DNA of 64,000 bases from NCBI RefSeq assembly GCF_001263175.1, contig NZ_CP012332.1, positions 1,361,501 to 1,425,500 on the forward strand. Reading direction: 5' to 3'. Below the pieces are notes generated by a model. It did not search any database and was not told the DNA's origin. It saw nothing but the letters and a program-made list of their open reading frames with translations. This document shows, in pieces, positions 1-64,000 of the stretch. Source of the stretch: Vulgatibacter incomptus. GTDB lineage: Bacteria > Myxococcota > Myxococcia > Myxococcales > Vulgatibacteraceae. Each line of letters starts with the position of its first letter. Position 1 is the stretch's first letter. Position numbers and translations under genes: made by a program.

Positions 1-1020
1 CTCCCAGAGCACTCGGTATCCGGGCTGTCGGTGTCTGCAATTAACTCCGCGCGTTTCATGGGAACGATCTGTGGCATGTCATCCGGCTCTCCCTTCTGCT
101 TGGGAAGCAACTGGAATGGCCAAGTGGGGAATGGCACGTGGACGGACGCTCTGGAGCCGTACCTATTTGATCTCGAGTTGGTTTCCTTCGCCGTGGGACC
201 TGAGCATTCATGCGGGATCCACGCCGACGGAAGGGGGTTTTGCTGGGGTTCCAACTGGTCTGGACAGCTCGGTGTGGGTTCTATTCCCCCGAACTACCTA
301 CTCGACCCCGTAGAAGTCTCCGGCGGGATCCGCTTCTCGCAGATTCGCGCCTCCGACGCATCGGGGGGGGCGGCTGCCACATGTGGAGTCTCGATCTCCG
401 GCGTGGGGTATTGCTGGGGGCAGGGCGCTCTCGGTCATGGCACCACGGAGAGCTCCGCAGTTCCTGTCGAAGTCGCGGGCGGCCTGCGATTCCGGAAGAT
501 CGAGATCGCGCCTGGGGCAGCGCCTAGATGGCCGCCTGTGGGGCATGCTTGCGGGCTCGTGCTCAATGGGGACGTGTACTGCTGGGGATGGAACGACCAA
601 GGTCAGCTCGGGAACGGAAGTTTCGAGCCGTCGCCTGTCCCGGTTCTCATCGCTGGGGACGATTCTTTTCTCGATGTCAAGGTTTCCTTCGTCCCAGACT
701 TTTTGATCAAGGTTGCAGCCACCTGCGGGCTTCGAGCCGACGGCGTTGTTCTGTGCTGGGGCGACAATCGGTACTCGCAGCTCGGGTTCCCTGGCTGTAC
801 GGCCTCCCCGAATGACCCAGAGTGTGTCGAGTATCACTCGACTCCGACGCCGATCCAAACTGAGGAGCGGTTCGTGCAGATCGGTATGGGCGGGGCCTAC
901 AGCTGTGGCCTGACGGCCGAAGGAGTCGCGCTCTGCTGGGGAAGGTTCTTCGAAGGCAGTGCCGAGACCTTGACCGTTCCTTCGCCGATCCCCGGACACG
1001 AGGGGTGGCTCGAACGCTGA
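1..1020 (+). CDS. RCC1-repeat protein, C-terminal part (cut by window start)
   Basis: The reading frame is open from the first base, so the gene starts before the window. The visible part is a run of RCC1-type beta-propeller blades, each with a Cys-Gly-Leu...Asp-Gly...Cys-Trp-Gly pattern followed by Gly-Gln-Leu-Gly. It aligns almost residue for residue with the last third of the gene at 2552-4894, so the two are paralogues. By analogy the missing part probably carries a lipoprotein signal and bacterial Ig-like domains. RCC1-like propellers are usually protein-interaction scaffolds; the ligand here is unknown. The many Cys residues suggest an exported, disulfide-containing protein. Confidence 0.85.
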   Translation, partial: LPEHSVSGLSVSAINSARFMGTICGMSSGSPFCLGSNWNGQVGNGTWTDALEPYLFDLELVSFAVGPEHSCGIHADGRGFCWGSNWSGQLGVGSIPPNYLLDPVEVSGGIRFSQIRASDASGGAAATCGVSISGVGYCWGQGALGHGTTESSAVPVEVAGGLRFRKIEIAPGAAPRWPPVGHACGLVLNGDVYCWGWNDQGQLGNGSFEPSPVPVLIAGDDSFLDVKVSFVPDFLIKVAATCGLRADGVVLCWGDNRYSQLGFPGCTASPNDPECVEYHSTPTPIQTEERFVQIGMGGAYSCGLTAEGVALCWGRFFEGSAETLTVPSPIPGHEGWLER

Positions 1021-1186
1021 TGGCGGACCGAGCGCTGGGAGCAGGCCGGAGGCGGCCTGGCCCACCGCGAGGAGGTAGATGACAAGCGCAACCACCGCGA
1101 GCTCCTCGCCGCCCTCCGCGAGCGCGTCGGCCACGGCTGAAGCGTCGCTGTCCGGATGGCGGGAGTATGCTTGGCGCCCGCCGCGG
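1021..1186. other. Intergenic region with a 26-bp repeat
   Basis: Short gap between the RCC1-like gene and the convergent esterase gene. No credible gene was seen. Bases 1115-1140 are repeated exactly at 2430-2455, just upstream of the second RCC1-like gene. The bases after the stop codon also resemble those after the second RCC1-like gene (4895 onward). Both point to duplication of a gene-plus-flank unit. Confidence 0.6.
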
Positions 1187-2353
1187 TCAGGGGTAGAGGG
1201 CCCGGCGGATCACGTGGAGCGCCTCTTCGGCCATCGCCTGCTGACCCGGGACGACGGGGTGGACCCCGTCCCTGGTGAAGCCTGGGAGCCACTCGTTCGG
1301 ATCGTCGGCGCTGCGGAGGACCGCCTCGAAGTCGATCAGGTGCGCCACCGGCGCGTCATGCCGGAGCCACTCGTTCGTGGCGAGCCGGCGCGCCTGCACC
1401 TGCGGGGACACCCAGGGCGCGTCCTTCGGTGGCAGCGTCCCAGCCCAGACGGTGCAGAACGGCTCGAGGGCCCGGTATAGCTCCAGGTAGGCGGCGGACA
1501 TCGCCTGCACGTCGTGATCCCACAAGTTGTTGGTGCCGATCATCACGAGGCAGTCGGTGATCCCGGCGAGTGGGAACACCTCCTGTCCGAGCGCGTCCCG
1601 GGCCTCCTCGATCCCGGTCCCGGACACGGCAGCGTTGGCGACGGGCAGGCGGAGGCCCTCTTCCACCAGCGCCGGCCAGCTCTGCAGGTAGGGGTGCTGG
1701 GCCGGGTAGACAAACGCCTCTGTAATGCTGTCGCCGATGGCGACGAAGCCGCGGGTCGGCTCCCCCTCTACGTCGATTGTCGCGAGGCCGACTGCGCGCT
1801 CCTGCGGATCGCCCGCGATCGCGGTGTCGCCTGCATGCTGGCCCGGCAGCACGACGCTGCCCGGGAAGAGCTCGTTCTCGCCGGTGGCCAGAAAGCCCTC
1901 GGCCTCGAAGGAGACCCATACTTCCTGCCGGAACGCGACCGCGAACGGCAGCGCGTCGCTCGTCACCCGCTCGCGGGGGCTGGCGGAGAAGCCCTGTAGC
2001 CCGCCGAATGTAGCGGGTACGGGAGAGAGGGCGACCCATCCGCCCGTCGTGCGATCCGCCGATGCGACGGTCACCGCGTGGACCTTCGCCGGTCCGTCGC
2101 CAGCGCGGAAGGTGAGGCGGAGCCGCTCGCCGGCCCGCCCCAGGGGAATCCGCGTGCGGAACGTCATCCGCTGTGGGACCTCGACCGACCAGCGCAGGGC
2201 GGCGTGGTATCCGGGCTGGAAGACCGGCGATGGCGGAGGGGGCGGCCGATCGAGGGGGCTCACCTTGGGAGGCAGATGATTGGCGCCCGGGTTCCCTCCG
2301 CTGCACCCAACCAGTAGCGCCAGTCCGACGAAACCGTACGCGACCCGCCGCAT
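1187..2353 (-). CDS. SGNH/GDSL-type esterase lipoprotein
   Basis: 388-residue predicted lipoprotein. The chosen ATG at 2353 is preceded by GGAGGG and gives a short signal ending in a Leu-Val-Gly-Cys lipobox, followed by a Pro-rich linker; an upstream extension in the same frame is unlikely. The SGNH blocks are visible: Gly-Asp-Ser-Ile (nucleophile Ser), Gly-Thr-Asn-Asn (block III) and Asp-Gly-Val-His-Pro (catalytic Asp/His). A beta-rich domain of roughly 160 residues precedes the catalytic domain, as in carbohydrate-esterase-like SGNH hydrolases. It probably deacylates a polysaccharide or lipid outside the inner membrane; the substrate cannot be read from sequence. It lies convergent to one RCC1-like gene and divergent from the other. 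Confidence 0.85.
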   Translation of the reverse strand: MRRVAYGFVGLALLVGCSGGNPGANHLPPKVSPLDRPPPPPSPVFQPGYHAALRWSVEVPQRMTFRTRIPLGRAGERLRLTFRAGDGPAKVHAVTVASADRTTGGWVALSPVPATFGGLQGFSASPRERVTSDALPFAVAFRQEVWVSFEAEGFLATGENELFPGSVVLPGQHAGDTAIAGDPQERAVGLATIDVEGEPTRGFVAIGDSITEAFVYPAQHPYLQSWPALVEEGLRLPVANAAVSGTGIEEARDALGQEVFPLAGITDCLVMIGTNNLWDHDVQAMSAAYLELYRALEPFCTVWAGTLPPKDAPWVSPQVQARRLATNEWLRHDAPVAHLIDFEAVLRSADDPNEWLPGFTRDGVHPVVPGQQAMAEEALHVIRRALYP

Positions 2354-2551
2354 CCGCCGCCCTCCCTGCGTTTCAGATTCGGCACTGCGGGGGCGCGCGC
2401 GCCATCGCCTTACGGGGCGGCCGGCCCTCTCCGCGAGCGCGTCGGCCACGGCTGAGCTTCAACTTCCAGCGTTCGACGCGAAAACCGGTGGTATGGTGAG
2501 TCAAGCCTCGGGAAACGAGGCCGCCACTGATTCGCTAGGGGGGAAGTCGAG

Positions 2552-4894
2552 ATGACCGGGTGGTTCCATTCGACCGCGTCGCGCTGGGCGGCTCGTTCCG
2601 CGGTGCTCGCTCTTTGCGCGGCGCTTGGAGCCTGCGGGACGGAGAACAAGCCCCTCGTCGATCCGGGCGGTGGAGACGTTTGTCCCGATCCGAGCTCGTG
2701 CGTCGCTTGGGTGAAGGTAACGCCGGCGACGTCGAGGCTCCACGTCGGCTCGACCATTCGTTTCACGGCCGTGGGTTTTTCGACGGCGGGAGATCCGATC
2801 CCACGCCGGCCCGTGGTTTGGTCCTCGCACTCCACTGCGATCGCGATCGTCGACGAGCAGGGGACTGTCCGCGGCGTGGCACCCGGAGTATCGAGAATCT
2901 CCGCGACGGTCGACGGAATCCAGGGCGCCGCCATGGTGACCGTCCTTCCGACGCTCGACGTTCGAGTGGAGATCGACGGGCCGCGCACGATCGAGCTCGT
3001 GGTCGGGCAATCGATCCAGCTCACGGCTAGGGCCGTCTACGAGGAAGGTCGTGTCCTCCCCGACGCCACGATCGAATGGGAGTCGGATCTGCCCGAAGCG
3101 GTCCAGGTGAATGGGAACGGCCGAATCGTGGCAATGGCCGTCGGATCGGCTACGGTTCGGGCCGTCTTTGGAGAAGCGAGTGCATCGGTCTCCGTTCGCG
3201 TGCTTCCGCCCGGATTCGAGTCGATACGAATCTCAGGAGCACCCGAGTCGTTGGCGATCGGGGACCAGGTCCAGCTCCAGGCGACGGTCAAGGATGTGCA
3301 GGGCAGGACGATCCCGGACGCTGACATCTCGTGGACCGTCACACCCGCCGAGCGGGCCTCGATCTCAAACGAGGGTGTGCTGATCGGTCGTCGCTCCGGG
3401 ATCGTGCAGGTTCGGGCCTCCGTGGGAGCCGTGAACGGCACGGTCGATGTCGCGGTCTTCGGAATGGGCGTCTCGATTGCGATCGAACCCGAGTCACCTA
3501 TCGAGCTCGATCTCGGCGAGTCGATTCAGCTACTCGCGGCTGTGCTGGATGAGAACGGGGACGAGGTCCCGGGTCGCTCATTCGTCTGGGAGTCGAACTC
3601 CAAGGCGACGGCGGAGGTCAATGCGGACGGGTTCGTGCGTGCCCTTGGCGGAGGGAAGGCGACGATCATCGTCCTGTCGGAAGACCGCAGCCTCCGCTCC
3701 TCCGTCGAGATCCGCGTGAGGGTGCCGAAGTTCGTCGAGCTGAGCGTCGGCAACAGCATCGCTTGCGGCGTGGCGTCGGACGGACGCGCATTTTGCTGGG
3801 GCTCGGTTCCCGGCCGGCAGGGGCCCATGGCAATACCCATGGCTTCGCTTCCGGGGTACTCGGTGTCCGGGTTGTCGGTGTCGGCAATCGACACCGTTGG
3901 TTTCATGGGAACCATCTGTGGCATGTCGTCCGGTTCGCCCTTCTGCTTGGGGGGCAACCAATACGGACAAGCCGGGAATGGCACGACGACTGAAGTTCGT
4001 GAGCCGTACCGATTCGAACTCGAGTTGGTCTCCTTCGCCGTGGGACCTAGGCATTCCTGTGGACTCCACGTCGATGGAAGGGCGTTCTGCTGGGGTGAAA
4101 ACTGGTCTGGACAGCTCGGTGTGAGTGGGGGGCCCGAGGGCTTCCCCCCGTACTCCGTACTCGATCCCGTAGAGGTCTCAGGTGGGATCCGCTTCTCGCA
4201 GATTCACGCCTCCGATGAGTTGGGGAGTTCGGTGGGGATTTCGGTTGCCTCTTGTGGCGTCTCGATCTCCGGCGTGGGGTACTGCTGGGGGACCGGTGCT
4301 CTCGGGAACGGCAGCACGGAGTACAGCGTGGTTCCTGTCGAAGTCGCGGGCGGCCTGCAATTCCGGAAGATCGAGATCGCGCCAGGGGAAGAACATCCAC
4401 GTTTCCCAGCGAATTCTCTTTTGGGGCATGCTTGCGGGCTCACGGTCGATGGGAAGGTCTATTGCTGGGGACGAAATCTCCAAGGTCAGCTCGGGAGCGG
4501 AAGTTTCGAGCAATCGCCTGTGCCGGTTCCCATCGCGGATGACGATTCCTTCCTCGACGTCAAGGTTTCCTCCCTTGAAAGCAGTAGGGTCGCTTCGAGC
4601 TGCGGGCTTCGAGCCGACGGCGTGGTTCTTTGCTGGGGCGACAACCGGTATTCGCAGCTCGGATTTCCGGGCTGTACGGCCTCTTCGAATGACCCGGAGT
4701 GTGTCGAATATCATCCGACTCCGACACCGGTCCAGACCGACGAGCGATTTGTACAGATCGGGATGGGCGGGGCCTACAGCTGCGGTCTGACGGCCGAAGG
4801 AGTCGCGTTCTGCTGGGGAGCGTTGGCAGGCGGGGGGGAGAGTTGGCAGGTTCCCACGCCGATCCTCGGACACGAGAGGTGGCTCGAACGTTGA
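2552..4894 (+). CDS. Lipoprotein with bacterial Ig-like (BIG2) domains and RCC1 repeats
   Basis: 780 residues. The N-terminus is a signal peptide with a Leu-Gly-Ala-Cys lipobox. Residues about 50-390 hold four BIG2-like Ig repeats, recognisable by Leu-x-Val-Gly-x-Ser-Ile-x-Leu starts and ...Gly-x-Ala-x-Ile/Val ends. Residues about 395-780 hold RCC1 blades with repeated Cys-Trp-Gly and Gly-Gln-Leu-Gly motifs. A GGGGGAAG ribosome site precedes the ATG. The architecture is that of a surface-anchored adhesin or scaffold. It is a paralogue of the gene at 1-1020. No enzymatic motif was seen. Confidence 0.88.
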   Translation: MTGWFHSTASRWAARSAVLALCAALGACGTENKPLVDPGGGDVCPDPSSCVAWVKVTPATSRLHVGSTIRFTAVGFSTAGDPIPRRPVVWSSHSTAIAIVDEQGTVRGVAPGVSRISATVDGIQGAAMVTVLPTLDVRVEIDGPRTIELVVGQSIQLTARAVYEEGRVLPDATIEWESDLPEAVQVNGNGRIVAMAVGSATVRAVFGEASASVSVRVLPPGFESIRISGAPESLAIGDQVQLQATVKDVQGRTIPDADISWTVTPAERASISNEGVLIGRRSGIVQVRASVGAVNGTVDVAVFGMGVSIAIEPESPIELDLGESIQLLAAVLDENGDEVPGRSFVWESNSKATAEVNADGFVRALGGGKATIIVLSEDRSLRSSVEIRVRVPKFVELSVGNSIACGVASDGRAFCWGSVPGRQGPMAIPMASLPGYSVSGLSVSAIDTVGFMGTICGMSSGSPFCLGGNQYGQAGNGTTTEVREPYRFELELVSFAVGPRHSCGLHVDGRAFCWGENWSGQLGVSGGPEGFPPYSVLDPVEVSGGIRFSQIHASDELGSSVGISVASCGVSISGVGYCWGTGALGNGSTEYSVVPVEVAGGLQFRKIEIAPGEEHPRFPANSLLGHACGLTVDGKVYCWGRNLQGQLGSGSFEQSPVPVPIADDDSFLDVKVSSLESSRVASSCGLRADGVVLCWGDNRYSQLGFPGCTASSNDPECVEYHPTPTPVQTDERFVQIGMGGAYSCGLTAEGVAFCWGALAGGGESWQVPTPILGHERWLER

Positions 4895-4923
4895 TGGCGA
4901 ACGAGCGCTGTTGGGAGCCTCGC

Positions 4924-7488
4924 TCACTGCGCGAGCTTTAGCTCGTTCCCGTCGCTGATGAAGCGCACGGGACCGCGATCGGTGCGGTGGAGGCTGCAGC
5001 CCCGCGCCTCGTAGCGCTCGACCACGTCTCTTCTCGGAAAACCGAACTGGTTGCGCCTGCCCACGCAGAAGACCACGTGGTGCGGGCGCACCCGCTCGAG
5101 GAGGGCCGCCGACGAGCTGGTGCTGGAGCCGTGGTGGGGCGCCTTGATGAGCTGGGCGCGAAGGTCCGCGCGCGAGGCGACCAGCGCTTCTTCGCCCTCG
5201 GCCTCGATGTCGCCCGGCAGGAGGATCGCGACGTCGCCGTGCACAATGCGGAGTACCAGCGAGACGTCGTTCTCGTGGAAGAGCGGCTCGTAGCCGACGC
5301 CATCTCGATCGGGTGGTCCCAGGATCTCGAAGCGGACGCCAGCGCGCTCGATCGGCGGCGAGCTCTGGAGGAGGACGCGCCTGGGGATCCCGCGCGCCAC
5401 GAGCGCGTCGGCGATTGGCGTGCCGAGGCGGCCATCGAGAGGCCGGCCCGATGCCCAGAGCTCACCCACGGGCATGGCGGCCAACAGCGCCGGTGCGGAG
5501 CCCACGTGGTCGGGGTGGAGGTGGCTGAGGGCGAGGGCGTCGAGGGAGCGGACGCCGCGCTCGGCGAGCTGGGGAAGCAGCACCCGCTGGGCCACGTCGC
5601 GCTCGCCACGGAGCTCGCCGCCCGTATCGACCAGGATGTGGCTGCCGTCTGGGAGGCGGAGCAGGGTGGAGTCACCCTGGCCTACCGCGAGGAAGTCGAC
5701 GACGAGCTTTCCCTCGGTGGGATCCGCGCTCACCCACGGTAGCAGGAGGATCCCGAGGCAGACGGCGAGCGCCGCCAGGCCGCGGCGCGGCGCGCGCCGA
5801 AGAGACGCAAGGGCGAGGCTGGCGCCGCACATGGCGAGCGCGCCGCCGATCCCAGGGGCTTCCATCGGGATCCGGGAGCCGGGCCAGGTCGCGAACCACG
5901 CCGCGGCGCCGTCGACCACGGCGGCGAAGGGCGCGGCCAGCCAGAGCACAGGAGCCATGGCCGTGCGGCTCACGAGGCCGATCGCGGTGGCGACGGCGCA
6001 GAGCGCGGTGGCGCCGAGGCCGACCGGGACAGCGATCATGTTGGCCGGGAGGGCGGCGACCGAGGCGCGCTGGAAGTGGAAGGCGGTGAGGGGCAGGGTG
6101 GCGAGGGTCGCAGCGGCGGTGGTGGCAAGCGATGTCAGCGGCACCTCGAGCCAACGTCGCCACCGGGGCGCATCGGGCCGCGGCTGCGAGACAGGGATCA
6201 GCTCGCGGATCCCCCTCGAGAGCGCGAGGAGGCCGGCGCAGGCGGCGAAGGAGAGCTGGAACGAGGCCTCGTGGAGCGCTGCCGGATCCCAGGCGAGGAT
6301 CGCGAGAGCGGCGGCGCCGAGGGCGGTCCAGCCCTCCGAGCTCCGATCGACGATCTGTGCCGTGAGGAAGAGTCCGGCGCCCACAGCGGCCCGCACCACG
6401 GGCGGCTGGGCGCCGGTGAGCAGCGCGTAGGCGGGGGCCGCCGGCAGAGCGACGAGGGCGGCGATCTGCCGCGGGTCGAAGCGCGTGCCGACGCGACCGA
6501 AGAGCCAGACGAGGATCCGGTAGAGGCCGAGGACGGTCAGGCCGAGGTGGAGGCCGGAGACCGAGAGCAGATGGGAGAGGCCGCTGGCCGCGAAGCGCTC
6601 CGCCTGCTCCGGCGAGACGAGCGAACGATCGCCGACCGAGAGGGCGGCGAGGAGCGCCGCGGTCGGACCGGGGCCCATGACCTCCTCGACCCGCGCCGAG
6701 ATCCGCCGGCGCGCCACCTCCACCGCCGTCTGGATGCCGCCGCCTGGGGACATGACGCCGAGCTGCCCGCCGGCGACCCGGGCCGGACAAGCGATGCCAG
6801 CGCGGTCGAGGCGGCGGCGCGCGTCCTCCATGCCGGGAAGGCCGGGCTCGAGCTCGTCCAGGGTCGCGACGGTCCGGACTGCATCGCCGGGCAGGGGGCG
6901 CAGGCCCTCGTTCATCGAGAGTAGCAGCCGGAGGCCCGAGGCATCGATCCAGGGAGGAGGCGGATCGAGGGGGCGCTCCCGCGCCGGCCTCGCCCTCGCG
7001 ACCTCGACCTCTGCGCGGGTGGTCTCGAAGCCGATGGCGGGTGCGCCGGCGATCCATGCCTCCAACTCGAGGCGGGCGGGAGCGTCGCGGGTGGGAACGG
7101 GCAGGCCGAGCGACTCCAGCGCGTTGGAGCAGGGGCCGGCCAGGCGGCCCGGTACGGGCTCGCGGCCGGACCGCGAAGATCCGGGTCGCCCGGCACCAGA
7201 AGCGCTCGGACCCGCGTCCCCTGGGACGGAGGAAGGTGCCGGCGAGTCGACGGCGTTCGAATCGGGCAGCCCCTCGCTCGCGCCCCGGATCGAGCCCGCC
7301 ATCGCGAAGGCTGCGAAGACGAGGAAGCTCGCCGCGAGACGACGTCCCGTCCTGGCGGCGGCCAGCGCCAGGGCGATCACGGGGAAGATTGCGACCAGGC
7401 TGATGGTTCCAAACGGCCGCGCGCTGAGAAGGCCGGCAGCGAAAGCCGCCGCCATCCAGGGGATCGGGAACCGGAAGATTCTGCCCAC
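4924..7488 (-). CDS. comEC: ComEC/Rec2 DNA-uptake channel
   Basis: 854 residues, the usual size for full-length ComEC/Rec2. It has N-terminal membrane segments, a soluble DUF4131-like part, then the multi-helix Competence domain with its signature Leu-Leu-Ser-Val-Ser-Gly-Leu-His-Leu at about residue 310. A C-terminal metallo-beta-lactamase-like domain starts near residue 600, with Ser-His-Leu-His-Pro-Asp-His-Val-Gly as metal motif. ComEC transports single-stranded DNA across the inner membrane during transformation, and the C-terminal domain is thought to be a nuclease. It stands alone on this strand, convergent with the RCC1-like gene and divergent from cdnL. Confidence 0.93.
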   Translation of the reverse strand: MGRIFRFPIPWMAAAFAAGLLSARPFGTISLVAIFPVIALALAAARTGRRLAASFLVFAAFAMAGSIRGASEGLPDSNAVDSPAPSSVPGDAGPSASGAGRPGSSRSGREPVPGRLAGPCSNALESLGLPVPTRDAPARLELEAWIAGAPAIGFETTRAEVEVARARPARERPLDPPPPWIDASGLRLLLSMNEGLRPLPGDAVRTVATLDELEPGLPGMEDARRRLDRAGIACPARVAGGQLGVMSPGGGIQTAVEVARRRISARVEEVMGPGPTAALLAALSVGDRSLVSPEQAERFAASGLSHLLSVSGLHLGLTVLGLYRILVWLFGRVGTRFDPRQIAALVALPAAPAYALLTGAQPPVVRAAVGAGLFLTAQIVDRSSEGWTALGAAALAILAWDPAALHEASFQLSFAACAGLLALSRGIRELIPVSQPRPDAPRWRRWLEVPLTSLATTAAATLATLPLTAFHFQRASVAALPANMIAVPVGLGATALCAVATAIGLVSRTAMAPVLWLAAPFAAVVDGAAAWFATWPGSRIPMEAPGIGGALAMCGASLALASLRRAPRRGLAALAVCLGILLLPWVSADPTEGKLVVDFLAVGQGDSTLLRLPDGSHILVDTGGELRGERDVAQRVLLPQLAERGVRSLDALALSHLHPDHVGSAPALLAAMPVGELWASGRPLDGRLGTPIADALVARGIPRRVLLQSSPPIERAGVRFEILGPPDRDGVGYEPLFHENDVSLVLRIVHGDVAILLPGDIEAEGEEALVASRADLRAQLIKAPHHGSSTSSSAALLERVRPHHVVFCVGRRNQFGFPRRDVVERYEARGCSLHRTDRGPVRFISDGNELKLAQ

Positions 7489-7638
7489 GTGGCCGCTCCA
7501 AATAGAGAAGAGGCCGTCCGGTAGCGGGATTCATGCCACCGCAGAAATGGGCGGAAATTGACTTTGCACGACGTGACGTGCTACGGTCCGTCGGCTCGAC
7601 TTGCGGCCTCGGGTCGCAGGTCGCGAAGGAGGAAGTGG

Positions 7639-8130
7639 ATGCAGACGACCTTCAAGGTCGGTGACAAGGCCGTCTACCCGGGACAGGGCGTAGGCGAGGT
7701 CTTGGGAATCGAACACAAGGAGGTGGCCGGTCAGCGCCAGTCCTTCTACGTTCTCCGGATCCTCGAGAACGGCATGAAGATCATGATCCCTATCAACAAG
7801 GTGGGGTCGGTGGGGCTTCGGGAGATCATCGACGACGTTGCCGTGAAGAAGGTCTACACCATTCTTCGCGAGAAGGCCCCGTCGGTGGATGCCACCACCT
7901 GGAATCGTCGGTACCGCGAGTACATGGAGAAGATCAAGACCGGCTCGGTCTTCGAGATCGCCGAGGTGCTGCGTGACCTCTACCTGCTCAAGGGCGACAA
8001 GGATCTCTCCTTCGGCGAGCGCAAGATGCTCGATACCGCTCGTTCGCTGCTGATCAAGGAGCTCTCGCTCGCAAAGAACTGCGACGAGGAGCAGATCGAG
8101 AGCGACTTCCGCTCGATCTTCGATCGCTGA
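7639..8130 (+). CDS. cdnL: CdnL (CarD N-terminal-like) transcription regulator
   Basis: 163 residues, essentially the size of Myxococcus CdnL. The N-terminal Tudor-like RNA-polymerase-beta interaction module begins [13 protein letters not shown]. The helical C-terminal part binds promoter DNA. The start at 7639 is chosen for AAGGAGG and because upstream codons do not belong to the family. CdnL stabilises open promoter complexes, including at rRNA promoters, and is essential in myxobacteria. It lacks the HMGA-like tail of true CarD. A 9-bp perfect hairpin follows the stop. Confidence 0.95.
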
Positions 8131-8170
8131 TCCAGTCGAGGCGCGCGGCTCCATCCGAGCGCTTCGAAAC

Positions 8171-8193
8171 GCGCCCGCCTCCATGGCGGGCGC
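8171..8193 (+). terminator. Hairpin terminator after cdnL
   Basis: A perfect 9-bp GC stem (8171-8179 with 8185-8193), 5-nt loop, followed by TTCC. It sits 40 bp after the cdnL stop codon. The weak T-run makes efficient factor-independent termination uncertain. Confidence 0.6.
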
Positions 8194-8275
8194 TTCCGTT
8201 CCAACCCCAGGATCCCGCCGCTGGAACGACGCCTGCCGTAGCTCCGGCGCTCTCGCCATCCGTCAAGGAGTCCCC

Positions 8276-9427
8276 GTGTCCAGAGCCGACGCGGTCGCCA
8301 TCCTCCCCGCCGCAGGAAAGGGGACCCGCCTCGGAGAGGCGAAGCAGTTCCTCGAGCTCGGCGGCGTTCCGCTCCTCGTCCGCGCGGTAGAGCGTGCGGC
8401 GGCGTGCAGCGAGATCGCCGCGATCGTCATCGCAGCGCCGCCCGGCGAGGAGGAGAGGGTCCGCGACCTGCTCGCTGCCCACGGCGCGGACGCCAAACTG
8501 CACGCCGTGGTGGCTGGGGGCGCCGAGAGGGCCGACTCCGTGAAGGCCGCCCTGCGCGCTGCGCCAGCCGGTCTCCCGATGGTCGCGATCCACGACGCGG
8601 CGAGGCCCTTCGCGACGCCGGAGCTCTTCACGCGGGTGCTCGAGGCCGCGAGGCGGACGGGCGCTGCCGTGGCGGCCCTGCCTTGCACCGACACGGTGAA
8701 GCGGCTCGAGGGATCCGGCGTGACGACCGTCGATCGCCGCTCGCTCTGGCTCGCCCAGACCCCGCAGTGCTTCCGGATCGAGCAGCTCCTCCGCGCCTAC
8801 GAGCGCGCAGGCAACGACGTCTCGGTGGCTACCGACGAGGCCGCGCTCATCGAAGCCCTCGGAGAGCCGGTTGAGCTCGTCCCGGGCGAAAAGGAGAACT
8901 TCAAGGTGACCGACGCGGACGATCTGCGCAGGGCGCGCGGCATGGTGGAGGCACCGGCCGCGGTGGGTTTCGGCTTCGACGTCCACGCGTTCGAAGAGGG
9001 GAGGCGGTGCGTCCTCGGCGGCGTCGAGTTCCCGGGTGAGACCGGCCTCGCGGGCCACTCCGACGCCGACGCGGCGCTCCACGCGATCATGGACGCCATC
9101 CTGGGCGCTGCGGGCCTGGGCGACATCGGCCAGCACTTCCCCGACACGGACGCGCGCTTCCGCGGCGCAGACTCCGGCGTGCTCCTCCAGGAGGTGGCGG
9201 CGCGCGCCAAGGCTGCTGGCTTCCGCGTGCAGAACGTGGATCTCACCATCGCCGCTGCGCGGCCCCGGATCGGCCCGAGGCGCGAGGAGATGCGGGCGAA
9301 GATCGCCTCGATCCTCGGCATCCCCGAGGCCCGCGTGAACGTGAAGGCGACCACGACCGAAGGGCTGGGTTTCGTGGGCAGGAGCGAAGGGATCGCCGCC
9401 CAGGCCGTGGCACTCCTGGCTCGCTAG
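8276..9427 (+). CDS. ispDF: Bifunctional IspD-IspF, MEP isoprenoid pathway
   Basis: 383 residues. Residues 1 to about 225 are 2-C-methyl-D-erythritol 4-phosphate cytidylyltransferase: Leu-Pro-Ala-Ala-Gly-Lys-Gly-Thr-Arg nucleotide motif and a central His-Asp-Ala-Ala-Arg-Pro. The remainder is 2-C-methyl-D-erythritol 2,4-cyclodiphosphate synthase: Gly-Phe-Asp-Val-His at the zinc site and Gly-His-Ser-Asp-Ala-Asp. The two catalyse non-consecutive steps of the MEP pathway, with IspE acting between them. GTG at 8276 is chosen because AAGGAG lies 5 bp upstream; an ATG at 8183 would add a non-family extension. cysS follows. Confidence 0.94.
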
Positions 9428-9493
9428 CAACGCTGGCGCCAGGGTTGCGCCGCCGGTAGGATGCCCGTTTCGACCCCAAGGAGCATCCACCAG

Positions 9494-10957
9494 ATGGCGC
9501 AGCGGCTGTTCAGTACCCTCACGAACCGGAAGGAAGACCTCGTCCCCCGCGAGGGCCGCAAGATCGGCATGTACGTCTGCGGCCCCACGGTCTACGACTT
9601 CAGCCACGCCGGACACGCCCGCTGTTACATCGTGTGGGACACGGTCGCCCGCTGGCTTCGGTTCACCGGATACGAGCTCAAGGTCGTCCGGAACTACACG
9701 GACGTCGACGACAAGATCATCCGCCGCGCGAACGAGCTCGGCGAGGATCCCAGCGTGGTCTCGGAGCGCTTCATCCGCGAGTTCCAGGACGATATGCGGG
9801 CGCTCAACGTGATGCCCGCCGATGTGGAGCCGAAGGTCACCGAGCACATCCCGGAGATCATCGAGCTCATCGGCAAGTTGATCGAGAAGGGCCACGCGTA
9901 CGCCTCCGAGGGCGACGTCTACTTCGCCGTGCGCTCCTTCGAGACCTACGGGCAGCTCTCCCGGCGCAACCTCGACGACCTCCTCGCCGGCGCGCGGGTG
10001 GAGCCGGGCGAACGAAAGCGCGACCCGCTGGACTTCGCGCTGTGGAAGGGCGCCAAGCCCGGCGAGCCCTTCTGGGAGAGCCCCTGGGGCATCGGAAGGC
10101 CCGGCTGGCACATCGAGTGCTCGGCCATGAGCGAGAAGTACCTCGGCCCCAGCTTCGACCTCCACGGCGGCGGAAAGGACCTCGTCTTCCCGCACCACGA
10201 GAACGAGCTCGCGCAGTCCGAGGCCGCAAGCGGGCAGCCCCTCTCGCGCTACTGGATGCACAACGGCTTCCTCACCATCAACGCCGAGAAGATGGGGAAG
10301 AGCCTCGGCAACTTCTTCACCATCCGTGAGCTCCTCGGACACGTCGATGGCGAGGCCGTGCGTTACACGGTGCTCGGCACCCACTACCGCTCGCCGCTGG
10401 ACTTCTCGCTGGACGCGATCCTCGCGTCGCAGCAGCGGGTCGCCTACGTCTACGAGACCCTCGCCAAGGCAGACGAGCGCCTCGCCAGGGAGACCCAGCC
10501 CCTCGCGGAGGGACCGATCCTCCACCCCGAGCGCATCGACGAGCTGGACGCCCGCTTCCGCGAGGCGATGGAGGACGACTTCAACACCGCGGCCGCCCTC
10601 GGCGCGATCAGCGAGCTCTTCCCCTGGATGAACGAGCTGGTCGAGAAGCCGCCGGTGAAGGACCGCGCGCTGGTCGCCCGCACCCTGGCGCGCCTCGTGG
10701 CGGACGCCAGGCGGATCGGCTCGATCCTCGGCGTCTTCGAGCAGCCGCCTGCCGAGTGGCTCGCCCGCTACCGCCTCCGGCTCGCCGCCCAGAAGGGGAT
10801 CGAGCCGTCCTGGGTCGAGGCCCGCATCGCCGCTCGCGCGGAGGCCCGGCGCAACAAGGACTTTGCTGCAGCAGACGTGATCCGCGCCGAGCTCCTGGGG
10901 AGCGGCGTCGAGATCATGGATTCTCCCAGCGGTACGACGTGGAGGGTGATCGCATGA
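9494..10957 (+). CDS. cysS: Cysteinyl-tRNA synthetase
   Basis: 487 residues, normal for CysRS. The class I HIGH motif is present as His-Ala-Gly-His, next to the zinc-binding Cys of Tyr-Val-Cys-Gly-Pro-Thr-Val. The remaining zinc ligands lie in His-Ile-Glu-Cys-Ser-Ala-Met and His-His-Glu-Asn-Glu. KMSKS appears as Lys-Met-Gly-Lys-Ser. ATG at 9494 has AAGGAG 10 bp upstream; an ATG at 9461 is weaker. The stop overlaps the next gene by ATGA, so the acylase-family lipoprotein may be translationally coupled. Confidence 0.96.
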
Positions 10958-13659
10958 GGAAGCTGTCGATCTTGGTCGTGCTCGCGCTGGCTTCGGCAGC
11001 GCTCGGCTTTGGATGTGGCGATAAAGACCCCGCGGTCCAGGGCACAGGCGGTGACGTTGGGGCCGGCGGAGACGGCGGCGCGGGCGGCACCGGCGGTACG
11101 GGCGGCGGGGCCGGCGAGAGTGGCTCCTGGTCGGACACCGAGCTGAAGATCCCGGGCCTCGACGGCGCCGTCGAGGTGGCTCTCGACAAGCAGGGCATTC
11201 TTCACGCGGCCTGCTCCACCGACGAGGACTGCGTGCGGGTCATGGGCTACTTCCACGCCCAGAACCGCTTCTGGCAGATGGACATCCAGCGCCGCGCGGC
11301 CCGGGGCAGGCTCTCGACCCTGATCGGAATGCTGGGAATCGATCAGGACAAGTACATGCGCCTCTTTATGTCGACGACGGCGGGAGAGCCGATCGAAGAG
11401 GCGATCTGGTCCATCCTCGACGAGGAGACGAAGACGCTCCTCGAGGCGTACTCCGAGGGCGTGAACGCCTGGCTTGCGGACATGAGGGCTGGCCGGAACG
11501 GCGCGGCGCTCACCGAGGAGTACAAGGCGCCCCTGGTGATGGGCACGCCGTCGTCGATCCCGGACTGGGATCCCCTCGATAGCGTGGCCTTCGCGCGCCT
11601 CATGACCTACATGCTCTCGGAGTCGAGCGACGTGGAGCTCTCGCTCGCCCAGGCCTTCCCGAAGCTGGGGAGTACGCCTGAGTTGGCGGTGGACCTGTTC
11701 ACGCTGCGTCCCGCGGTGAAGAGCTACACCATCCCCGCCTCCGGCGGGACGTTCCCAATGAAGGCGCCGGTCGACCTCGAGAAGATCCGCGCGCTGCAGG
11801 ACCGCCTCCGGCCGTTGGAGAGCCTCTTCGCCGCAGCGCAAGCGGCGTCGACCGTCATGACGCGCTGGGCGCCGCAGGGTGAGCCCGCGGGCTCGAACAA
11901 CTGGGTGGTGGCGCCCTCGAAGACGACGCACGGCAAGGCGCTCCTCGCCAACGATCCCCACCTCGGCCTGAGCAATCCTTCGGTCTGGTACTTCGCGGAG
12001 ATCGACTCCAAGACCAAGGGCACCGGCACCCTCCACGTGGCGGGCGGCTCGTTCCCGGGCATTCCGATGATCCCCATCGGGCGAAACGAGACGCTCACCT
12101 GGGGTGCCACGGTCGCCTACTACGACGTCACCGACGTCTACGTGGAGTCCCTGACCACGGACGGGAACGGCGTCCTCTTCGATGGCGGAACGGTGCCGCT
12201 GGTCCGCCGCGAGCATACGTTCCAGGTGGCGGGCGGCGCTCCGGTCAAGGTGACGCTGGAGTGGGTCCCCCACCACGGCCCCGTGATCCAGAAGAACCCG
12301 GCTACGGGCCAGGCGATCACGGTGAAGTGGACTGGCCACGAGCCGACCAACGAGCTGCGCGCGTTCCTCAACCTCAATCGGGCTTCCACCGTGGCGGAGG
12401 GCAAGGAGGCGCTGAAGGACTTCGAGGTCGGTGCCCAGAACTTCGTGATGGCCGACACCCAGGGCAACATCGGCTGGTACCCGCATGCCAGGGTCCCGAA
12501 TCGCCCCTGGGCCTCCTACGAGCAGGCCAACCCCTTCGGCTCGATGCCCCCGTGGATGCCGCTCCCCGGCGGCGGGAGCGCGGAGTGGCAGGGCTTCGTC
12601 CCGGCGGACCAGCTCCCGCAGCTCTTCAATCCACCCAAGGGCTTCATCGCCACGGCCAATCAGGACATGACCGGCGCGACGGAGAGCGGTGACCCCACCA
12701 GCCACGGATATCCGATGCTGCAGGACGTGGTGGATCCGGGCTTCCGCCACGCTCGGATCGTGCATCGACTCGAGGCAGGGGGCTCCGCCCACGATCCCGC
12801 CATGATGATGGACATCCAGGGCGACGACTACTCGCTCCTGGGCCGGACGGTGCTGCCGCACATCCTGGCTGCGGCCGACGCCGCCGGTACGCTCTCCGCC
12901 AGGGCCCAGACCCTGGTCGCCGCGCTCCGGGATTGGAACTACACCTGCCCCACCGGCCTGGCCGGCCACGCGCCGGGCTCGGCGCCCTCCGACGACGAAG
13001 CGGAGCGTACCGCCGCGATCGGCTGCATGGCGTTCCACTACACCTTGCCCCGCGTGCTCGACGTCGCCTACGGCGACAAGTACGCCAAGGCGGGTCTCTC
13101 GGTGGCGAGCTTCGACGCAAGCATGTCGATCCGGTCGCTGGTGATCGCGCTCGAGCGCCCGACCGAGCGCCTGAGCGGTGACGCCCTCTGGAACAAGCTC
13201 GACGGGACCGTCCGGAGCAAGGACGAGGTCCTGGTGGCAGGGATCGAGAAGGCCGCCAACGACATCGTCGCGCCGCTGGGCTCCGATTCGTCGAAGTGGC
13301 TCTGGGGCCGCAAGCACACGCTCACGTTCAAGACCGAGATCTCGCAGCTTGCGCCCAAGCTCGACATCGGCCCCTTCGCGACGCCCGGCGGGCAGTTCAC
13401 GGTCAACGTGGCCAACCCCGGCTTCGACGGCCTGGGCTTCTCCCACGGCGCCGGCGCCTCCCTGCGGATCGTGAGCGAGGCGGGGGCCGACGGCATGATC
13501 ACCTGGATGCAGCTCCCTGGCGGCCAGGACCTGCACCGCGACGGCGAGCACTACGGCGACCTCGTCGAGGCATGGCTGGAGAACCGCTCCTTCATCCTCC
13601 TCTTCGATCGCGACTCGGTCGCGGCCAAGGCGCCGGTCCGGATCCTCGCGACGCCCTGA
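10954..13659 (+). CDS. Penicillin-acylase-family (Ntn hydrolase) lipoprotein
   Basis: 901 residues. Lipobox Cys is residue 21, followed by a Gly/Thr-rich linker to about residue 50. The N-terminal part has the alpha-chain feature Phe-His-Ala-Gln-Asn-Arg-Phe-Trp-Gln-Met-Asp. The predicted nucleophile is Ser314 in Gly-Ser-Asn-Asn-Trp, which becomes the N-terminus of the beta chain after self-cleavage. The family cleaves amide bonds of beta-lactams, acyl-homoserine lactones or other N-acyl compounds, so quorum-signal or antibiotic breakdown is possible but not shown. It overlaps cysS by 4 bp (ATGA) with GGAGGG upstream. Being membrane-anchored, it probably acts in the periplasm or on the outer membrane. 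Confidence 0.9.
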   Translation: MRKLSILVVLALASAALGFGCGDKDPAVQGTGGDVGAGGDGGAGGTGGTGGGAGESGSWSDTELKIPGLDGAVEVALDKQGILHAACSTDEDCVRVMGYFHAQNRFWQMDIQRRAARGRLSTLIGMLGIDQDKYMRLFMSTTAGEPIEEAIWSILDEETKTLLEAYSEGVNAWLADMRAGRNGAALTEEYKAPLVMGTPSSIPDWDPLDSVAFARLMTYMLSESSDVELSLAQAFPKLGSTPELAVDLFTLRPAVKSYTIPASGGTFPMKAPVDLEKIRALQDRLRPLESLFAAAQAASTVMTRWAPQGEPAGSNNWVVAPSKTTHGKALLANDPHLGLSNPSVWYFAEIDSKTKGTGTLHVAGGSFPGIPMIPIGRNETLTWGATVAYYDVTDVYVESLTTDGNGVLFDGGTVPLVRREHTFQVAGGAPVKVTLEWVPHHGPVIQKNPATGQAITVKWTGHEPTNELRAFLNLNRASTVAEGKEALKDFEVGAQNFVMADTQGNIGWYPHARVPNRPWASYEQANPFGSMPPWMPLPGGGSAEWQGFVPADQLPQLFNPPKGFIATANQDMTGATESGDPTSHGYPMLQDVVDPGFRHARIVHRLEAGGSAHDPAMMMDIQGDDYSLLGRTVLPHILAAADAAGTLSARAQTLVAALRDWNYTCPTGLAGHAPGSAPSDDEAERTAAIGCMAFHYTLPRVLDVAYGDKYAKAGLSVASFDASMSIRSLVIALERPTERLSGDALWNKLDGTVRSKDEVLVAGIEKAANDIVAPLGSDSSKWLWGRKHTLTFKTEISQLAPKLDIGPFATPGGQFTVNVANPGFDGLGFSHGAGASLRIVSEAGADGMITWMQLPGGQDLHRDGEHYGDLVEAWLENRSFILLFDRDSVAAKAPVRILATP

Positions 13660-13670
13660 TGCGTCGGGGA

Positions 13671-13702
13671 GTCCCCTCGCTCATCCTTCTGGGCGAGGGG
13701 AC
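13671..13702 (+). terminator. Perfect 10-bp hairpin between acylase gene and uvrB
   Basis: Arms 13671-13680 and 13693-13702 are fully complementary with a 12-nt loop, 11 bp after the acylase-family stop codon. There is no T-run, so it may act as a Rho-independent-like barrier or an mRNA 3' stabiliser rather than a classic terminator. Confidence 0.5.
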
Positions 13703-13751
13703 GAAGCCGGGGCCGCCCGTCGGTTGTTGTACGCGAGAGGAATTGTAGACG

Positions 13752-15839
13752 ATGACCGACTTTCAGCTCGTGACGCAGTACGAGCCCCGGGGCGACCAGC
13801 CCCGGGCCATCCAGGAGCTCGTCGAGGGGATCCAGCGGGGCGACAAGCACCAGGTGCTGCTCGGGGCCACCGGCACCGGCAAGACCTTCACCATGGCGAA
13901 TGTGATTGCGGCCTGCCGCAAGCCCGCCCTGGTGATGGCCCACAACAAGACGCTGGCGGCCCAGCTCTACGGGGAGTTTCGCGAGCTCTTCCCGCACAAC
14001 GCGGTCCAGTACTTCGTCTCGTACTACGACTACTACCAGCCGGAGGCCTACGTCCCGACGACGGACACCTTCATCGAGAAGGACTCGTCCATCAACGACG
14101 AGATCGATCGGATGCGGCACGCGGCGACCCACTCGCTGCTCACCCGCAACGACGTGATCATCGTCGCCTCGGTCTCCTGCATCTACGGCATCGGCTCGGC
14201 CGAGTCCTACTACGGCATGCTCCAGTCGCTGGAGGTGGGGAAGGAGTTCCTCCGCGACCGGCTGCTTCGGGCGCTCGTCGACATCCAGTACGAGCGGAAC
14301 GACGTCGACTTCCACCGCGGGACCTTCCGCGTCCGCGGCGACACCCTCGAGGTCTTTCCCGCCTACGAGGAGGAGAAGGCGATCCGGATCGAGTTCTTCG
14401 GCGACACCGTCGAGGCGATCTCCGAGGTGGATCCCCTGCGCGGGCTGGTGCTCAGCAAGCTCGACAAGGTCGCGATCTTCCCGAACTCGCACTACGTCAC
14501 GGCGCCCGAGCGGCGCCAGATGGCGATCGACTCGATCCAGGAGGAGCTGCGCGGCCGGCTCCAGCTCCTGAAATCCGAGAACAAGCTCCTCGAGTACCAG
14601 CGCCTCGAGCAGCGGACCATGTTCGATCTCGAGATGATCGAGCAGATGGGCTTCTGCAGCGGCATCGAGAACTACTCGCGGCACCTCACCGGACGTAAAA
14701 CCGGCGAGCCGCCCCCCTGCCTGCTGGACTACTTCCCCAAGGACTTCCTGGTCATCGCCGACGAGAGCCACCAGACGATTCCGCAGGTGGGCGCCATGTA
14801 CAAAGGCGACCGCTCGCGGAAGGAGACACTGGTGGAGTACGGCTTCCGGCTCCCGTCCGCCCTGGACAACCGGCCGCTGAAGTTCAACGAGTTCGAGCAC
14901 CTGGTGAACCAGGCGGTCTACGTCTCCGCCACGCCCGCGAACTACGAGCTCGACAAGGCCCAGGGCGTGGTCGTCGAGCAGATCATCCGTCCGACGGGCC
15001 TGGTGGATCCGAAGGTCGAGGTCCGCCCCGTCGCCACGCAGGTCGACGACCTCCTCGCCGAGATCCGCGAGGCCGTGGGCCGCGGCGAGCGCGTCCTCGT
15101 CACCACGCTGACCAAGCGGATGGCGGAGGACCTCACCGAGTACTACACGGACGTCGGCGTCCGCGTTCGCTACCTGCACTCCGACATCGACACCCTCGAG
15201 CGGATCCGGATCATCCGCGCTCTGAGGCAGGGCGAGTACGACGTGCTCGTCGGGATCAACCTGCTCCGAGAGGGCCTCGACATCCCCGAGGTCTCGCTGG
15301 TCGCGATCCTCGACGCGGACAAGGAAGGCTTCCTCCGCTCGTCGGTCTCGCTGATCCAGACCATCGGCCGGGCCGCCCGCAACGTCGGTGGCCGGGTGAT
15401 CATGTACGCCGATCACGTGACCGACAGTATGAGCAAGGCGATGGGCGAGACGGACCGGCGCCGCTCGATCCAGGAGGCCTACAACGCGGAGCACGGGATC
15501 ACGCCGACCACCGTGAAGAAGGCGATCCTCGAGCTGGGTCCCGAGATCGCGAGCGACTACAGCACCGTGCCGCTGGCGGCGGAGGAGCAGCCGCTCTACC
15601 TCGCGCCCGAGAAGCTCCACGCGGAGCTGGCGCGTCTCACCAAGGAGATGCAGGCCGCCGCGGAGGCCCTGGAGTTCGAGCAGGCCGCGGCGCTCCGCGA
15701 TCGAATCCACGCCCTCAAGGACGCCGACCTCGGGATCGGGCCCGCGCCTCGTCCCGAGGCCGCAGCCGGCGGCCGGGCGGTCCCGAAGCGGGGAGGGCGA
15801 AAGAGCCAGTACCCGGCTCGCAAGGGCGCGAAGCGCTGA
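13752..15839 (+). CDS. uvrB: UvrABC system protein B
   Basis: 695 residues. Walker A is Gly-Ala-Thr-Gly-Thr-Gly-Lys-Thr. The beta-hairpin used to probe damaged strands is visible as [10 protein letters not shown]. Helicase motifs V-VI end with Gln-Thr-Ile-Gly-Arg-Ala-Ala-Arg-Asn. A C-terminal UVR domain (about residues 615-655) mediates UvrC binding, followed by a basic tail. UvrB verifies damage and loads UvrC in nucleotide excision repair; uvrC lies 2 kb downstream. A GAGGAA ribosome site precedes the ATG. No clear SOS box was recognised. Confidence 0.96.
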
Positions 15840-15865
15840 TCGGCAGCCTGACGCGCGAAAATCCC

Positions 15866-16873
15866 ATGGACGCCTCCCGTTTGGGGAAGCCGGGCGGGCA
15901 GGGTAGAGTCGGGGCTTTCGTGAGGTCCCGTGTGAAGCTCTCCATGGTTCTGCTGGCAGCGGCCGGCACCGGCGTCCTCGCCGCGGGCACGGTCGGCGCG
16001 CTCGCTGCGGATCCGGCGTCGAAGCGAGCCGCCTCCGAGGCCCGGCTGATGGACTCGGCCCGGTCCATCGTCGCGGCGGGGCCGGCAGTGCAGGGAACGC
16101 CCGCCAAAGCACAGGTCGAGGCGCTGCTGAGGTCGCGCCTCGAGCCTTCCGACGCCTGGGTGCGGCGCATCCCGTTCTCCGTGGAGCTGAAGGCCATCGG
16201 CGCCCGCTGGGACCTCGTCAACCTCGTCGCCTCCTTCCACAAGGAGGCGAAGCATCGGGTGATGATCGGCGCCCACTGGGACATCCGCCCGTGGGCCGAC
16301 GAGGATCCTGATCCGACGAAGCGCAAGCTTCCTTTCGACGGCGCCAACGACGGCGCCTCCGGCGTGGCCATCCTTCTCGAGCTCGCCCGGGCCCTGGGCG
16401 AGACCCCGCCGCCCGAGGGGATCGGCGTCGACCTCGTCTTCTTCGACGGAGAGGAGGGCCCGAAGGGCGCCCTCCACGAGAACTTCCTCGGCTCCAAGGA
16501 GCTGGCCGAGCGCTGGTTCACCACGGGTGTCACGCCACCTTACGCCGGGATCATCGTCGACATGGTGGGTCGCAAGGGGACCCGCATCCGCCGCGAGGTC
16601 GCCTCCCAGCGGAGGGCGGGCGCCGTCCAGGACGAGATCTTCGCCGTCGCCAAGGCGATGGGCTCGCAGGTCTTCGTCGACGAGCCGGGTATCCACATCC
16701 TCGACGACCACACGGCCTTCCTCGATCGAGGCATCCCGGTGGTCGACCTGATCGACATCGAGGACCCTGCGTGGCACACCCACGCCGACACCCTCGACAA
16801 GCTCGATCCCGCTGTGATGGCGGAGGTCACCGACGTGGTCCTCGGCTGGATCCGGAGCCAGCGGCCCCGATAG
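15866..16873 (+). CDS. M28-family zinc peptidase / glutaminyl-cyclase-like protein
   Basis: Up to 335 residues with an N-terminal hydrophobic signal. Candidate zinc ligands appear in family order: Ala-His-Trp-Asp, Gly-Ala-Asn-Asp-Gly-Ala-Ser-Gly, Asp-Gly-Glu-Glu-Gly, Val-Asp-Met-Val-Gly and Thr-His-Ala-Asp-Thr. The spacing and Leu-Glu-Leu-Ala-Arg-Ala-Leu resemble the glutaminyl-peptide cyclotransferase branch as much as aminopeptidases, so either activity is possible. The protein is probably exported. The start is uncertain: ATG at 15866 has no good ribosome site, and GTG codons at 15920 or 15932 would give a more compact signal peptide. Confidence 0.85.
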   Translation: MDASRLGKPGGQGRVGAFVRSRVKLSMVLLAAAGTGVLAAGTVGALAADPASKRAASEARLMDSARSIVAAGPAVQGTPAKAQVEALLRSRLEPSDAWVRRIPFSVELKAIGARWDLVNLVASFHKEAKHRVMIGAHWDIRPWADEDPDPTKRKLPFDGANDGASGVAILLELARALGETPPPEGIGVDLVFFDGEEGPKGALHENFLGSKELAERWFTTGVTPPYAGIIVDMVGRKGTRIRREVASQRRAGAVQDEIFAVAKAMGSQVFVDEPGIHILDDHTAFLDRGIPVVDLIDIEDPAWHTHADTLDKLDPAVMAEVTDVVLGWIRSQRPR

Positions 16874-16932
16874 CGAGGACGCTACGCTCGCGCCAGCCGC
16901 CGTTCGGGAAAGACTTCCGGAATGGCGGGTGG

Positions 16933-16962
16933 GCGCGGGCCCCGAGGATCACGGGCCCGCGC
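16933..16962. terminator. GC hairpin between convergent genes
   Basis: Perfect 10-bp inverted repeat (16933-16942 with 16953-16962), 10-nt loop, located between the convergent peptidase and lipoprotein genes. It is symmetrical, so it could serve both strands; no T-run. Confidence 0.5.
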
Positions 16963-16973
16963 GAGCACTCGCG

Positions 16974-17780
16974 TTACTGCGACAACATCAAGTAGCCCTC
17001 GCCCGCGATCACGGACGCGAACTTCTGTGGGCATTCTCCGGTGCGGATCGTGGACCACTGAGTGAAGTTCCAGTTCTGCTTTCCGCCGGGCCAACCCGAC
17101 CACGACTTCCTGGGATCGTCGTCGTCTTCGCTCAGCCGGACCTCGAGCTGGATCGCCTTCTCGTCGCAGACGCCCTTCGAGATGGAGCACTGCAACTGGT
17201 AGGTCAGTATCGGGCCCAGGTCGGGAAGGGGCCGCTCGAGACGTTCGGGCGGCGTCTTCCCTGTACCCACGTGGAGGATCGAGACGAGGTCTACGTCCAC
17301 TGGCCTGAGGACCAGCCAGTCCTTGGACCGGGTGATCGTATAGTCCTTGCCCTCGTATTCAGTCCAGAAGGCCTCCATCATCCTGGGCCAGACGACCTCG
17401 ATCGTACCCAGCGACGCGTTCGAGAACACGACTGACATCCGATCCTCCCGAACCTGGGTCAGCGTGCCGACTCCCGAGAAGCCGACCGGGATCGGCGGGT
17501 TCGTGCCGACCCGGGCTGCGAGCTTGAACGCGTCGGTCGCTTGCGCATTGGTCATGAAGTCGTCCTGGCAGAGGTCGACGGGTTCCTTCCAGCGAGGGTC
17601 GTCCACTCCACCGCCACCGCTTCCCGCGGTCCCTGGGTCACCGCCCGTTCCTCCCTGCCCGTTGCTCCCTCCGCTCCCTGCCGTACAGCCTTCGCCTGAG
17701 CAGGCCGGCTCGTTATCCTTGCCACACGCCGCGACGACGAGGGTCGCCGCCACGAGCGCGGCCATCCATCCAAACTTCAT
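16974..17780 (-). CDS. Gly/Ser-linker lipoprotein of unknown function
   Basis: 268 residues. The signal ends in Val-Ala-Ala-Cys, followed by a Cys-containing Gly/Ser/Thr linker (residues about 25-60) typical of myxobacterial outer lipoproteins, then a roughly 205-residue domain I do not recognise with three further Cys. No catalytic motif was seen. It stands alone, convergent with the M28 peptidase and divergent from uvrC. The linker style matches the lipoproteins at 10954 and 33528. Confidence 0.85.
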   Translation of the reverse strand: MKFGWMAALVAATLVVAACGKDNEPACSGEGCTAGSGGSNGQGGTGGDPGTAGSGGGGVDDPRWKEPVDLCQDDFMTNAQATDAFKLAARVGTNPPIPVGFSGVGTLTQVREDRMSVVFSNASLGTIEVVWPRMMEAFWTEYEGKDYTITRSKDWLVLRPVDVDLVSILHVGTGKTPPERLERPLPDLGPILTYQLQCSISKGVCDEKAIQLEVRLSEDDDDPRKSWSGWPGGKQNWNFTQWSTIRTGECPQKFASVIAGEGYLMLSQ

Positions 17781-17888
17781 ACGATCTCCTTCACCCGGGG
17801 GACCTCCATCCTTTCACGAATAGCGGCGCGGATTTCGCGGAAATAGCGGGCTTGCGCGCGAGGTCTTCCTTGCGGACACTCCCGCTCG

Positions 17889-19898
17889 ATGGACGCCGCC
17901 CTCCGCCAGAAGCTCGATGACCTGCCCGTCTCCCCCGGCGTGTACCTGATGAAGGATCGCGAGGGGGAGGTGGTCTACGTCGGTAAGGCGGTGAACCTCC
18001 GCTCCCGCGTCCGCTCGTATTTCCAGCCCTCCACCTCCGACACCCGCGCCTTCGTCCCCTTCCTGGACGAGCTCCTCGGCGACATCGAGGTGATCCTCGT
18101 CCACAACGAGAAGGAGGCGCTGATCCTCGAGAGCACGTTGATCAAGCGGCACAAGCCGCGGTTCAACGTGATGCTCCGGGACGACAAGGCGTTCATCTGC
18201 CTGCGTCTCGACGAGCGGCATCCCTACCCGCGGCTCGAGGTGGTCCGCCGCATGAAACGGGATGGCGCCCGCTACTTCGGCCCCTACTCGAGCGCCACGG
18301 CGATCCGGGAGACCCTGCGGACGATCAACCGCTTCTTCCAGCTCCGCACCTGTACGGATCAGGTGCTCGCCAAGCGCACCAGGCCCTGCCTCCTCTTCCA
18401 GATCAAGCGCTGCCCGGCGCCTTGCGTCTACGAGGTCCCGCAGGAGGAGTATCGGCGCAGCGTGCGCGAGACCGTGCTCTTCCTCGAGGGCAAGGAGCCG
18501 GAGCTTGTCGAGGGCCTGCGGCTGCGCATGAAGCAGGCCGCGGCGGACCTCCGCTTCGAGGAGGCCGCCCAGGTCCGCGACCAGGTGCGGGCGATCGAGA
18601 AGACCCTGGAGAAGCAGCAGACCGTCTTCGGCGAGCAGCTCGACCAGGACGTCTTCGGCTTCTGGAGGGAGGGGCCGAGCCTGGTGATAGAGGTCCTCTT
18701 CGTCCGCACCGGCAAGCTGATCTCCGCCCAGAGCTTCCCCTTCACCGGGCAGGAGTTCCCCACGGAGGAGCTCCTCGCGTCGTTCATCGACCAGTACTAC
18801 GCCACCGGCGCGGCGGTCCCCGACGAGGTGCTCCTGCCGGTCGTCCTCGAGCAGGCGGACTTCACCTCCGAGGTGCTCTCGGAGCGGAAGGGCCGCAAGG
18901 TCCGGGTGATGACGCCCATGCGCGGCGACAAGAAGCGCCTCATGGAGATGGCGACCAAGAACGCCGAGCACGCCTTCCTGGAGAGCAAGAAGAAGAACCG
19001 GACGAACGAGGAGATCCTGGAGCGGCTCCAGCAGCGCCTCGAGCTCCAGCGGCTCCCCCGGCGGATCGAGTGCTTCGACATCTCGAACTTCCAGGGGACG
19101 ATGGTGGTGGCGAGCCAGGTCGCTGCCCTCGACGGCGAGGCCGACAAGGCGCGGTACCGGCACTATCGGATCAAGACCGTCGAAGGCCAGGACGACTTCG
19201 CCTCCATGTACGAGGTGATCTCACGACGAGTCGCCAGGGGCGATCTTCCGGACCTCCTGCTCATCGACGGCGGCAAGGGTCAGCTCAACGCGGCGAGGGC
19301 CGCGGTGAAGGACGCCGGTGTGCTCGACCAGGTCGAGCTGGCGTCGCTCGCCGAGAGCCACGTGGTCGGGGAGACCGCCGACGGCGGCGTGAAGAGGAGC
19401 CCCGAGCGGGTGTTCCTCCCGGGCAAGAAGGATCCGCTCGTCCTGCGGCCGAACTCCGCCGAGCTCTTCGTGCTCCAGCGGCTCCGGGACGAGGCCCACC
19501 GCTTCGCGATCACCTTCCACCAAAAGCTCCGCCGTGCGCGGAACTTCCAATCGATCCTGGAGGAGATCCCCGGAGTGGGGGAGAAGCGCCGGCGATCGCT
19601 CCTGCGCCACTTCGGCTCCCTGAAGCGGATCCGCTCGGCGACGGCGGAGGAGATCGCCGAGGTCGAGGGCTTCAACCTGGCCCTCGGCAAGCGGATCGCC
19701 GAGTTCCTGGCGCGCCCCGAAGAGGACCCCGATCGCGACTCGGAACTCCCGGAGGGAGCGGCGCAGTCGATGGACGCGGCGGCGGAGGTAGCGGAGGCGG
19801 TCCAGGACCCCGACCAGCGCCTGAGCGACGAGGAAGAGGCGATCGAGGCGGTGTCGGAAGTGGGACCACAAAGCACTGGGACCGGGCGAATCGACTGA
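17889..19898 (+). CDS. uvrC: UvrABC system protein C
   Basis: 669 residues. Domains in order: GIY-YIG nuclease at about 12-95 (Pro-Gly-Val-Tyr ... Tyr-Val-Gly-Lys-Ala), Cys-rich linker, UVR domain near 205-240, RNase H-like second nuclease with Glu-Cys-Phe-Asp-Ile-Ser-Asn and an Ile-Asp-Gly-Gly-Lys-Gly segment, and a C-terminal helix-hairpin-helix pair at about 560-615. An acidic 50-residue tail follows the HhH region. It makes both incisions around a lesion bound by UvrB. Confidence 0.96.
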
Positions 19899-20016
19899 AA
19901 AACCCGGAAAACCGCTTGCCGCCCGCCTCTTGCGTAGTCTAAACCTTTGCCTAACTTGGCAGCGTTCGCGGGGGTCTAGGCGGACGCCCGAGACTCACCG
20001 CAGACGCGAGGGCATC

Positions 20017-20535
20017 ATGCGACTCTACCCGAAAGTGATCCCGGTCATCGCCCGCGAGGTCGTCCAGACCTTGATGAAGGAGAACGACATCGAGGTGGAG
20101 ACGCTGCGTATCGCGGACGCCGAGATGGACATGGCCGCGATCATGCGTGAGTACCTGGCCTCCGAGGAGCGGGTGAACCAGGCCACCAAGGAGGCCCTCG
20201 AGCGTCGCGGCTACGACCACTCCAAGTTCAACCAGGTGAAGCGCGAGATGGCAGACGTCCGCGGCTTCAAGATGGGGGACGAGGGGATCGAGTACGTCAT
20301 CGGGCAGATGATCGAGTTTCTCCTCATCTCCCGAAACGTGGAGGAGGTCTTCTCCGAGGACGCTCCCCTGCGGCGGAAGATCTTCGCGATCTTCAAGAAG
20401 CACCTGGACCTCGACGCCGAGCTCGATCGCGAGGCCCGTGCCCGGATGAAGAACCTCACCGAGGGCACGGCCGAGTGGGAGGTCGAGTACAACCGGACGA
20501 TGGACCAGCTCAAGCGCGCACGCGGCCTGATCTAG
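20017..20535 (+). CDS. DUF507 family protein
   Basis: 172 residues, charged and mostly helical. The start Met-Arg-Leu-Tyr-Pro-Lys-Val is the typical N-terminus of DUF507 proteins found across deltaproteobacteria and Aquificae. An upstream extension to 19930 is not family-like, and GAGGG lies before 20017. Function is unknown; no catalytic residues can be pointed to. It is convergent with the DksA-like gene. Confidence 0.85.
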   Translation: MRLYPKVIPVIAREVVQTLMKENDIEVETLRIADAEMDMAAIMREYLASEERVNQATKEALERRGYDHSKFNQVKREMADVRGFKMGDEGIEYVIGQMIEFLLISRNVEEVFSEDAPLRRKIFAIFKKHLDLDAELDREARARMKNLTEGTAEWEVEYNRTMDQLKRARGLI

Positions 20536-20547
20536 TTCAGAGCGTCT

Positions 20548-20934
20548 TTAGAGAGTCGGGTACTCGCGTCCCGGCTCCGCCATCGCCTCCCTACGCCTCG
20601 TGCACTCCGAGTCACGGAGCGCGTAGGGAACGGCCTCCAGACGCTCGATGGGGATCGTCTCTCCGCAGTCGATGCACTCCCCGTAGGTCCCGGCGTCGAT
20701 CCGGGCCACGGCCGCGTCGATCTGGCCGACCTCTCGCCGCTGGTTCTCGCTCAGTCGGGTCAGCACGAACTCCGCCGAAGAGGTCTGGGCATCCTCTTCC
20801 ATCTCAGCGGTCCGCTGCTGCCCCTTGAGCTCCGCGATCTCGCGCTGGTTGCCGATGGTGCTGCGCACCACCACGTAGCGCCGCTCGAGAAGGCGCTGGC
20901 GCATCCGCTCCAGGGTGTGTCGATCGTAGGTCAC
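20548..20934 (-). CDS. DksA/TraR-type zinc-finger-like protein
   Basis: 128 residues: N-terminal coiled-coil helices, then Tyr-Gly-Glu-Cys-Ile-Asp-Cys-Gly-Glu-Thr-Ile-Pro, the family zinc-finger entry. In the second half only one of the usual two Cys remains (Ala-Leu-Arg-Asp-Ser-Glu-Cys): Asp stands where the third ligand is expected. DksA-type proteins bind in the RNA polymerase secondary channel and modulate rRNA and stress promoters, often with ppGpp. GTG start at 20934 has AAGGAGG. A long upstream open frame is only antisense noise over trmFO. Confidence 0.88.
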   Translation of the reverse strand: MTYDRHTLERMRQRLLERRYVVVRSTIGNQREIAELKGQQRTAEMEEDAQTSSAEFVLTRLSENQRREVGQIDAAVARIDAGTYGECIDCGETIPIERLEAVPYALRDSECTRRREAMAEPGREYPTL

Positions 20935-21138
20935 CGCTGCCTCCTTGCTCCGGATGTGCGGGTTAACGTGGGCACCCCGATCGGCGCCCGCGAGAGCCAG
21001 GCGGGCAGGCGATTGCGCGCGGAGATGCGGTCCAATCCGCTCGCTCGCTCCTTGCCGGCACCGTGTCCGGCTGCTACGAAGCCCGTTCGGCTTTTGACGT
21101 AAGGCCTCTGGCGGGATCGCGTCCCGAGGAGCGGGCAA

Positions 21139-22461
21139 GTGAGCGAAACCGTGGTGACAGTGGTCGGTGGTGGCCTCGCCGGATCCGAGGCGGCGTTCCA
21201 GCTCGCCAAGCGCGGGCATCGCGTGCGCCTCGTCGAGATGAAGCCCGCCAAGCGCACCCCTGCCCAGGTGTCGGACTTCCTCGCCGAGCTCGTCTGCTCC
21301 AACTCCTTCCGCTCGGACAACCCTGAGAACGCGGTCGGCCTCCTCCATGAGGAGCTCCGGCGGGTGGGCTCGCTGATCCTGGCCTCCGCCGACGAGGCGC
21401 GGGTGCCCGCCGGCGACGCCCTCGCCGTGGACCGCGTCCGCTTCTCCACGTGGATCACCGAGCGGATCGAGGCGAACCCCGCCATCGAGCGCGTGCACGG
21501 CGAATTGGAGTCGCTTCCAGAGGGCCACGCGATCGTCGCCACCGGTCCCCTCACCTCGGACGCCCTCGCCCGCGCGATCGCCGAGGCCACCCAGGGTGGA
21601 GACGGGCTCTACTTCTACGACGCCATCGCGCCGATCATCTCCGCGGAGTCCATCGACCACTCGATCGCCTTCGCGCAGAGCCGCTACGGCAAGGGCGGCG
21701 GCGACGACTACCTGAACCTCCCGCTCGACGAGGCCCAGTACCACGCCTTCGTGGCCGAGCTGCGCAACGGGCAGAAGGTCGTGCCCCACGCCTTCGAGGA
21801 GCCCAAGTACTTCGACGGCTGCCTGCCGGTGGAGGTGCTGGCCGAGCGGGGCGAGGAGACCCTCGCCCACGGCCCGATGAAGCCGATGGGGCTCAGCGAT
21901 CCGCGCACCGGCAACCGGCCCTACGCCGTGGTGCAGCTCCGCCGGGAGGACGCTGCGGGCACCTCCTTCAACATCGTCGGCTTCCAGACCCGGCTCACCT
22001 GGCCCGAGCAGCGGCGGATCTTCCGGATGCTCCCGGGCCTCGCCGAGGCCGAGTTCGTGAGGCTCGGGCAGATCCACCGGAACACCTTCCTCAACGGCCC
22101 GGCGCTCCTCGGTGGCGATCTCTCGCTCCGTTCGCGGCCGGAGCTCTACTTCGCGGGCCAGATCGTCGGCGTAGAGGGCTACGTGGAATCCACCGCGGTG
22201 GGTTTCCTCGCGGCCCTCTCCATGGACGCCCGCCTCCGCGGCGTGCCGTTCCAGCCGCCGCCCGGCGATACGGCCCTCGGCGCGCTGCTGCGCCACGTGA
22301 CCGGCGAGGCCCATCCTCCCGGCTACGACTACCAGCCGACCAACATCACCTGGGGGCTCTTCCCGCCTCTCCAGGGCCGCGTCCGCAAGGCCGAGAAGCG
22401 CACGCTCCTGGTGGAGCGGGCACGGGCCTCCCTCGACGCCTGGCTCGCCAAGGCCTCCTGA
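21139..22461 (+). CDS. trmFO: TrmFO, folate-dependent tRNA m5U54 methyltransferase
   Basis: 440 residues. N-terminal FAD-binding [10 protein letters not shown], then the family segment Glu-Leu-Val-Cys-Ser-Asn-Ser. Near the C-terminus is a second flavin-binding stretch, Val-Glu-Gly-Tyr-Val-Glu-Ser. TrmFO uses methylenetetrahydrofolate and FADH2 to make ribothymidine 54 in tRNA. GTG start with GAGGAG upstream. In many bacteria trmFO precedes xerC-hslV-hslU; here the same order is kept with one lipoprotein gene inserted. Confidence 0.95.
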
Positions 22462-22484
22462 ACCTCCTGCGCCACGGGACTCCG

Positions 22485-24077
22485 ATGCGTTCTCCGTTCT
22501 TCCGCTCCTGTCTCCTCCCGGCGATCCTCGCCGCCGTCGTCGTCGCCGGCTGCAAGGCGCCGCCGCCCAAGGCCTACCAGGGCGAAGGCAAGCTCGTCGC
22601 CGCTGGCCCGGCCCGCGAGGTGATCGCCGCTCCCGACGGCGGCGCCGTTGCCTGGCTCGCCGCGCCCGACCTCGCGAAGGACAAGGGGCACAACGCCTCC
22701 GATCAGACCTTCATCGGCACCGCGACCTTCGCGCCGATGGGCGCCCCCGTGACGATGGGGCCCGGTGTCGCCACGCTGCCCGGCTCGTTCTTCTTCTCGC
22801 CGACGGGGGCCCAGGTCGGCGCCCTCACGCGCTGGTCGTTCAAGCTCCAGCGCGGCACCCTCGTCGTCGGCGACGTCGCCCAGAGCCGGGCGCGTACCGT
22901 CGCCGAGCAGGTCTCCTTCTTCGCCTTCAGCTCGGACGGGGCCCGTCTTGGCTACGTCGCCGAGAACGTCCTTTTCGTGGGCCCGGCGGACGGCAGCCGC
23001 CCCGCCGAGCGGATCGCCGAGCAGATCGCGACCTTCGACTTCTCGCCGGACGGCAAGTCCCTCGTCGCCAGGCGTCGGGCCCTCGGCGGCGGGCAGCTCG
23101 TCCACGCCGATCTCGAGAAGGGCGGCGAGCCGCGAATCGTCGGCGAAAAGGTGGCCGACTACCGCTGGTCGCCCGACGGATCGCGCGTCGCGTTCACCGC
23201 CCGGAACGACGAGGGCACGGCCGATCTCTTCGTAGAGAAGGCCGGGGCCAAGGCGGAGCGGGTGGGGAAGGGCGTCACCGCCTTCCGCTACGCGCCGGAC
23301 GGCAAGCATTTGGCGTTCATCGGCGACGTCACGCCCAAGAAGCAGTTCGGCGACCTCTTCGTCCTCGGTGAGGACGGGGCCGCCGTGAAGATCGGCGAGG
23401 ACGTCACCGAGCTGGATTTCGATCCGAAGGGCCGCCGGCTCGCCTGGCTCGACAAGTACAACCCGCACAACCGCGGCGGGGTGCTCACCTGGGCGGAGCT
23501 CTCCGCGAAGCCCGAGGCGCGGAAGCTCGGATCCAACGTCCCGAGCTTCGTCTGGTCCCACGACGGCAGCCGCCTCGCATACGTGCAGCGGCAGCTCGCG
23601 CCGGTGTTCAGCATCGACCTCTACCTGGCGACCGTCGGGGCCGAGGGCGATCCCGCCAAGGTCGCCCAGGGCGTCTTCGGCTACTCCTTCGCGACGCGCG
23701 ACGATCGGCTCTACTTCCGCACGCAGTGCATCCGCAACGGCCGCGCCTGCGACCTGCAGTCGGTCGACGTGGCCCATCCCGCTGGGGCGGTGAGGATGAT
23801 CGCGAAGGCGATCCACACCTTCGAGCCGGCCGACGCGGACGAGTCGACCCTCCTCGTGACCTACGCGCGCACCGACGCCGACGCACTCGATCTGGCGATG
23901 GTGCCGGCGGACGGCTCGTCGAAGCCGCGCATGCTCGACGAGCGGGTGCTCGCCGGGACCAAGATCCTTCGCGGCGGCAAGGCCAGGGTGGCCTACGCCG
24001 TCCTCGATCCGGCGCGGCTGGGCGTCTACGTCGCCGACGCGCCCGCGTTCGACGCCACCGCCGAGGGCGCGCGCTGA
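22485..24077 (+). CDS. Beta-propeller (WD40/TolB-like) lipoprotein
   Basis: 530 residues; signal ending Val-Val-Ala-Gly-Cys. The body consists of repeated blades with Phe-x-Phe-Ser-x-Asp-Gly / Trp-Ser-x-Asp-Gly-Ser motifs typical of TolB/PD40 propellers. It starts 23 bp after trmFO, so it is likely cotranscribed. No enzymatic signature was seen; a periplasmic binding or scaffold role is likely. Confidence 0.85.
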   Translation: MRSPFFRSCLLPAILAAVVVAGCKAPPPKAYQGEGKLVAAGPAREVIAAPDGGAVAWLAAPDLAKDKGHNASDQTFIGTATFAPMGAPVTMGPGVATLPGSFFFSPTGAQVGALTRWSFKLQRGTLVVGDVAQSRARTVAEQVSFFAFSSDGARLGYVAENVLFVGPADGSRPAERIAEQIATFDFSPDGKSLVARRRALGGGQLVHADLEKGGEPRIVGEKVADYRWSPDGSRVAFTARNDEGTADLFVEKAGAKAERVGKGVTAFRYAPDGKHLAFIGDVTPKKQFGDLFVLGEDGAAVKIGEDVTELDFDPKGRRLAWLDKYNPHNRGGVLTWAELSAKPEARKLGSNVPSFVWSHDGSRLAYVQRQLAPVFSIDLYLATVGAEGDPAKVAQGVFGYSFATRDDRLYFRTQCIRNGRACDLQSVDVAHPAGAVRMIAKAIHTFEPADADESTLLVTYARTDADALDLAMVPADGSSKPRMLDERVLAGTKILRGGKARVAYAVLDPARLGVYVADAPAFDATAEGAR

Positions 24078-24153
24078 CAATTGATCGCTGCCGGGCCTGG
24101 TTTCCACAGGCTCGGCGCTGGCGTGAGCGCGTGTAGGGGTTAGGGTAGGCGGC

Positions 24154-25089
24154 ATGGCCGCCGCCCCTCCTTCGCCGATCCTCCCCAAATCCGAGGCGCT
24201 CCCCGAGCCGGTGCTCGCTTTCCTCGAGCACCTCCGGGTGCAGCGGCGCTACTCGCCTCGCACCCTGGGTGAATACGAGAGCGACCTCCGGCAGCTCTGC
24301 GCCTACCTCGAGGAGCGCCGGATCGACCTGCTGAAGGTGGACTCGCTCTGCCTGCGCGGCTTCCTAGCCCGCATGCACGGCCACCTCGCGCCCGCATCCG
24401 TCGCGCGCAAGCTCGCGGCGATCCGCTCCCTCTACCGCCACCTGCAGAAGCTCGGCCTCGTCGAGGCCAACCCCGGCACGCTGGTGGCCACCCCCAAGCA
24501 GCCCAAAGCCCTCCCCAAGGTCGTGCCCATCGACGAGGTCACCGCGCTCCTCGAGACGCCGAAGGCCGACACCGCCCTCGGCGCACGAGACCGGGCGATC
24601 CTCGAGGTCCTCTACGGCGGCGGTCTGCGCTGCTCCGAGCTCTGCGGCCTCGACCTCTCGAGCCTCGACCGGAGCGCGGGTACCCTGCGGGTGCTCGGCA
24701 AGGGGCGCAAGGAGCGGCTCGTCCCCATCGGCAGCAAGGCCCGGGAGGCCCTCGATCGCTGGCTCGACCTCCGTCCCCGGCTCTTCTCCACCGCGCGCCG
24801 CGGGCAGGATCCCCACGCCCTCTTCGTGAACTATCGCGGGGGCAGGCTCTCCACCCGATGGGTCGCGCGGGCCCTCGATCGCTACACGCGCATCTGCGCG
24901 CTGCAGCGGAACGTCCACCCGCACGCCCTGCGCCACTCCTTCGCCACCCACCTCCTCGACAATGGCGCCGACCTCCGCGGCATCCAGGAGCTCCTCGGTC
25001 ACGCCTCGGTGTCCACCACCCAGCGCTACACCCACGTCACCGTCGAGCACCTGATGGCCGTCTACGACAAGGCCCACCCGCGGGCCTGA
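24154..25089 (+). CDS. xerC: Tyrosine recombinase XerC/XerD type
   Basis: 311 residues. SAM-like N-terminal domain (about 20-105) and catalytic domain. Catalytic residues are intact: Arg in Gly-Gly-Leu-Arg-Cys-Ser-Glu-Leu, Lys in Gly-Lys-Gly-Arg-Lys-Glu-Arg, His-Ala-Leu-Arg-His, Gly-His-Ala-Ser, and nucleophile Tyr in Gln-Arg-Tyr-Thr-His. It resolves chromosome dimers at dif with a partner recombinase. Placement before hslV matches the conserved xerC-hslVU cluster, favouring XerC over XerD. Confidence 0.93.
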
Positions 25090-25201
25090 GGCCGTCCAGG
25101 CCTCCCCCCTTCGCCCCTCGAGAGCCCTCCGAGATCCGGCGTCGCCCGGGCGGCCCCGGGCCTATACTTTCCCCGTCCTCCGAGAGGAGGAAGGAGCGTG
25201 C

Positions 25202-25746
25202 ATGAGCAATCCGTTCGACCTCCATGGCACCACCATCCTGGCGGTCCGCAGGGGCCGCCACGTGGTCATCGCCGGCGACGGCCAGGTGAGCATGGACAAG
25301 ACGATCATGAAGGGGAACGCCCGCAAGCTGCGGCGCCTCTCCGAGGGGCGGGTGATCGCGGGCTTCGCTGGCGGCACCGCGGACGCCTTCACGCTCTTCG
25401 AGAAGTTCGAGGCCCGGCTCAAGGAGCACGCCCACAACCTCACCCGCGCCGCCGTGGAGCTCGCCAAGGAGTGGCGCACCGACAAGTACCTGCGCCGCCT
25501 CGAGGCGCTCCTGCTCGTTGCCGACGAGGATCGAACCCTGATCCTCACCGGCGCCGGCGACGTGATCGAGCCCGAGCACGGCGCCGCCGCCATCGGCAGC
25601 GGCGGGCACTACGCCCTCGCCGCCGCCCGCGCGCTCCTCGACGCCACCGACCTCCCGCCCAAGGAGATCGCCTCCCGCGCCATGCACATCGCCGCGGAGA
25701 TCTGCGTGTACTCCAACGACAAGATCGTCTTCGAGGAGCTCGGAGC

Positions 25747-25750
<4 letters not shown>
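25202..25750 (+). CDS. hslV: HslV, ATP-dependent protease proteolytic subunit
   Basis: 182 residues. The N-terminal Thr proteasome-type nucleophile is in His-Gly-Thr-Thr-Ile-Leu-Ala-Val; unusually, about eight residues precede it and would need to be removed. Gly-Asp-Gly-Gln-Val and Ala-Gly-Gly-Thr-Ala-Asp-Ala are family blocks. HslV forms a double hexamer degrading substrates unfolded by HslU. AAGGAG precedes the ATG; the stop overlaps hslU by ATGA. Confidence 0.95.
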
Positions 25751-27131
<1,381 letters not shown>

Positions 27132-27135
<4 letters not shown>

Positions 27136-27467
27136 GCGATTCTTCCGCGATCGTCGTGCTCGTCACGGCTCCCGACGAGGAACAGGCCGCCGGCCTCGCG
27201 CGCCGCCTCGTCGAGGAGCGGCTCGCGGCCTGCGGCAACATCGTGCCGCGGATCCGCTCGATCTACCGCTGGGAGGGCAGGGTGGAGGACGGCGCCGAGG
27301 CGCTGCTCCTGCTCAAGACCCGCGCGGAGCTCTTCGAGCGGCTCCGGGCGCGGGTAGTCGAGCTCCACCCGTACGAGTGCCCCGAGGTCCTGCGCCTGGG
27401 CGTCGAGGCCGGGCACGAGGCCTATCTCGAGTGGATCCGGGCGAGCGTCGCGTCATCCTCCGATTGA
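27132..27467 (+). CDS. cutA: CutA1 divalent-cation tolerance protein
   Basis: 111 residues. Family blocks: Thr-Ala-Pro-Asp-Glu-Glu near the start, Ala-Ala-Cys-Gly-Asn-Ile-Val, Tyr-Arg-Trp-Glu-Gly and His-Pro-Tyr-Glu-Cys-Pro-Glu. CutA forms a PII-like trimer linked to copper tolerance in E. coli, but its general role is unclear. GTG start overlaps the hslU stop (GTGA). Confidence 0.92.
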
Positions 27468-27537
27468 CGCGCGGTGGGAAACGCCACGTCAGACCTTGCG
27501 CGGCGCCCCGACTGCCGGTAGAGATTCCCCCCGCTGT

Positions 27538-27614
27538 GGGCGATTAGCTCAGCTGGATAGAGCATTGGCCTTCGAAGCCAAGGGTCGGGGGTTCGAACCC
27601 CTCATCGCCCGCCA
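27538..27614 (+). tRNA. tRNA-Arg (anticodon UCG)
   Basis: 77 nt with encoded CCA. Acceptor 7-bp stem GGGCGAT/ATCGCCC, D arm, anticodon stem TTGGC/GCCAA with loop CTTCGAA, so the anticodon is TCG reading CGA. T arm GGGGG/CCCTC. The 3' part is copied at 33254 and the whole gene, decayed, at 35133, marking it as an integration site. Confidence 0.95.
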
Positions 27615-27623
27615 CTGACGAGA

Positions 27624-27660
27624 GGCCCCGGTCCCTGCACGATGGGATCGGGGCCTTTCC
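27624..27660 (+). terminator. Terminator after tRNA-Arg(UCG)
   Basis: 12-bp stem (27624-27635 with 27644-27655, one G-T pair) followed by TTTCC. The same hairpin, slightly diverged, follows the partial tRNA copy at 33309. Confidence 0.85.
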
Positions 27661-27739
27661 ATTTTCGCGAGCGGCGGCACCAGGCGATCCCGAAGAGCTC
27701 CAAAGCGGTGACGAACCCCGCCGCGATGCCGGGGACGGA

Positions 27740-28700
27740 AAATCCAGCTCGTCGGCGGGGTATTCGCGTGCGTCAAGGAGCGAAGTCAGCCGCGTTTGCG
27801 GCTTGAATCTCCGGCGATTTTCTCGGCCGCTCGCACGCGCCAGATGGGAGGCAGCTCGGGATGGAGGGCGCGGAGCTTCTTACCGAGCTGTATCTCGACG
27901 AAGTCGTCGCCCTTCCCAAGCTTCTCGACAGCCATCCAGCTTCGGTTCTTGCGGGCGCGCGAGAGCTAGTGCCGGTTGCCACCTTTGCTCGATCGGGATG
28001 AGCAGCACCGGCTAGGCGAAGCCGCGATCCACGATGGCAAGCGAGTTTTCCGCGAGCTCCGTGAAGAGCTCCTTCGCCGGCGTCGTTTCGCCCTGCGAGT
28101 AGGGACCGAAGTTCCCCGCCGCCAGCAGGTGAGAACGCAGCGCCATCAGTGTTGCCACGCGCAACTGCGGATACCCGCAATAGTCACCATGCCGACCGCG
28201 CTGCCCGCCTAATGCCTCGCGATTTTCCGGCGAATCCTGCGGCCGGACCGTCGTTCCGTCGATGCCAAACAGGGCAATGCCGCGCCTCGCGGGCACTGGA
28301 GAAGGCCCACTCGGTCGCGCAGCACATGAACAGCCAGTGCAAGGGCTCCTCGCCGAGGCGACTGCGCGCCTGAACTACCGCGCTTGGCGCGATTTTCCCA
28401 GTTCAGCTGCCCGGCAGCCGGAGTGTAGGCGCTCGACCACCATGCTGATGGGCATGTCCCGGAAGATCGCCATGTCGAGTACCAGCCAAAGCGTCTGCTC
28501 GGCAGGAAGCTGGCCGTGCCTGTGGACTCGAGCGCCTCATCGATACACGCTGGGTCGATAGAATTTGTGAACTTCTGAACGGTACCGCGGTCGAGAAAGT
28601 TGTTCGGCGAGAACGAAGCCATCGATAGCTTCCGGCACAATCGAGGCATCATGATTCCGTTGCTGCCGCTCAAGCAGCGCGAGATCGAGGCCCCCAAATC
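27740..28700 (-). pseudogene. IS4-family transposase remnant
   Basis: Minus-strand pieces in different frames resemble IS4-type transposases. An N-terminal part contains Phe-Ser-Pro-Asn-Asn-Phe-Leu-Asp-Arg-Gly. A catalytic-core piece starts Phe-Gly-Ile-Asp-Gly-Thr-Thr-Val-Arg and includes Asp-Ser-Pro-Glu-Asn-Arg-Glu. A later piece contains Arg-Phe-Lys-Pro-Gln-Thr-Arg-Leu-Thr-Ser-Leu-Leu-Asp. Frame changes fall near 28280 and 28010, and the C-terminal YREK part is missing where the island joins the tRNA downstream repeat. Not functional. Confidence 0.75.
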
Positions 28701-29172
28701 CTCAAGGACCTCGAACGGTTACGCGCTAAACGATCGGCATCGGGCTTAATGGCGCCGGATGAACTACGTCATTAGGAACCGCAGGACGCCGACTACTCTG
28801 TCTTCAATCAAACAGGGCCTCCAGGGAATAGCGCCTCCTTGGTTTCCCCTAAAGACCGATCCGAAGTACGCTCCCACTGCTTCGAGGGCACGACCGAAAA
28901 GAGAAGGCGCTCGAAGGTGGCATGACTGTCCACAGACAAAGAGCACCATCACTCAGCAGATCAATAGCAGGCAGCCATATGCAATAACTTCAAGCCAGCA
29001 GGAGGCGGAAAGACAAACGTAGTCAGGGCGAGCAGAAAACTCATACGGGTGGCAAAGCAGTGCAGTTCATGCATGATGAAAGGGGGAACGTTTCTTTCCG
29101 GTAGGAGATCCTCTACGCAGCACGCCACATAACCCGCGCCACTCTCACACGCGAACCTCAAAGGAAAAACCA
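28701..29172. other. No gene recognised
   Basis: 471 bp of lower-GC sequence between the IS4 relic and the next gene. Only short unconvincing open frames on both strands; no terminator, repeat or RNA was recognised. Confidence 0.5.
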
Positions 29173-30221
29173 GTGATTCTCATCCCTTCAAAGGCTGGAG
29201 CGATCGGAGTTCTCATCTTGGTGGGCTTGTATGCGGCCGATGCATTCGCCGTTCCGTCTTCCGTTCCCACGCTTCGCCAACAAAACGAAAAGTACCACCA
29301 CTGCACCAAGCCTGGATTTTATGCAGTGGCGCTTGGCCAATCGTCAAACGGCACGTTTCATGTTGGCTCATACTGTGGCTTCGCATCCCTCTGGAACACG
29401 GCTACCGACGCCACAAGGCGAATCGATCCGGATGAAGGGAGACTGATTAGAGCGGCCGGAAAATACATGATGACAGAGTGCGAGCTTAGCCTTCGTCCGA
29501 CCTGGGTTCACGACCTCGACACAGATTCGGAAGTCCCAATCAGGGACCATGCAGAAATGTTTGCAGTCAGTCCATATCTCGGAATGGCTTTCTGGACAGA
29601 TCTCTCACTCCCGAATCCGGTCCTCGCTCTATCGCCGTACTTGAATCCGCCCCGCGAGGCCCACCGGCCAAGGTGGGAGAGAAGCTCGGCGTAACTTCTT
29701 TCCTAAACGTCGAAAATGGGAGATTCGACACAGGAATGACTGCAGTCATAACGCCGAATGGCGATGTATACGCGGATCGCCTTGGCACCATCCCCGGACC
29801 GGCGACACAGCTCGACCTTCACGGAGATGCGTTGGTCTACATCAAGGGTCGATCGATTCACTGGACGTCCACCTCGCCGGACTCTTTCGGCGTATTTCCG
29901 AGCGGGCAAATTCAAACCGAAAGTCTTGGATGCTCCAGCTTTCACCATCCGATACTAGGAGGATCAGCTCCGCTGGCAGGTGCGTTCTATGCGACACCGA
30001 GCTATGTGATATTCGAGGGAAGGAAATGCGATGGACACCTCGGCTCCGTCCTGTTCCTGACCGACATTCGAGATCCAAACAGCCAGACGACATACCTGGT
30101 TGACGAAATTATGCCGTCGCCAGCCACATTTCAGGCGTCATTTGATACTGAGAACTTTGCGGTTGTGTACATCAGAGATAGTTCTTTTGATGTCAAATTC
30201 TTCGAGTTTTCATTGCCTTGA
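29173..30221 (+). pseudogene. Exported protein of unknown function, split by a frame change
   Basis: Two consecutive frames look like one protein. The first (29173-29694) begins with a GTG, a hydrophobic signal ending Ala-Asp-Ala-Phe-Ala and a Cys-containing domain. The second (from about 29640 to 30221) continues with Thr-Ala-Val-Ile-Thr-Pro-Asn-Gly-Asp-Val-Tyr, a beta-propeller-like block. A single-base change between about 29640 and 29670 would join them. Base composition is clearly lower in GC than the core genome, suggesting acquisition. It may instead be two genes, since GTG at 29673 could start the second. Function unknown. Confidence 0.55.
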
Positions 30222-30459
30222 CGTCTGCCCTGCCGCTCGTCACTGCCCAGTCGAACTGGAGGCAGTGACGGCGGCGCCCTGCTCTGTGCCGAGGTGGAGT
30301 TCGAGCACTCGGGCCCAACAGCATCTCGAGGTCGAGTCCTCTCGCGGAACCTATCAGGCTTCTGTAAAACCCACCGCCAGCAGGCCCCGGAGGGATCGAT
30401 TGCTCCGGAGCGCCTGCGGAGAATCGCGCCTCTTCGTGGAAGATGCGATGCGCGGCAAG

Positions 30460-31515
<1,056 letters not shown>

Positions 31516-31636
31516 GCCCAACGCGCCACTGGGGGGTGGCTGCGAGCTCCCATCGAGGCCTCGCCCTCACCTGTCAAACGAAAGTAAGAACTGACCGCTT
31601 AACGTCAGTAACACCGGCCCCCTCCGCCTCGGTTGG

Positions 31637-32418
31637 TTAGGACTCTTTCCTGGTGCTGCCGCCGACCAGCCGTGCCTTGCGCTTCTGTTTCGGACGGTAG
31701 CTCTCGCCCTGGATCATTAAGGTGTGACTGTGGTGCAGCAGGCGGTCGAGGATCGCCGCCGCGAGCACGTCGTCGCCGAAGACGGTGCCCCAATGCGTGA
31801 CGAGCTGGTTAGTCGTGATGAGCATGGCCGCCGCGCTCAAAGCGCTTTGCGACCAGCTGGAAGAACAGGTGGGCGCTTCGCTTCTCGAACGGCAGGTATC
31901 CCAGCTCGTCGATCATTAGCAGCCTGGGTTTCGCGAAGTATGCTAGCTTCTCCGCAAGCAGACCTTCGGTTTCGGCCTTCGCTAACGCAGCGAGCAGCGC
32001 CGTGGCACCGGTGAAAAAGAACCGTGTGCCCCGCCTCGACGACGGCCCTCCCGACTCAGATCGCCAGGTGCGTTTTGCCAACGCCTGGAGGGTGGAAGAG
32101 AAGGACGTTCTCGTCGTTCGCAATGAATCGGCCCGTGGCGAGCTCGCGGACCAGCTTGTTGTCGATGGAGGGCTGGAAGCGGAAATCGAAGTCCTCGAGG
32201 TCCTTCACCGCTGGGATGTGCGCAATCTGAACGCCCATCGTTACGCGCTTCCGCTGCTTCGCGCCGACCTCCTCGGTATGGAGGCGGTCGAGGAAGTCTA
32301 GGAAGGTCGGATCGCTTCGAGCGGCTTCGGAGAGGATGGCGTCGAGACGCTGGGCGACCTGCCCGAGCCGGAGGCGCTGCAAGTGGTCGACGACGCGGGC
32401 GCGCACGAGCTCGCTCAC
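31637..32418 (-). pseudogene. istB (IS21-family ATPase) remnant
   Basis: The N-terminal piece starts at GTG 32418 and reaches Walker A Pro-Pro-Gly-Val-Gly-Lys-Thr-His-Leu-Ala-Ile, then hits a TGA near 32060. The next piece, in another frame, carries Leu-Leu-Met-Ile-Asp-Glu-Leu-Gly-Tyr-Leu-Pro (Walker B). The last piece, in a third frame, has Leu-Ile-Thr-Thr-Asn-Gln. One nonsense codon and two frame changes make it inactive. IstB is the helper ATPase of IS21 transposition. Confidence 0.85.
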
Positions 32419-32429
32419 GCTGCAGCTCG

Positions 32430-33017
32430 CTCGATCAGCGCCCGTAGTCGACGAGGCTTCGGCCGACGGCCGCGAACGGCGATGCTTCGTTGCTCGCGGC
32501 CACTCTCTCTGCGGGCGCACGGTGAAGGCCTGCGAAGTGCTCACGGTTGACGACCTCGCTCTTGGCCTCGAACGAGCGGATGTGCACGGCGACAAGCTTT
32601 TCGCCATGGAAGATCCGCACCTCCGCCTGACCGAGTGGAACTCGACTCGATCGCGGACCAGCTGGTACGGCACGCTGTAGCGAACGGTGTCGACGTCGAC
32701 GCGCGCATCGTTGGCCACGACGCGCTGGAGACGCTGCTCGCGTACCGGCACCGGCCGATGTGGATGCGGGTGCAGAGCACTCGCATCTTCGCGCAGGAAA
32801 CGCTCGACCGGAGTCTCGCTCGTCGATCCATGCCGGCGGTGATCGGTGGTGGCCATCCACGAGGAGAGGTGCGCTTCGAGTCCCGAGAACGAGGCGAACT
32901 CTCTGCCCGCGAGGCCACTTCGCTTCACCTACTTGACGCCGGACTCCACCTTCCCCTTCGAGCGGGCGTGGTAGGGCGCGCAAGCGCGAGGAACGACTCC
33001 CCAGTCTCGGCAGAACT
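32430..33017 (-). pseudogene. istA (IS21-family transposase) C-terminal fragment
   Basis: Begins abruptly at about 33017 with Phe-Cys-Arg-Asp-Trp-Gly-Val-Val-Pro-Arg and Tyr-His-Ala-Arg-Ser-Lys-Gly-Lys-Val-Glu, a typical IstA DDE-domain end. An in-frame TAG follows at the position of a Tyr, then a frame change. The N-terminal two thirds are absent. It is directly followed by the istB remnant. Confidence 0.8.
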
Positions 33018-33100
33018 CCCCGCTCACAGAGCTTGTAGACGGTCGAAACGGAGAGGGCGGCGGTCACCTGGCGAACCGAGAGCAGCGGGCGGGACAAAGG
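33018..33100 (-). pseudogene. Truncated excisionase-like HTH gene
   Basis: Reading toward lower coordinates: Leu-Leu-Ser-Val-Arg-Gln-Val-Thr-Ala-Ala-Leu-Ser-Val-Ser-Thr-Val-Tyr-Lys-Leu-Cys-Glu-Arg-Gly, the MerR/excisionase HTH pattern. It is cut off exactly where istA sequence begins. The segment 33100-33250 on the same strand could be an integrase C-terminal tail but is too short to assign. An excisionase beside the right end of the island matches the layout of the second island. Confidence 0.55.
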
Positions 33101-33253
33101 GTGGAGGCCTGGCAGCGCCCTGGCATTTTCCTATGAACCGCTGCCAAAGGCTGCCAAACGGGGCGCTCCGCGGCCTCGGGCACATCCAATGATTCCGTGA
33201 GGTTGCCCAGGTTTGCCACCACCTGACCAAGTCTGCCAAGGCTCTCTTCTCGT

Positions 33254-33303
33254 CCTTCGAAGCCAAGGGTCCGGGGTTCGAACCCCTCATCGCCCGCCAC
33301 TGA
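33254..33303 (+). repeat. Partial tRNA-Arg(UCG) copy, right island boundary
   Basis: Starts in the anticodon loop (CTTCGAA) and continues through the variable loop, T arm, acceptor 3' strand and CCA, nearly identical to 27569-27614. The 5' half of a tRNA is missing, as expected for an attachment-site copy. Confidence 0.85.
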
Positions 33304-33308
33304 GGAGA

Positions 33309-33350
33309 GGCCCCGGTCCCAGCACGATGGGATCGGGGCCTTTCCTTTTT
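33309..33350 (+). terminator. Duplicated tRNA terminator
   Basis: 12-bp stem (33309-33320 with 33329-33340) followed by TTTCCTTTTT. Copy of the hairpin at 27624. Confidence 0.8.
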
Positions 33351-33527
33351 CCGCGAGCGGCTGCGCCAGGCGGTCCCGCGGAAAGGGGGACTCGGGGTGC
33401 CAACATCCGCTACTCCCCGTCGGGCGGCATCCCGTCCTCGGTTTCGGTCGGCAATCCCGCTGGTCTTCCCTTGGAGCATTGATTCACGTATTGTTTGGCG
33501 ACACACCGTTTTTCCGGAGGTAACGCC

Positions 33528-35042
33528 ATGTCGAGAATCTGGTTGTTCTCCGCTTTCGCAGCGTTGGTATTAGCGTCCGCTTGTGGACCCTCCGATGAGG
33601 GGAACAAGCTCGCGGGCACGGGTGGAACGGGAGCGATTGGGGGAAGCGGTGGCACGGGTGGTAAAGCCGGGACCGGGGGCAGCGGCGGAACGGGGGACGA
33701 CGGGGGGACCGGCGGCAGCGCAGGACACGGCGGCAGTGGCGGAACCGCAGGTGCCGGCGGCAGCGGCGGCGAGGGCGGTTCCGGTGGCGACGCGGGCCAG
33801 GGCGGGGAGGGCGGCTCCGGGGGTGACGGGGGCTCTGGAGGTGATGGCGGCTTCGCGGGCGAGGGCGGAGCTGGAGGAGACGGTGGCTTCGCGGGTGAGG
33901 GCGGCGCCATCGGCACGGGCGGCACCGGTGGGACGGCCGGCACCGGGGGCACGGCCGGCACCGGGGGCACGGCCGGCACCGGGGGCACGGGCGGCACCGG
34001 AGGCACCGGTGGGACGGCCGGAACTGGTGGAACAGCCGGCACCGGAGGTACGGGCGGCGACGGCGGATCGGGCGAAATGCCTCTCGAGCCGATCTGCGAC
34101 GACGGACGATGCGTCTGGCCGATCGCGATGCCTGGTAGAAGCGTGACGATCTTCGGATCGATCTCGGCGGAGAACCGGTGGCAGGGGAGACAAGACAACT
34201 GCTCGAACCGAGGAGGCACGCCCTTCTACTTCGACACCGTTCCCATCATGAACAACACGGGAGCGCCGCAGAAGATTCGCATCAGCGCCCGGTTTCCCAG
34301 CTCGATCTCGTCGGAAGAGAACTTCCCCCCTGGAACCGTGTTCCTGTTCGACTATCCCTTCAATCCAGCAAATACCGGCCCGGGCTGCCGGATGGGAGCC
34401 AGCGCCGCCGGACTTCGGGCTGCCTTGGAGACCACTCTCCAAGCCGGAGAGAAGATCGAAGTCGTCGTCGCCTCCCAGTTTTCGCACCATGTTGGTGAGA
34501 TTCGTGTGGATGTACAGACTGCTGGAGGCGAGTGTCATCCAATCGTCTGCGACGATGGGATCATGGATTTCCCGGCGAATTGCGACGACTTTGGGATGTC
34601 GAACGTCGCAGACTACAGCACGATTTGCCCGATCGGCCCCATCATCCCGGCTTCGGGCTCGGACTCCATGTATTCTGGGTACAGAGTCCCAATGGGAAGC
34701 TGGATCCAGAGCCAAGGAGTGTTCTTGGAATACACCTTTCCCGTTGAACCCGGTGTGACCTATGAATTCGAAGTGTTTTCTGGGGCGCCATTCACCTGTG
34801 CGAACCCCGGCGCGCCCCAACGGCTGAGGATCGACCTGCTCGGGTCCTCCAGCTCGACCTATTTCACTCCGCACAGGACGTACGACTCGGATTATTTCAG
34901 CGGGATCGGCGGATGCCCTCGGCTCGTCTGGACGGCCCCCGACATCACCACGGGTTTCAATGGCGAGAACATGAAGGTCCTCGTCTGGAACTTTGGCTCT
35001 GCGACTCCTCCCCTATTCGTTTCGATTCGCGAGGCGCGCTGA
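33528..35042 (+). CDS. Gly/Thr-linker lipoprotein of unknown function
   Basis: 504 residues. ATG at 33528 has GGAGG 7 bp upstream. Signal ends Leu-Ala-Ser-Ala-Cys. Residues about 28-185 are a very long Gly-rich linker built from Gly-Gly-Thr, Gly-Gly-Ser and Gly-Gly-Asp triplets with highly repetitive DNA. The remaining 320 residues form two similar beta-rich parts, each starting with a Cys-Asp-Asp-Gly segment. No enzyme motif was seen. The linker probably lifts the domain away from the outer membrane. It lies just outside the first island, before the third tRNA-like copy. Confidence 0.87.
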   Translation: MSRIWLFSAFAALVLASACGPSDEGNKLAGTGGTGAIGGSGGTGGKAGTGGSGGTGDDGGTGGSAGHGGSGGTAGAGGSGGEGGSGGDAGQGGEGGSGGDGGSGGDGGFAGEGGAGGDGGFAGEGGAIGTGGTGGTAGTGGTAGTGGTAGTGGTGGTGGTGGTAGTGGTAGTGGTGGDGGSGEMPLEPICDDGRCVWPIAMPGRSVTIFGSISAENRWQGRQDNCSNRGGTPFYFDTVPIMNNTGAPQKIRISARFPSSISSEENFPPGTVFLFDYPFNPANTGPGCRMGASAAGLRAALETTLQAGEKIEVVVASQFSHHVGEIRVDVQTAGGECHPIVCDDGIMDFPANCDDFGMSNVADYSTICPIGPIIPASGSDSMYSGYRVPMGSWIQSQGVFLEYTFPVEPGVTYEFEVFSGAPFTCANPGAPQRLRIDLLGSSSSTYFTPHRTYDSDYFSGIGGCPRLVWTAPDITTGFNGENMKVLVWNFGSATPPLFVSIREAR

Positions 35043-35050
35043 TCGCCAGA

Positions 35051-35079
35051 GGCGAGGGAAGCGCTCTTCCCTCGCCTTT
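35051..35079 (+). terminator. Terminator after the Gly-rich lipoprotein
   Basis: Perfect 10-bp stem (35051-35060 with 35067-35076), 6-nt loop, then TTT. It begins 9 bp after the stop codon. Confidence 0.85.
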
Positions 35080-35132
35080 CGATGGAGTCCCTGCGCAACA
35101 CCCGCCGAGACGGAGCGGAGCAATCCGCTCAT

Positions 35133-35212
35133 CGGCGATTTTTAGCGCAGCTGGATTGAGCATTGGCCTTCGATGCCAAGGGTCGGGGGTTCGACTCCGT
35201 CATCGACCGCCA
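35133..35212 (+). pseudogene. Decayed tRNA-Arg(UCG)-like sequence
   Basis: Shares the D loop, anticodon stem-loop (TCG) and CCA end with the tRNA at 27538. Compared with it, there are three extra bases between acceptor and D stem, two acceptor mismatches, one D-stem mismatch and one T-stem mismatch. A strong hairpin with a T-rich tail follows at 35221. Probably a degenerate copy rather than a working tRNA. Confidence 0.75.
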
Positions 35213-35220
35213 AAAGATTG

Positions 35221-35268
35221 CCCCGGATTCTCGCTGGTTGCAGCGCCTGAATCCGGGGCCTTCTTCTT
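35221..35268 (+). terminator. Terminator after the tRNA-like copy
   Basis: Perfect 10-bp stem (35221-35230 with 35249-35258) followed by CCTTCTTCTTT. Confidence 0.8.
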
Positions 35269-35370
35269 TCCGCGGCCAGCTGTCAGCCGTCGGTCATGCT
35301 GCTAGCACCAAGCGGGGAGGAAGCCGTCGCCGCAGCAGATCCCAAGGCAGGACCGTTGGTCTTCCGGCGC

Positions 35371-35970
35371 TCAGTCCGCGCCGCGGCATTCGTCGGAGCG
35401 GACGCCTTGGGCGCAAACCCACGCGCCGTCCTCGCAGGTGGCCTGGAACAGCGCGTCGCTGCCACAGAACTGGAGGCAGGCCGGCTCGTCCTCCGGTACG
35501 CAGTCCGCGCCGCCGCATTCGTCGGAGCGGACGCCTTGGGCGCAAACCCACGCGCCGTCCTGGCAGGTGGCCTGGAACAGCGCGTCGCTGCCACAGAATT
35601 GGAGGCAGGCCGGCTCGTCCTCCGGTACGCAGTCCGCGCCGCGGCATTCGTCGGAGCGGACGCCTTGGGCGCAAACCCACGCGCCATCCTCGCAGGTGGC
35701 CTGGAGCATCGCGTCGCTGCCACAGAACTGGAGGCAGGCCGGCTCGTCCGCCGGTGCGCAGTCCGCGCCGCCGCATCGGGAGTCGGCACGGACGCCCGGG
35801 GCGCAATCCCATGCGCCATCCGTGCAAGTGGCCTCGATGATCGCGTCGCTGCCGCATTCGGCCAAGCACGTCAGTCTCTCGCTGGCTGGGCAGCTCGAGT
35901 CGCAGCCAGGTGCGGTAGCTGTGATGGCAACGAGCGAGAAGGCGACGGCCAACAGCGTCTTGTGGGACAT
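35371..35970 (-). CDS. Exported Cys-rich repeat protein
   Basis: 199 residues. Signal peptide with Ala-Pro-Gly-Cys as possible lipobox. The mature part consists of 43-residue repeats (129 bp in DNA), each with Cys-Gly-Ser-Asp-Ala, Ala-Thr-Cys-x-Asp-Gly-Ala-Trp and Cys-Ala-x-Gly-Val-Arg. The first repeat is the most diverged; repeats 2-4 are nearly identical. The stop TGA falls exactly where repeats 2-4 have a Cys, and a diverged further half repeat of 22 codons follows in frame (to about 35305). Function unknown; it looks like a disulfide-stabilised surface protein. Confidence 0.8.
   Translation of the reverse strand: MSHKTLLAVAFSLVAITATAPGCDSSCPASERLTCLAECGSDAIIEATCTDGAWDCAPGVRADSRCGGADCAPADEPACLQFCGSDAMLQATCEDGAWVCAQGVRSDECRGADCVPEDEPACLQFCGSDALFQATCQDGAWVCAQGVRSDECGGADCVPEDEPACLQFCGSDALFQATCEDGAWVCAQGVRSDECRGAD
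35383..35790. repeat. 129-bp tandem repeat
   Basis: Three nearly identical units inside the Cys-rich gene, shown by the same segment recurring at 35401, 35530 and 35659 (spacing 129 bp). High DNA identity, including synonymous sites, indicates recent expansion. Confidence 0.85.
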
Positions 35971-36117
35971 GAGACCCCCTGTGGGATTGTGAGGCTGCGA
36001 TCATACACCTCGGACGGCCCGACTTCGTCGGGGCTTGTTTTTCGTTCGGCTTTTCGAACGCGGAACGCCGCTGGCCTCGCGCCGTCCCCCCAAGCGCTCT
36101 CATTACGAACGAGCGGG

Positions 36118-36843
36118 TTAGGGTCGCGATTTCGGTGAGAGCACTGGAATCGGCCCCAGATAGCGGAAGCCCTCCCGCTCCACGGAGAAGGCGACGCCCC
36201 GGAGGAGCACGCCTGCGGCGGCCGCCTCCCCGAGGGCCTTGGCGAACTCGGGATCCACAGGGTGGGGCGCGATCGCGCGCACGTCTCCTCGCTGGGCCAC
36301 CAGCACGATCGCGGCGGCTTCCCCGGCGCGGGCGAGGGCCGCCAGCTCCCGACAATGCCGCGCGGCCCGCTCCGAGGGCGCGTCAGGAAAGAGCGCAACG
36401 CCCTCGGAGGCCGCGCCCGCGCTCTTCACCTCCAGCCAGAGCCGGCCACCGTTCGCGAGGCTCATCCCGAAGTCGATACGGGAGGCACCCAGCTTCACTT
36501 CGGGTGTGGCTGACGCGTACTTCGGCAGGTCGAGCTCTCGGGCCTCCAGTAGCGCGGCCACCAGACGGTTCGCGTTCGCCGGGTCGATCGAGACCCAAAC
36601 GCCCGACGCCGCGCGCGCGCAGACCACGCTGAAAGAGGTGCGCCGAGTGGGCGACGCCGCCTGCGACAAGAGGAGCTCCGCGCCGGGGTAGAGCAGCTCC
36701 TCCAGGCGGCCGCGGTCGCCGATGTGGGCTTCGACCTCCCGTCCATCGGCCAGGCGCACGATACCCAGGAAGCGATTCGGCCGCTCCACGAGGGTCGCCG
36801 GAACGAGCGGGCCCGGGCGACGGTGAGGGACGACGAGCTCCAT
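36118..36843 (-). CDS. sfsA: SfsA family protein
   Basis: 241 residues, normal for SfsA. Family features: N-terminal Phe-Leu-Gly-Ile-Val-Arg oligonucleotide-binding-like part, His-Ile-Gly-Asp-Arg-Gly-Arg-Leu-Glu-Glu-Leu, and the nuclease-like core Ser-Arg-Ile-Asp-Phe followed by Leu-Glu-Val-Lys-Ser. SfsA was named for sugar fermentation stimulation in E. coli; the fold suggests a nucleic-acid role. It stands alone. Confidence 0.9.
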   Translation of the reverse strand: MELVVPHRRPGPLVPATLVERPNRFLGIVRLADGREVEAHIGDRGRLEELLYPGAELLLSQAASPTRRTSFSVVCARAASGVWVSIDPANANRLVAALLEARELDLPKYASATPEVKLGASRIDFGMSLANGGRLWLEVKSAGAASEGVALFPDAPSERAARHCRELAALARAGEAAAIVLVAQRGDVRAIAPHPVDPEFAKALGEAAAAGVLLRGVAFSVEREGFRYLGPIPVLSPKSRP

Positions 36844-36897
36844 CCGGGCTTCATGCCACGGCGCGCGCCGCCGGGGTTCGCACTTTTGCCCTCGCGT

Positions 36898-37260
36898 CTA
36901 TGGCTTCCGCTCGCTCGAGGTCTCCAGTGGTTTCCCTCCGGGCATGCGGCCCAGCTCGAGGCTGACGGTGAAGGTCAGCAGCGTGCGGATCAGGACCAGG
37001 ATCCCCAACGAGAGCACCTCCGAGATGCCAGGCTTCGTCGTGATCGTGACGATGATGTCCCCGCCGACCAGGAACTCCATCCCGAGCAGGAGGGCGCGTC
37101 CAAAGTCCTTGCGGAAGGTCGCGAAGACCTCTGCCGGCGGAGCGGTCCTGACTCTTGCGAGGGCGAGCCCCAACGCCAATATCGCACCGACGACGATCGA
37201 GACCGCGCCCGCGGCGTCCATGGCCTGTCCGGCGATGAGGAGCCACCGCTCGAAGTCCAT
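36898..37260 (-). CDS. DUF1622 family membrane protein
   Basis: 120 residues with three predicted membrane segments (about 10-33, 52-75, 82-100). Arg-Lys-Asp-Phe-Gly-Arg-Ala-Leu-Leu-Leu-Gly-Met-Glu-Phe-Leu is the conserved block of DUF1622. Function unknown. Lies between sfsA and the peroxiredoxin on the same strand, but spacing does not prove an operon. Confidence 0.85.
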   Translation of the reverse strand: MDFERWLLIAGQAMDAAGAVSIVVGAILALGLALARVRTAPPAEVFATFRKDFGRALLLGMEFLVGGDIIVTITTKPGISEVLSLGILVLIRTLLTFTVSLELGRMPGGKPLETSSERKP

Positions 37261-37331
37261 CGCCGCAAGCTGTTCATCCCGCGCAGGCGTGCACAGGAGC
37301 GATTCCGGGAGGATCGGCGCCGAAGGGTCGG

Positions 37332-37805
37332 CTACTTCTGCGCGGCCGCCTGCGGCGTCATGCCGCCCACGACCTCGAGCGCCCGCTTCACGTGCTCGCG
37401 CGCGCGAAGCTGCGACGAGAAGGCGTAGCGGATCGTCCCCTCGTGGTCGACGACGAAGGTCGCGCGCCCCGGGAGGAGCCCGAAGGTGGCCTTCACCCCG
37501 AAGGCACGTCTCGCTTCGCCGCGCTCGTCGCTCAGCAGGCGAAAGGGCAGGCTGTGCTTGTTCGCGAATGCCTTGTGGGACGAAGGGGGATCCCCGCTGA
37601 TCCCGATCACGTCAGCGCCCGCCTCGAGGAAGTCCTCGTACTGGTCGCGGAATCCGCAGGCCTCCGCCGTACAGCCGGGCGTGTCGTCCTTCGGGTAGAA
37701 GTAAATCACGAGGCCCCGGGCTCCGAGCTGATCCCGCAGCCGGACCTCGCGGCCCTCCGGGCCTGTCAACGTCACGTCCGGCACTCTCTCGCCGACGGTC
37801 AGCAT
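37332..37805 (-). CDS. bcp: Peroxiredoxin, BCP/PrxQ type
   Basis: 157 residues. Tyr-Phe-Tyr-Pro-Lys-Asp-Asp-Thr-Pro-Gly-Cys-Thr-Ala-Glu-Ala-Cys holds peroxidatic and resolving Cys five residues apart, the PrxQ alpha-2 arrangement. ATG at 37805 is chosen for GGAG upstream and family length; an upstream extension to 37892 is unlikely. Reduces hydrogen peroxide and organic peroxides using thioredoxin. Divergent from the DUF1801 gene. Confidence 0.93.
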   Translation of the reverse strand: MLTVGERVPDVTLTGPEGREVRLRDQLGARGLVIYFYPKDDTPGCTAEACGFRDQYEDFLEAGADVIGISGDPPSSHKAFANKHSLPFRLLSDERGEARRAFGVKATFGLLPGRATFVVDHEGTIRYAFSSQLRAREHVKRALEVVGGMTPQAAAQK

Positions 37806-37885
37806 TTCGCTCGTCTCCTTCGCCTTGGAACCAGGCCAGGGCAGGCGCAGCTCGCGCCGGGTCTGCGGCATGGTACGCTCTCGGC

Positions 37886-38449
37886 ATGGCATCGAGTCGC
37901 GCGACCACCGTCGAAGAGTACCTCGCCGAGCTTCCTTCGGATCGCCGAGCCGCGATCGAGACCGTGCGCAGGGTCATCCTCGATAACCTCCCGTCCGGTT
38001 TCGAAGAGGGGATGCAGTACGGGATGCCCACGTACTACGTGCCGCTCTCGGTCCACCCCGACACCTACAACGGGCAGCCGCTCATGGTGGCGGCCCTCGC
38101 GTCGCAGAAGGGCTACATGGCCGTCTACCTGATGACCATCTACGCGCGGCCCGAGCTGCGGAGCTGGTTCGAGACGGCCTATCGCGCGACAGGGAAGCGG
38201 TTCGACGCCGGAAAGTCCTGCGTCCGCTTCCGCACACTCGACGATCTTCCGCTCGAGCTCGTTGGCGAGGCGATTGCGAAGGTCGACCTCGAGACCTTCG
38301 TTGCCGTCTTCGAGGAGAGCCGGAAGGCCGTCCGGGCGAAGCCTGCCGCGGAGGGGAAGAAGGCAGCCTCTACCGGGAAGGCAACGGCCGCCGCCGCGAA
38401 GAAAGCGCCCTCTACGGCCAAAAAGGCGGCATCCAAGGCGAAGGCTTAG
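37886..38449 (+). CDS. DUF1801 protein with histone-H1-like tail
   Basis: 187 residues. The first 145 residues are a DUF1801 (YdhG-like) domain: Glu-Tyr-Leu-Ala-Glu-Leu-Pro, Tyr-Gly-Met-Pro-Thr-Tyr, Arg-Phe-Asp-Ala-Gly-Lys-Ser-Cys-Val-Arg-Phe. The last 45 residues are almost only Lys, Ala, Ser and Thr, like eukaryotic H1 tails and some bacterial nucleoid proteins, which suggests DNA binding. Function of DUF1801 is not established. Confidence 0.85.
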   Translation: MASSRATTVEEYLAELPSDRRAAIETVRRVILDNLPSGFEEGMQYGMPTYYVPLSVHPDTYNGQPLMVAALASQKGYMAVYLMTIYARPELRSWFETAYRATGKRFDAGKSCVRFRTLDDLPLELVGEAIAKVDLETFVAVFEESRKAVRAKPAAEGKKAASTGKATAAAAKKAPSTAKKAASKAKA

Positions 38450-38458
38450 CGGACGCCG

Positions 38459-39055
38459 TCACTTCTGCTCGGCGAAGAGCTCCGCGTACGACTTCCCGTA
38501 TGGGAAGAAGCGGCTCTTCTCGTCCTTCTCCCACGCGGTCCGCACCTCGGGTTTCGACAGATCCCAGTCGAATCGGCAGCGCTCGAGCACGGCCCGGAGG
38601 TCGTGGCGCAGGTCCTCGGTTGTGGGCCGGCCGAAGAACCAGTAGCCCTGGTAGATCTTGTAGACCGCCAGCCCCGGCTCGAGGACGAGCGTGTGGGGGA
38701 CCATCGGGTCGTGGAGCGGGTCCGTGAACTCCTTGATGTCGAGGTCCTTCTGCACCTTCCGCTCGGGATCGCAGAGGAAGGGCCAGTGCGCGCCCACGCC
38801 GAGCCGGTACTCGTTCGTCACCATCAGGTTCTCCGTGCTGATCGTGACGAGGCGGCAGTAGCCGACCTCCATCTCGCGATAGAGCTCGACTAGGCCCTCG
38901 TGCTGCCGCCGATCCTTCGGGCAGAAGGCGCCGCGGCTCAGGACGACGATCATCGGATCCTGGCCCTGGAGCTCCGAGAGCTTCCTGCGCTTTCCGGCCT
39001 GATCGGGGAGCTCGTAGTCCGGAAATTTCGCGCCGGGGACGATGTCGGATCGCAA
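38459..39055 (-). CDS. Redoxin (AhpC/TSA-like) protein
   Basis: 198 residues. Thioredoxin-fold opening Ala-Lys-Phe-Pro-Asp-Tyr-Glu-Leu-Pro-Asp-Gln, then Leu-Ser-Arg-Gly-Ala-Phe-Cys-Pro-Lys-Asp with a single active-site Cys in the peroxidatic position. The start is read as TTG at 39055, with AGGAG 6 bp upstream; the open frame continues upstream without a family match. Probably a peroxiredoxin-like reductase; the substrate is unknown. Divergent from the GntR gene. Confidence 0.82.
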   Translation of the reverse strand: MRSDIVPGAKFPDYELPDQAGKRRKLSELQGQDPMIVVLSRGAFCPKDRRQHEGLVELYREMEVGYCRLVTISTENLMVTNEYRLGVGAHWPFLCDPERKVQKDLDIKEFTDPLHDPMVPHTLVLEPGLAVYKIYQGYWFFGRPTTEDLRHDLRAVLERCRFDWDLSKPEVRTAWEKDEKSRFFPYGKSYAELFAEQK

Positions 39056-39207
39056 GGTGATCTCCTGGGCAGAGGGTCTCGCGATCAGACTGCGAAGGCC
39101 CAATTCGGGCTGCAACCCGGGTTCCGCCGCGCCTCGGAGGGCGGACGGGCGCTCCAGGGAGCGGCTGGATCCGAGGATCCCGTCGGCCACTGGACGTCCC
39201 ACGGGTG

Positions 39208-39237
39208 ATTGTCTATTGTCTGGAGTCAGTGGACAAT
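39208..39237 (+). promoter_or_regulatory. Candidate GntR operator
   Basis: Two ATTGTC half-sites (39208-39213 and 39215-39220) face one GACAAT (39232-39237), giving a 23-bp palindrome with perfect 6-bp arms that overlaps the chosen GntR start codon. YtrA-type GntR repressors usually bind such palindromes at their own promoter, so autoregulation is plausible. Confidence 0.45.
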
Positions 39238-39630
39238 CTGCAGCCAGCACCGATCCTCCACGTCGACCTCGACGACCCGGTCCCGGCCTATCGGCAGATC
39301 GCCAATCAGATTCGGGCTCTCCTCGTCGCGGGGAGCTTCCGCCCTGACGATCGCCTTCCCACCGTTCGGCAGCTCGCCATGGATCTCGGCGTCCACCACA
39401 ACACGGTGGCCGAGGCGTACCGGATCCTCGCTGGGGAAGGGTGGATCGAGTCGAGGCGCCGGCACGGCGTGACCGTGCTTCGTCGGTCGGCTCCCCGGGC
39501 GACCGAGGAATCCCGCCTGGCCTTTTCGAGCCGCCTGCGCGAGCTGGTCGCGGAAGCGGTGGCAAACGGTCTCTCGCTCGAGGAGATCGCCGGCGAGCTC
39601 GGCGCTCAGGCCCGTCGGATCACGGAGTGA
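39229..39630 (+). CDS. GntR-family regulator, YtrA-like
   Basis: 133 residues. Winged helix with Pro-Ala-Tyr-Arg-Gln-Ile-Ala-Asn-Gln-Ile-Arg and Leu-Pro-Thr-Val-Arg-Gln-Leu-Ala-Met-Asp-Leu-Gly, followed by a short helical dimerisation region, as in the YtrA subfamily. GTG 39229 with GGAG is preferred; GTG 39205 is possible. Two bases separate its stop from the membrane-protein gene, so the two likely form an operon in which the regulator responds to a cell-envelope signal. Confidence 0.88.
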   Translation: MDNLQPAPILHVDLDDPVPAYRQIANQIRALLVAGSFRPDDRLPTVRQLAMDLGVHHNTVAEAYRILAGEGWIESRRRHGVTVLRRSAPRATEESRLAFSSRLRELVAEAVANGLSLEEIAGELGAQARRITE

Positions 39631-39632
39631 GC

Positions 39633-40745
39633 ATGGAACCCCTCTGGTTTTGGACCTCGGTGTACTTGACGGCGATCCTCGTCGGATGCGCCGTGATGTT
39701 TCATTTCTTGCCTCGGCTCCAGCGACCGACGCTCTTCTTCGCCGTGACCGTGCCCCCGGGGTATCGAGACGCCCCTGAGGCACGTCGGATCCTCGCCCAG
39801 TACCGCCGGCGGAACGCGGCCACGTCGCTCGCGGCGCTCGCCCTCGCTCTATTCGCATCCTTCGCCGAACGGGAGGCGCTCGGCCCTGCCGTACACATGT
39901 GGATGGCGACTGCCGCCGTCCTCCTCCAGCTCCTGGGGGCGTTGGGCGCGTTCCTCGCGGCGCGCCATCGGGTGCTGCCCGACTCGACCCCTCCCAGCCC
40001 GGTACGGGAAGCGGCGCTGGCGCCCCGGCCCAGGAAATGGCCGGGCGGCTGGATCGCACAGCTCGGGCCGTTCTTGATCTTGGCCGCGGTGGCCGGGTAC
40101 CTGGTTCTCCACTGGGACCAGATCCCCGACCGCTTTCCAACCCACTGGGGCGCCGGCGGCGTCGCCGATCGCTGGGGCGAGCGGAGCTTCCGCTCCGTCT
40201 ACGCGCCCCTGATCCTCGGAGCGGCCCAGTGCGCGATGTTGATCCTCATCGCCTTCGGAACCCTCCGCTGGTCGCGGTCGGTGAGTGCGTCGGGGGCTCA
40301 GGCCGAGCGGGAGTGGGCCTTCCGTCGCTTGATCGTGCTCATCCTCCTCGGGACCGAGTACTTCCTGGCGCTTCTGTTCGGCTTCATCGCGCTGCTCCCC
40401 CTGCGGGCGAGCGCGCACCTCCCAGGAGGCTTCCTGGCGTTCATGGCGCTGGAGCTGGTTCTCGTCGTGCTGGTGATCGTGTTCCTGGCGCGAATGGGGC
40501 AGGGAGGGACTCGACAGGTTCCGGCCACGGCGGAGGCGGGCGGGGCGCCCGTCGGGGACAAGACCCTCGACCGCTACTGGAAGCTCGGGATCTTCTACGT
40601 CAACCCCAGCGACCCGGCGATCTTCGTCGAGAAGCGGTTCGGCCTCGGCTACACCCTCAACTTCGCCCGTCCGCTCTCGTGGCTGCTCCTGCTGCTGCCC
40701 ATCGCGATCTCGGTCGTCACCATCGTCGCGACGAGGCCACGGTGA
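39633..40745 (+). CDS. DUF1648/SdpI-like membrane protein
   Basis: 370 residues with about seven membrane segments. The block Pro-Asp-Arg-Phe-Pro-Thr-His-Trp-Gly-Ala-Gly-Gly-Val-Ala-Asp-Arg-Trp is the DUF1648 signature. The C-terminal segment with Phe-Tyr-Val-Asn-Pro-Ser-Asp-Pro and a Phe-Gly-Leu-Gly-Tyr-Thr-Leu-Asn-Phe block resembles DUF5808. Such proteins accompany YtrA-type regulators in Firmicutes and are linked to immunity or envelope stress; the function here is unproven. Confidence 0.85.
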   Translation: MEPLWFWTSVYLTAILVGCAVMFHFLPRLQRPTLFFAVTVPPGYRDAPEARRILAQYRRRNAATSLAALALALFASFAEREALGPAVHMWMATAAVLLQLLGALGAFLAARHRVLPDSTPPSPVREAALAPRPRKWPGGWIAQLGPFLILAAVAGYLVLHWDQIPDRFPTHWGAGGVADRWGERSFRSVYAPLILGAAQCAMLILIAFGTLRWSRSVSASGAQAEREWAFRRLIVLILLGTEYFLALLFGFIALLPLRASAHLPGGFLAFMALELVLVVLVIVFLARMGQGGTRQVPATAEAGGAPVGDKTLDRYWKLGIFYVNPSDPAIFVEKRFGLGYTLNFARPLSWLLLLLPIAISVVTIVATRPR

Positions 40746-40857
40746 GAGTGGGCGTAAGGTCGAGTGCGAGGCACCTTCTCCCTTGCGGCCTCCGCTGGCG
40801 TGTTGTACCAGGGATCGAGCACCCGGCCTGAGCAGGCCGGCGCGTTTGCTAGCTTCT

Positions 40858-40936
<79 letters not shown>

Positions 40937-40966
40937 AAACTCGAATGAATCTGCGTAGTTGAAGAG

Positions 40967-40989
40967 GGAGCCTTGACGGGCTCCTTTTT
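40967..40989 (+). terminator. Terminator after tRNA-Arg(CCU)
   Basis: Stem GGAGCC/GGCTCC (40967-40972 with 40979-40984) and TTTTT. It lies inside the island, 33 bp past the tRNA, so it was brought by the element and insulates the integrase from tRNA transcription. Confidence 0.8.
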
Positions 40990-41002
40990 CATTTTCTAGG
41001 GT

Positions 41003-41023
41003 CGTCCACACTCTATCCACACT
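41003..41023 (+). promoter_or_regulatory. Arm-like repeat, left end
   Basis: 21-bp sequence containing two TCCACACT direct repeats, just upstream of the integrase ribosome site. The same 21 bp occur at 55868-55888 near the right end. Position and duplication fit integrase or excisionase arm-type sites. Confidence 0.6.
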
Positions 41024-41037
41024 TGGGAGGAACGGGG

Positions 41038-42108
41038 ATGGTCCAGGACGCAAAGCGGGAGCCGTGGGAAGGCGGGTTCATTCGGGAGACGGGCTCCGGC
41101 AAGGTCTACGTGATCCGCAAGAGGATCGGCGGCAGGCTGTTCGAGGTTTCGACGCGATGCGCCACACTCAAGGCGGCAATGTCGGAACTCGCCCGGTTCG
41201 AGGCTGACCCCCAGACGTACTAGCCCGGTGGACCCACCCGACCGGATCCGGTCTATCTCACCGTGGAACTCGGCAAGGCGTTCCTTGACTGGTCGGTCAA
41301 GGTCAAGGGCAACACGGAACGGTGGGTCAAGAACAAGGCGGCGCACCTGGAATGGTGGCGAGTCCACTTGAAGGGGATCGACCTTCGGAACGCGCCAATC
41401 GAGAAGATCGAAAAGCCGCTCGTTGGCGCAACCTCGGTCATGCACCGGATCGAAACGATCAAGTCCTTCTACTCCTGGTTGATCACGGTCGAACGGAAGT
41501 TGAAGCCGAACGAGGATCCCACCTTCCGCACCCTCAAGGTTCCCCAGGCGAAGCCCGCACAGTTGTCGAAGGTGAAGGCGACCACGCAAGCCGATTACCT
41601 TGAGGTTCGCGCGAAGCTCATTGCCCATATCGACGACAGAGGGCCAGGGAATCGCCCTCTGTTCTCCCAGGAGTGGATCGACGCTCTAGACGTGCTGGCT
41701 GGAACCGGCTGGCACGTGACGGAGCTTGAACGCTTCGCCGATGGAGGAGTGATCGACCATCGGGAAGCAGAGGGGATCGCGGGCGTCCTGGTCTGTCCTC
41801 GGACGAAGGGCGGCGTTCCCCTCCGAACCGCTGTGTCCGCGACTGTGCTTGAGGCTGCAACGCGGATCCGAGAGAAGGGCAGCTTCAAGGGCGATGCCCT
41901 CCGAACGGCGTTGCAGCGTGCGTGCAAGCGGCTCGGGATTCCCCAGGTCAACCCCGGATCATTCCGGCATTCGGTCGCAACGCACGCCATCGGGGCTGGC
42001 GCCGAAGCTGGCGCGGCAGCCGACTTCCTTGGGCACAGGTCGGAGGCGACTACAAAGCGCTTCTACGCGACCCACGCAACGCCTGCGAAGGTGCCGACGT
42101 TGATTTAG
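41038..42108 (+). pseudogene. int: Divergent tyrosine integrase interrupted by an amber codon
   Basis: Start ATG 41038 with GGGAGG. A single frame runs to 42108 except for TAG at 41221-41223, after residue 61. The N-terminal part (Tyr-Val-Ile-Arg-Lys-Arg-Ile-Gly-Gly) and the part after the stop together make a normal ~356-residue integrase. The core has Gly-His-Arg-Ser, Phe-Arg-His-Ser-Val-Ala-Thr and nucleophile Tyr in Lys-Arg-Phe-Tyr-Ala-Thr-His. At the box I Arg position it reads Thr-Gly-Trp-His, and the usual HxxR His is Gly, features I associate with myxobacterial tRNA integrases. A restart at GTG near 41263 would lack the arm-binding domain. Confidence 0.85.
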
Positions 42109-42259
42109 ACCCCGCCCCTGCTACCGCGATCACTCGTTGCGCGGCAGGTCCACCATGGACGGAGCGGGGGAGCGCCAACGTACCAGAAGCCGCAAAACCA
42201 CGGCGCCTCCCATCAAGAGAGGATCGGGCTATCGCTCGTGTTCCAGGTAGAGTTTCGGG

Positions 42260-42838
42260 ATGGACCTATCTACGGTACTCGGCGCGCTTGCTTCCTCTAG
42301 TCTCCTTGGTGCCTTCGTTGGTCATGTCCTGACGGAGCGAAGGCGTGCAGATCCACTCGCACTCCTGCTTCGCCAACGCCAGCATGACGCTTGCCAGGAG
42401 ATCGTCATAGTGGCCAGCCGTGCCAGCCGGGCGCTCTCCATGTGGTATTGGCGTGGGGAAGGAGAGAACATCTCTTCCTTGCTGGACTCACTCACTCTCG
42501 TAAGGGCCAAGCATGTGACGGTCATCCCGCCTTCGGTGTTCCCCTCGCTGAACGCCTTTCAGCGCGCTTGCGTTGATTCATCCGTCTTCGTGCCCACGAC
42601 AAGTGCAACGACTAAGCATCAGGTCCAAGCCGCGCAGGAAACCTCGAACCAGATCCATGGTCTCTTGATGGAGGTGGTTGCTTCTATGCGCCTGGCTCTC
42701 CAGACTGACAACGGAACAAAGCTCGCGAATGAAATTCTGGACCCGCGATCATTTCTCGAGCGCCTAGAGTCCAAGATGAATGCCGCTCAAGGAGAAGTGA
42801 ACCACATGAACATGGATCCCAGAGCCCCGGAAGCTTGA
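42260..42838 (+). CDS. Small membrane protein, island paralogue A
   Basis: 192 residues. One N-terminal membrane segment (about 5-24), then Arg-Arg-Ala-Asp-Pro-Leu-Ala-Leu-Leu-Leu-Arg-Gln-Arg-Gln and Ala-Cys-Gln-Glu-Ile-Val, followed by a helical cytoplasmic part with Val-Arg-Ala-Lys-His-Val-Thr-Val-Ile-Pro-Pro-Ser-Val-Phe and a later Asp-Asn-Gly-Thr-Lys-Leu-Ala-Asn-Glu-Ile. The same blocks occur in the two following genes, with low overall identity. No known domain recognised. It overlaps or abuts gene B. Lower GC than the core genome. Confidence 0.8.
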   Translation: MDLSTVLGALASSSLLGAFVGHVLTERRRADPLALLLRQRQHDACQEIVIVASRASRALSMWYWRGEGENISSLLDSLTLVRAKHVTVIPPSVFPSLNAFQRACVDSSVFVPTTSATTKHQVQAAQETSNQIHGLLMEVVASMRLALQTDNGTKLANEILDPRSFLERLESKMNAAQGEVNHMNMDPRAPEA

Positions 42839-42846
42839 ATCAGCCT

Positions 42847-43470
42847 ATGGACTACGACCAGATAGCTCTAGCCACTCTTGCCGCATCGCTCATTAGCGCC
42901 CTTGCTGCCGTTAAGGCATCAAACACTGCCGCCAAAATCGCCCAGAGGAGCGCCGCATCTGCTCTTGAAGTAGCGAAAGCTCAACGAGGGGATCCAATTG
43001 CCCTCCACATTCGCCAACGCCAGATCGCTGCCTGTCAGGAGCTTTTGACGAAAGCCGTTATTGCGACCCGCCTTATTGTTGCTGACGGAGCCACCAAGGA
43101 CGATTTGAGCAGATGCCAAATCGCGCTAGATGGGGTCGAGATCGTCAGGGTCAAGCACATTGCCTTACTCCCGTCCGAGGTCTTAGACGCCTGCTCTAAG
43201 TATTCGAGCGCGCATATGCAGGCTTTTGTGTTTCTCTGGTGGAGGGTTGAGAACAAGGAGCCCAAGGATTCGGTATTCTGGGATGCGTATAATGGGCATA
43301 TGGAAACGATGGGAACGGCGAGAGACGAGCTTGTGAACGTCGTTCGCTTGTCCGTTCAAGCTGACAAAGCTGCAAAGGTCGCGAGCGAGCTTATTGAGGC
43401 CAAGCCGCTTCTTGCAGAGCAGGTTGATGGTCCAAGCGGGAACAAGCCGCGGTCCCTGGAGGCGGTGTGA
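42847..43470 (+). CDS. Small membrane protein, island paralogue B
   Basis: 207 residues from ATG 42847; a TTG at 42835 overlapping the stop of gene A is also possible. N-terminal membrane segment, a short charged stretch, then Arg-Gly-Asp-Pro-Ile-Ala-Leu-His-Ile-Arg-Gln-Arg-Gln and Ala-Ala-Cys-Gln-Glu-Leu-Leu. The Arg-Val-Lys-His-Ile-Ala-Leu-Leu-Pro-Ser-Glu-Val block and Gln-Ala-Asp-Lys-Ala-Ala-Lys-Val-Ala match A and C. Spacing suggests cotranscription with A. Function unknown. Confidence 0.78.
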   Translation: MDYDQIALATLAASLISALAAVKASNTAAKIAQRSAASALEVAKAQRGDPIALHIRQRQIAACQELLTKAVIATRLIVADGATKDDLSRCQIALDGVEIVRVKHIALLPSEVLDACSKYSSAHMQAFVFLWWRVENKEPKDSVFWDAYNGHMETMGTARDELVNVVRLSVQADKAAKVASELIEAKPLLAEQVDGPSGNKPRSLEAV

Positions 43471-43931
43471 GGAAGTCGCGGAATAGGCGAATTCCCATCT
43501 AGCCTAATCCTCTAAGGCTCCTCCCTGCTGATTTCGGCCTCCGGAATCGCCCCAGGATCGACGAACGAGGGCATCCGAAGGGTAAGGGTACGGGTCGCCC
43601 TCTCGTCGTTCCTGGAGCCTCCTGCTTCGTCGGCGGGATCCGGCGATCAAAACCGATGACTCGGCGCCAGATCCGATGACGAACCCGCGTCTCGGCGCAG
43701 ATCCGTTTACGAAACCGCATACAGAAAAAGGAATTCTCATGGAGTCGATGGCGTGTCTGGCGGTATTGGTGTGTATTGCCACACGTTGTTCGCGGCTCTT
43801 TCCCAAGTGAATAGCGAAGAAAAATTGAAAGCCTCCAACCCTGGCGCTTTTACCGGCGACGGGAAGGAGGCTCTTAGTTTGGGTCGGTGGGGAACGTGCC
43901 TTGGTCCGCTACCTAGGGTAGAGTAGGGGCC
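43471..43931. other. 460-bp gap with a micro-ORF and hairpin
   Basis: Between paralogues B and C. No long gene. It contains a 23-codon hydrophobic open frame with a good ribosome site (43739-43810), listed separately. An imperfect inverted repeat follows at about 43829-43873 (AGCCTCC ... GGAGGCT). Confidence 0.5.
43739..43810 (+). CDS. Possible 23-residue hydrophobic peptide
   Basis: ATG preceded by AAAGGA at 7-8 bp. The peptide has a short hydrophobic core (Met-Ala-Cys-Leu-Ala-Val-Leu-Val-Cys-Ile-Ala) followed by basic residues and Phe-Pro-Lys, like membrane microproteins or type I toxins. A hairpin lies about 20 bp downstream. It could be chance; no homologue known to me. Confidence 0.25.
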   Translation: MESMACLAVLVCIATRCSRLFPK

Positions 43932-44513
43932 ATGGACTTCATCAAATCGGCTGCCGAAATCTTCCTGACGCCCACCCTGTCGGTTCTGGCGCTGGTTCTC
44001 ACCCAGCTATGGATGGACAGTCGGAGAGGCGATCCATTCACGCTGCAACTGCGTGCCCTCCAGATCGAGGCGTGCCAAGAGATCGTCCGAACCGCCTATT
44101 TGACGGAGGTTCCCGAAGTCTTAGAAGCCCAAGCCATTAGGGGCAAAATGCTTGACGAACTTTTGGCTCTTGAGGATGTGCGGATAAAGCACGCGGCGAT
44201 CCTTCCGGCTTCCGTCTTCCTTGCACTATATGACCTTCAAGAAGTCAAGGCTCAAGCATGGTCTGCCACAAGAGCAAGCCAGGAAGCGGACGAAGAGGAT
44301 CGAGCCTCCTTTCGCATAGAGGAAAGAAACGCGCATCGGAGGGTTTCAGAAAAACGAGGCGCACTCATTGAAACGATACGAACAGAGATTAGGACCGACC
44401 ATGGAACCCGGCGCGCAAATGACGCAATCGATCCGCCTCCCATTCTGGAAAAGGTCCGAGAAATTCTCAAGCGAGGAAACGAATTGAAAAAGCCCGCATC
44501 CCCAGCCGCATAG
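43932..44513 (+). CDS. Small membrane protein, island paralogue C
   Basis: 193 residues. N-terminal membrane segment (about 10-27), Arg-Arg-Gly-Asp-Pro-Phe-Thr-Leu-Gln-Leu-Arg-Ala-Leu-Gln and Glu-Ala-Cys-Gln-Glu-Ile-Val, then Val-Arg-Ile-Lys-His-Ala-Ala-Ile-Leu-Pro-Ala-Ser-Val-Phe, and a C-terminal Thr-Asp-His-Gly-Thr-Arg-Arg-Ala-Asn block. Same layout as A and B; the middle helical part is more charged. Separated from B by 460 bp with its own start region. Function unknown. Confidence 0.8.
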   Translation: MDFIKSAAEIFLTPTLSVLALVLTQLWMDSRRGDPFTLQLRALQIEACQEIVRTAYLTEVPEVLEAQAIRGKMLDELLALEDVRIKHAAILPASVFLALYDLQEVKAQAWSATRASQEADEEDRASFRIEERNAHRRVSEKRGALIETIRTEIRTDHGTRRANDAIDPPPILEKVREILKRGNELKKPASPAA

Positions 44514-44654
44514 TCTGCTAGTTGGGTGCTCTCTTCTTGCGCCGTTTCTTCCGGGCTGCCTTGCGCCAAGACGCGAGGGACGGAACAACGAGCCGGAACC
44601 AAGCCCACGGCGCGAGCAACCCGGCTGCCATTGCCTTACTGCGGGTTCCGGCCT

Positions 44655-44720
44655 ATGTCGATCACCGATACCGGTCGAAGCTGATCACCGATTCCGGAGC
44701 ATGCCGATCACCGATTCCAT
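44655..44720. repeat. IS21-like left-end repeats (relic)
   Basis: Three copies of a GATCACCGAT-CCGG type motif about 20-25 bp apart, immediately left of the IS481 element. Similar motifs in inverted orientation lie at 46113-46160, right of it. Spaced terminal repeats like these are typical of IS21-family ends; no istA or istB remains between them. Confidence 0.45.
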
Positions 44721-44737
44721 GGTAACGCCCGGGTTAA

Positions 44738-46093
44738 TAGGTGACAGTTGGTCCGGGCGACATCGGTTACAGCTGCCCGACCCAGATAGGTGACACGATC
44801 TCTTTGAGCCGCTTTGATCGCTCTCCGAAGGGAGAATCGATCATGTGGAAGGAGCGTACACGCGTGGACGAGCGAGTTCAGCTGGTCAGTGAATACCTGA
44901 AGGGCGTCCAATCCATGACCGCGATCTGTCGAGGTTTCGGAGTTAGTCGAAAGACCGCGTACAAGTGGGTCTCTCGATACCAAGCAGATGGCCCGGGTGG
45001 GCTCGAGGATCGGTCCCGGGCGCCACTTTCCCACCCGAGCCGAATCGAACCCATGGTCGTTGAGGCTCTTCTCACGGTTCGTCGTGCTCACCCGCACTGG
45101 GGCCCCCGGAAGATCCTCGCCTGGCTGGGCAGAAAGCAGCCGCAGCTGGCGCTCCCATCGGCCAGCACAGGAAGCGCGATCCTGGCAAAGTACGGACTCG
45201 CTCGGTCACGCCAGGCGCGCAGGCGCACGCCACCGTTCACGGATCCATTCGCCGATGCGGACGCCCCCAACCGCATTTGGTGTGCCGACTTCAAAGGTGA
45301 TTTCAAGAAGGGAGACGGCAAGCGTTGCTACCCGGTGACGTTTACTGATGGCATCAGTCGGTACCTGCTGAAATGCAGGGCCCTCCGGAGCACCAAGCGG
45401 ATTGGTGTCCAACCGGTCTTCGAAGCAGCCTTCCATGAGTTCGGTCTACCGGATCGAATCCGGACTGACAATGGTACGCCGTTCGCCAGCCGGGGAGCTG
45501 GAGGTCTTTCGCAGCTTTCGGTTTGGTGGGTGAAGCTCGGCATCTGCCATGAGCGCATTGAGCCAGGCCGCCCGGATCAGAACGGTCGGCACGAACGTAT
45601 GCACCGCACGCTCAAGCAGGAGACCATCTCCCCAGCAGCTCCTACGTTTCGGGCCCAGCAAGCGAGATTCGACCGGTTCCAACGAGAATACAACGAAGAG
45701 CGTCCACACGAGGCTCTGGGGAATGCCCCTCCATCGTCGTCCTACGTCGTTTCGCCCCGCTCGTACCCTAGTCGGCTGCCGGAGATTCACTACAGGGATG
45801 GTCTGAAGGTACGCAAGGTCGCTGCAAGCGGTCGGATGCGATGGAATGGCGCCATGGTCACAATCGGCCACGCCCTGGAGGGAGAATGGATCGGGCTGGA
45901 AGAAGCCGATGGTTTGCACCACGTCTACTTTGGCAACGTAAACCTAGGATTCATCGACGACCAGCGACCTAGCTTAGGCCTGATCCGGCCTCCAACGAAG
46001 TGCTGGGCGAGAGTGAAGTAGTAGCTGTTCGAACCGTGTCACCCATCTCAGTCGGGCAGGTGTCACCCATCTAGCTGGGCCAGACTGTTACCC
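44738..46093 (+). mobile_element. IS481-family insertion sequence
   Basis: 1.36 kb. Imperfect inverted ends over about 60 bp: the left begins TAGGTGACAG and the reverse complement of the right begins TGGGTAACAG. Both ends contain three spaced GGTGACA or GGTTACA boxes that probably bind transposase. One transposase gene fills the element. No target duplication could be identified. Confidence 0.8.
44843..46021 (+). CDS. IS481-family transposase
   Basis: 392 residues. N-terminal HTH (Met-Thr-Ala-Ile-Cys-Arg-Gly-Phe-Gly-Val-Ser-Arg-Lys-Thr-Ala-Tyr-Lys-Trp). The DDE domain has Trp-Cys-Ala-Asp-Phe-Lys-Gly, Arg-Thr-Asp-Asn-Gly-Thr-Pro-Phe and Arg-Pro-Asp-Gln-Asn-Gly-Arg-His-Glu-Arg-Met. The end includes Glu-Arg-Pro-His-Glu-Ala-Leu. 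ATG 44843 has GAAGGGAG upstream. The gene is uninterrupted, so this copy may be active. Confidence 0.92.
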   Translation: MWKERTRVDERVQLVSEYLKGVQSMTAICRGFGVSRKTAYKWVSRYQADGPGGLEDRSRAPLSHPSRIEPMVVEALLTVRRAHPHWGPRKILAWLGRKQPQLALPSASTGSAILAKYGLARSRQARRRTPPFTDPFADADAPNRIWCADFKGDFKKGDGKRCYPVTFTDGISRYLLKCRALRSTKRIGVQPVFEAAFHEFGLPDRIRTDNGTPFASRGAGGLSQLSVWWVKLGICHERIEPGRPDQNGRHERMHRTLKQETISPAAPTFRAQQARFDRFQREYNEERPHEALGNAPPSSSYVVSPRSYPSRLPEIHYRDGLKVRKVAASGRMRWNGAMVTIGHALEGEWIGLEEADGLHHVYFGNVNLGFIDDQRPSLGLIRPPTKCWARVK

Positions 46094-46178
46094 ATGTACC
46101 CTCTTGCACACCGGAACAGGTGATCGGCTTGCGTCGGAACAGGCGATCGGCATCGCCGGAATCCGCAGTCTTGGTCGG

Positions 46179-46562
46179 TCATGCCTTGTTCTTTCGTCTA
46201 GCGGCTTCCTGCTTGGTCTTGAGGGAGTGACAGGGGGAGCAGAGGGATTGAAGGTTCGAGGGGTCTAGCCTTGCGCCGCCGTCGATAAGCTCGCGGATGT
46301 GGTCCACAAGGAACGCGGCTCTAACTCTTCCGCTGGAGAGGCAGAGAGCGCACAAGGGGTGCTTCGATAGGTGGGAGTCGCGGAGCTTCTTCCAGGCGTG
46401 ATCGTAGCCCCGTTGGGAGGCCGAACCGCGCTTCTGGTCATACGCTGCGTCGTTGAGTGTATCGCGCTCGTAGGGGTGTTCTGGGCAACGGAAGACTCTG
46501 AAGCCTTGAACGAGGTTGGGGCACCCTGGGAAGCTGCATGGTCGATCCGGGGATTGAGCCAT
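46179..46562 (-). CDS. HNH endonuclease, phage type
   Basis: 127 residues. Zinc-knuckle Cys-x2-Cys in Leu-Cys-Ala-Leu-Cys, then Leu-Val-Asp-His-Ile-Arg-Glu-Leu as the first HNH histidine. It is followed by Asp-Pro-Ser-Asn-Leu-Gln-Ser-Leu-Cys-Ser-Pro-Cys-His, giving the central Asn and last His. An N-terminal Cys-x3-Cys pair forms a second knuckle. Such small HNH proteins often sit next to phage terminase genes and assist packaging, but no terminase is present here. It starts 2 bp after the coiled-coil protein gene, so both form an operon. Confidence 0.88.
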   Translation of the reverse strand: MAQSPDRPCSFPGCPNLVQGFRVFRCPEHPYERDTLNDAAYDQKRGSASQRGYDHAWKKLRDSHLSKHPLCALCLSSGRVRAAFLVDHIRELIDGGARLDPSNLQSLCSPCHSLKTKQEAARRKNKA

Positions 46563-46564
46563 GA

Positions 46565-46795
46565 CTAGATCCCGAGAACGAGCTTGGCTCCGAGAAGCGC
46601 CATGACGAAGGCGAGGATGCTTCCGAATGCGCTTGCACCTGCTACCGCTCCAAGGAACTTGACGCGGGAGGTTTCGAGGATGCGGATTCGGCCTTCGTGA
46701 TCTTCTACTTGCTCGATAAGGTTCAGCGTCTTTTCGACGATGCGGATCCGGTTCTCGTGGTCCTGGATGGTCGATTCTAGGTTGGTAGAGGCCAT
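46565..46795 (-). CDS. Small coiled-coil/TM protein, XhlA-like
   Basis: 76 residues. A heptad-rich helix with repeated Asp-His-Glu-x-Arg-Ile-Arg-Ile, then one membrane segment (about 50-72). This layout resembles phage haemolysin XhlA and small holin partners. Location beside an HNH gene supports a phage origin. Start ATG 46795; a longer upstream extension is not plausible. Confidence 0.7.
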   Translation of the reverse strand: MASTNLESTIQDHENRIRIVEKTLNLIEQVEDHEGRIRILETSRVKFLGAVAGASAFGSILAFVMALLGAKLVLGI

Positions 46796-47126
46796 GGTGT
46801 TGTCTCGGTGGCGATCGCGCCTGATGCTGTCGGCGGCAAAAGGAGTAGCCCCAACCCGGCAGGAGAGAACCGGGAAGGGGCAGTCCAGAGAACCAACCAA
46901 GGAGAGAAATGGAGAAGACAGCTACATGCACTACGGATGAAAGGGCGGGCGAAGAGACTGGAGGCGCCTGCTACGCTCCAGGGAGGAGCGGAGACGCGAT
47001 GCTTTAGAGGGGTGCTGCTACAGTGGTGCGGGAACTAGCTGGTAGCGGGATCGAATGTCTCTCTGCCCTTGATCCTTAGATTGGAGTCCAGTTCTCAAGG
47101 GGTGCAGAAAAAAGCGACGTGAGAGA
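46796..47126. other. No gene recognised
   Basis: 330 bp upstream of the XhlA-like gene, probably holding its promoter. No other gene, repeat or RNA was recognised. Confidence 0.5.
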
Positions 47127-47405
47127 TCAGTCCTCGTCTGACGGCGGGAAAGCCCCTGGGCAGTTCAGCGCAAGAGACAGAGCCAAATCAAAGAACTCGT
47201 CGCTCTCCGTCGTCGGCCAGACCTGTAACGGGTGAGAGGCACAACCCGGCATGTTCCTAACGAACCGCGCCTTTGCCCATGCCACCCTAGTATCCATACT
47301 ATCGCCGTCGAAGATCTCGTCTTTGGTCAGAAGCGTTTTTCCGTAGCCGAGAAATTCGCTCTTGCACTTGCTGCATCGAACGTCGATGTAGACGAAATCG
47401 GCCAT
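47127..47405 (-). CDS. Small CxxC protein of unknown function
   Basis: 92 residues. Begins Met-Ala-Asp-Phe-Val-Tyr-Ile-Asp-Val-Arg-Cys-Ser-Lys-Cys-Lys, a possible half zinc site, with two more single Cys later. AAGGGA lies about 9 bp before the ATG. The composition is protein-like and the frame is clean, but there is no recognised family. Confidence 0.55.
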   Translation of the reverse strand: MADFVYIDVRCSKCKSEFLGYGKTLLTKDEIFDGDSMDTRVAWAKARFVRNMPGCASHPLQVWPTTESDEFFDLALSLALNCPGAFPPSDED

Positions 47406-48108
47406 CCCCTCGTTCCCTTCACTGGCGGAATCGAAGAGTCTACCAAGGTTCTGGGAGAGGGTGGCGGGCCATTTCTCGTTCTTCGGAAATTCCCTAGGCT
47501 ACGGTCGCCCATGCCTCGCCCCGCTTGATGCGGTAGACGTGTCCCAGGCCAATATTGAAAGTTCTGGAAATCTCGCCTGCCGCCTGATGTTGTTCCAGCG
47601 GATTGGTTCTTCTGCTACCTGATCAATTTCTTGATTCGTCAAAATTCACTCTGTCGGCTCGTAGGAGCGACCCCCAGGAGCGACGTAGAGCCGCTAGGCG
47701 AAGCCGCTGCCGTAGGCGCTTGCGCCGTAGGCAATAGGAGCCGCTAGGCTCCAGTCTTCTTGACGAGTGAAAGAAGAGAATTTCTTGATCGATGAATATT
47801 GATCAACCAATCCGCTTCAACCTCTCCCTCTTGAAGTTCTTCTCTTGTTGTTCTTGTTGCTATCAGGTAATGCAAGGGGGAGCGTAGCTCCCTTGCACTT
47901 GATGAGTATTGTAACTTAGTAATTTCTAGATTATATAGTCTACGTAGTAGACTAGCGCCCCCAGATACGAAATCCGCTGGAGCCAAAAACGCTCCATTCC
48001 TCACTGTACGAGGAGAGAGAAGCAAAATGGATGGTATCCCAATGCCCTTCTCGGAATGAGGCGTTTTTGACGAGCTAAAGTACCCTATGGAGCGTCCGAG
48101 AGGATGAG
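47406..48108. other. Hairpin-rich and AT-rich gap
   Basis: About 700 bp without a convincing gene. 47660-47755 holds several short inverted repeats built on a GCCGCTAGGC/GCCGTAGGC theme, including a perfect palindrome at 47737-47752. 47760-48060 is among the lowest-GC stretches of the window. A minus-strand frame at 47744-48025 (93 residues) is possible but unconvincing. Confidence 0.5.
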
Positions 48109-48951
48109 CTAAGTTCCCTCTGGTGGTGCGTCGGGATCTTGACGCGCGAGTTCCCTCCTCGCCCGTTCAGCCTCCCAGAATGGATCTTTGCGCCTTGGGT
48201 AAATGAACGACAGAGCGCCCCGGAATTGGGAGGTGCAGTAGATTTCGAGGCCCGGAACCTGCTTCTTCGCGGATTTGAAACGCTTTCCGAGAATTCGCGC
48301 CCTAGTCTTTGTGGTCCGTCCCTGTACGTCCTTGGTGTGTACCTCGACAACTACCCCGTATTTTGAGAGGTACGGAACCAGCCCCAAGATATCGTCCGCA
48401 ATGAAGAGGGCAGACGCCGATTCCCTCTCTCCTCCTGGGATTCGCAGGTCGAATGAAGGGGTGGCGCCTAGTTTTTCAAGCTCAATAAACCGGGTGAGCC
48501 AGACGGGCTTGATTTTCACGTCGTCGCCCATCCGTTCTATTGGCGGGTGTGGCAACGTGCCCATGGGAATCCAACTCGACCAAAGGCTGAGTTTGCCGAT
48601 GCCGCCGAGCCAGTACCTTAGCTCGAAGCGGTCAAACAAGATCTCCCGCTCGCTCGGATTTGCCACCTCGATTTCAATGAGGAACGCAAAGCGGCGGAAG
48701 TTCACGTCGGCAATCGGCAGCTTGGTCCACCAGGACATTTCGGCTTCGACTCGGAGGCGGGGCTTGCCGCCGATACGCGCTGCGAATGATCGGATGATTC
48801 CCACTCCCCAGAGCCCGAACGCTCCGATTGCGCCGAGTAGGCCAATGCCGTGGGGATACTGCTCTCCAAGGGCGAGAACCGCGATGAACCACTCCCAGAT
48901 GGTTCCGCAGATTCGTCCCGGTAGACCGACCCATGAAAGCCACTCGATCAT
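48109..48951 (-). CDS. Membrane protein of unknown function
   Basis: 280 residues from ATG 48951 with GGGAG upstream. Two hydrophobic segments near the N-terminus (about 15-30 and 37-58), then a soluble beta-rich region and a basic C-terminus with Pro-Arg-Arg-Lys-Asp-Pro-Phe-Trp. No family recognised. The IS3 element begins 34 bp upstream of its start codon, so its own promoter may have been displaced. Confidence 0.75.
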   Translation of the reverse strand: MIEWLSWVGLPGRICGTIWEWFIAVLALGEQYPHGIGLLGAIGAFGLWGVGIIRSFAARIGGKPRLRVEAEMSWWTKLPIADVNFRRFAFLIEIEVANPSEREILFDRFELRYWLGGIGKLSLWSSWIPMGTLPHPPIERMGDDVKIKPVWLTRFIELEKLGATPSFDLRIPGGERESASALFIADDILGLVPYLSKYGVVVEVHTKDVQGRTTKTRARILGKRFKSAKKQVPGLEIYCTSQFRGALSFIYPRRKDPFWEAERARRELARQDPDAPPEGT

Positions 48952-49010
48952 TCTTTCTCCCTCTGGGCAGGAGCGGGCGGTGAGTGTCAACATAGTTGTC
49001 GCCTCCCCGG

Positions 49011-50015
49011 TCATGCGGCCGCGGTCCTCTCTGGCGTGAGCCTTACGTGCTGAATGCGAGACCAGTTTCTCGTAGAACCGCTCCAGCGTTCGGGCCATCG
49101 CTCGCGCGCAGCCGCATAGACGCCAGCACGCTTCTCGAGAATCGCGAGGTCCTGTCCGGCATGGCGCTGCGCGGGAGTCACAAACCGGATTCCACTGTGG
49201 AGGTGCGTCGCGTTGTACCAAGCGACGAAACTCTCGACCCAGGCACGTGCCACGGCGAGCGAGGCGAACGGCCTCGACGGGAAGTCAGGCCGATACTTCA
49301 TCGTGCGGAAGTGCGCCTCCGCGAACGCGTTGTCGTTGCTCACCCGGGGGCGGCTGAACGACGGGACGACGCCGAGCACCTGAAGCGTGGCCTGCAAGGT
49401 CGAGCCTTTCATCGCCGCGCCGTTGTCGGCGTGGAACACCATGCCGTTCGGATTGACGTCCAAACGCCGGCAGGCCTCGACGAAGAGCTCCTTCGCAAGC
49501 TCCTCGGACTCGACGTCGTGCACGGCCCAGCCAACTACCTTCCGACTTCAGAGATCGAGGATCGTGTAGAGGCGAAAGAACATGCCGCGAATCGGTCCCC
49601 GCAGATACGTGATGTCCCAAACCCAGACCTGGTTCGGCCCGGTGGCGACATGCTCAGGCCGCTTGCGACGCATCGGAGGCCGCGACGCCTGCCGGTGCTT
49701 CAGAAGCTTTTCCCTGCGGAGCAAGCGGTAGATCGTCGCCTCGGAAGCGACGTAGATGCCTTCATCCGCAAGGAGCGGAACGATCTGCGCGGGCGACAAA
49801 TCCCGGAACTTGGGCGAGGTTACGAGCGCGAGAATCCTCTGCTGCTCGGCCTCGCTGAGCTTGTTTCGCGGCGCCGTCAGCGGCCCACATCGGAGATCGT
49901 CCTCGGCTCCTGCGCGCCATCGCTGCACCGACCGAGCGCTCAAGCCAATCTCCTCGCAGGCTCTCTCGAATCTTGCGCCGCTGACGACAGCCTCGTCGAG
50001 GAGCTCGAGGATCAT
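49011..50015 (-). pseudogene. IS3 transposase orfB with in-frame opal stop
   Basis: Starts at ATG 50015, overlapping orfA by ATGA. DDE integrase core: Val-Trp-Val-Trp-Asp-Ile-Thr-Tyr-Leu (first Asp), Phe-His-Ala-Asp-Asn-Gly-Ala (second Asp), and Val-Ser-Asn-Asp-Asn-Ala-Phe-Ala-Glu (Glu). TGA at 49548-49550 interrupts the segment Leu-Asp-Leu-stop-Ser-Arg-Lys-Val-Val-Gly-Trp, where relatives usually have Trp or Phe. The frame is otherwise intact to 49011. Confidence 0.88.
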
Positions 50016-50530
50016 CTTCCGCTCTTCCCGTCTGTGTCGTCGTCCTCGTCCCCCCAGATCTCCTGCACTTTTTTTTTGAGGACGAGGAGCGCGGCGGTCT
50101 CCGCGAGCGCCTTCTCCTTACGCCTGAGCTCGCGCTCGAGCTCGCGAACCCGCTTCGCATCAGGCCCAACAGAACGACGCGCTGCTGCGCTCCCAAGGCT
50201 AGCGACGGCAGTTGCGCGCCACTCATCGAGCTGGGCTTTGTGCAGTCCCTTCTGGCGGAGGTACGAGCCGAGCTCGTCATCACTCAAGCTCGCTGTCTCG
50301 ATCAGGACCTGCAGCTTTTCCTCGCTGGTCCACTGGCGGGTGCTCTTGTCGTCGCGGTCGTCCATCTTGACGCCGAGCCTACCCGCATCCAGCAGCCAAC
50401 GGGAGAGCGTCGCCTGGGCAATCCCGGACTGCCTTGCAAGCGCAGTCGCCGACATCGCGTGCGGCCCCGTAAGCTTCTCCACCATCTTCGCCTTGAACCC
50501 CTCGGAGTACGGAGTCCGACCCATCTCCAA
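50012..50530 (-). CDS. IS3 transposase orfA
   Basis: 172 residues. HTH with Met-Ser-Ala-Thr-Ala-Leu-Ala-Arg-Gln-Ser-Gly-Ile-Ala-Gln-Ala-Thr-Leu-Ser, then a long coiled coil ending near Leu-Lys-Lys-Lys-Val-Gln. A run of nine A residues (coding strand) encodes that Lys stretch and could be the slippery site used for OrfAB frameshifting in IS3 elements. Confidence 0.85.
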   Translation of the reverse strand: MEMGRTPYSEGFKAKMVEKLTGPHAMSATALARQSGIAQATLSRWLLDAGRLGVKMDDRDDKSTRQWTSEEKLQVLIETASLSDDELGSYLRQKGLHKAQLDEWRATAVASLGSAAARRSVGPDAKRVRELERELRRKEKALAETAALLVLKKKVQEIWGDEDDDTDGKSGR

Positions 50531-50827
50531 CCTGCTCTTCGCCCCCTACTTGATCGACCTACGCTGTCACGACGAGGCGACAACTACGCTGACACAGGGG
50601 GCGGTCCCCCGGTGCCCTCTGTCGGAGAGTTTACAGTGTCGAGCTGACGGTGTGAAGGCGTCTCCTGGCGTTGCTGGTGACGGGTCGGGCTTGCCCTCGG
50701 AGATTGAGATTTCGTCGCCCCGATTTCCTAAAACGAGGGCCTTAATCTTAGGGGAAGAGGACGAACCAACCTCAATCACACCAACTCGTTCGCTATAAGA
50801 GCAGAAACGACCAAGGAGATATCGATC

Positions 50828-51760
50828 ATGGCAACATCTCATCTACCACCATCCACCCAAGCAGTCCTTACCTACGTCTCTTCCAACCTCAATCACTACG
50901 GCTACTGCACTTCCACCAATGACCAGATCGCAGAGGCGCTAGGAATCGCCGCAATCACGGTCAAGAAGGCGCTTCAACGACTCGTTGATGCAAAGACTCT
51001 CTACTCCTTCCCGGACGGCAGGGGCCGGAAGCTCTCGCTTGTGTCCCATCCTTCGCTTGATCTGGATGGCTTGGCCCTTCGGCTTGTTCGGCTCATGCGC
51101 CGCTATCGGGGCGCCAAGGGTGAGCCGTTCTTTTGGTCGCGGGAGAAGGTCGCCGCCTCGCTCGGGATCGGGAAGAACGCTGTTGCAGGCGTCTACGAAG
51201 CAGCGAAGGCGAACGGCTGGATCGTGTGCAAGACGATCAACGTAACCTATCAGGGCGTTGAGAGAACTCGAGTTGGCTGGATGGTGACTTCCAAGGGCGA
51301 GCAGGAGGCGCTAGGAACGACGAACGCCAAGCCCGCCGCAACGGTACAGGCGAAGCCGGAAAGCGCCCCAGAGAAGCAGGCAGGCGCCAGGGAGGGCATG
51401 TCCGCTCCGGTGGAGGCGAAGAAGCCCGCGCACCCTTGGGACAATCCCGACATTTATAACGCTCTCCTTGCCGCTTCCGAAGATGTTGAGTCGTCCTTCG
51501 CTTCGCCAGCGCCTCCCGCTCCTACTCTCCTGGATGCAGCCAAGGAAGTAGCGCGCGAGCTTGCAGAGGTAGCAGCGGAAGCCAAGCCGGAGCAGGGGAG
51601 CAAGATCACCATCGCTCTTATCGAGTGGGACGCGAAGTGGAACACCAGAGAGCGATTTGAAGCAGCGGATGCATTGAACGCCGAAGAGGAAGCCGCCCTT
51701 GTGGACGATGAAGACGTCTACGTTGGCGATTACGATTCCAACGGCCATTGGAACCAGTAG
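50828..51760 (+). CDS. Winged-helix DNA-binding protein, replication-like
   Basis: 310 residues. Residues 1-75 form a winged helix (Thr-Asn-Asp-Gln-Ile-Ala-Glu-Ala-Leu-Gly-Ile-Ala-Ala-Ile-Thr-Val-Lys-Lys) and residues 80-150 may be a second one (Ser-Arg-Glu-Lys-Val-Ala-Ala-Ser-Leu-Gly-Ile-Gly-Lys-Asn-Ala-Val). A low-complexity Ala/Pro/Glu linker and an acidic tail follow. Tandem wHTH proteins are common replication or regulatory proteins of phages and islands; which applies here is unknown. AAGGAG precedes the ATG. Confidence 0.75.
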   Translation: MATSHLPPSTQAVLTYVSSNLNHYGYCTSTNDQIAEALGIAAITVKKALQRLVDAKTLYSFPDGRGRKLSLVSHPSLDLDGLALRLVRLMRRYRGAKGEPFFWSREKVAASLGIGKNAVAGVYEAAKANGWIVCKTINVTYQGVERTRVGWMVTSKGEQEALGTTNAKPAATVQAKPESAPEKQAGAREGMSAPVEAKKPAHPWDNPDIYNALLAASEDVESSFASPAPPAPTLLDAAKEVARELAEVAAEAKPEQGSKITIALIEWDAKWNTRERFEAADALNAEEEAALVDDEDVYVGDYDSNGHWNQ

Positions 51761-51769
51761 GGGGCGACC

Positions 51770-52156
51770 ATGTACAAGACAGATTTGGCGGCTCTCGCCC
51801 TCAAGCGGGCCAAGCGAGTGGAGAAGCGGATCTTTAGCCGACCACGCGACATGACCGAAAACGGTCTGTACTCGGCGCGGATCTATGAGGCGTTGAACGC
51901 TTACGGTAAGGACTCGGTAGCAGTCCGAATTGACCAGCCAGACGAACACGAGCCGGTTTCAACTGCTTGGATCAAGCTGCCAACGGTGCCGAAGTGGTAT
52001 CGCGTGAGTGTAGATGCCTCCTACGGAGAGAAGCCGCCCCCTGCCTCTGACGATACGATGATCCTTACTCTCGGTGAGTGTGCAGGGCTGTTGACCGCTA
52101 CCGAAGGGGCCAGATTGCTTGCAGCCGCGCTCGAATTGGCGACGTGGAATTTTTGA
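51770..52156 (+). CDS. Hypothetical island protein
   Basis: 128 residues, soluble, starting 9 bp after the wHTH gene, so probably cotranscribed. No motif recognised. A strong terminator follows at once. Confidence 0.7.
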   Translation: MYKTDLAALALKRAKRVEKRIFSRPRDMTENGLYSARIYEALNAYGKDSVAVRIDQPDEHEPVSTAWIKLPTVPKWYRVSVDASYGEKPPPASDDTMILTLGECAGLLTATEGARLLAAALELATWNF

Positions 52157-52161
52157 TCGGA

Positions 52162-52200
52162 GCCGGTTCCCATGTTCGTGGGAGTCCGGCTTTCTTCTTT
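52162..52200 (+). terminator. Terminator
   Basis: Stem GCCGG..CCCA / TGGG..CCGGC (52162-52172 with 52179-52190) with an internal bulge, then TTTCTTCTTTT. Ends the two-gene wHTH operon. Confidence 0.85.
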
Positions 52201-52491
52201 TCAGAGAGCAGAGAAGCGCCCCCACCATAGATCCGAACGGGGATCCGTCAAGACGTATGGCCCGGTTCCTGGAGATCGACCTTTAGTGTGTATGGCGTAA
52301 TCTTTCGCGGTCTTGGGCTGGACGGGATGGATCGTGGAACCATGCGGAATCATTAGAGATTGGTTTGGTTGGTACAGCATTAGGGAGAACGCAAGGAAAA
52401 AGCGACGGACCATCTTGACGCAATGTTTTTCTAGCGTACCTTCGGCTTCGTTCGATGGTCATGGAGGCCACGAGACAAAGGAGATTGACCA
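52201..52491. other. No gene recognised
   Basis: Lower-GC spacer of about 290 bp after the terminator. No convincing open frame on either strand; it likely holds the promoter for the following genes. Confidence 0.5.
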
Positions 52492-52800
52492 ATGAGGAAT
52501 GACGTTCTGGATGCAGCAATGGCGGCAAAGTTTTGGGTTGATGCGGTAGACGAGTTCGCGAAGGCGGACGCAAGGAAGGCGGCTGCCATTCTCGGAAGCT
52601 CCCTGGAGGAGATCTGTCGAGATCTTACGCGGGCGCTTGACGACGGATTTTTGCACGTCACCTACAGCGATTCTCCGGAACAGGATGATGCCGTTCTTCA
52701 CCTGGAGGAGGCCGCGAGCGCCAAGGCGCAGAAGAACGCGGCTGCGAAGTGGAAGAAGCTCAAGCGTCTCGCGAACGTTGCGCCCGACGAGATCCACTAG
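52492..52800 (+). CDS. Hypothetical island protein
   Basis: 102 residues, helical and acidic in the middle with a Lys-rich end (Ala-Lys-Trp-Lys-Lys-Leu-Lys-Arg). AAGGAG about 8 bp before the ATG. No family recognised. Confidence 0.7.
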   Translation: MRNDVLDAAMAAKFWVDAVDEFAKADARKAAAILGSSLEEICRDLTRALDDGFLHVTYSDSPEQDDAVLHLEEAASAKAQKNAAAKWKKLKRLANVAPDEIH

Positions 52801-52879
52801 GGCAACGGCGAAGTCGGCGGATCACGAGTGGGCGCGGGCTGTGGCCTGACGCCCCTTCTGTTCTGACAAGGAGAATATC

Positions 52880-53386
52880 GTGGAATTTCAACTATCGAGA
52901 GACGACGTAGAAAACTTTTGGAGCAAGGTGGAGATTCGCGGAGAGGATGACTGCTGGAACTGGCGTGCCTCCACCAATGAGGACGGATATGGACAGTTCG
53001 GGATCTGGAGAGGAAAGCAGCAAAAGAACTTTAGGGCGCATCGTCTTGCTTGGAGTCTAGATAGCCAATGCGACATTCCAAGCGGGCTCGTTGTTCGCCA
53101 CAAGTGCGATAATCCGCCGTGCCGCAACCCGAAGCATCTGGTTCCGGGAACTCATGAAGAGAACATGCGGGATATGACGGATCGGAAGCGAAACGCTTTC
53201 GGGGTGAAGAACGGTTCGGCAAAGCTTTCGGATGATGAGGCTAGACAGGTCTTTGAGCTTAGTTGGAGTGGAACGGCAACCCAGTGGGAGATCGCAAGAC
53301 GGTTTGGGGTTTCCCAATTTATGGTGAGCACGATCAAGAACGGCAAGAACTGGATGCACTTGTTGCCAGTGGAGCAGACGCCATGA
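52880..53386 (+). CDS. HNH endonuclease with C-terminal HTH, copy 1
   Basis: 168 residues, GTG start with AAGGAG. Residues 20-50 form an AP2/HNH_3-type entry (Cys-Trp-Asn-Trp-Arg-Ala ... Gly-Tyr-Gly-Gln-Phe). The HNH core is Ala-His-Arg-Leu-Ala-Trp, Val-Val-Arg-His-Lys-Cys-Asp-Asn-Pro-Pro-Cys, Asn-Pro-Lys-His-Leu. Residues 118-160 are an HTH (Trp-Glu-Ile-Ala-Arg-Arg-Phe-Gly-Val-Ser-Gln). This architecture is typical of free-standing phage homing endonucleases. Its stop overlaps a small downstream frame by ATGA. Confidence 0.87.
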   Translation: MEFQLSRDDVENFWSKVEIRGEDDCWNWRASTNEDGYGQFGIWRGKQQKNFRAHRLAWSLDSQCDIPSGLVVRHKCDNPPCRNPKHLVPGTHEENMRDMTDRKRNAFGVKNGSAKLSDDEARQVFELSWSGTATQWEIARRFGVSQFMVSTIKNGKNWMHLLPVEQTP

Positions 53387-53585
53387 CCGCTCCCCAGGCC
53401 TCTACCTCGTTCCCATCGGGCCAGACGGTGACGAAGCAGGCTCGATCATCCTCAATGCCTCGAAGGACGTGGACCGGGCGGTTGTCGAGCGGATCCGGTC
53501 CCAGCTTTTCGAGAAGGGCGTTCGGGCGGTAGGGGTTGAGGAGATCCCGGATCCAGTGGCGGGAAAGCCGCCTTTGGTGCATTGA
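53383..53585 (+). pseudogene. Small coupled gene with a one-base frame change
   Basis: ATG overlaps the HNH stop (ATGA). After about four codons the good coding frame shifts by one: from about 53395 it reads Gly-Leu-Tyr-Leu-Val-Pro-Ile-Gly-Pro-Asp-Gly-Asp and continues to TGA at 53583-53585, but has no start of its own. Total length is 3n+2, and adding one C in the CCCC run at 53392-53395 restores a 67-residue protein. Either a real deletion, an assembly error or a programmed shift. Family unknown. Confidence 0.55.
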
Positions 53586-53700
53586 GTCGAGGGCGCCTTC
53601 CATGACCGTGGGATGCGCTTGACGGGCGGGGAACTTGCGCCGTTCACCATGCTACACTGTATGAACGGCTGCGGGAATTGACGTATCGGAGGGAGGGAAG

Positions 53701-54045
53701 ATGCGAGACTTGAAGTTCAAGGTATTGGTCGGGCTGATGCTGACGGCTGCTGTTGGTCTGTCTGGCTGTGAGGCGGACGATAAGGACAAGCCCGAGTTGG
53801 AGCGGCGGATCTCGGAGATCGGCGCCACATTCGACGGAGGCCGGTTCTTCAACGTCTCTGTGACAGCAGAGGAGACGCAAGCCACCTGCATTTTCGCGAA
53901 GTCCACTGTTTGGACCAGCAGCGGTTACAAGGCAGGAGGCTACCATAAGACGCGTTCCATGACGGAACGCGCAATGGATATTGGGAAGACCTTGAATATG
54001 CAGTGCCGGAACGATGATCTCCGGGAGAAGTTGAGAGACAGATAG
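53701..54045 (+). CDS. Small lipoprotein, island paralogue 1
   Basis: 114 residues. Signal ends Gly-Leu-Ser-Gly-Cys. Mature part starts Glu-Leu-Glu-Arg-Arg-Ile-Ser-Glu and holds Thr-Gln-Ala-Thr-Cys, Gly-Tyr-Lys and a late Cys that probably pair. Same plan as the lipoprotein at 54441. GGAGGG before the ATG. Function unknown. Confidence 0.8.
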   Translation: MRDLKFKVLVGLMLTAAVGLSGCEADDKDKPELERRISEIGATFDGGRFFNVSVTAEETQATCIFAKSTVWTSSGYKAGGYHKTRSMTERAMDIGKTLNMQCRNDDLREKLRDR

Positions 54046-54090
54046 AACGCCCGGAGGGGCAGATCGTCTTTCAGCTAAGGAGCTCGAAGA

Positions 54091-54444
54091 ATGAAGAAGC
54101 GGACTAAGGAGCAGACTCATCGGGCCACTCACTTGGCGAACCTTCTCCTCGTAATCGAGGAGTGCTCTCCGATCCATGGGGATGAGTTGAGGGAACGCGC
54201 TGCGATTCCCGACGTGAAGTGGCATGGCGTTGCGATGGCGGACGCCTTCAATAATGGCTTTCTCACCGTGAACCCGGAGAGGGATCGCGCTGATCCCGGT
54301 ACGCTGTTCATTCTCACTATGGAGGGAAAGGGCTTTATCAATCTCTCCGAAGACGAGAGGAAGGCTTTCCCGCTGAACTTCGATCTATCGAAGTACGAGC
54401 CGCCTTGCCCGGACGAGCGAGAAGGAAAGGACGCGGACGCATGA
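54091..54444 (+). CDS. Possible winged-helix island protein
   Basis: 117 residues. Asp-Glu-Leu-Arg-Glu-Arg-Ala-Ala-Ile-Pro and Val-Ala-Met-Ala-Asp-Ala-Phe-Asn-Asn-Gly-Phe suggest a winged-helix fold, but no family match is certain. AAGGAG before the ATG; it overlaps the next lipoprotein by 4 bp (ATGA). Confidence 0.7.
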   Translation: MKKRTKEQTHRATHLANLLLVIEECSPIHGDELRERAAIPDVKWHGVAMADAFNNGFLTVNPERDRADPGTLFILTMEGKGFINLSEDERKAFPLNFDLSKYEPPCPDEREGKDADA

Positions 54445-54818
54445 AGAAGACGATTATCGCGATGGTCCTTGGCGCTGTCCTGGCGGGCTGCAATGGAGCA
54501 GGGAACAAAGCTGAGTTGGAACGTCGGATCTCGGAACTGTCATCGAAGGTGGCGAATGTCGAGGTTCACGAGAACAGTACGCAAGCAACCTGCCGCGCGT
54601 CAGCGACCATCGTTTCCCATGACGGAGGCTATGGACCAAACGGCTACAAGATGGATGGGACGACTTCCGTAAAGGCAGCTGAGATCGCGCGCATGTTGGA
54701 TCTCAAATGCACGACGGAGGGCCTTCTCGACGAAGTGCGACGCAAGAGAATTGAACAGGGCCTTCCCGACACTCCGATTACCGTTGATTCTCCTCCGCTG
54801 GGTATTCGGCGGTATTGA
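54441..54818 (+). CDS. Small lipoprotein, island paralogue 2
   Basis: 125 residues. Signal ends Val-Leu-Ala-Gly-Cys. Shares Glu-Leu-Glu-Arg-Arg-Ile-Ser-Glu, Thr-Gln-Ala-Thr-Cys, two Gly-Tyr pairs and a late Cys with the lipoprotein at 53701, with a longer C-terminal tail. ATG 54441 overlaps the previous stop. Function unknown. Confidence 0.8.
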   Translation: MKKTIIAMVLGAVLAGCNGAGNKAELERRISELSSKVANVEVHENSTQATCRASATIVSHDGGYGPNGYKMDGTTSVKAAEIARMLDLKCTTEGLLDEVRRKRIEQGLPDTPITVDSPPLGIRRY

Positions 54819-54845
54819 CGTAGACCTCGGTGCGTAGGTGAAGAG

Positions 54846-54882
54846 GGGCGCGGTCCATGACCGGAGCCCCTTTTTCTTTGTC
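54846..54882 (+). terminator. Terminator
   Basis: GGGGC..GGTC / GACC..GCCCC stem-loop (54846-54871) followed by TTTTTCTTT, 28 bp after the lipoprotein stop codon. Confidence 0.85.
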
Positions 54883-54940
54883 CAATCGAGCCGATCCGCT
54901 CGCTATGAGGAAGGAGGATCCAACTACAGGAGAATTTTAG

Positions 54941-55435
54941 ATGAAGCCAAAATTTGGAAGACCGATAGGGACACTATCAGGAGAAGATATCGAACGGTTC
55001 TGGGCCAAAGTTGATATTCGGTCTGACGATCTGTGTTGGGAATGGAAGGCAAGTCGAAATATTGACGACTACGGACAATTCTCTCTAGGCGGAAAGCCTC
55101 GTCGGGCAAACAGGGTCGCTTGGTCAATTGCCTACCATGCGGACATTCCGACCGGATTGGTGTTCCGACATAAATGCGACAACCCGCCGTGCTGCAACCC
55201 GAGCCACCTTGAGATCGGGACCACGTTCGATAACACAATCGATATGACGAAGCGGGGCAGGGCATCACATTTGAGGCTCCTGGGGGCAGACGTATTGGAG
55301 ATTCGACGCCTCTACGCTAGTTCCACCATGACCCAAAAGGAGATCGCCAATCTGTTCGGAGTGGATCAATCCACAATCAGCAACGTCACTACGGGAAGAA
55401 GGTGGCGCCCTCTATTGGAGGGGCCGACGCCATGA
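54941..55435 (+). CDS. HNH endonuclease with C-terminal HTH, copy 2
   Basis: 164 residues, clearly related to the protein at 52880: Phe-Trp-Ala-Lys-Val-Asp-Ile-Arg, Cys-Trp-Glu-Trp-Lys-Ala, Phe-Arg-His-Lys-Cys-Asn-type HNH core with Asp-Asn-Pro-Pro-Cys and Asn-Pro-Ser-His-Leu. The HTH is Gln-Lys-Glu-Ile-Ala-Asn-Leu-Phe-Gly-Val-Asp-Gln-Ser-Thr-Ile-Ser. The stop overlaps the excisionase-like gene by ATGA, the same coupling seen in copy 1. Confidence 0.87.
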   Translation: MKPKFGRPIGTLSGEDIERFWAKVDIRSDDLCWEWKASRNIDDYGQFSLGGKPRRANRVAWSIAYHADIPTGLVFRHKCDNPPCCNPSHLEIGTTFDNTIDMTKRGRASHLRLLGADVLEIRRLYASSTMTQKEIANLFGVDQSTISNVTTGRRWRPLLEGPTP

Positions 55436-55788
55436 GCCCCGACCAACTACCAATCGATCTCCTCGTTCGTATCTCGGGCACACTGGACCAGATCAACCGG
55501 ACACTCGGCACCCTGGCTGCCACCATCGGGAACCCTTCTCGCGTGCTCGTCTCGCAAGCGGAAGCCGCGAAGAAGCTGGGGGTCCGCAAGGAACGGATCA
55601 GCCAACTTGTCAAGGACGGAAAGATCCAACTCGTGGAGACGGGTGGACGCCCCAAGATCAGCGTGGACCAGATTGAGCGGCTGGCAGCATCCGGGGATCT
55701 CGCGCCCAAGAGGCGAGGGCGCCCACGGAAGAAGCCGGTTGGATCGAACCTTGGATCGATCCTCGACTGGCGACCGATGGTGAATTGA
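55432..55788 (+). CDS. Excisionase-like HTH protein with AT-hook
   Basis: 118 residues. Residues 40-90 are a MerR/excisionase HTH (Ala-Ala-Lys-Lys-Leu-Gly-Val-Arg-Lys-Glu-Arg-Ile-Ser-Gln-Leu-Val). Near the end is an AT-hook, Arg-Arg-Gly-Arg-Pro-Arg-Lys-Lys-Pro. It is the last gene before the right attachment site, so a recombination directionality factor is the best guess; arm-like repeats lie 80 bp downstream. Confidence 0.75.
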   Translation: MSPDQLPIDLLVRISGTLDQINRTLGTLAATIGNPSRVLVSQAEAAKKLGVRKERISQLVKDGKIQLVETGGRPKISVDQIERLAASGDLAPKRRGRPRKKPVGSNLGSILDWRPMVN

Positions 55789-55867
55789 ACCGTAGGCCAG
55801 AGGATTTGCGGGATCCTGTAAATTCAACGATGTCGACTGTCTGTTACTCTAAGTGAGAGGCGGATCC

Positions 55868-55888
55868 CGTCCACACTCTATCCACACT
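55868..55888 (+). promoter_or_regulatory. Arm-like repeat, right end
   Basis: Exact 21-bp copy of 41003-41023 with two TCCACACT repeats, 85 bp inside the right core repeat. Confidence 0.6.
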
Positions 55889-55973
55889 CGCAGGGACCAG
55901 ACGGGAACCGGAGGGGTATGGAAACCGCCTGGATTTCATGGAAAATCCAATGAAAACAACGGCTTCCGCTCGC

Positions 55974-56020
55974 TTCCTAAACCGTAGGCCACAGGTTCGA
56001 GTCCTGTTGGGGCCGCCAAA
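55974..56020 (+). repeat. attR, 47-bp core repeat
   Basis: Identical to 40890-40936, i.e. the 3' part of tRNA-Arg(CCU) from the anticodon loop through CCA. The tRNA 5' half is absent, so this marks the far end of the island. Confidence 0.92.
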
Positions 56021-56109
56021 GAGTTCCCAGTAAATTCAATACTTAGGGGATCGGAGATGCTTTCCGGTCCCCTTCGTTTTTGCTCCCAAAACGCCCCTTT
56101 TTGACCCCT

Positions 56110-56207
56110 TCCAGTGGGGATGGAGTGGGGATGGCGTGGGGATGGAGTGGGGACGGAGTGGGGACGGAGTGGGGACGGAGTGGGGACGGAGTGAGGACGG
56201 AGTGAGG
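56110..56207 (+). repeat. 11-bp tandem repeat just outside attR
   Basis: About eight imperfect copies of a GTGGGGACGGA-type unit in a row. No gene covers it convincingly. It may be a slippage-prone spacer at the island edge. Confidence 0.75.
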
Positions 56208-56263
56208 GCCAGCGGGCGACGAAAAACCCGCCGGTAGCCCGGAATTCGCAACACCCATCTGGG

Positions 56264-56824
56264 TCACTCTCCAATGCGACCAGCCGCGGCCATCTCGACA
56301 CGGCGCAGGCCGAGCCTGGTCCCGATCGGCGTCACGACCGGATGCGCGACGAGGACAACCGCCGCGGAGCCGAAAACGCGACCGGCCGTCGCTTTGCCCT
56401 CGAGCCCGAGCACGAGCCACCCGCCGGCGAGCAGGTCGAGCTGATCGATGACGCGAAAGACCCGCCCCGCGATTCCGCCTTTGGTCTTGCCCTCCCCGAT
56501 GCCGAGGCGACGCTTTGCGAACCTGTTCGGCAACTCCGCCAGCATGGCGGCGGCGCCGAGCGCGAAACCGTGGCCGAGAGACATCATCGCGGCCGGTGAT
56601 CCCGGCAGGTCCAGGAGCCATTGGGAGATCGCCGTGCCGATGGAGACCACAGCGAGCCCACGCCACGTCTTGTTCCGTCCGAACCATCGCTGCTGGACGG
56701 GCCGATCGAGCGCGACCCACCATCCGTACCGGATGGCGAGCCCCAGCGCGAGCGAGCCGCCTAGGAGCGGGCCGAGCAGGACGGAGGCGCGAGCCGCGTC
56801 TGCAGGGAGGTCCCAGAGCCTCAC
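56264..56824 (-). CDS. CDP-archaeol synthase-like (DUF46) membrane protein
   Basis: 186 residues with about four membrane segments. Motifs match the CarS/DUF46 family: Gly-Arg-Asn-Lys-Thr-Trp-Arg-Gly, Asn-Arg-Phe-Ala-Lys-Arg-Arg-Leu-Gly-Ile and Asp-Gln-Leu-Asp-Leu-Leu. In archaea CarS activates archaetidic acid with CTP; bacterial members presumably activate another lipid or isoprenoid-like substrate. GTG start overlaps the upstream stop (GTGA), so it is coupled to the papain-fold gene. Confidence 0.82.
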   Translation of the reverse strand: MRLWDLPADAARASVLLGPLLGGSLALGLAIRYGWWVALDRPVQQRWFGRNKTWRGLAVVSIGTAISQWLLDLPGSPAAMMSLGHGFALGAAAMLAELPNRFAKRRLGIGEGKTKGGIAGRVFRVIDQLDLLAGGWLVLGLEGKATAGRVFGSAAVVLVAHPVVTPIGTRLGLRRVEMAAAGRIGE

Positions 56825-57429
56825 GCGTGTCGAAGGGGACGATGGATCGGCAAGCCCTCGAGGTCCGGGACCAGGCGGACCGCCAGGCGACACGGCCGAG
56901 CCTCGGTGTCGAGGATCTTCTCCAGGTCCATCGGCGTATGCACCATCGCCGGCATCTCCGGGCGCGCCCCATGCACCGAGAAGATCGCGTCGCAGACGGT
57001 TCCGGAGCAGGTGACGCCACGCAGGCGGTACATCGCTCTCGCGCGTTTCGTCCCCGCCAACCTTTCGAACGCGACGAAGACGCCCATGATCCACAGGTCC
57101 AGGGTCACCTCCGCACGGCCGAGCCAGCGCAGCATCGCCACCTCGTACGCGGGATCTCCCTCCAGGATGACGATGTCGTACTGGTCCCGGAAGAACCGCT
57201 CGAACGGGTGGTACCGAACACGCTTCTTCAACATGCCGAGGACGCGTCCCTCGCCAGCATAGATGCAGACGTGCGGCATCCGACAACCCGTCATGAAGCG
57301 AATGAAGCGCGACCTGCGGCTCGTGCGGTGGTTGAAGAGGATGATGTCTCCCGGGCGTGCGAGCGCCAACGCCTCGTCGAGCAGTCTCGACCGCGCCTCC
57401 CGGGACAGCGAAACCGTCCGAAGTTCCAT
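56821..57429 (-). CDS. Permuted papain-like (YiiX/NlpC-P60) enzyme
   Basis: 202 residues. Gly-Asp-Ile-Ile-Leu-Phe-Asn-His and Met-Pro-His-Val-Cys-Ile-Tyr-Ala-Gly-Glu-Gly give the catalytic His in the order seen in circularly permuted NlpC/P60 (YaeF/YiiX) proteins. Gly-Val-Thr-Cys-Ser-Gly-Thr-Val-Cys supplies the catalytic Cys afterwards. Such enzymes hydrolyse or transfer acyl/amide groups on lipids or peptides. ATG overlaps the upstream methyltransferase stop (TGATG), with GGAGGAGG nearby. Confidence 0.83.
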   Translation of the reverse strand: MELRTVSLSREARSRLLDEALALARPGDIILFNHRTSRRSRFIRFMTGCRMPHVCIYAGEGRVLGMLKKRVRYHPFERFFRDQYDIVILEGDPAYEVAMLRWLGRAEVTLDLWIMGVFVAFERLAGTKRARAMYRLRGVTCSGTVCDAIFSVHGARPEMPAMVHTPMDLEKILDTEARPCRLAVRLVPDLEGLPIHRPLRHA

Positions 57430-58244
57430 CACGGCCTCCTCCTGCGCAGGCGAACGAAAAGGAATACACACTCCGAGCGAAACCGATCGGCATCGAGCAT
57501 TCGTAGCAGCCTGGCGTATCCGCCACCTGCCGCCCAATCGATCACGCGGGACACGGCAGGCGTGATCGCGCCTGCGAAACCTCCGGCCAGCCGCCGGCCC
57601 AGCTCGAGCGTCGGCGCGACCTCCGCCGTGGCGTCGCGCTCACACTCGATCTCCCAACTCGCTCGCTCGGCGCGTCGCCGAAACTCGTCGAGGGAGTGAA
57701 GGTCGGTGAAGACATCCGAGCGTTCGCGGAGAAATGGAGCCGCGAGCACGAGCGAACCGCCGACCGCCAAGAGCTCATCGCTTCGCACCAGCAGGTTGTC
57801 CAGATCGACGTAGTTCGACGATTCGCTGAAGAGGACGCAGTCGAATCGCCGCCCGAGAGGAAAATCCTCGAAGCGAACCGGAACGAGCTCCAGCGCCGGC
57901 CCCAGGTGTCGCCTGGCCCACCGCGCCTGGTCGGGATCCGGCGAAATGCTCGTGACCACGTGCCCCCGTCCCGCGAGCGCCGCTGCCACGTCACCCGTCC
58001 CCGTCCCCACGTCCAGCAGCGTTCCCGCCTCCCTGGGAACGAGCTCGACGACCTCGTCCACGAAGCGGCGCTGTCCGTTCCGGAGGGCCTCGACCGAGGT
58101 CGCCCCAGACCGCCCTTCAGAAAACCAACCGTAGTGCAGCGAGAGTCCGGCTGCCTCGACCAGCAGCGGAAACACCCGCCCGTCGCCGCGCCTCGCCCAG
58201 GCTGGCCCGACTCGGTCGGGATTGAAACCAGGCATCCGGTCCAT
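57429..58244 (-). CDS. SAM-dependent methyltransferase
   Basis: 271 residues. Class I Rossmann motif Leu-Leu-Asp-Val-Gly-Thr-Gly-Thr-Gly-Asp-Val at about residue 75, Cys-Val-Leu-Phe-Ser-Glu-Ser as motif II region, and a hydrophobic C-terminal segment. The N-terminal Tyr-Gly-Trp-Phe resembles lipid or polyketide methyltransferases. First gene of a three-gene coupled operon with a papain-fold enzyme and a CDP-lipid synthase homologue, so a lipid substrate is reasonable but unproven. ATG 58244 chosen; 58235 possible. Confidence 0.85.
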   Translation of the reverse strand: MDRMPGFNPDRVGPAWARRGDGRVFPLLVEAAGLSLHYGWFSEGRSGATSVEALRNGQRRFVDEVVELVPREAGTLLDVGTGTGDVAAALAGRGHVVTSISPDPDQARWARRHLGPALELVPVRFEDFPLGRRFDCVLFSESSNYVDLDNLLVRSDELLAVGGSLVLAAPFLRERSDVFTDLHSLDEFRRRAERASWEIECERDATAEVAPTLELGRRLAGGFAGAITPAVSRVIDWAAGGGYARLLRMLDADRFRSECVFLFVRLRRRRP

Positions 58245-58539
58245 CGTGTCCCCGTATTTGCTGCCCCGGCCCTCCCAGCGAGGGCCATTGGCGCTGCAGC
58301 CATCCAAGGACGAGTGGCGCGCGGGGATCCGGCCACACCAGCGGTTCGAGCGACCGTGCCGTTCGTGGACGGCACGAGACCGCGCGAGGTATGGCTTGCG
58401 TCCTGATGGAGGTCCTCGCACCGGCATTTGGCCGCCGCCTTGATCGGTGAGCGATCTGACGGCTCTGGGCGTCGGGTCGAGAAGCGCACGCTTAGCGGGC
58501 GCAGGATCTTCTTGCCATCGGCGACGGGAGCCTTGCCGC

Positions 58540-58729
58540 CTACGCCGCCGCGAAGACGGTGCCCGACGACCCAGGCTCGGCGGCCTCGGCCAGGAGCTGG
58601 CCGGGCCCCGCGCCGCAGGCGTGCACTACCTCGACGCCCGGCGGCGAGGGCGCCCAGCGCCTCCAGCCCCGGGATCAGGCCGCCGGAGATCACGCCCTCG
58701 GCGGTGAGCCGGTCGGCATTCGTTGACTG
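58540..58729 (-). pseudogene. argB: argB (acetylglutamate kinase) C-terminal remnant
   Basis: Reads Leu-Thr-Ala-Glu-Gly-Val-Ile-Ser-Gly-Gly-Leu-Ile-Pro-Gly-Leu-Glu-Ala-Leu, the typical ArgB C-terminal block, then shifts frame by one extra G near 58641. It continues Val-Glu-Val-Val-His-Ala-Cys-Gly-Ala-Gly to a stop at 58540. The rest of the gene is missing, cut by the region preceding the poly-Glu/PDZ gene. It marks a rearrangement breakpoint. Confidence 0.7.
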
Positions 58730-58770
58730 TTCGGGACCGGCGCTCCAGCTTGAATTCAGTGCCCGCGAAG

Positions 58771-60021
58771 ATGTCGGAGAGAAAGAAGGCAGCCCTTCGG
58801 GAAGCCGTGTACGAGCTCCTCTCCCGGGTTATTCCCGTGGTTGGCGAGGGCGGTAGCATTCCATTGCGATCCGTCGCCGAAACGATCGCTGGCGAGAAAA
58901 TAGGAAACAGTGTCAAGGACGCTCTTGACGCACGCGGGAAGATCTCGTTCGAGCCCGGGAAAGCTGGAAAAGCCAAGTTCGAAAACACCGGGAAGGCGAT
59001 GACCTTGGGCCTGAAGACGTTCAAGCTCAAGGTTCCCGAGCGGCTCAGCGGCTGGGCGGAAGTGCTCGACGACGACCAGGGGGTGGTGCTGCACTTCGAC
59101 AAGGATCACACGCTCTCGGCCTGCAAGGGGCCAGTCTGCGCCGATGTCGAGGCCATCGAGCTCACGAAGAAGCGCATCTTCGTCGATCTGGAGGGTAAGG
59201 CGTTCGACCGGTCTTTCGATTTGGAGGCGAAGGAAGGCGAGCGAGAGGCGAAGGCTTCCCGGGAGGAAGAAGAAGAAGAGGAAGAAGAAGAGGAAGAAGA
59301 AGAGGAGCCCGCCAGCCGGGAAGAAGATCGGCCCACTAGGGACGCGAAAGTCGCCGCTCGAAAGGACAGGCGTGTCGAGGCGTCGGCCCGGAAGGACGAG
59401 AAGCCAACGGGTGGGGCGAACGCTGCCTTGCGCAGCGCCGTTCACGACGCGTGGTCGAACATCCAGTCCGGCGTAGGGCAAACCCTCCAATCCGCGGCCG
59501 AGTCGCAATGGGCGGCGAAGCAAGCCGCGCACAAGGCAGCTCGGGACGCAAAGACCAACGTCCAGTCTGGTGTTGGGCAGACGCGCAAGTCTGCTGCCGA
59601 GAGCCAGAAAGCACTCAAGGAGGCCCCTCGGAAAGCACGTGCTTCGGCTCGCGAACGGCTCGAGCAGTCCAAAGAAGCGAAGCGACCACGGGGCCCGGCT
59701 GCAAAACCGAAGGGAGGCGAGTCGCGTGGCGGTGGCTACCTCGGCATGACCACGTATCCCGTCCGGCTCCCCGCAAAGCTTGCCGACGAGCAGGACGCCG
59801 CCGGTGGTCTGATGGTCCTGGAAGTCCAACCTGACGGTCCCGCCGACGAGGCGGGCCTGCTGCTCGGCGACACGCTACTGACACTCGGCGACAGGCCAAT
59901 GCGCAATCCCGGCGATCTCAAAAAGCTGCTGTCCCCTGACCGCGTTGGCCAGAGGTTGGAAGCAAAGGTGCTGCGCGCGGGCAAGACAAAGCACGTCACG
60001 GTCGAGGTCGGTGCCCCCTGA
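58771..60021 (+). CDS. Poly-Glu and PDZ-domain protein
   Basis: 416 residues from ATG 58771 (GTG 58759 also possible). Residues 1-150 are a helical-then-beta domain I do not recognise. A run of about 15 Glu follows (DNA purine tract 59261-59307), then a Lys/Ala-rich region with two related blocks, Val-Gly-Gln-Thr-x-x-Ser-Ala-Ala-Glu-Ser-Gln. The C-terminal 95 residues form a PDZ domain (Val-Gln-Pro-Asp-Gly-Pro-Ala-Asp-Glu-Ala-Gly-Leu, Gly-Asp-Thr-Leu-Leu). No signal peptide is evident, so it is probably cytoplasmic. The role is unknown. Confidence 0.8.
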   Translation: MSERKKAALREAVYELLSRVIPVVGEGGSIPLRSVAETIAGEKIGNSVKDALDARGKISFEPGKAGKAKFENTGKAMTLGLKTFKLKVPERLSGWAEVLDDDQGVVLHFDKDHTLSACKGPVCADVEAIELTKKRIFVDLEGKAFDRSFDLEAKEGEREAKASREEEEEEEEEEEEEEEPASREEDRPTRDAKVAARKDRRVEASARKDEKPTGGANAALRSAVHDAWSNIQSGVGQTLQSAAESQWAAKQAAHKAARDAKTNVQSGVGQTRKSAAESQKALKEAPRKARASARERLEQSKEAKRPRGPAAKPKGGESRGGGYLGMTTYPVRLPAKLADEQDAAGGLMVLEVQPDGPADEAGLLLGDTLLTLGDRPMRNPGDLKKLLSPDRVGQRLEAKVLRAGKTKHVTVEVGAP

Positions 60022-60073
60022 CGTCCGCAGAGACCACCGCAGCGGCTGAGACCGCACCGTTCGACGCGACGCG

Positions 60074-60619
60074 TTACGACTCCACGGTCACGTTGAAGAA
60101 GCCGTACACGAAGACGTTCTTGTCGTTCGCGGGCGGATGCCCCGTGACGAAGAGCGTGAGCTCGAGCTCGTCGCCCAGGAGCGCGAGATCGACGTGGTCG
60201 GAGGTGTCGAGGTCCAGCATGGTCCTCCAGCCACCGCCGTACCCGTCGCTGTTGTCCATCTCGCCGATCTTCACCCTCTCGTCGCTTCCACGCCGTCCCG
60301 CGAAGACGGAGATGTGCTTCACGTAGTCGAAGCTCTTCTCGTCGTCGTCGTCGGCCGTGAAGGTCACCATGTGGAGCGTGGCGTGTTTGACATGGCCGCC
60401 GGCAATTCGCAGGGCGCGAACCTCGTCGTTGTCGAGCAGCTTCACGCGGGCGACCGACTCGGGCAGCGGGAGCTCGTGGTCGGTCCAGCTCCCGTCGGGC
60501 TGGCCGGAGACGATCATGTCGCCTTTGAACATGACCAGGGTGGAAAGCGTGGTGGTGGTCTTGGCCTCGCCGCATCCGGCGAGAAGAACGGCGAAGACGA
60601 CCAGCAGTGCCATTCGCAT
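60074..60619 (-). CDS. Small lipoprotein of unknown function
   Basis: 181 residues. Signal ends Leu-Leu-Ala-Gly-Cys. Mature part is beta-rich with an acidic Asp-Asp-Asp-Asp-Glu segment; no family recognised. ATG 60619 has AAGGA 7 bp upstream; an upstream ATG at 60643 is less likely. Convergent with the PDZ gene. Confidence 0.82.
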   Translation of the reverse strand: MRMALLVVFAVLLAGCGEAKTTTTLSTLVMFKGDMIVSGQPDGSWTDHELPLPESVARVKLLDNDEVRALRIAGGHVKHATLHMVTFTADDDDEKSFDYVKHISVFAGRRGSDERVKIGEMDNSDGYGGGWRTMLDLDTSDHVDLALLGDELELTLFVTGHPPANDKNVFVYGFFNVTVES

Positions 60620-60939
60620 GGTGAATCCTTTCGTTCGCGACATAGCGTTCGAAGTCGATTTCGGAACGTGTCCAGCCGGCCCCCCTGGATCACGCGGAGC
60701 TGGACAGCCAGGCGATCATCCCCCTTGAGAACCCCAGCTGTCAAATGAGCTCATACAGACTGCCCGCCAACCTCGCCGGCGCCGGGACCGGCCCCAGGGC
60801 CGTTCGGCGATGGCCCAGGCGGCCGGCCAAGATCGCTCCTAGCCGCCTCGCGATGTTCACTGCTATGCTTGCCGACGAATGGAGGTTCCTCTCGGACAAA
60901 GCATGATGGCCCGAAGAGTGGGCTGGGAGACGTGCCTCA
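60620..60939. other. Spacer with the first copy of a duplicated upstream region
   Basis: No gene. Bases from about 60795 to 60939 are similar to 61485-61634 in front of the second lipoprotein copy, including a shared GCTATGCTTGCCGA stretch, so promoter and leader were duplicated with the gene. Confidence 0.6.
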
Positions 60940-61392
60940 GTGAAATCAGCGCTCTTGAACTGCATAGGTCTCGCCATTTTTGCCGTGGTGCTGGGAACGG
61001 GATGCCCCTCGTGCGACTGTCATGTCCCCTGCGGCGACACGCCACTCGTCATCGCACTCCCTGACGAAATGGAACCCGGCAGCTGGTCATTCGAGATCGA
61101 CGTCGAGGACGGCAGGCGGTTCGTGTGTGAGGCAACCCTGCCCATGGTGCAGGAGTCCTCCGCCAGCTGTAGCGACCCCGAACTCGAGCTCAGCCTCCTC
61201 CCAGATGCGGTAGGCGTGGAGAGCGTGCCAACGTTCGAGTTCAAATTTCGGCCGGTGCGCGTGAAGATCGTCGCACTGCATGAGGGGCAGGTGGTGACGA
61301 AGAAGACCGTCTGGCCCGTCTACAAGACGGTCTACTCGCCCACCCCCACTTGCCCCGACGAGCAGTGTGCGCTCGAGCACCTGGATCTCTGA
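60940..61392 (+). CDS. Cys-rich small lipoprotein, tandem copy 1
   Basis: 150 residues, GTG start. The signal ends Leu-Gly-Thr-Gly-Cys and is followed by clustered Cys (Cys-Pro-Ser-Cys-Asp-Cys-His-Val-Pro-Cys), which suggests disulfides or metal binding. A beta-rich domain has Glu-Pro-Gly-Ser-Trp-Ser-Phe-Glu and ends in Cys-Pro-x4-Cys. About 80 percent identical to the gene at 61635. Function unknown. Confidence 0.82.
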   Translation: MKSALLNCIGLAIFAVVLGTGCPSCDCHVPCGDTPLVIALPDEMEPGSWSFEIDVEDGRRFVCEATLPMVQESSASCSDPELELSLLPDAVGVESVPTFEFKFRPVRVKIVALHEGQVVTKKTVWPVYKTVYSPTPTCPDEQCALEHLDL

Positions 61393-61634
61393 ACGATCGC
61401 CTCCCTTCAATGCCCATCGCCTGACCCCCTGCTGAAGTTCGGCCGCGAGAGGATCATCGTGCGGGTCTTCTAGTACCCGCACGAGCGTTCGGCGATGGCC
61501 CTCGTGGCCGCCGAGAACGCTCCTGTCCGCCACTCGATGTTCAATAGCGCGCATCTGCTATGCTTGCCGAAAGATGGGGGTTCCTGTCGGACGCAGCATG
61601 ATGGCCCGTAAGGTGGGCTAGGAGACATGACTCA

Positions 61635-62081
61635 GTGAAATCAGCGCTCCTGCACTGCATAGGTCTCGCCATTTTTACCGTGCTGCTTGGAACGGGATGC
61701 CCCTCGTGCGATTGTCATGTCCCCTGCTATGACACGCCACTCGTCATCACACTTCCAGACGAAATGGAGCCCGGCAGCTGGTCATTCGAACTCGATGTCG
61801 AGGACGGCAGGCAGTTCGTGTGTGAGGCAACCCTGCCCATGGAACAAGAGTCCTCGGGCAGCTGTAGCGACCCCGCTCTCGAGCTCGTCGCATTGACGGT
61901 AGGCGTGGAGAACGTGCCAACGTTCGAGTTCAAATTTCGGCCGGCGCGCGTGAGGATCGTCGCGCAGCATGAGGGGCAGGTGGTGGCGAAGAAGACCGTC
62001 TGGCCCGTCTACCAGGCGGTGAACCCGCGCAGTCCGGAATGCGCAGGCCAGGAATGCGCGCTCCTGCACCTGGAATTCTGA
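61635..62081 (+). CDS. Cys-rich small lipoprotein, tandem copy 2
   Basis: 148 residues, GTG start. Same layout as copy 1 with the Cys cluster fully kept; it differs mainly in the middle (two-residue deletion) and at the C-terminus. The duplicated unit is about 690 bp and includes the upstream region. Divergence with an intact frame in both suggests both are under selection. Confidence 0.82.
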   Translation: MKSALLHCIGLAIFTVLLGTGCPSCDCHVPCYDTPLVITLPDEMEPGSWSFELDVEDGRQFVCEATLPMEQESSGSCSDPALELVALTVGVENVPTFEFKFRPARVRIVAQHEGQVVAKKTVWPVYQAVNPRSPECAGQECALLHLEF

Positions 62082-62104
62082 GCGATCCCCTTCTTCCCCG
62101 AGCC

Positions 62105-63208
62105 TCACGGCTCGAACAGATCGGGATACCGCCTCGGCTGAGACCGCAGGTACTGCTTCGGCGCTTTCACGGTGGCGCCGAAGTGGGCGGCGGCATGCCA
62201 GGGCCAGCGGGGGTCATAGAGGATCGTGCGGGCGAGGGCCACGAAGTCCGCGTCGCCGGTGCCGATGATCGCCTCCGCCTGCTCGAAGTCGGTGATCAGC
62301 CCGACCGCGACGGTGGGCAGGCTCGTCGCCGCCTTGACGGCGCGGGCGAGGGGGACCTGGTAGCTCGGCCCGACCGGGATGCGCTGGGCGGGCGTCAGGC
62401 CCCCGCTCGATACGTGGATCGCGGAGCAGCCGCGCCGCTCGAGGGCCTGGGCGAAGGCGATCGTTTGCTCGATATCCCAGCCACCCTCCGCCCAGTCGGT
62501 CGCCGATACACGCACGCTGACCGGGCGCTCGGCAGGGAACGCCGCGCGCACCGCGTCGAAGACCTCGAGGGGCAGGCGCATGCGGTTCTCGAGGCTTCCG
62601 CCGTACTCGTCGTTCCGTTGGTTGGAGATCGGCGACAGGAACTCGTGCAGGAGGTAACCGTGTGCGGCGTGGATCTGGAGGGCGTCGAAGCCGATCTGCG
62701 CGGCCCTCCGGGCGGCCTCGGCAAAGGACTTGCGAACCGCGGTGATCCCCCCGGCGTCGAGCGCGAGCGGCGGATGCTCGCCCTTCGCGAAGGGGACGGG
62801 CGAGGGCGCCACGGTCTGCCAACCCCGTCCCTCGCCCGGGCGGATCTGGCTTCCTCCCTCCCACGGCGCCCGGGTCGACGCCTTGCGGCCCGCGTGGGCG
62901 AGCTGGAGGCCGAGGGGCATGTCCGAATGGCGGCGGACGGCGCCGATCACACGGGCGAGCGCCTCCTCCGTCTCGTCCGACCACAGGCCGAGATCGTCGG
63001 GGGAGATCCGGCCCTCGGGAGTCACCGCGGTCGCCTCGAGCATGAGCAAGGCCGCGCCGGAGAGCGCGAGGTTTCCGAGGTGGATGACGTGCCAGTCGGT
63101 AGCTCGCCCCTCGTCGGCCGAGTATTGGCACATGGGCGCGATCACGATGCGGTTGCGCAGCTCGAGCGATCCCACACGGAGCGGGGTGAAGAGGGCGCTC
63201 GGTTTCAT
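62105..63208 (-). CDS. Old-yellow-enzyme-family NADH:flavin oxidoreductase, YqjM class
   Basis: 367 residues. Ala-Pro-Met-Cys-Gln-Tyr-Ser carries the Cys and Tyr typical of YqjM-type ene-reductases. Gln-Leu-Ala-His-Ala-Gly-Arg-Lys, Gln-Ile-His-Ala-Ala-His-Gly-Tyr-Leu and Gly-Gly-Ser-Leu-Glu-Asn-Arg are FMN and substrate blocks. It reduces activated C=C bonds with NAD(P)H. ATG 63208 with GAGGAACGGAG upstream is preferred over the far-upstream 63343. Confidence 0.93.
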   Translation of the reverse strand: MKPSALFTPLRVGSLELRNRIVIAPMCQYSADEGRATDWHVIHLGNLALSGAALLMLEATAVTPEGRISPDDLGLWSDETEEALARVIGAVRRHSDMPLGLQLAHAGRKASTRAPWEGGSQIRPGEGRGWQTVAPSPVPFAKGEHPPLALDAGGITAVRKSFAEAARRAAQIGFDALQIHAAHGYLLHEFLSPISNQRNDEYGGSLENRMRLPLEVFDAVRAAFPAERPVSVRVSATDWAEGGWDIEQTIAFAQALERRGCSAIHVSSGGLTPAQRIPVGPSYQVPLARAVKAATSLPTVAVGLITDFEQAEAIIGTGDADFVALARTILYDPRWPWHAAAHFGATVKAPKQYLRSQPRRYPDLFEP

Positions 63209-63363
63209 CTCCGTTCCTCGGTTCGATCGTCGCTCACGTAGGGAGAATCTACGGGGGCGAGGCGCGACGATGCACGCCGCGGCTCTCCAACTTCGAAGCG
63301 GTCGCCACGCTCGCCGGGTCGCTTGGTCGAGACAGCACGCCAACGCTGGCGTACCGTCGCCCC

Positions 63364-63965
63364 ATGGCGACCAACTCCGGAAACTCCTCCTTCATTGAAA
63401 ACCTCCGAATCACGCGGTTCGGCGTCCTCCTGGCATCGCTGGCGATCTTCCTCGGGTTCGCTCTGGGCGGCGCGTTCGGGGGATGGAGGACCAGATCGTC
63501 GAGAGCTTGCGGGCGAGCGCGGACGCGGTCCGCGATACGGTCTACCGGGGCGACGAGGCGAAGGTCCAGGCGGTGGTCTCGAAGAGCTGGACGTACTTCA
63601 AGAGGGCGCACATGCATGGCGGCGGGATCGGGACGGCGACCCTCGCGCTGCTGCTCCTTGTCGCAGCCTTGCGTCGCCCCTCGCCAGCGGCGCGGGCGCT
63701 CGTGGGCTGGGCGCTCGGTCTGGGCGCGGTGGGCTATCCGGCATACTGGCTGATCGGCGGGATGCTCGCGCCCGGGCTCGGAGGCACGGCGCAGGCGAAG
63801 GAGGCGCTCTGGATCCTGGCGTTCCCGTCGGCGGGCATTCTCCTCCTCGGCGTACTGGGCGTCCTCGTCCTGGCGACGATCGAGTTCTTCGTGGCGCCCA
63901 AGCCCTCCGGCGCCGATCAGAGCTTGAGGAGCCAGCCGACGGACAATCGCGCGACTGGCGCGTAG
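63364..63965 (+). pseudogene. Membrane protein with a one-base frame change
   Basis: The frame from ATG 63364 (Met-Ala-Thr-Asn-Ser-Gly...) gives a signal-like membrane segment ending Gly-Gly-Ala-Phe-Gly. The good frame from 63483 continues Met-Glu-Asp-Gln-Ile-Val-Glu-Ser with three more membrane segments to 63965. The total is 3n+2 bases; one more G in the GGGGG run at about 63478-63482 would join them into a 200-residue four-TM protein. A separate start at ATG 63483 cannot be excluded. Family unknown. Confidence 0.6.
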
Positions 63966-64000
63966 TAGCCCAGCTTGTCGAACATTGCGCCCCCTCGCAG
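63917..64000 (-). CDS. C-terminal end of a gene leaving the window
   Basis: Open frame on the minus strand from the window edge to TGA at 63917, ending Tyr-Tyr-Ala-Pro-Val-Ala-Arg-Leu-Ser-Val-Gly-Trp-Leu-Leu-Lys-Leu. It overlaps the convergent membrane-protein frame by 49 bp. Too short to assign. Confidence 0.35.
   Translation of the reverse strand: MRGGAMFDKLGYYAPVARLSVGWLLKL

What the first reader, a model, noticed from the sequence alone, without database searches (positions are those of the whole stretch)
42260..44513. Three diverged paralogous membrane proteins as island cargo, possible undescribed system
Seen: genes at 42260, 42847 and 43932 each encode about 190-207 residues. Each has one N-terminal membrane segment, then an Arg-Gly/Ala-Asp-Pro...Leu-Arg...Gln...Ala-Cys-Gln-Glu block, a Val-Arg-x-Lys-His...Pro-x-x-Val block and a late Asp-x-Gly-x-x-x-Ala-type block. 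Their middles differ strongly. Inference: three versions kept side by side in the first cargo position of a tRNA island suggests either an oligomeric membrane complex or diversified specificity, such as superinfection exclusion, an effector, or a sensor set. I know of no named family that fits.
Basis: partly seen in the sequence, partly recalled or inferred. Interest (0 to 1): 0.65.

Follow-up and report, generated by a model that had tools for sequence, protein, structure and literature searches.

The report
Orphan membrane-protein trio in tRNA island
Three anciently diverged copies of a small protein, probably anchored in the membrane and unlike any protein found in the databases searched, sit beside the integrase of a decaying mobile island in what is probably a myxobacterium; they are real genes, but their job is unknown and a role in conflict with phages or rivals is only an inference.

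Summary
Genes 42260-42838, 42847-43470 and 43932-44513 encode true paralogues: 28-29% identity, similarity 17-25 s.d. above shuffles, 30 invariant columns. Synonymous sites look close to saturated, so the copies are old and the shared residues selected. They lie just inside a 15.1-kb island in tRNA-Arg(CCT), with 47-bp att repeats (40890-40936, 55974-56020), an integrase interrupted by an in-frame TAG, and an excisionase-like gene at the far end. No relative was found in Pfam, PHROGs, NCBIfam, PADLOC, PDB sequences, phages, plasmids, IMG/VR, scans of 84,980 species, or about 1,770 whole genomes. AlphaFold models of two copies give one N-terminal helix (likely membrane) plus four helices, at low confidence, without a significant fold match. 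Best guess: membrane-anchored, cytosol-facing cargo for phage or mobile-element conflict (about 0.35). Orphan immunity proteins or element-maintenance factors remain open.

The parts
40858..40934 (+). tRNA-Arg(CCT), integration target
   Evidence: ARAGORN
40890..40936 (+). attL: 3' end of the tRNA, 47-bp direct repeat
   Evidence: 100% identical to 55974-56020
41003..41023 (.). 21-bp repeat, likely integrase arm site (near end)
   Evidence: exact copy at 55868-55888
41023..42108 (+). tyrosine integrase, interrupted by an in-frame TAG at 41221-41223 between its arm-binding part and the rest
   Evidence: PF00589 E 3.3e-8; TAG; relatives have one open frame across this point
42260..42838 (+). P1, paralogue 1 (192 aa): N-terminal hydrophobic helix plus helical domain
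42847..43470 (+). P2, paralogue 2 (207 aa), almost abutting P1
43932..44513 (+). P3, paralogue 3 (193 aa), after a 461-bp spacer that is single-copy in the genome
55402..55788 (+). excisionase-like HTH protein, last gene of the island
   Evidence: TIGR01764 E 3.2e-6, 27.4 bits against a cut-off of 28.8; phrog_66
55868..55888 (.). 21-bp repeat, likely integrase arm site (far end)
55974..56020 (+). attR, 47-bp direct repeat of the tRNA 3' end

Best explanation
P1-P3 are an orphan protein family carried as integrase-adjacent cargo of a tRNA-Arg island. SHOWN: common ancestry, old divergence with about 30 residues kept in all three, position next to the integrase inside the att repeats, base composition unlike the flanking genes. 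PREDICTED: each has one N-terminal hydrophobic helix followed (P1, P3) by basic residues, so by the positive-inside rule the C-terminal four-helix domain faces the cytoplasm; a conserved polar strip on helix A (R41, Q44, C48 in P3), beside the V-R-x-K-H turn, faces the bundle or a partner and would be a binding or assembly surface. INFERRED: they act at the inner membrane in conflict between mobile elements (hindering incoming phage or element DNA, or sensing infection), the divergent middle segments setting target range or pairing.
For: Real paralogues under protein-level constraint. Island and att sites. Same predicted helix order in two independent models. Related integrases in the phylum have different cargo in the same slot, including IetAS in one locus, a CAP12/Pycsar-type TIR effector in one, and PLD, NYN, DUF3800 and RHS proteins. 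Published integrase-side hotspots of prophages hold defence genes (PMC9122126). A protein of like architecture, Redi gp32, lies in the integrase-side variable region of a temperate phage whose relatives' genes there are implicated in prophage defence.
Against: No match to any PADLOC family and no recognisable enzymatic or nucleotide-binding motif. Most cargo in related islands is not recognisable defence either. The Redi match is not significant (E 0.046) and has no sequence similarity. Models are low confidence (mean pLDDT about 64). Other diverged paralogue sets in the island make the trio less special.
Confidence: 0.35

Rival explanations
1. Orphan immunity proteins: each paralogue neutralises a different toxin delivered by rival bacteria at the inner face of the membrane. 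The diverged middles match diverged toxins, and the toxin genes are absent.
For: Diverged small paralogues without a toxin neighbour, on a mobile element, in a lineage rich in antagonism (own knowledge). Orphan immunity genes are described, some in acquired interbacterial defence systems (PMC10470768, PMC12247911; abstracts). Helical-bundle immunity proteins exist (own knowledge).
Against: No Pfam immunity-family match. No polymorphic-toxin gene was recognised among the island genes searched. Most immunity proteins are not single-pass membrane anchored.
Confidence: 0.2
2. Element-maintenance or exclusion complex: the three form a hetero-oligomer at the membrane that keeps or protects the island itself (stability, exclusion of a second copy, attachment of replication).
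For: P1 and P2 nearly abut on the same strand next to the integrase. The island carries a replication-initiator-like gene (50828-51760). Conserved helix-A face.
Against: P3 is separated by 461 bp. Related islands with related integrases lack the family, so it is not a core function of this integrase type. Co-folding could not be tested.
Confidence: 0.2
3. Leftover orphan genes with no present function: an old duplicated cargo family surviving in a decaying island.
For: Integrase interrupted by TAG, IS insertions and a split IS3-type transposase, other duplicated genes in the island, no clear promoter or terminator signals.
Against: All three frames remain open, and about 30 residues are invariant although synonymous sites are near saturation, so they were selected for most of their history.
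Confidence: 0.15
4. Inner-membrane spanins or other phage lysis accessories left by a prophage.
For: One N-terminal hydrophobic segment and a helical remainder; a phage-type HNH gene and a small coiled-coil/membrane ORF lie nearby.
Against: Basic residues after the segment (ERRR, SRR) favour a cytoplasmic C-terminus, opposite to a spanin; three copies sit next to the integrase and not in a lysis cassette; no PHROG lysis match.
Confidence: 0.05

Closest known systems
Mycobacterium phage Redi gp32 (AEN79925.1), integrase-side central variable region of cluster N phages
   Same: 185 aa, N-terminal hydrophobic helix then a helical domain, orphan-like (8 phage records only), encoded on the integrase side of a temperate phage; best viral fold match of the P1 model.
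   Different: No sequence similarity (hhalign probability 0.2%); fold E-value 0.046 is not significant; single copy; its own function untested as far as I found.
Haemophilus phage HP1 orf1 (P51700 / AAB09183.1), next to int
   Same: About 200 aa, membrane-anchored, integrase-adjacent; appears among the weak fold matches of P3.
   Different: Two hydrophobic segments by inspection, no sequence similarity.
Cargo hotspots beside integrases in prophages and islands (PMC9122126)
   Same: Variable cargo beside an integrase, with some defence genes; seen here too in related myxobacterial loci.
   Different: P1-P3 match no known system and no recurrence was found.
SLATT-type membrane effectors
   Same: Small membrane-anchored proteins with a helical cytosolic part.
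   Different: SLATT has two membrane helices and usually a nucleotide- or RT-linked partner (own knowledge); here there is one helix, no such partner recognised, and no Pfam or PADLOC match.

Membership tests
Known anti-phage defence families (PADLOC-DB) | match to a family profile | tested here: not met
   only BrxC at E 0.037, a weak partial match for P1; none for P2 and P3
Superinfection-exclusion proteins | membrane location | tested here: inconclusive
   one N-terminal hydrophobic segment, hydropathy 1.74-1.93, marginal
Superinfection-exclusion proteins | blocks phage DNA entry or adsorption | not testable with these tools
   needs phage assays
SLATT membrane effectors | two N-terminal membrane helices | tested here: not met
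   only one segment above threshold near the N-terminus; one helix there in the models
Histidine phosphotransfer (HPt) four-helix domains | HxxKG phosphorylation motif | tested here: not met
   invariant His is in V-R-x-K-H followed by P five residues on; no HxxKG; HPt folds appear only as non-significant Foldseek hits
Inner-membrane spanins | N-in, C-periplasmic topology | tested here: inconclusive
   basic residues after the segment in P1 and P3 favour the opposite (sequence); not measured
Immunity protein families (Pfam) | match to an Imm family profile | tested here: not met
   no Imm family up to E 1
Integrative tRNA island | direct repeat of the tRNA 3' end at both ends | tested here: met
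   47 bp, 100%
Integrative tRNA island | tyrosine integrase next to the tRNA | tested here: met
   PF00589; interrupted by TAG, so probably no longer active

The most novel reading that the evidence does not exclude
P1, P2 and P3 form a mixed membrane-bound complex, a new kind of exclusion or sensing module in which the conserved R..Q..ACQE / VRxKH face is shared and the divergent middles read different invaders.
Probability: 0.1. Interest if true: 0.65.

Novelty: new member of a known kind. Interest (0 to 1): 0.32.

Why it matters
If they act in conflict between mobile elements, they would be a family that current profile libraries cannot see, in a lineage and integrase family where few systems are described. 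As it stands the value is a well-defined orphan family (three sequences, about 30 invariant residues, a likely fold and topology) that can be tested directly, and a caution that paralogue sets are a habit of this island and not by themselves evidence of a special system.

Tried and rejected
Profile libraries (Pfam, PHROGs, NCBIfam, PADLOC): nothing credible; TFIIE_alpha at E 0.0044 for P3 alone is below its cut-off. PDB sequence profile: only cytochrome b562 at E 0.15 or worse. tblastn of all three proteins against phages and plasmids: no match. IMG/VR by profile peptides, P2 peptides and a degenerate DNA pattern of the D-P..R..Q..A-C/Y-Q-E block: chance hits only. Same pattern in 84,980 species: 36 hits, none a relative; profile peptides there: none confirmed. 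Whole-genome profile searches in the own phylum and five other groups: weak hits inspected or judged chance (an HflK-type protein, unrelated frames, two short stretches with stops). HP1 orf1 as a homologue: rejected. Recent duplication: rejected by near-saturated synonymous sites. A repeated element in the P2-P3 spacer: single copy in the genome. Literature searches on small single-TM exclusion proteins: nothing specific.

Full report
What was checked. The three ORFs are present as described. P1 is 42260-42838 (192 aa), P2 is 42847-43470 (207 aa; all three begin Met-Asp if ATG 42847 is used), P3 is 43932-44513 (193 aa). Local alignment scores exceed shuffled sequences by 17 to 25 standard deviations, and 30 alignment columns are invariant. 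The whole single-contig genome (4,350,553 bp) has no fourth copy. At residues shared by two copies, codons agree about as often as codon usage alone predicts (23/50, 19/52, 18/49 against 17.1, 17.7, 17.0), the P1-P2 pair slightly more often. The duplications are therefore old, and the shared residues were kept by selection on protein.

The setting. ARAGORN finds tRNA-Arg(CCT) at 40858-40934. Its last 45 bases plus 2 recur exactly at 55974-56020, and a 21-bp repeat occurs just inside both ends (41003 and 55868), as expected for att cores and integrase arm sites. The integrase (PF00589) follows the tRNA, and an excisionase-like gene (TIGR01764 slightly below its cut-off) is the last gene before the distal repeat. 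The island is 15.1 kb, 53-65% GC in 1-kb windows against 66-72% in three flanking genes. The integrase has an in-frame TAG between its arm-binding part and the rest; eight relatives have N, C, S, R or K at that point in one open frame. With an IS481-type element downstream of P3 and a split IS3-type transposase, the element looks immobilised and decaying, while P1-P3 stay open.

What the proteins look like. Each has one hydrophobic N-terminal segment (mean hydropathy 1.74-1.93 over 19 residues), followed in P1 and P3 by ERRR or SRR, which favours a cytoplasmic C-terminal domain. AlphaFold models of P3 and P1 from the three-sequence alignment give the same order: N-terminal helix, then four helices (35-57, 72-86, 93-118, 124-154 in P3), mean pLDDT about 64 with most bundle helices above 70. 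The conserved blocks fall on the first bundle helix and around the turn after the second. On helix A the invariant R41, Q44 and C48 lie on the hydrophobic side, which suggests a buried polar site or a contact surface; this is a prediction on a low-confidence model.

Relatives. None were found in four profile libraries, PDB sequences and folds, viral predicted folds, 50,697 phage and 72,556 plasmid records, IMG/VR, 84,980 species genomes by peptide and DNA pattern, or about 1,770 whole genomes by profile. Weak hits that were inspected look like chance. The pattern scans need the Q-x-x-A-C/Y-Q-E block and would miss relatives that lost it, and the genome sets are samples; absence means rare or unsampled, not unique.

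Integrase relatives as a control on context. Relatives of the integrase (best matches 43-54% identical) occur in 41 of 195 phylum genomes. Twenty regions were fetched; in 12 a tRNA lies just upstream of the integrase. None carries P1-P3. The genes that follow the integrase differ from locus to locus. Among 50 such proteins, one locus has IetA and IetS at full strength, one protein is a CAP12/Pycsar-type TIR effector, and others are PLD, NYN, DUF3800 or RHS-repeat proteins. The slot is a cargo position with some conflict genes, comparable to published hotspots beside the integrase in P2-related Vibrionaceae phages and a Bacillus prophage (PMC9122126).

An architectural lead. The best viral fold match of P1 is Mycobacterium phage Redi gp32 (E 0.046, not significant). 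It too has an N-terminal hydrophobic helix and a helical rest, is 185 aa, and is encoded on the integrase side of the central variable region. [quoted passage not shown] Redi's central region is shared with Nenae and ShrimpFriedEgg (PMC6544188). There is no sequence relation. This shows only that small single-pass helical proteins occur in such slots.

How special is the trio? The same island has two more diverged paralogue sets: HNH+HTH proteins at 52880-53386 and 54941-55435 (47%) and lipoproteins at 53701-54045 and 54441-54818 (32%). Keeping diverged duplicates is a habit of this island, which lowers the weight of 'three side by side' as evidence for an oligomer or a specificity set.

Verdict. 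A real, old, selected orphan family in a real island; function unproven. I commit to membrane-anchored conflict cargo as most likely (about 0.35), ahead of orphan immunity proteins (0.2), a maintenance or exclusion complex (0.2), functionless leftovers (0.15) and lysis accessories (0.05). Interest is modest: a clean orphan family worth a simple expression test, not evidence of a new system.

Noticed in passing
41221-41223: In-frame TAG splits the island integrase between arm-binding and core parts; eight relatives have sense codons there, so the island is probably no longer mobile on its own.
   Followed up: partly
52880-53386 and 54941-55435: Two diverged HNH+HTH endonuclease paralogues (47% identity) in the same island.
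   Followed up: partly
53701-54045 and 54441-54818: Two diverged small lipoprotein paralogues (32% identity) with an ELERRISE motif, flanked by the HNH pair; possible surface or exclusion proteins.
   Followed up: partly
44638-46169: IS481-type element (44731-46101, 67-nt inverted ends at 75%) lies inside an older pair of inverted, internally repeated ends (44638-44718 and 46110-46169): nested insertion sequences.
   Followed up: no
48109-49221 (-): 322-370 aa membrane-associated protein with no match in any library searched; another orphan in the island.
   Followed up: no
49011-50530 (-): IS3-type transposase with its second frame split into two ORFs.
   Followed up: no
L084:2854-6295: Complete IetAS defence pair shortly after a related integrase beside a tRNA-Asn in another genome of the phylum.
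   Followed up: partly
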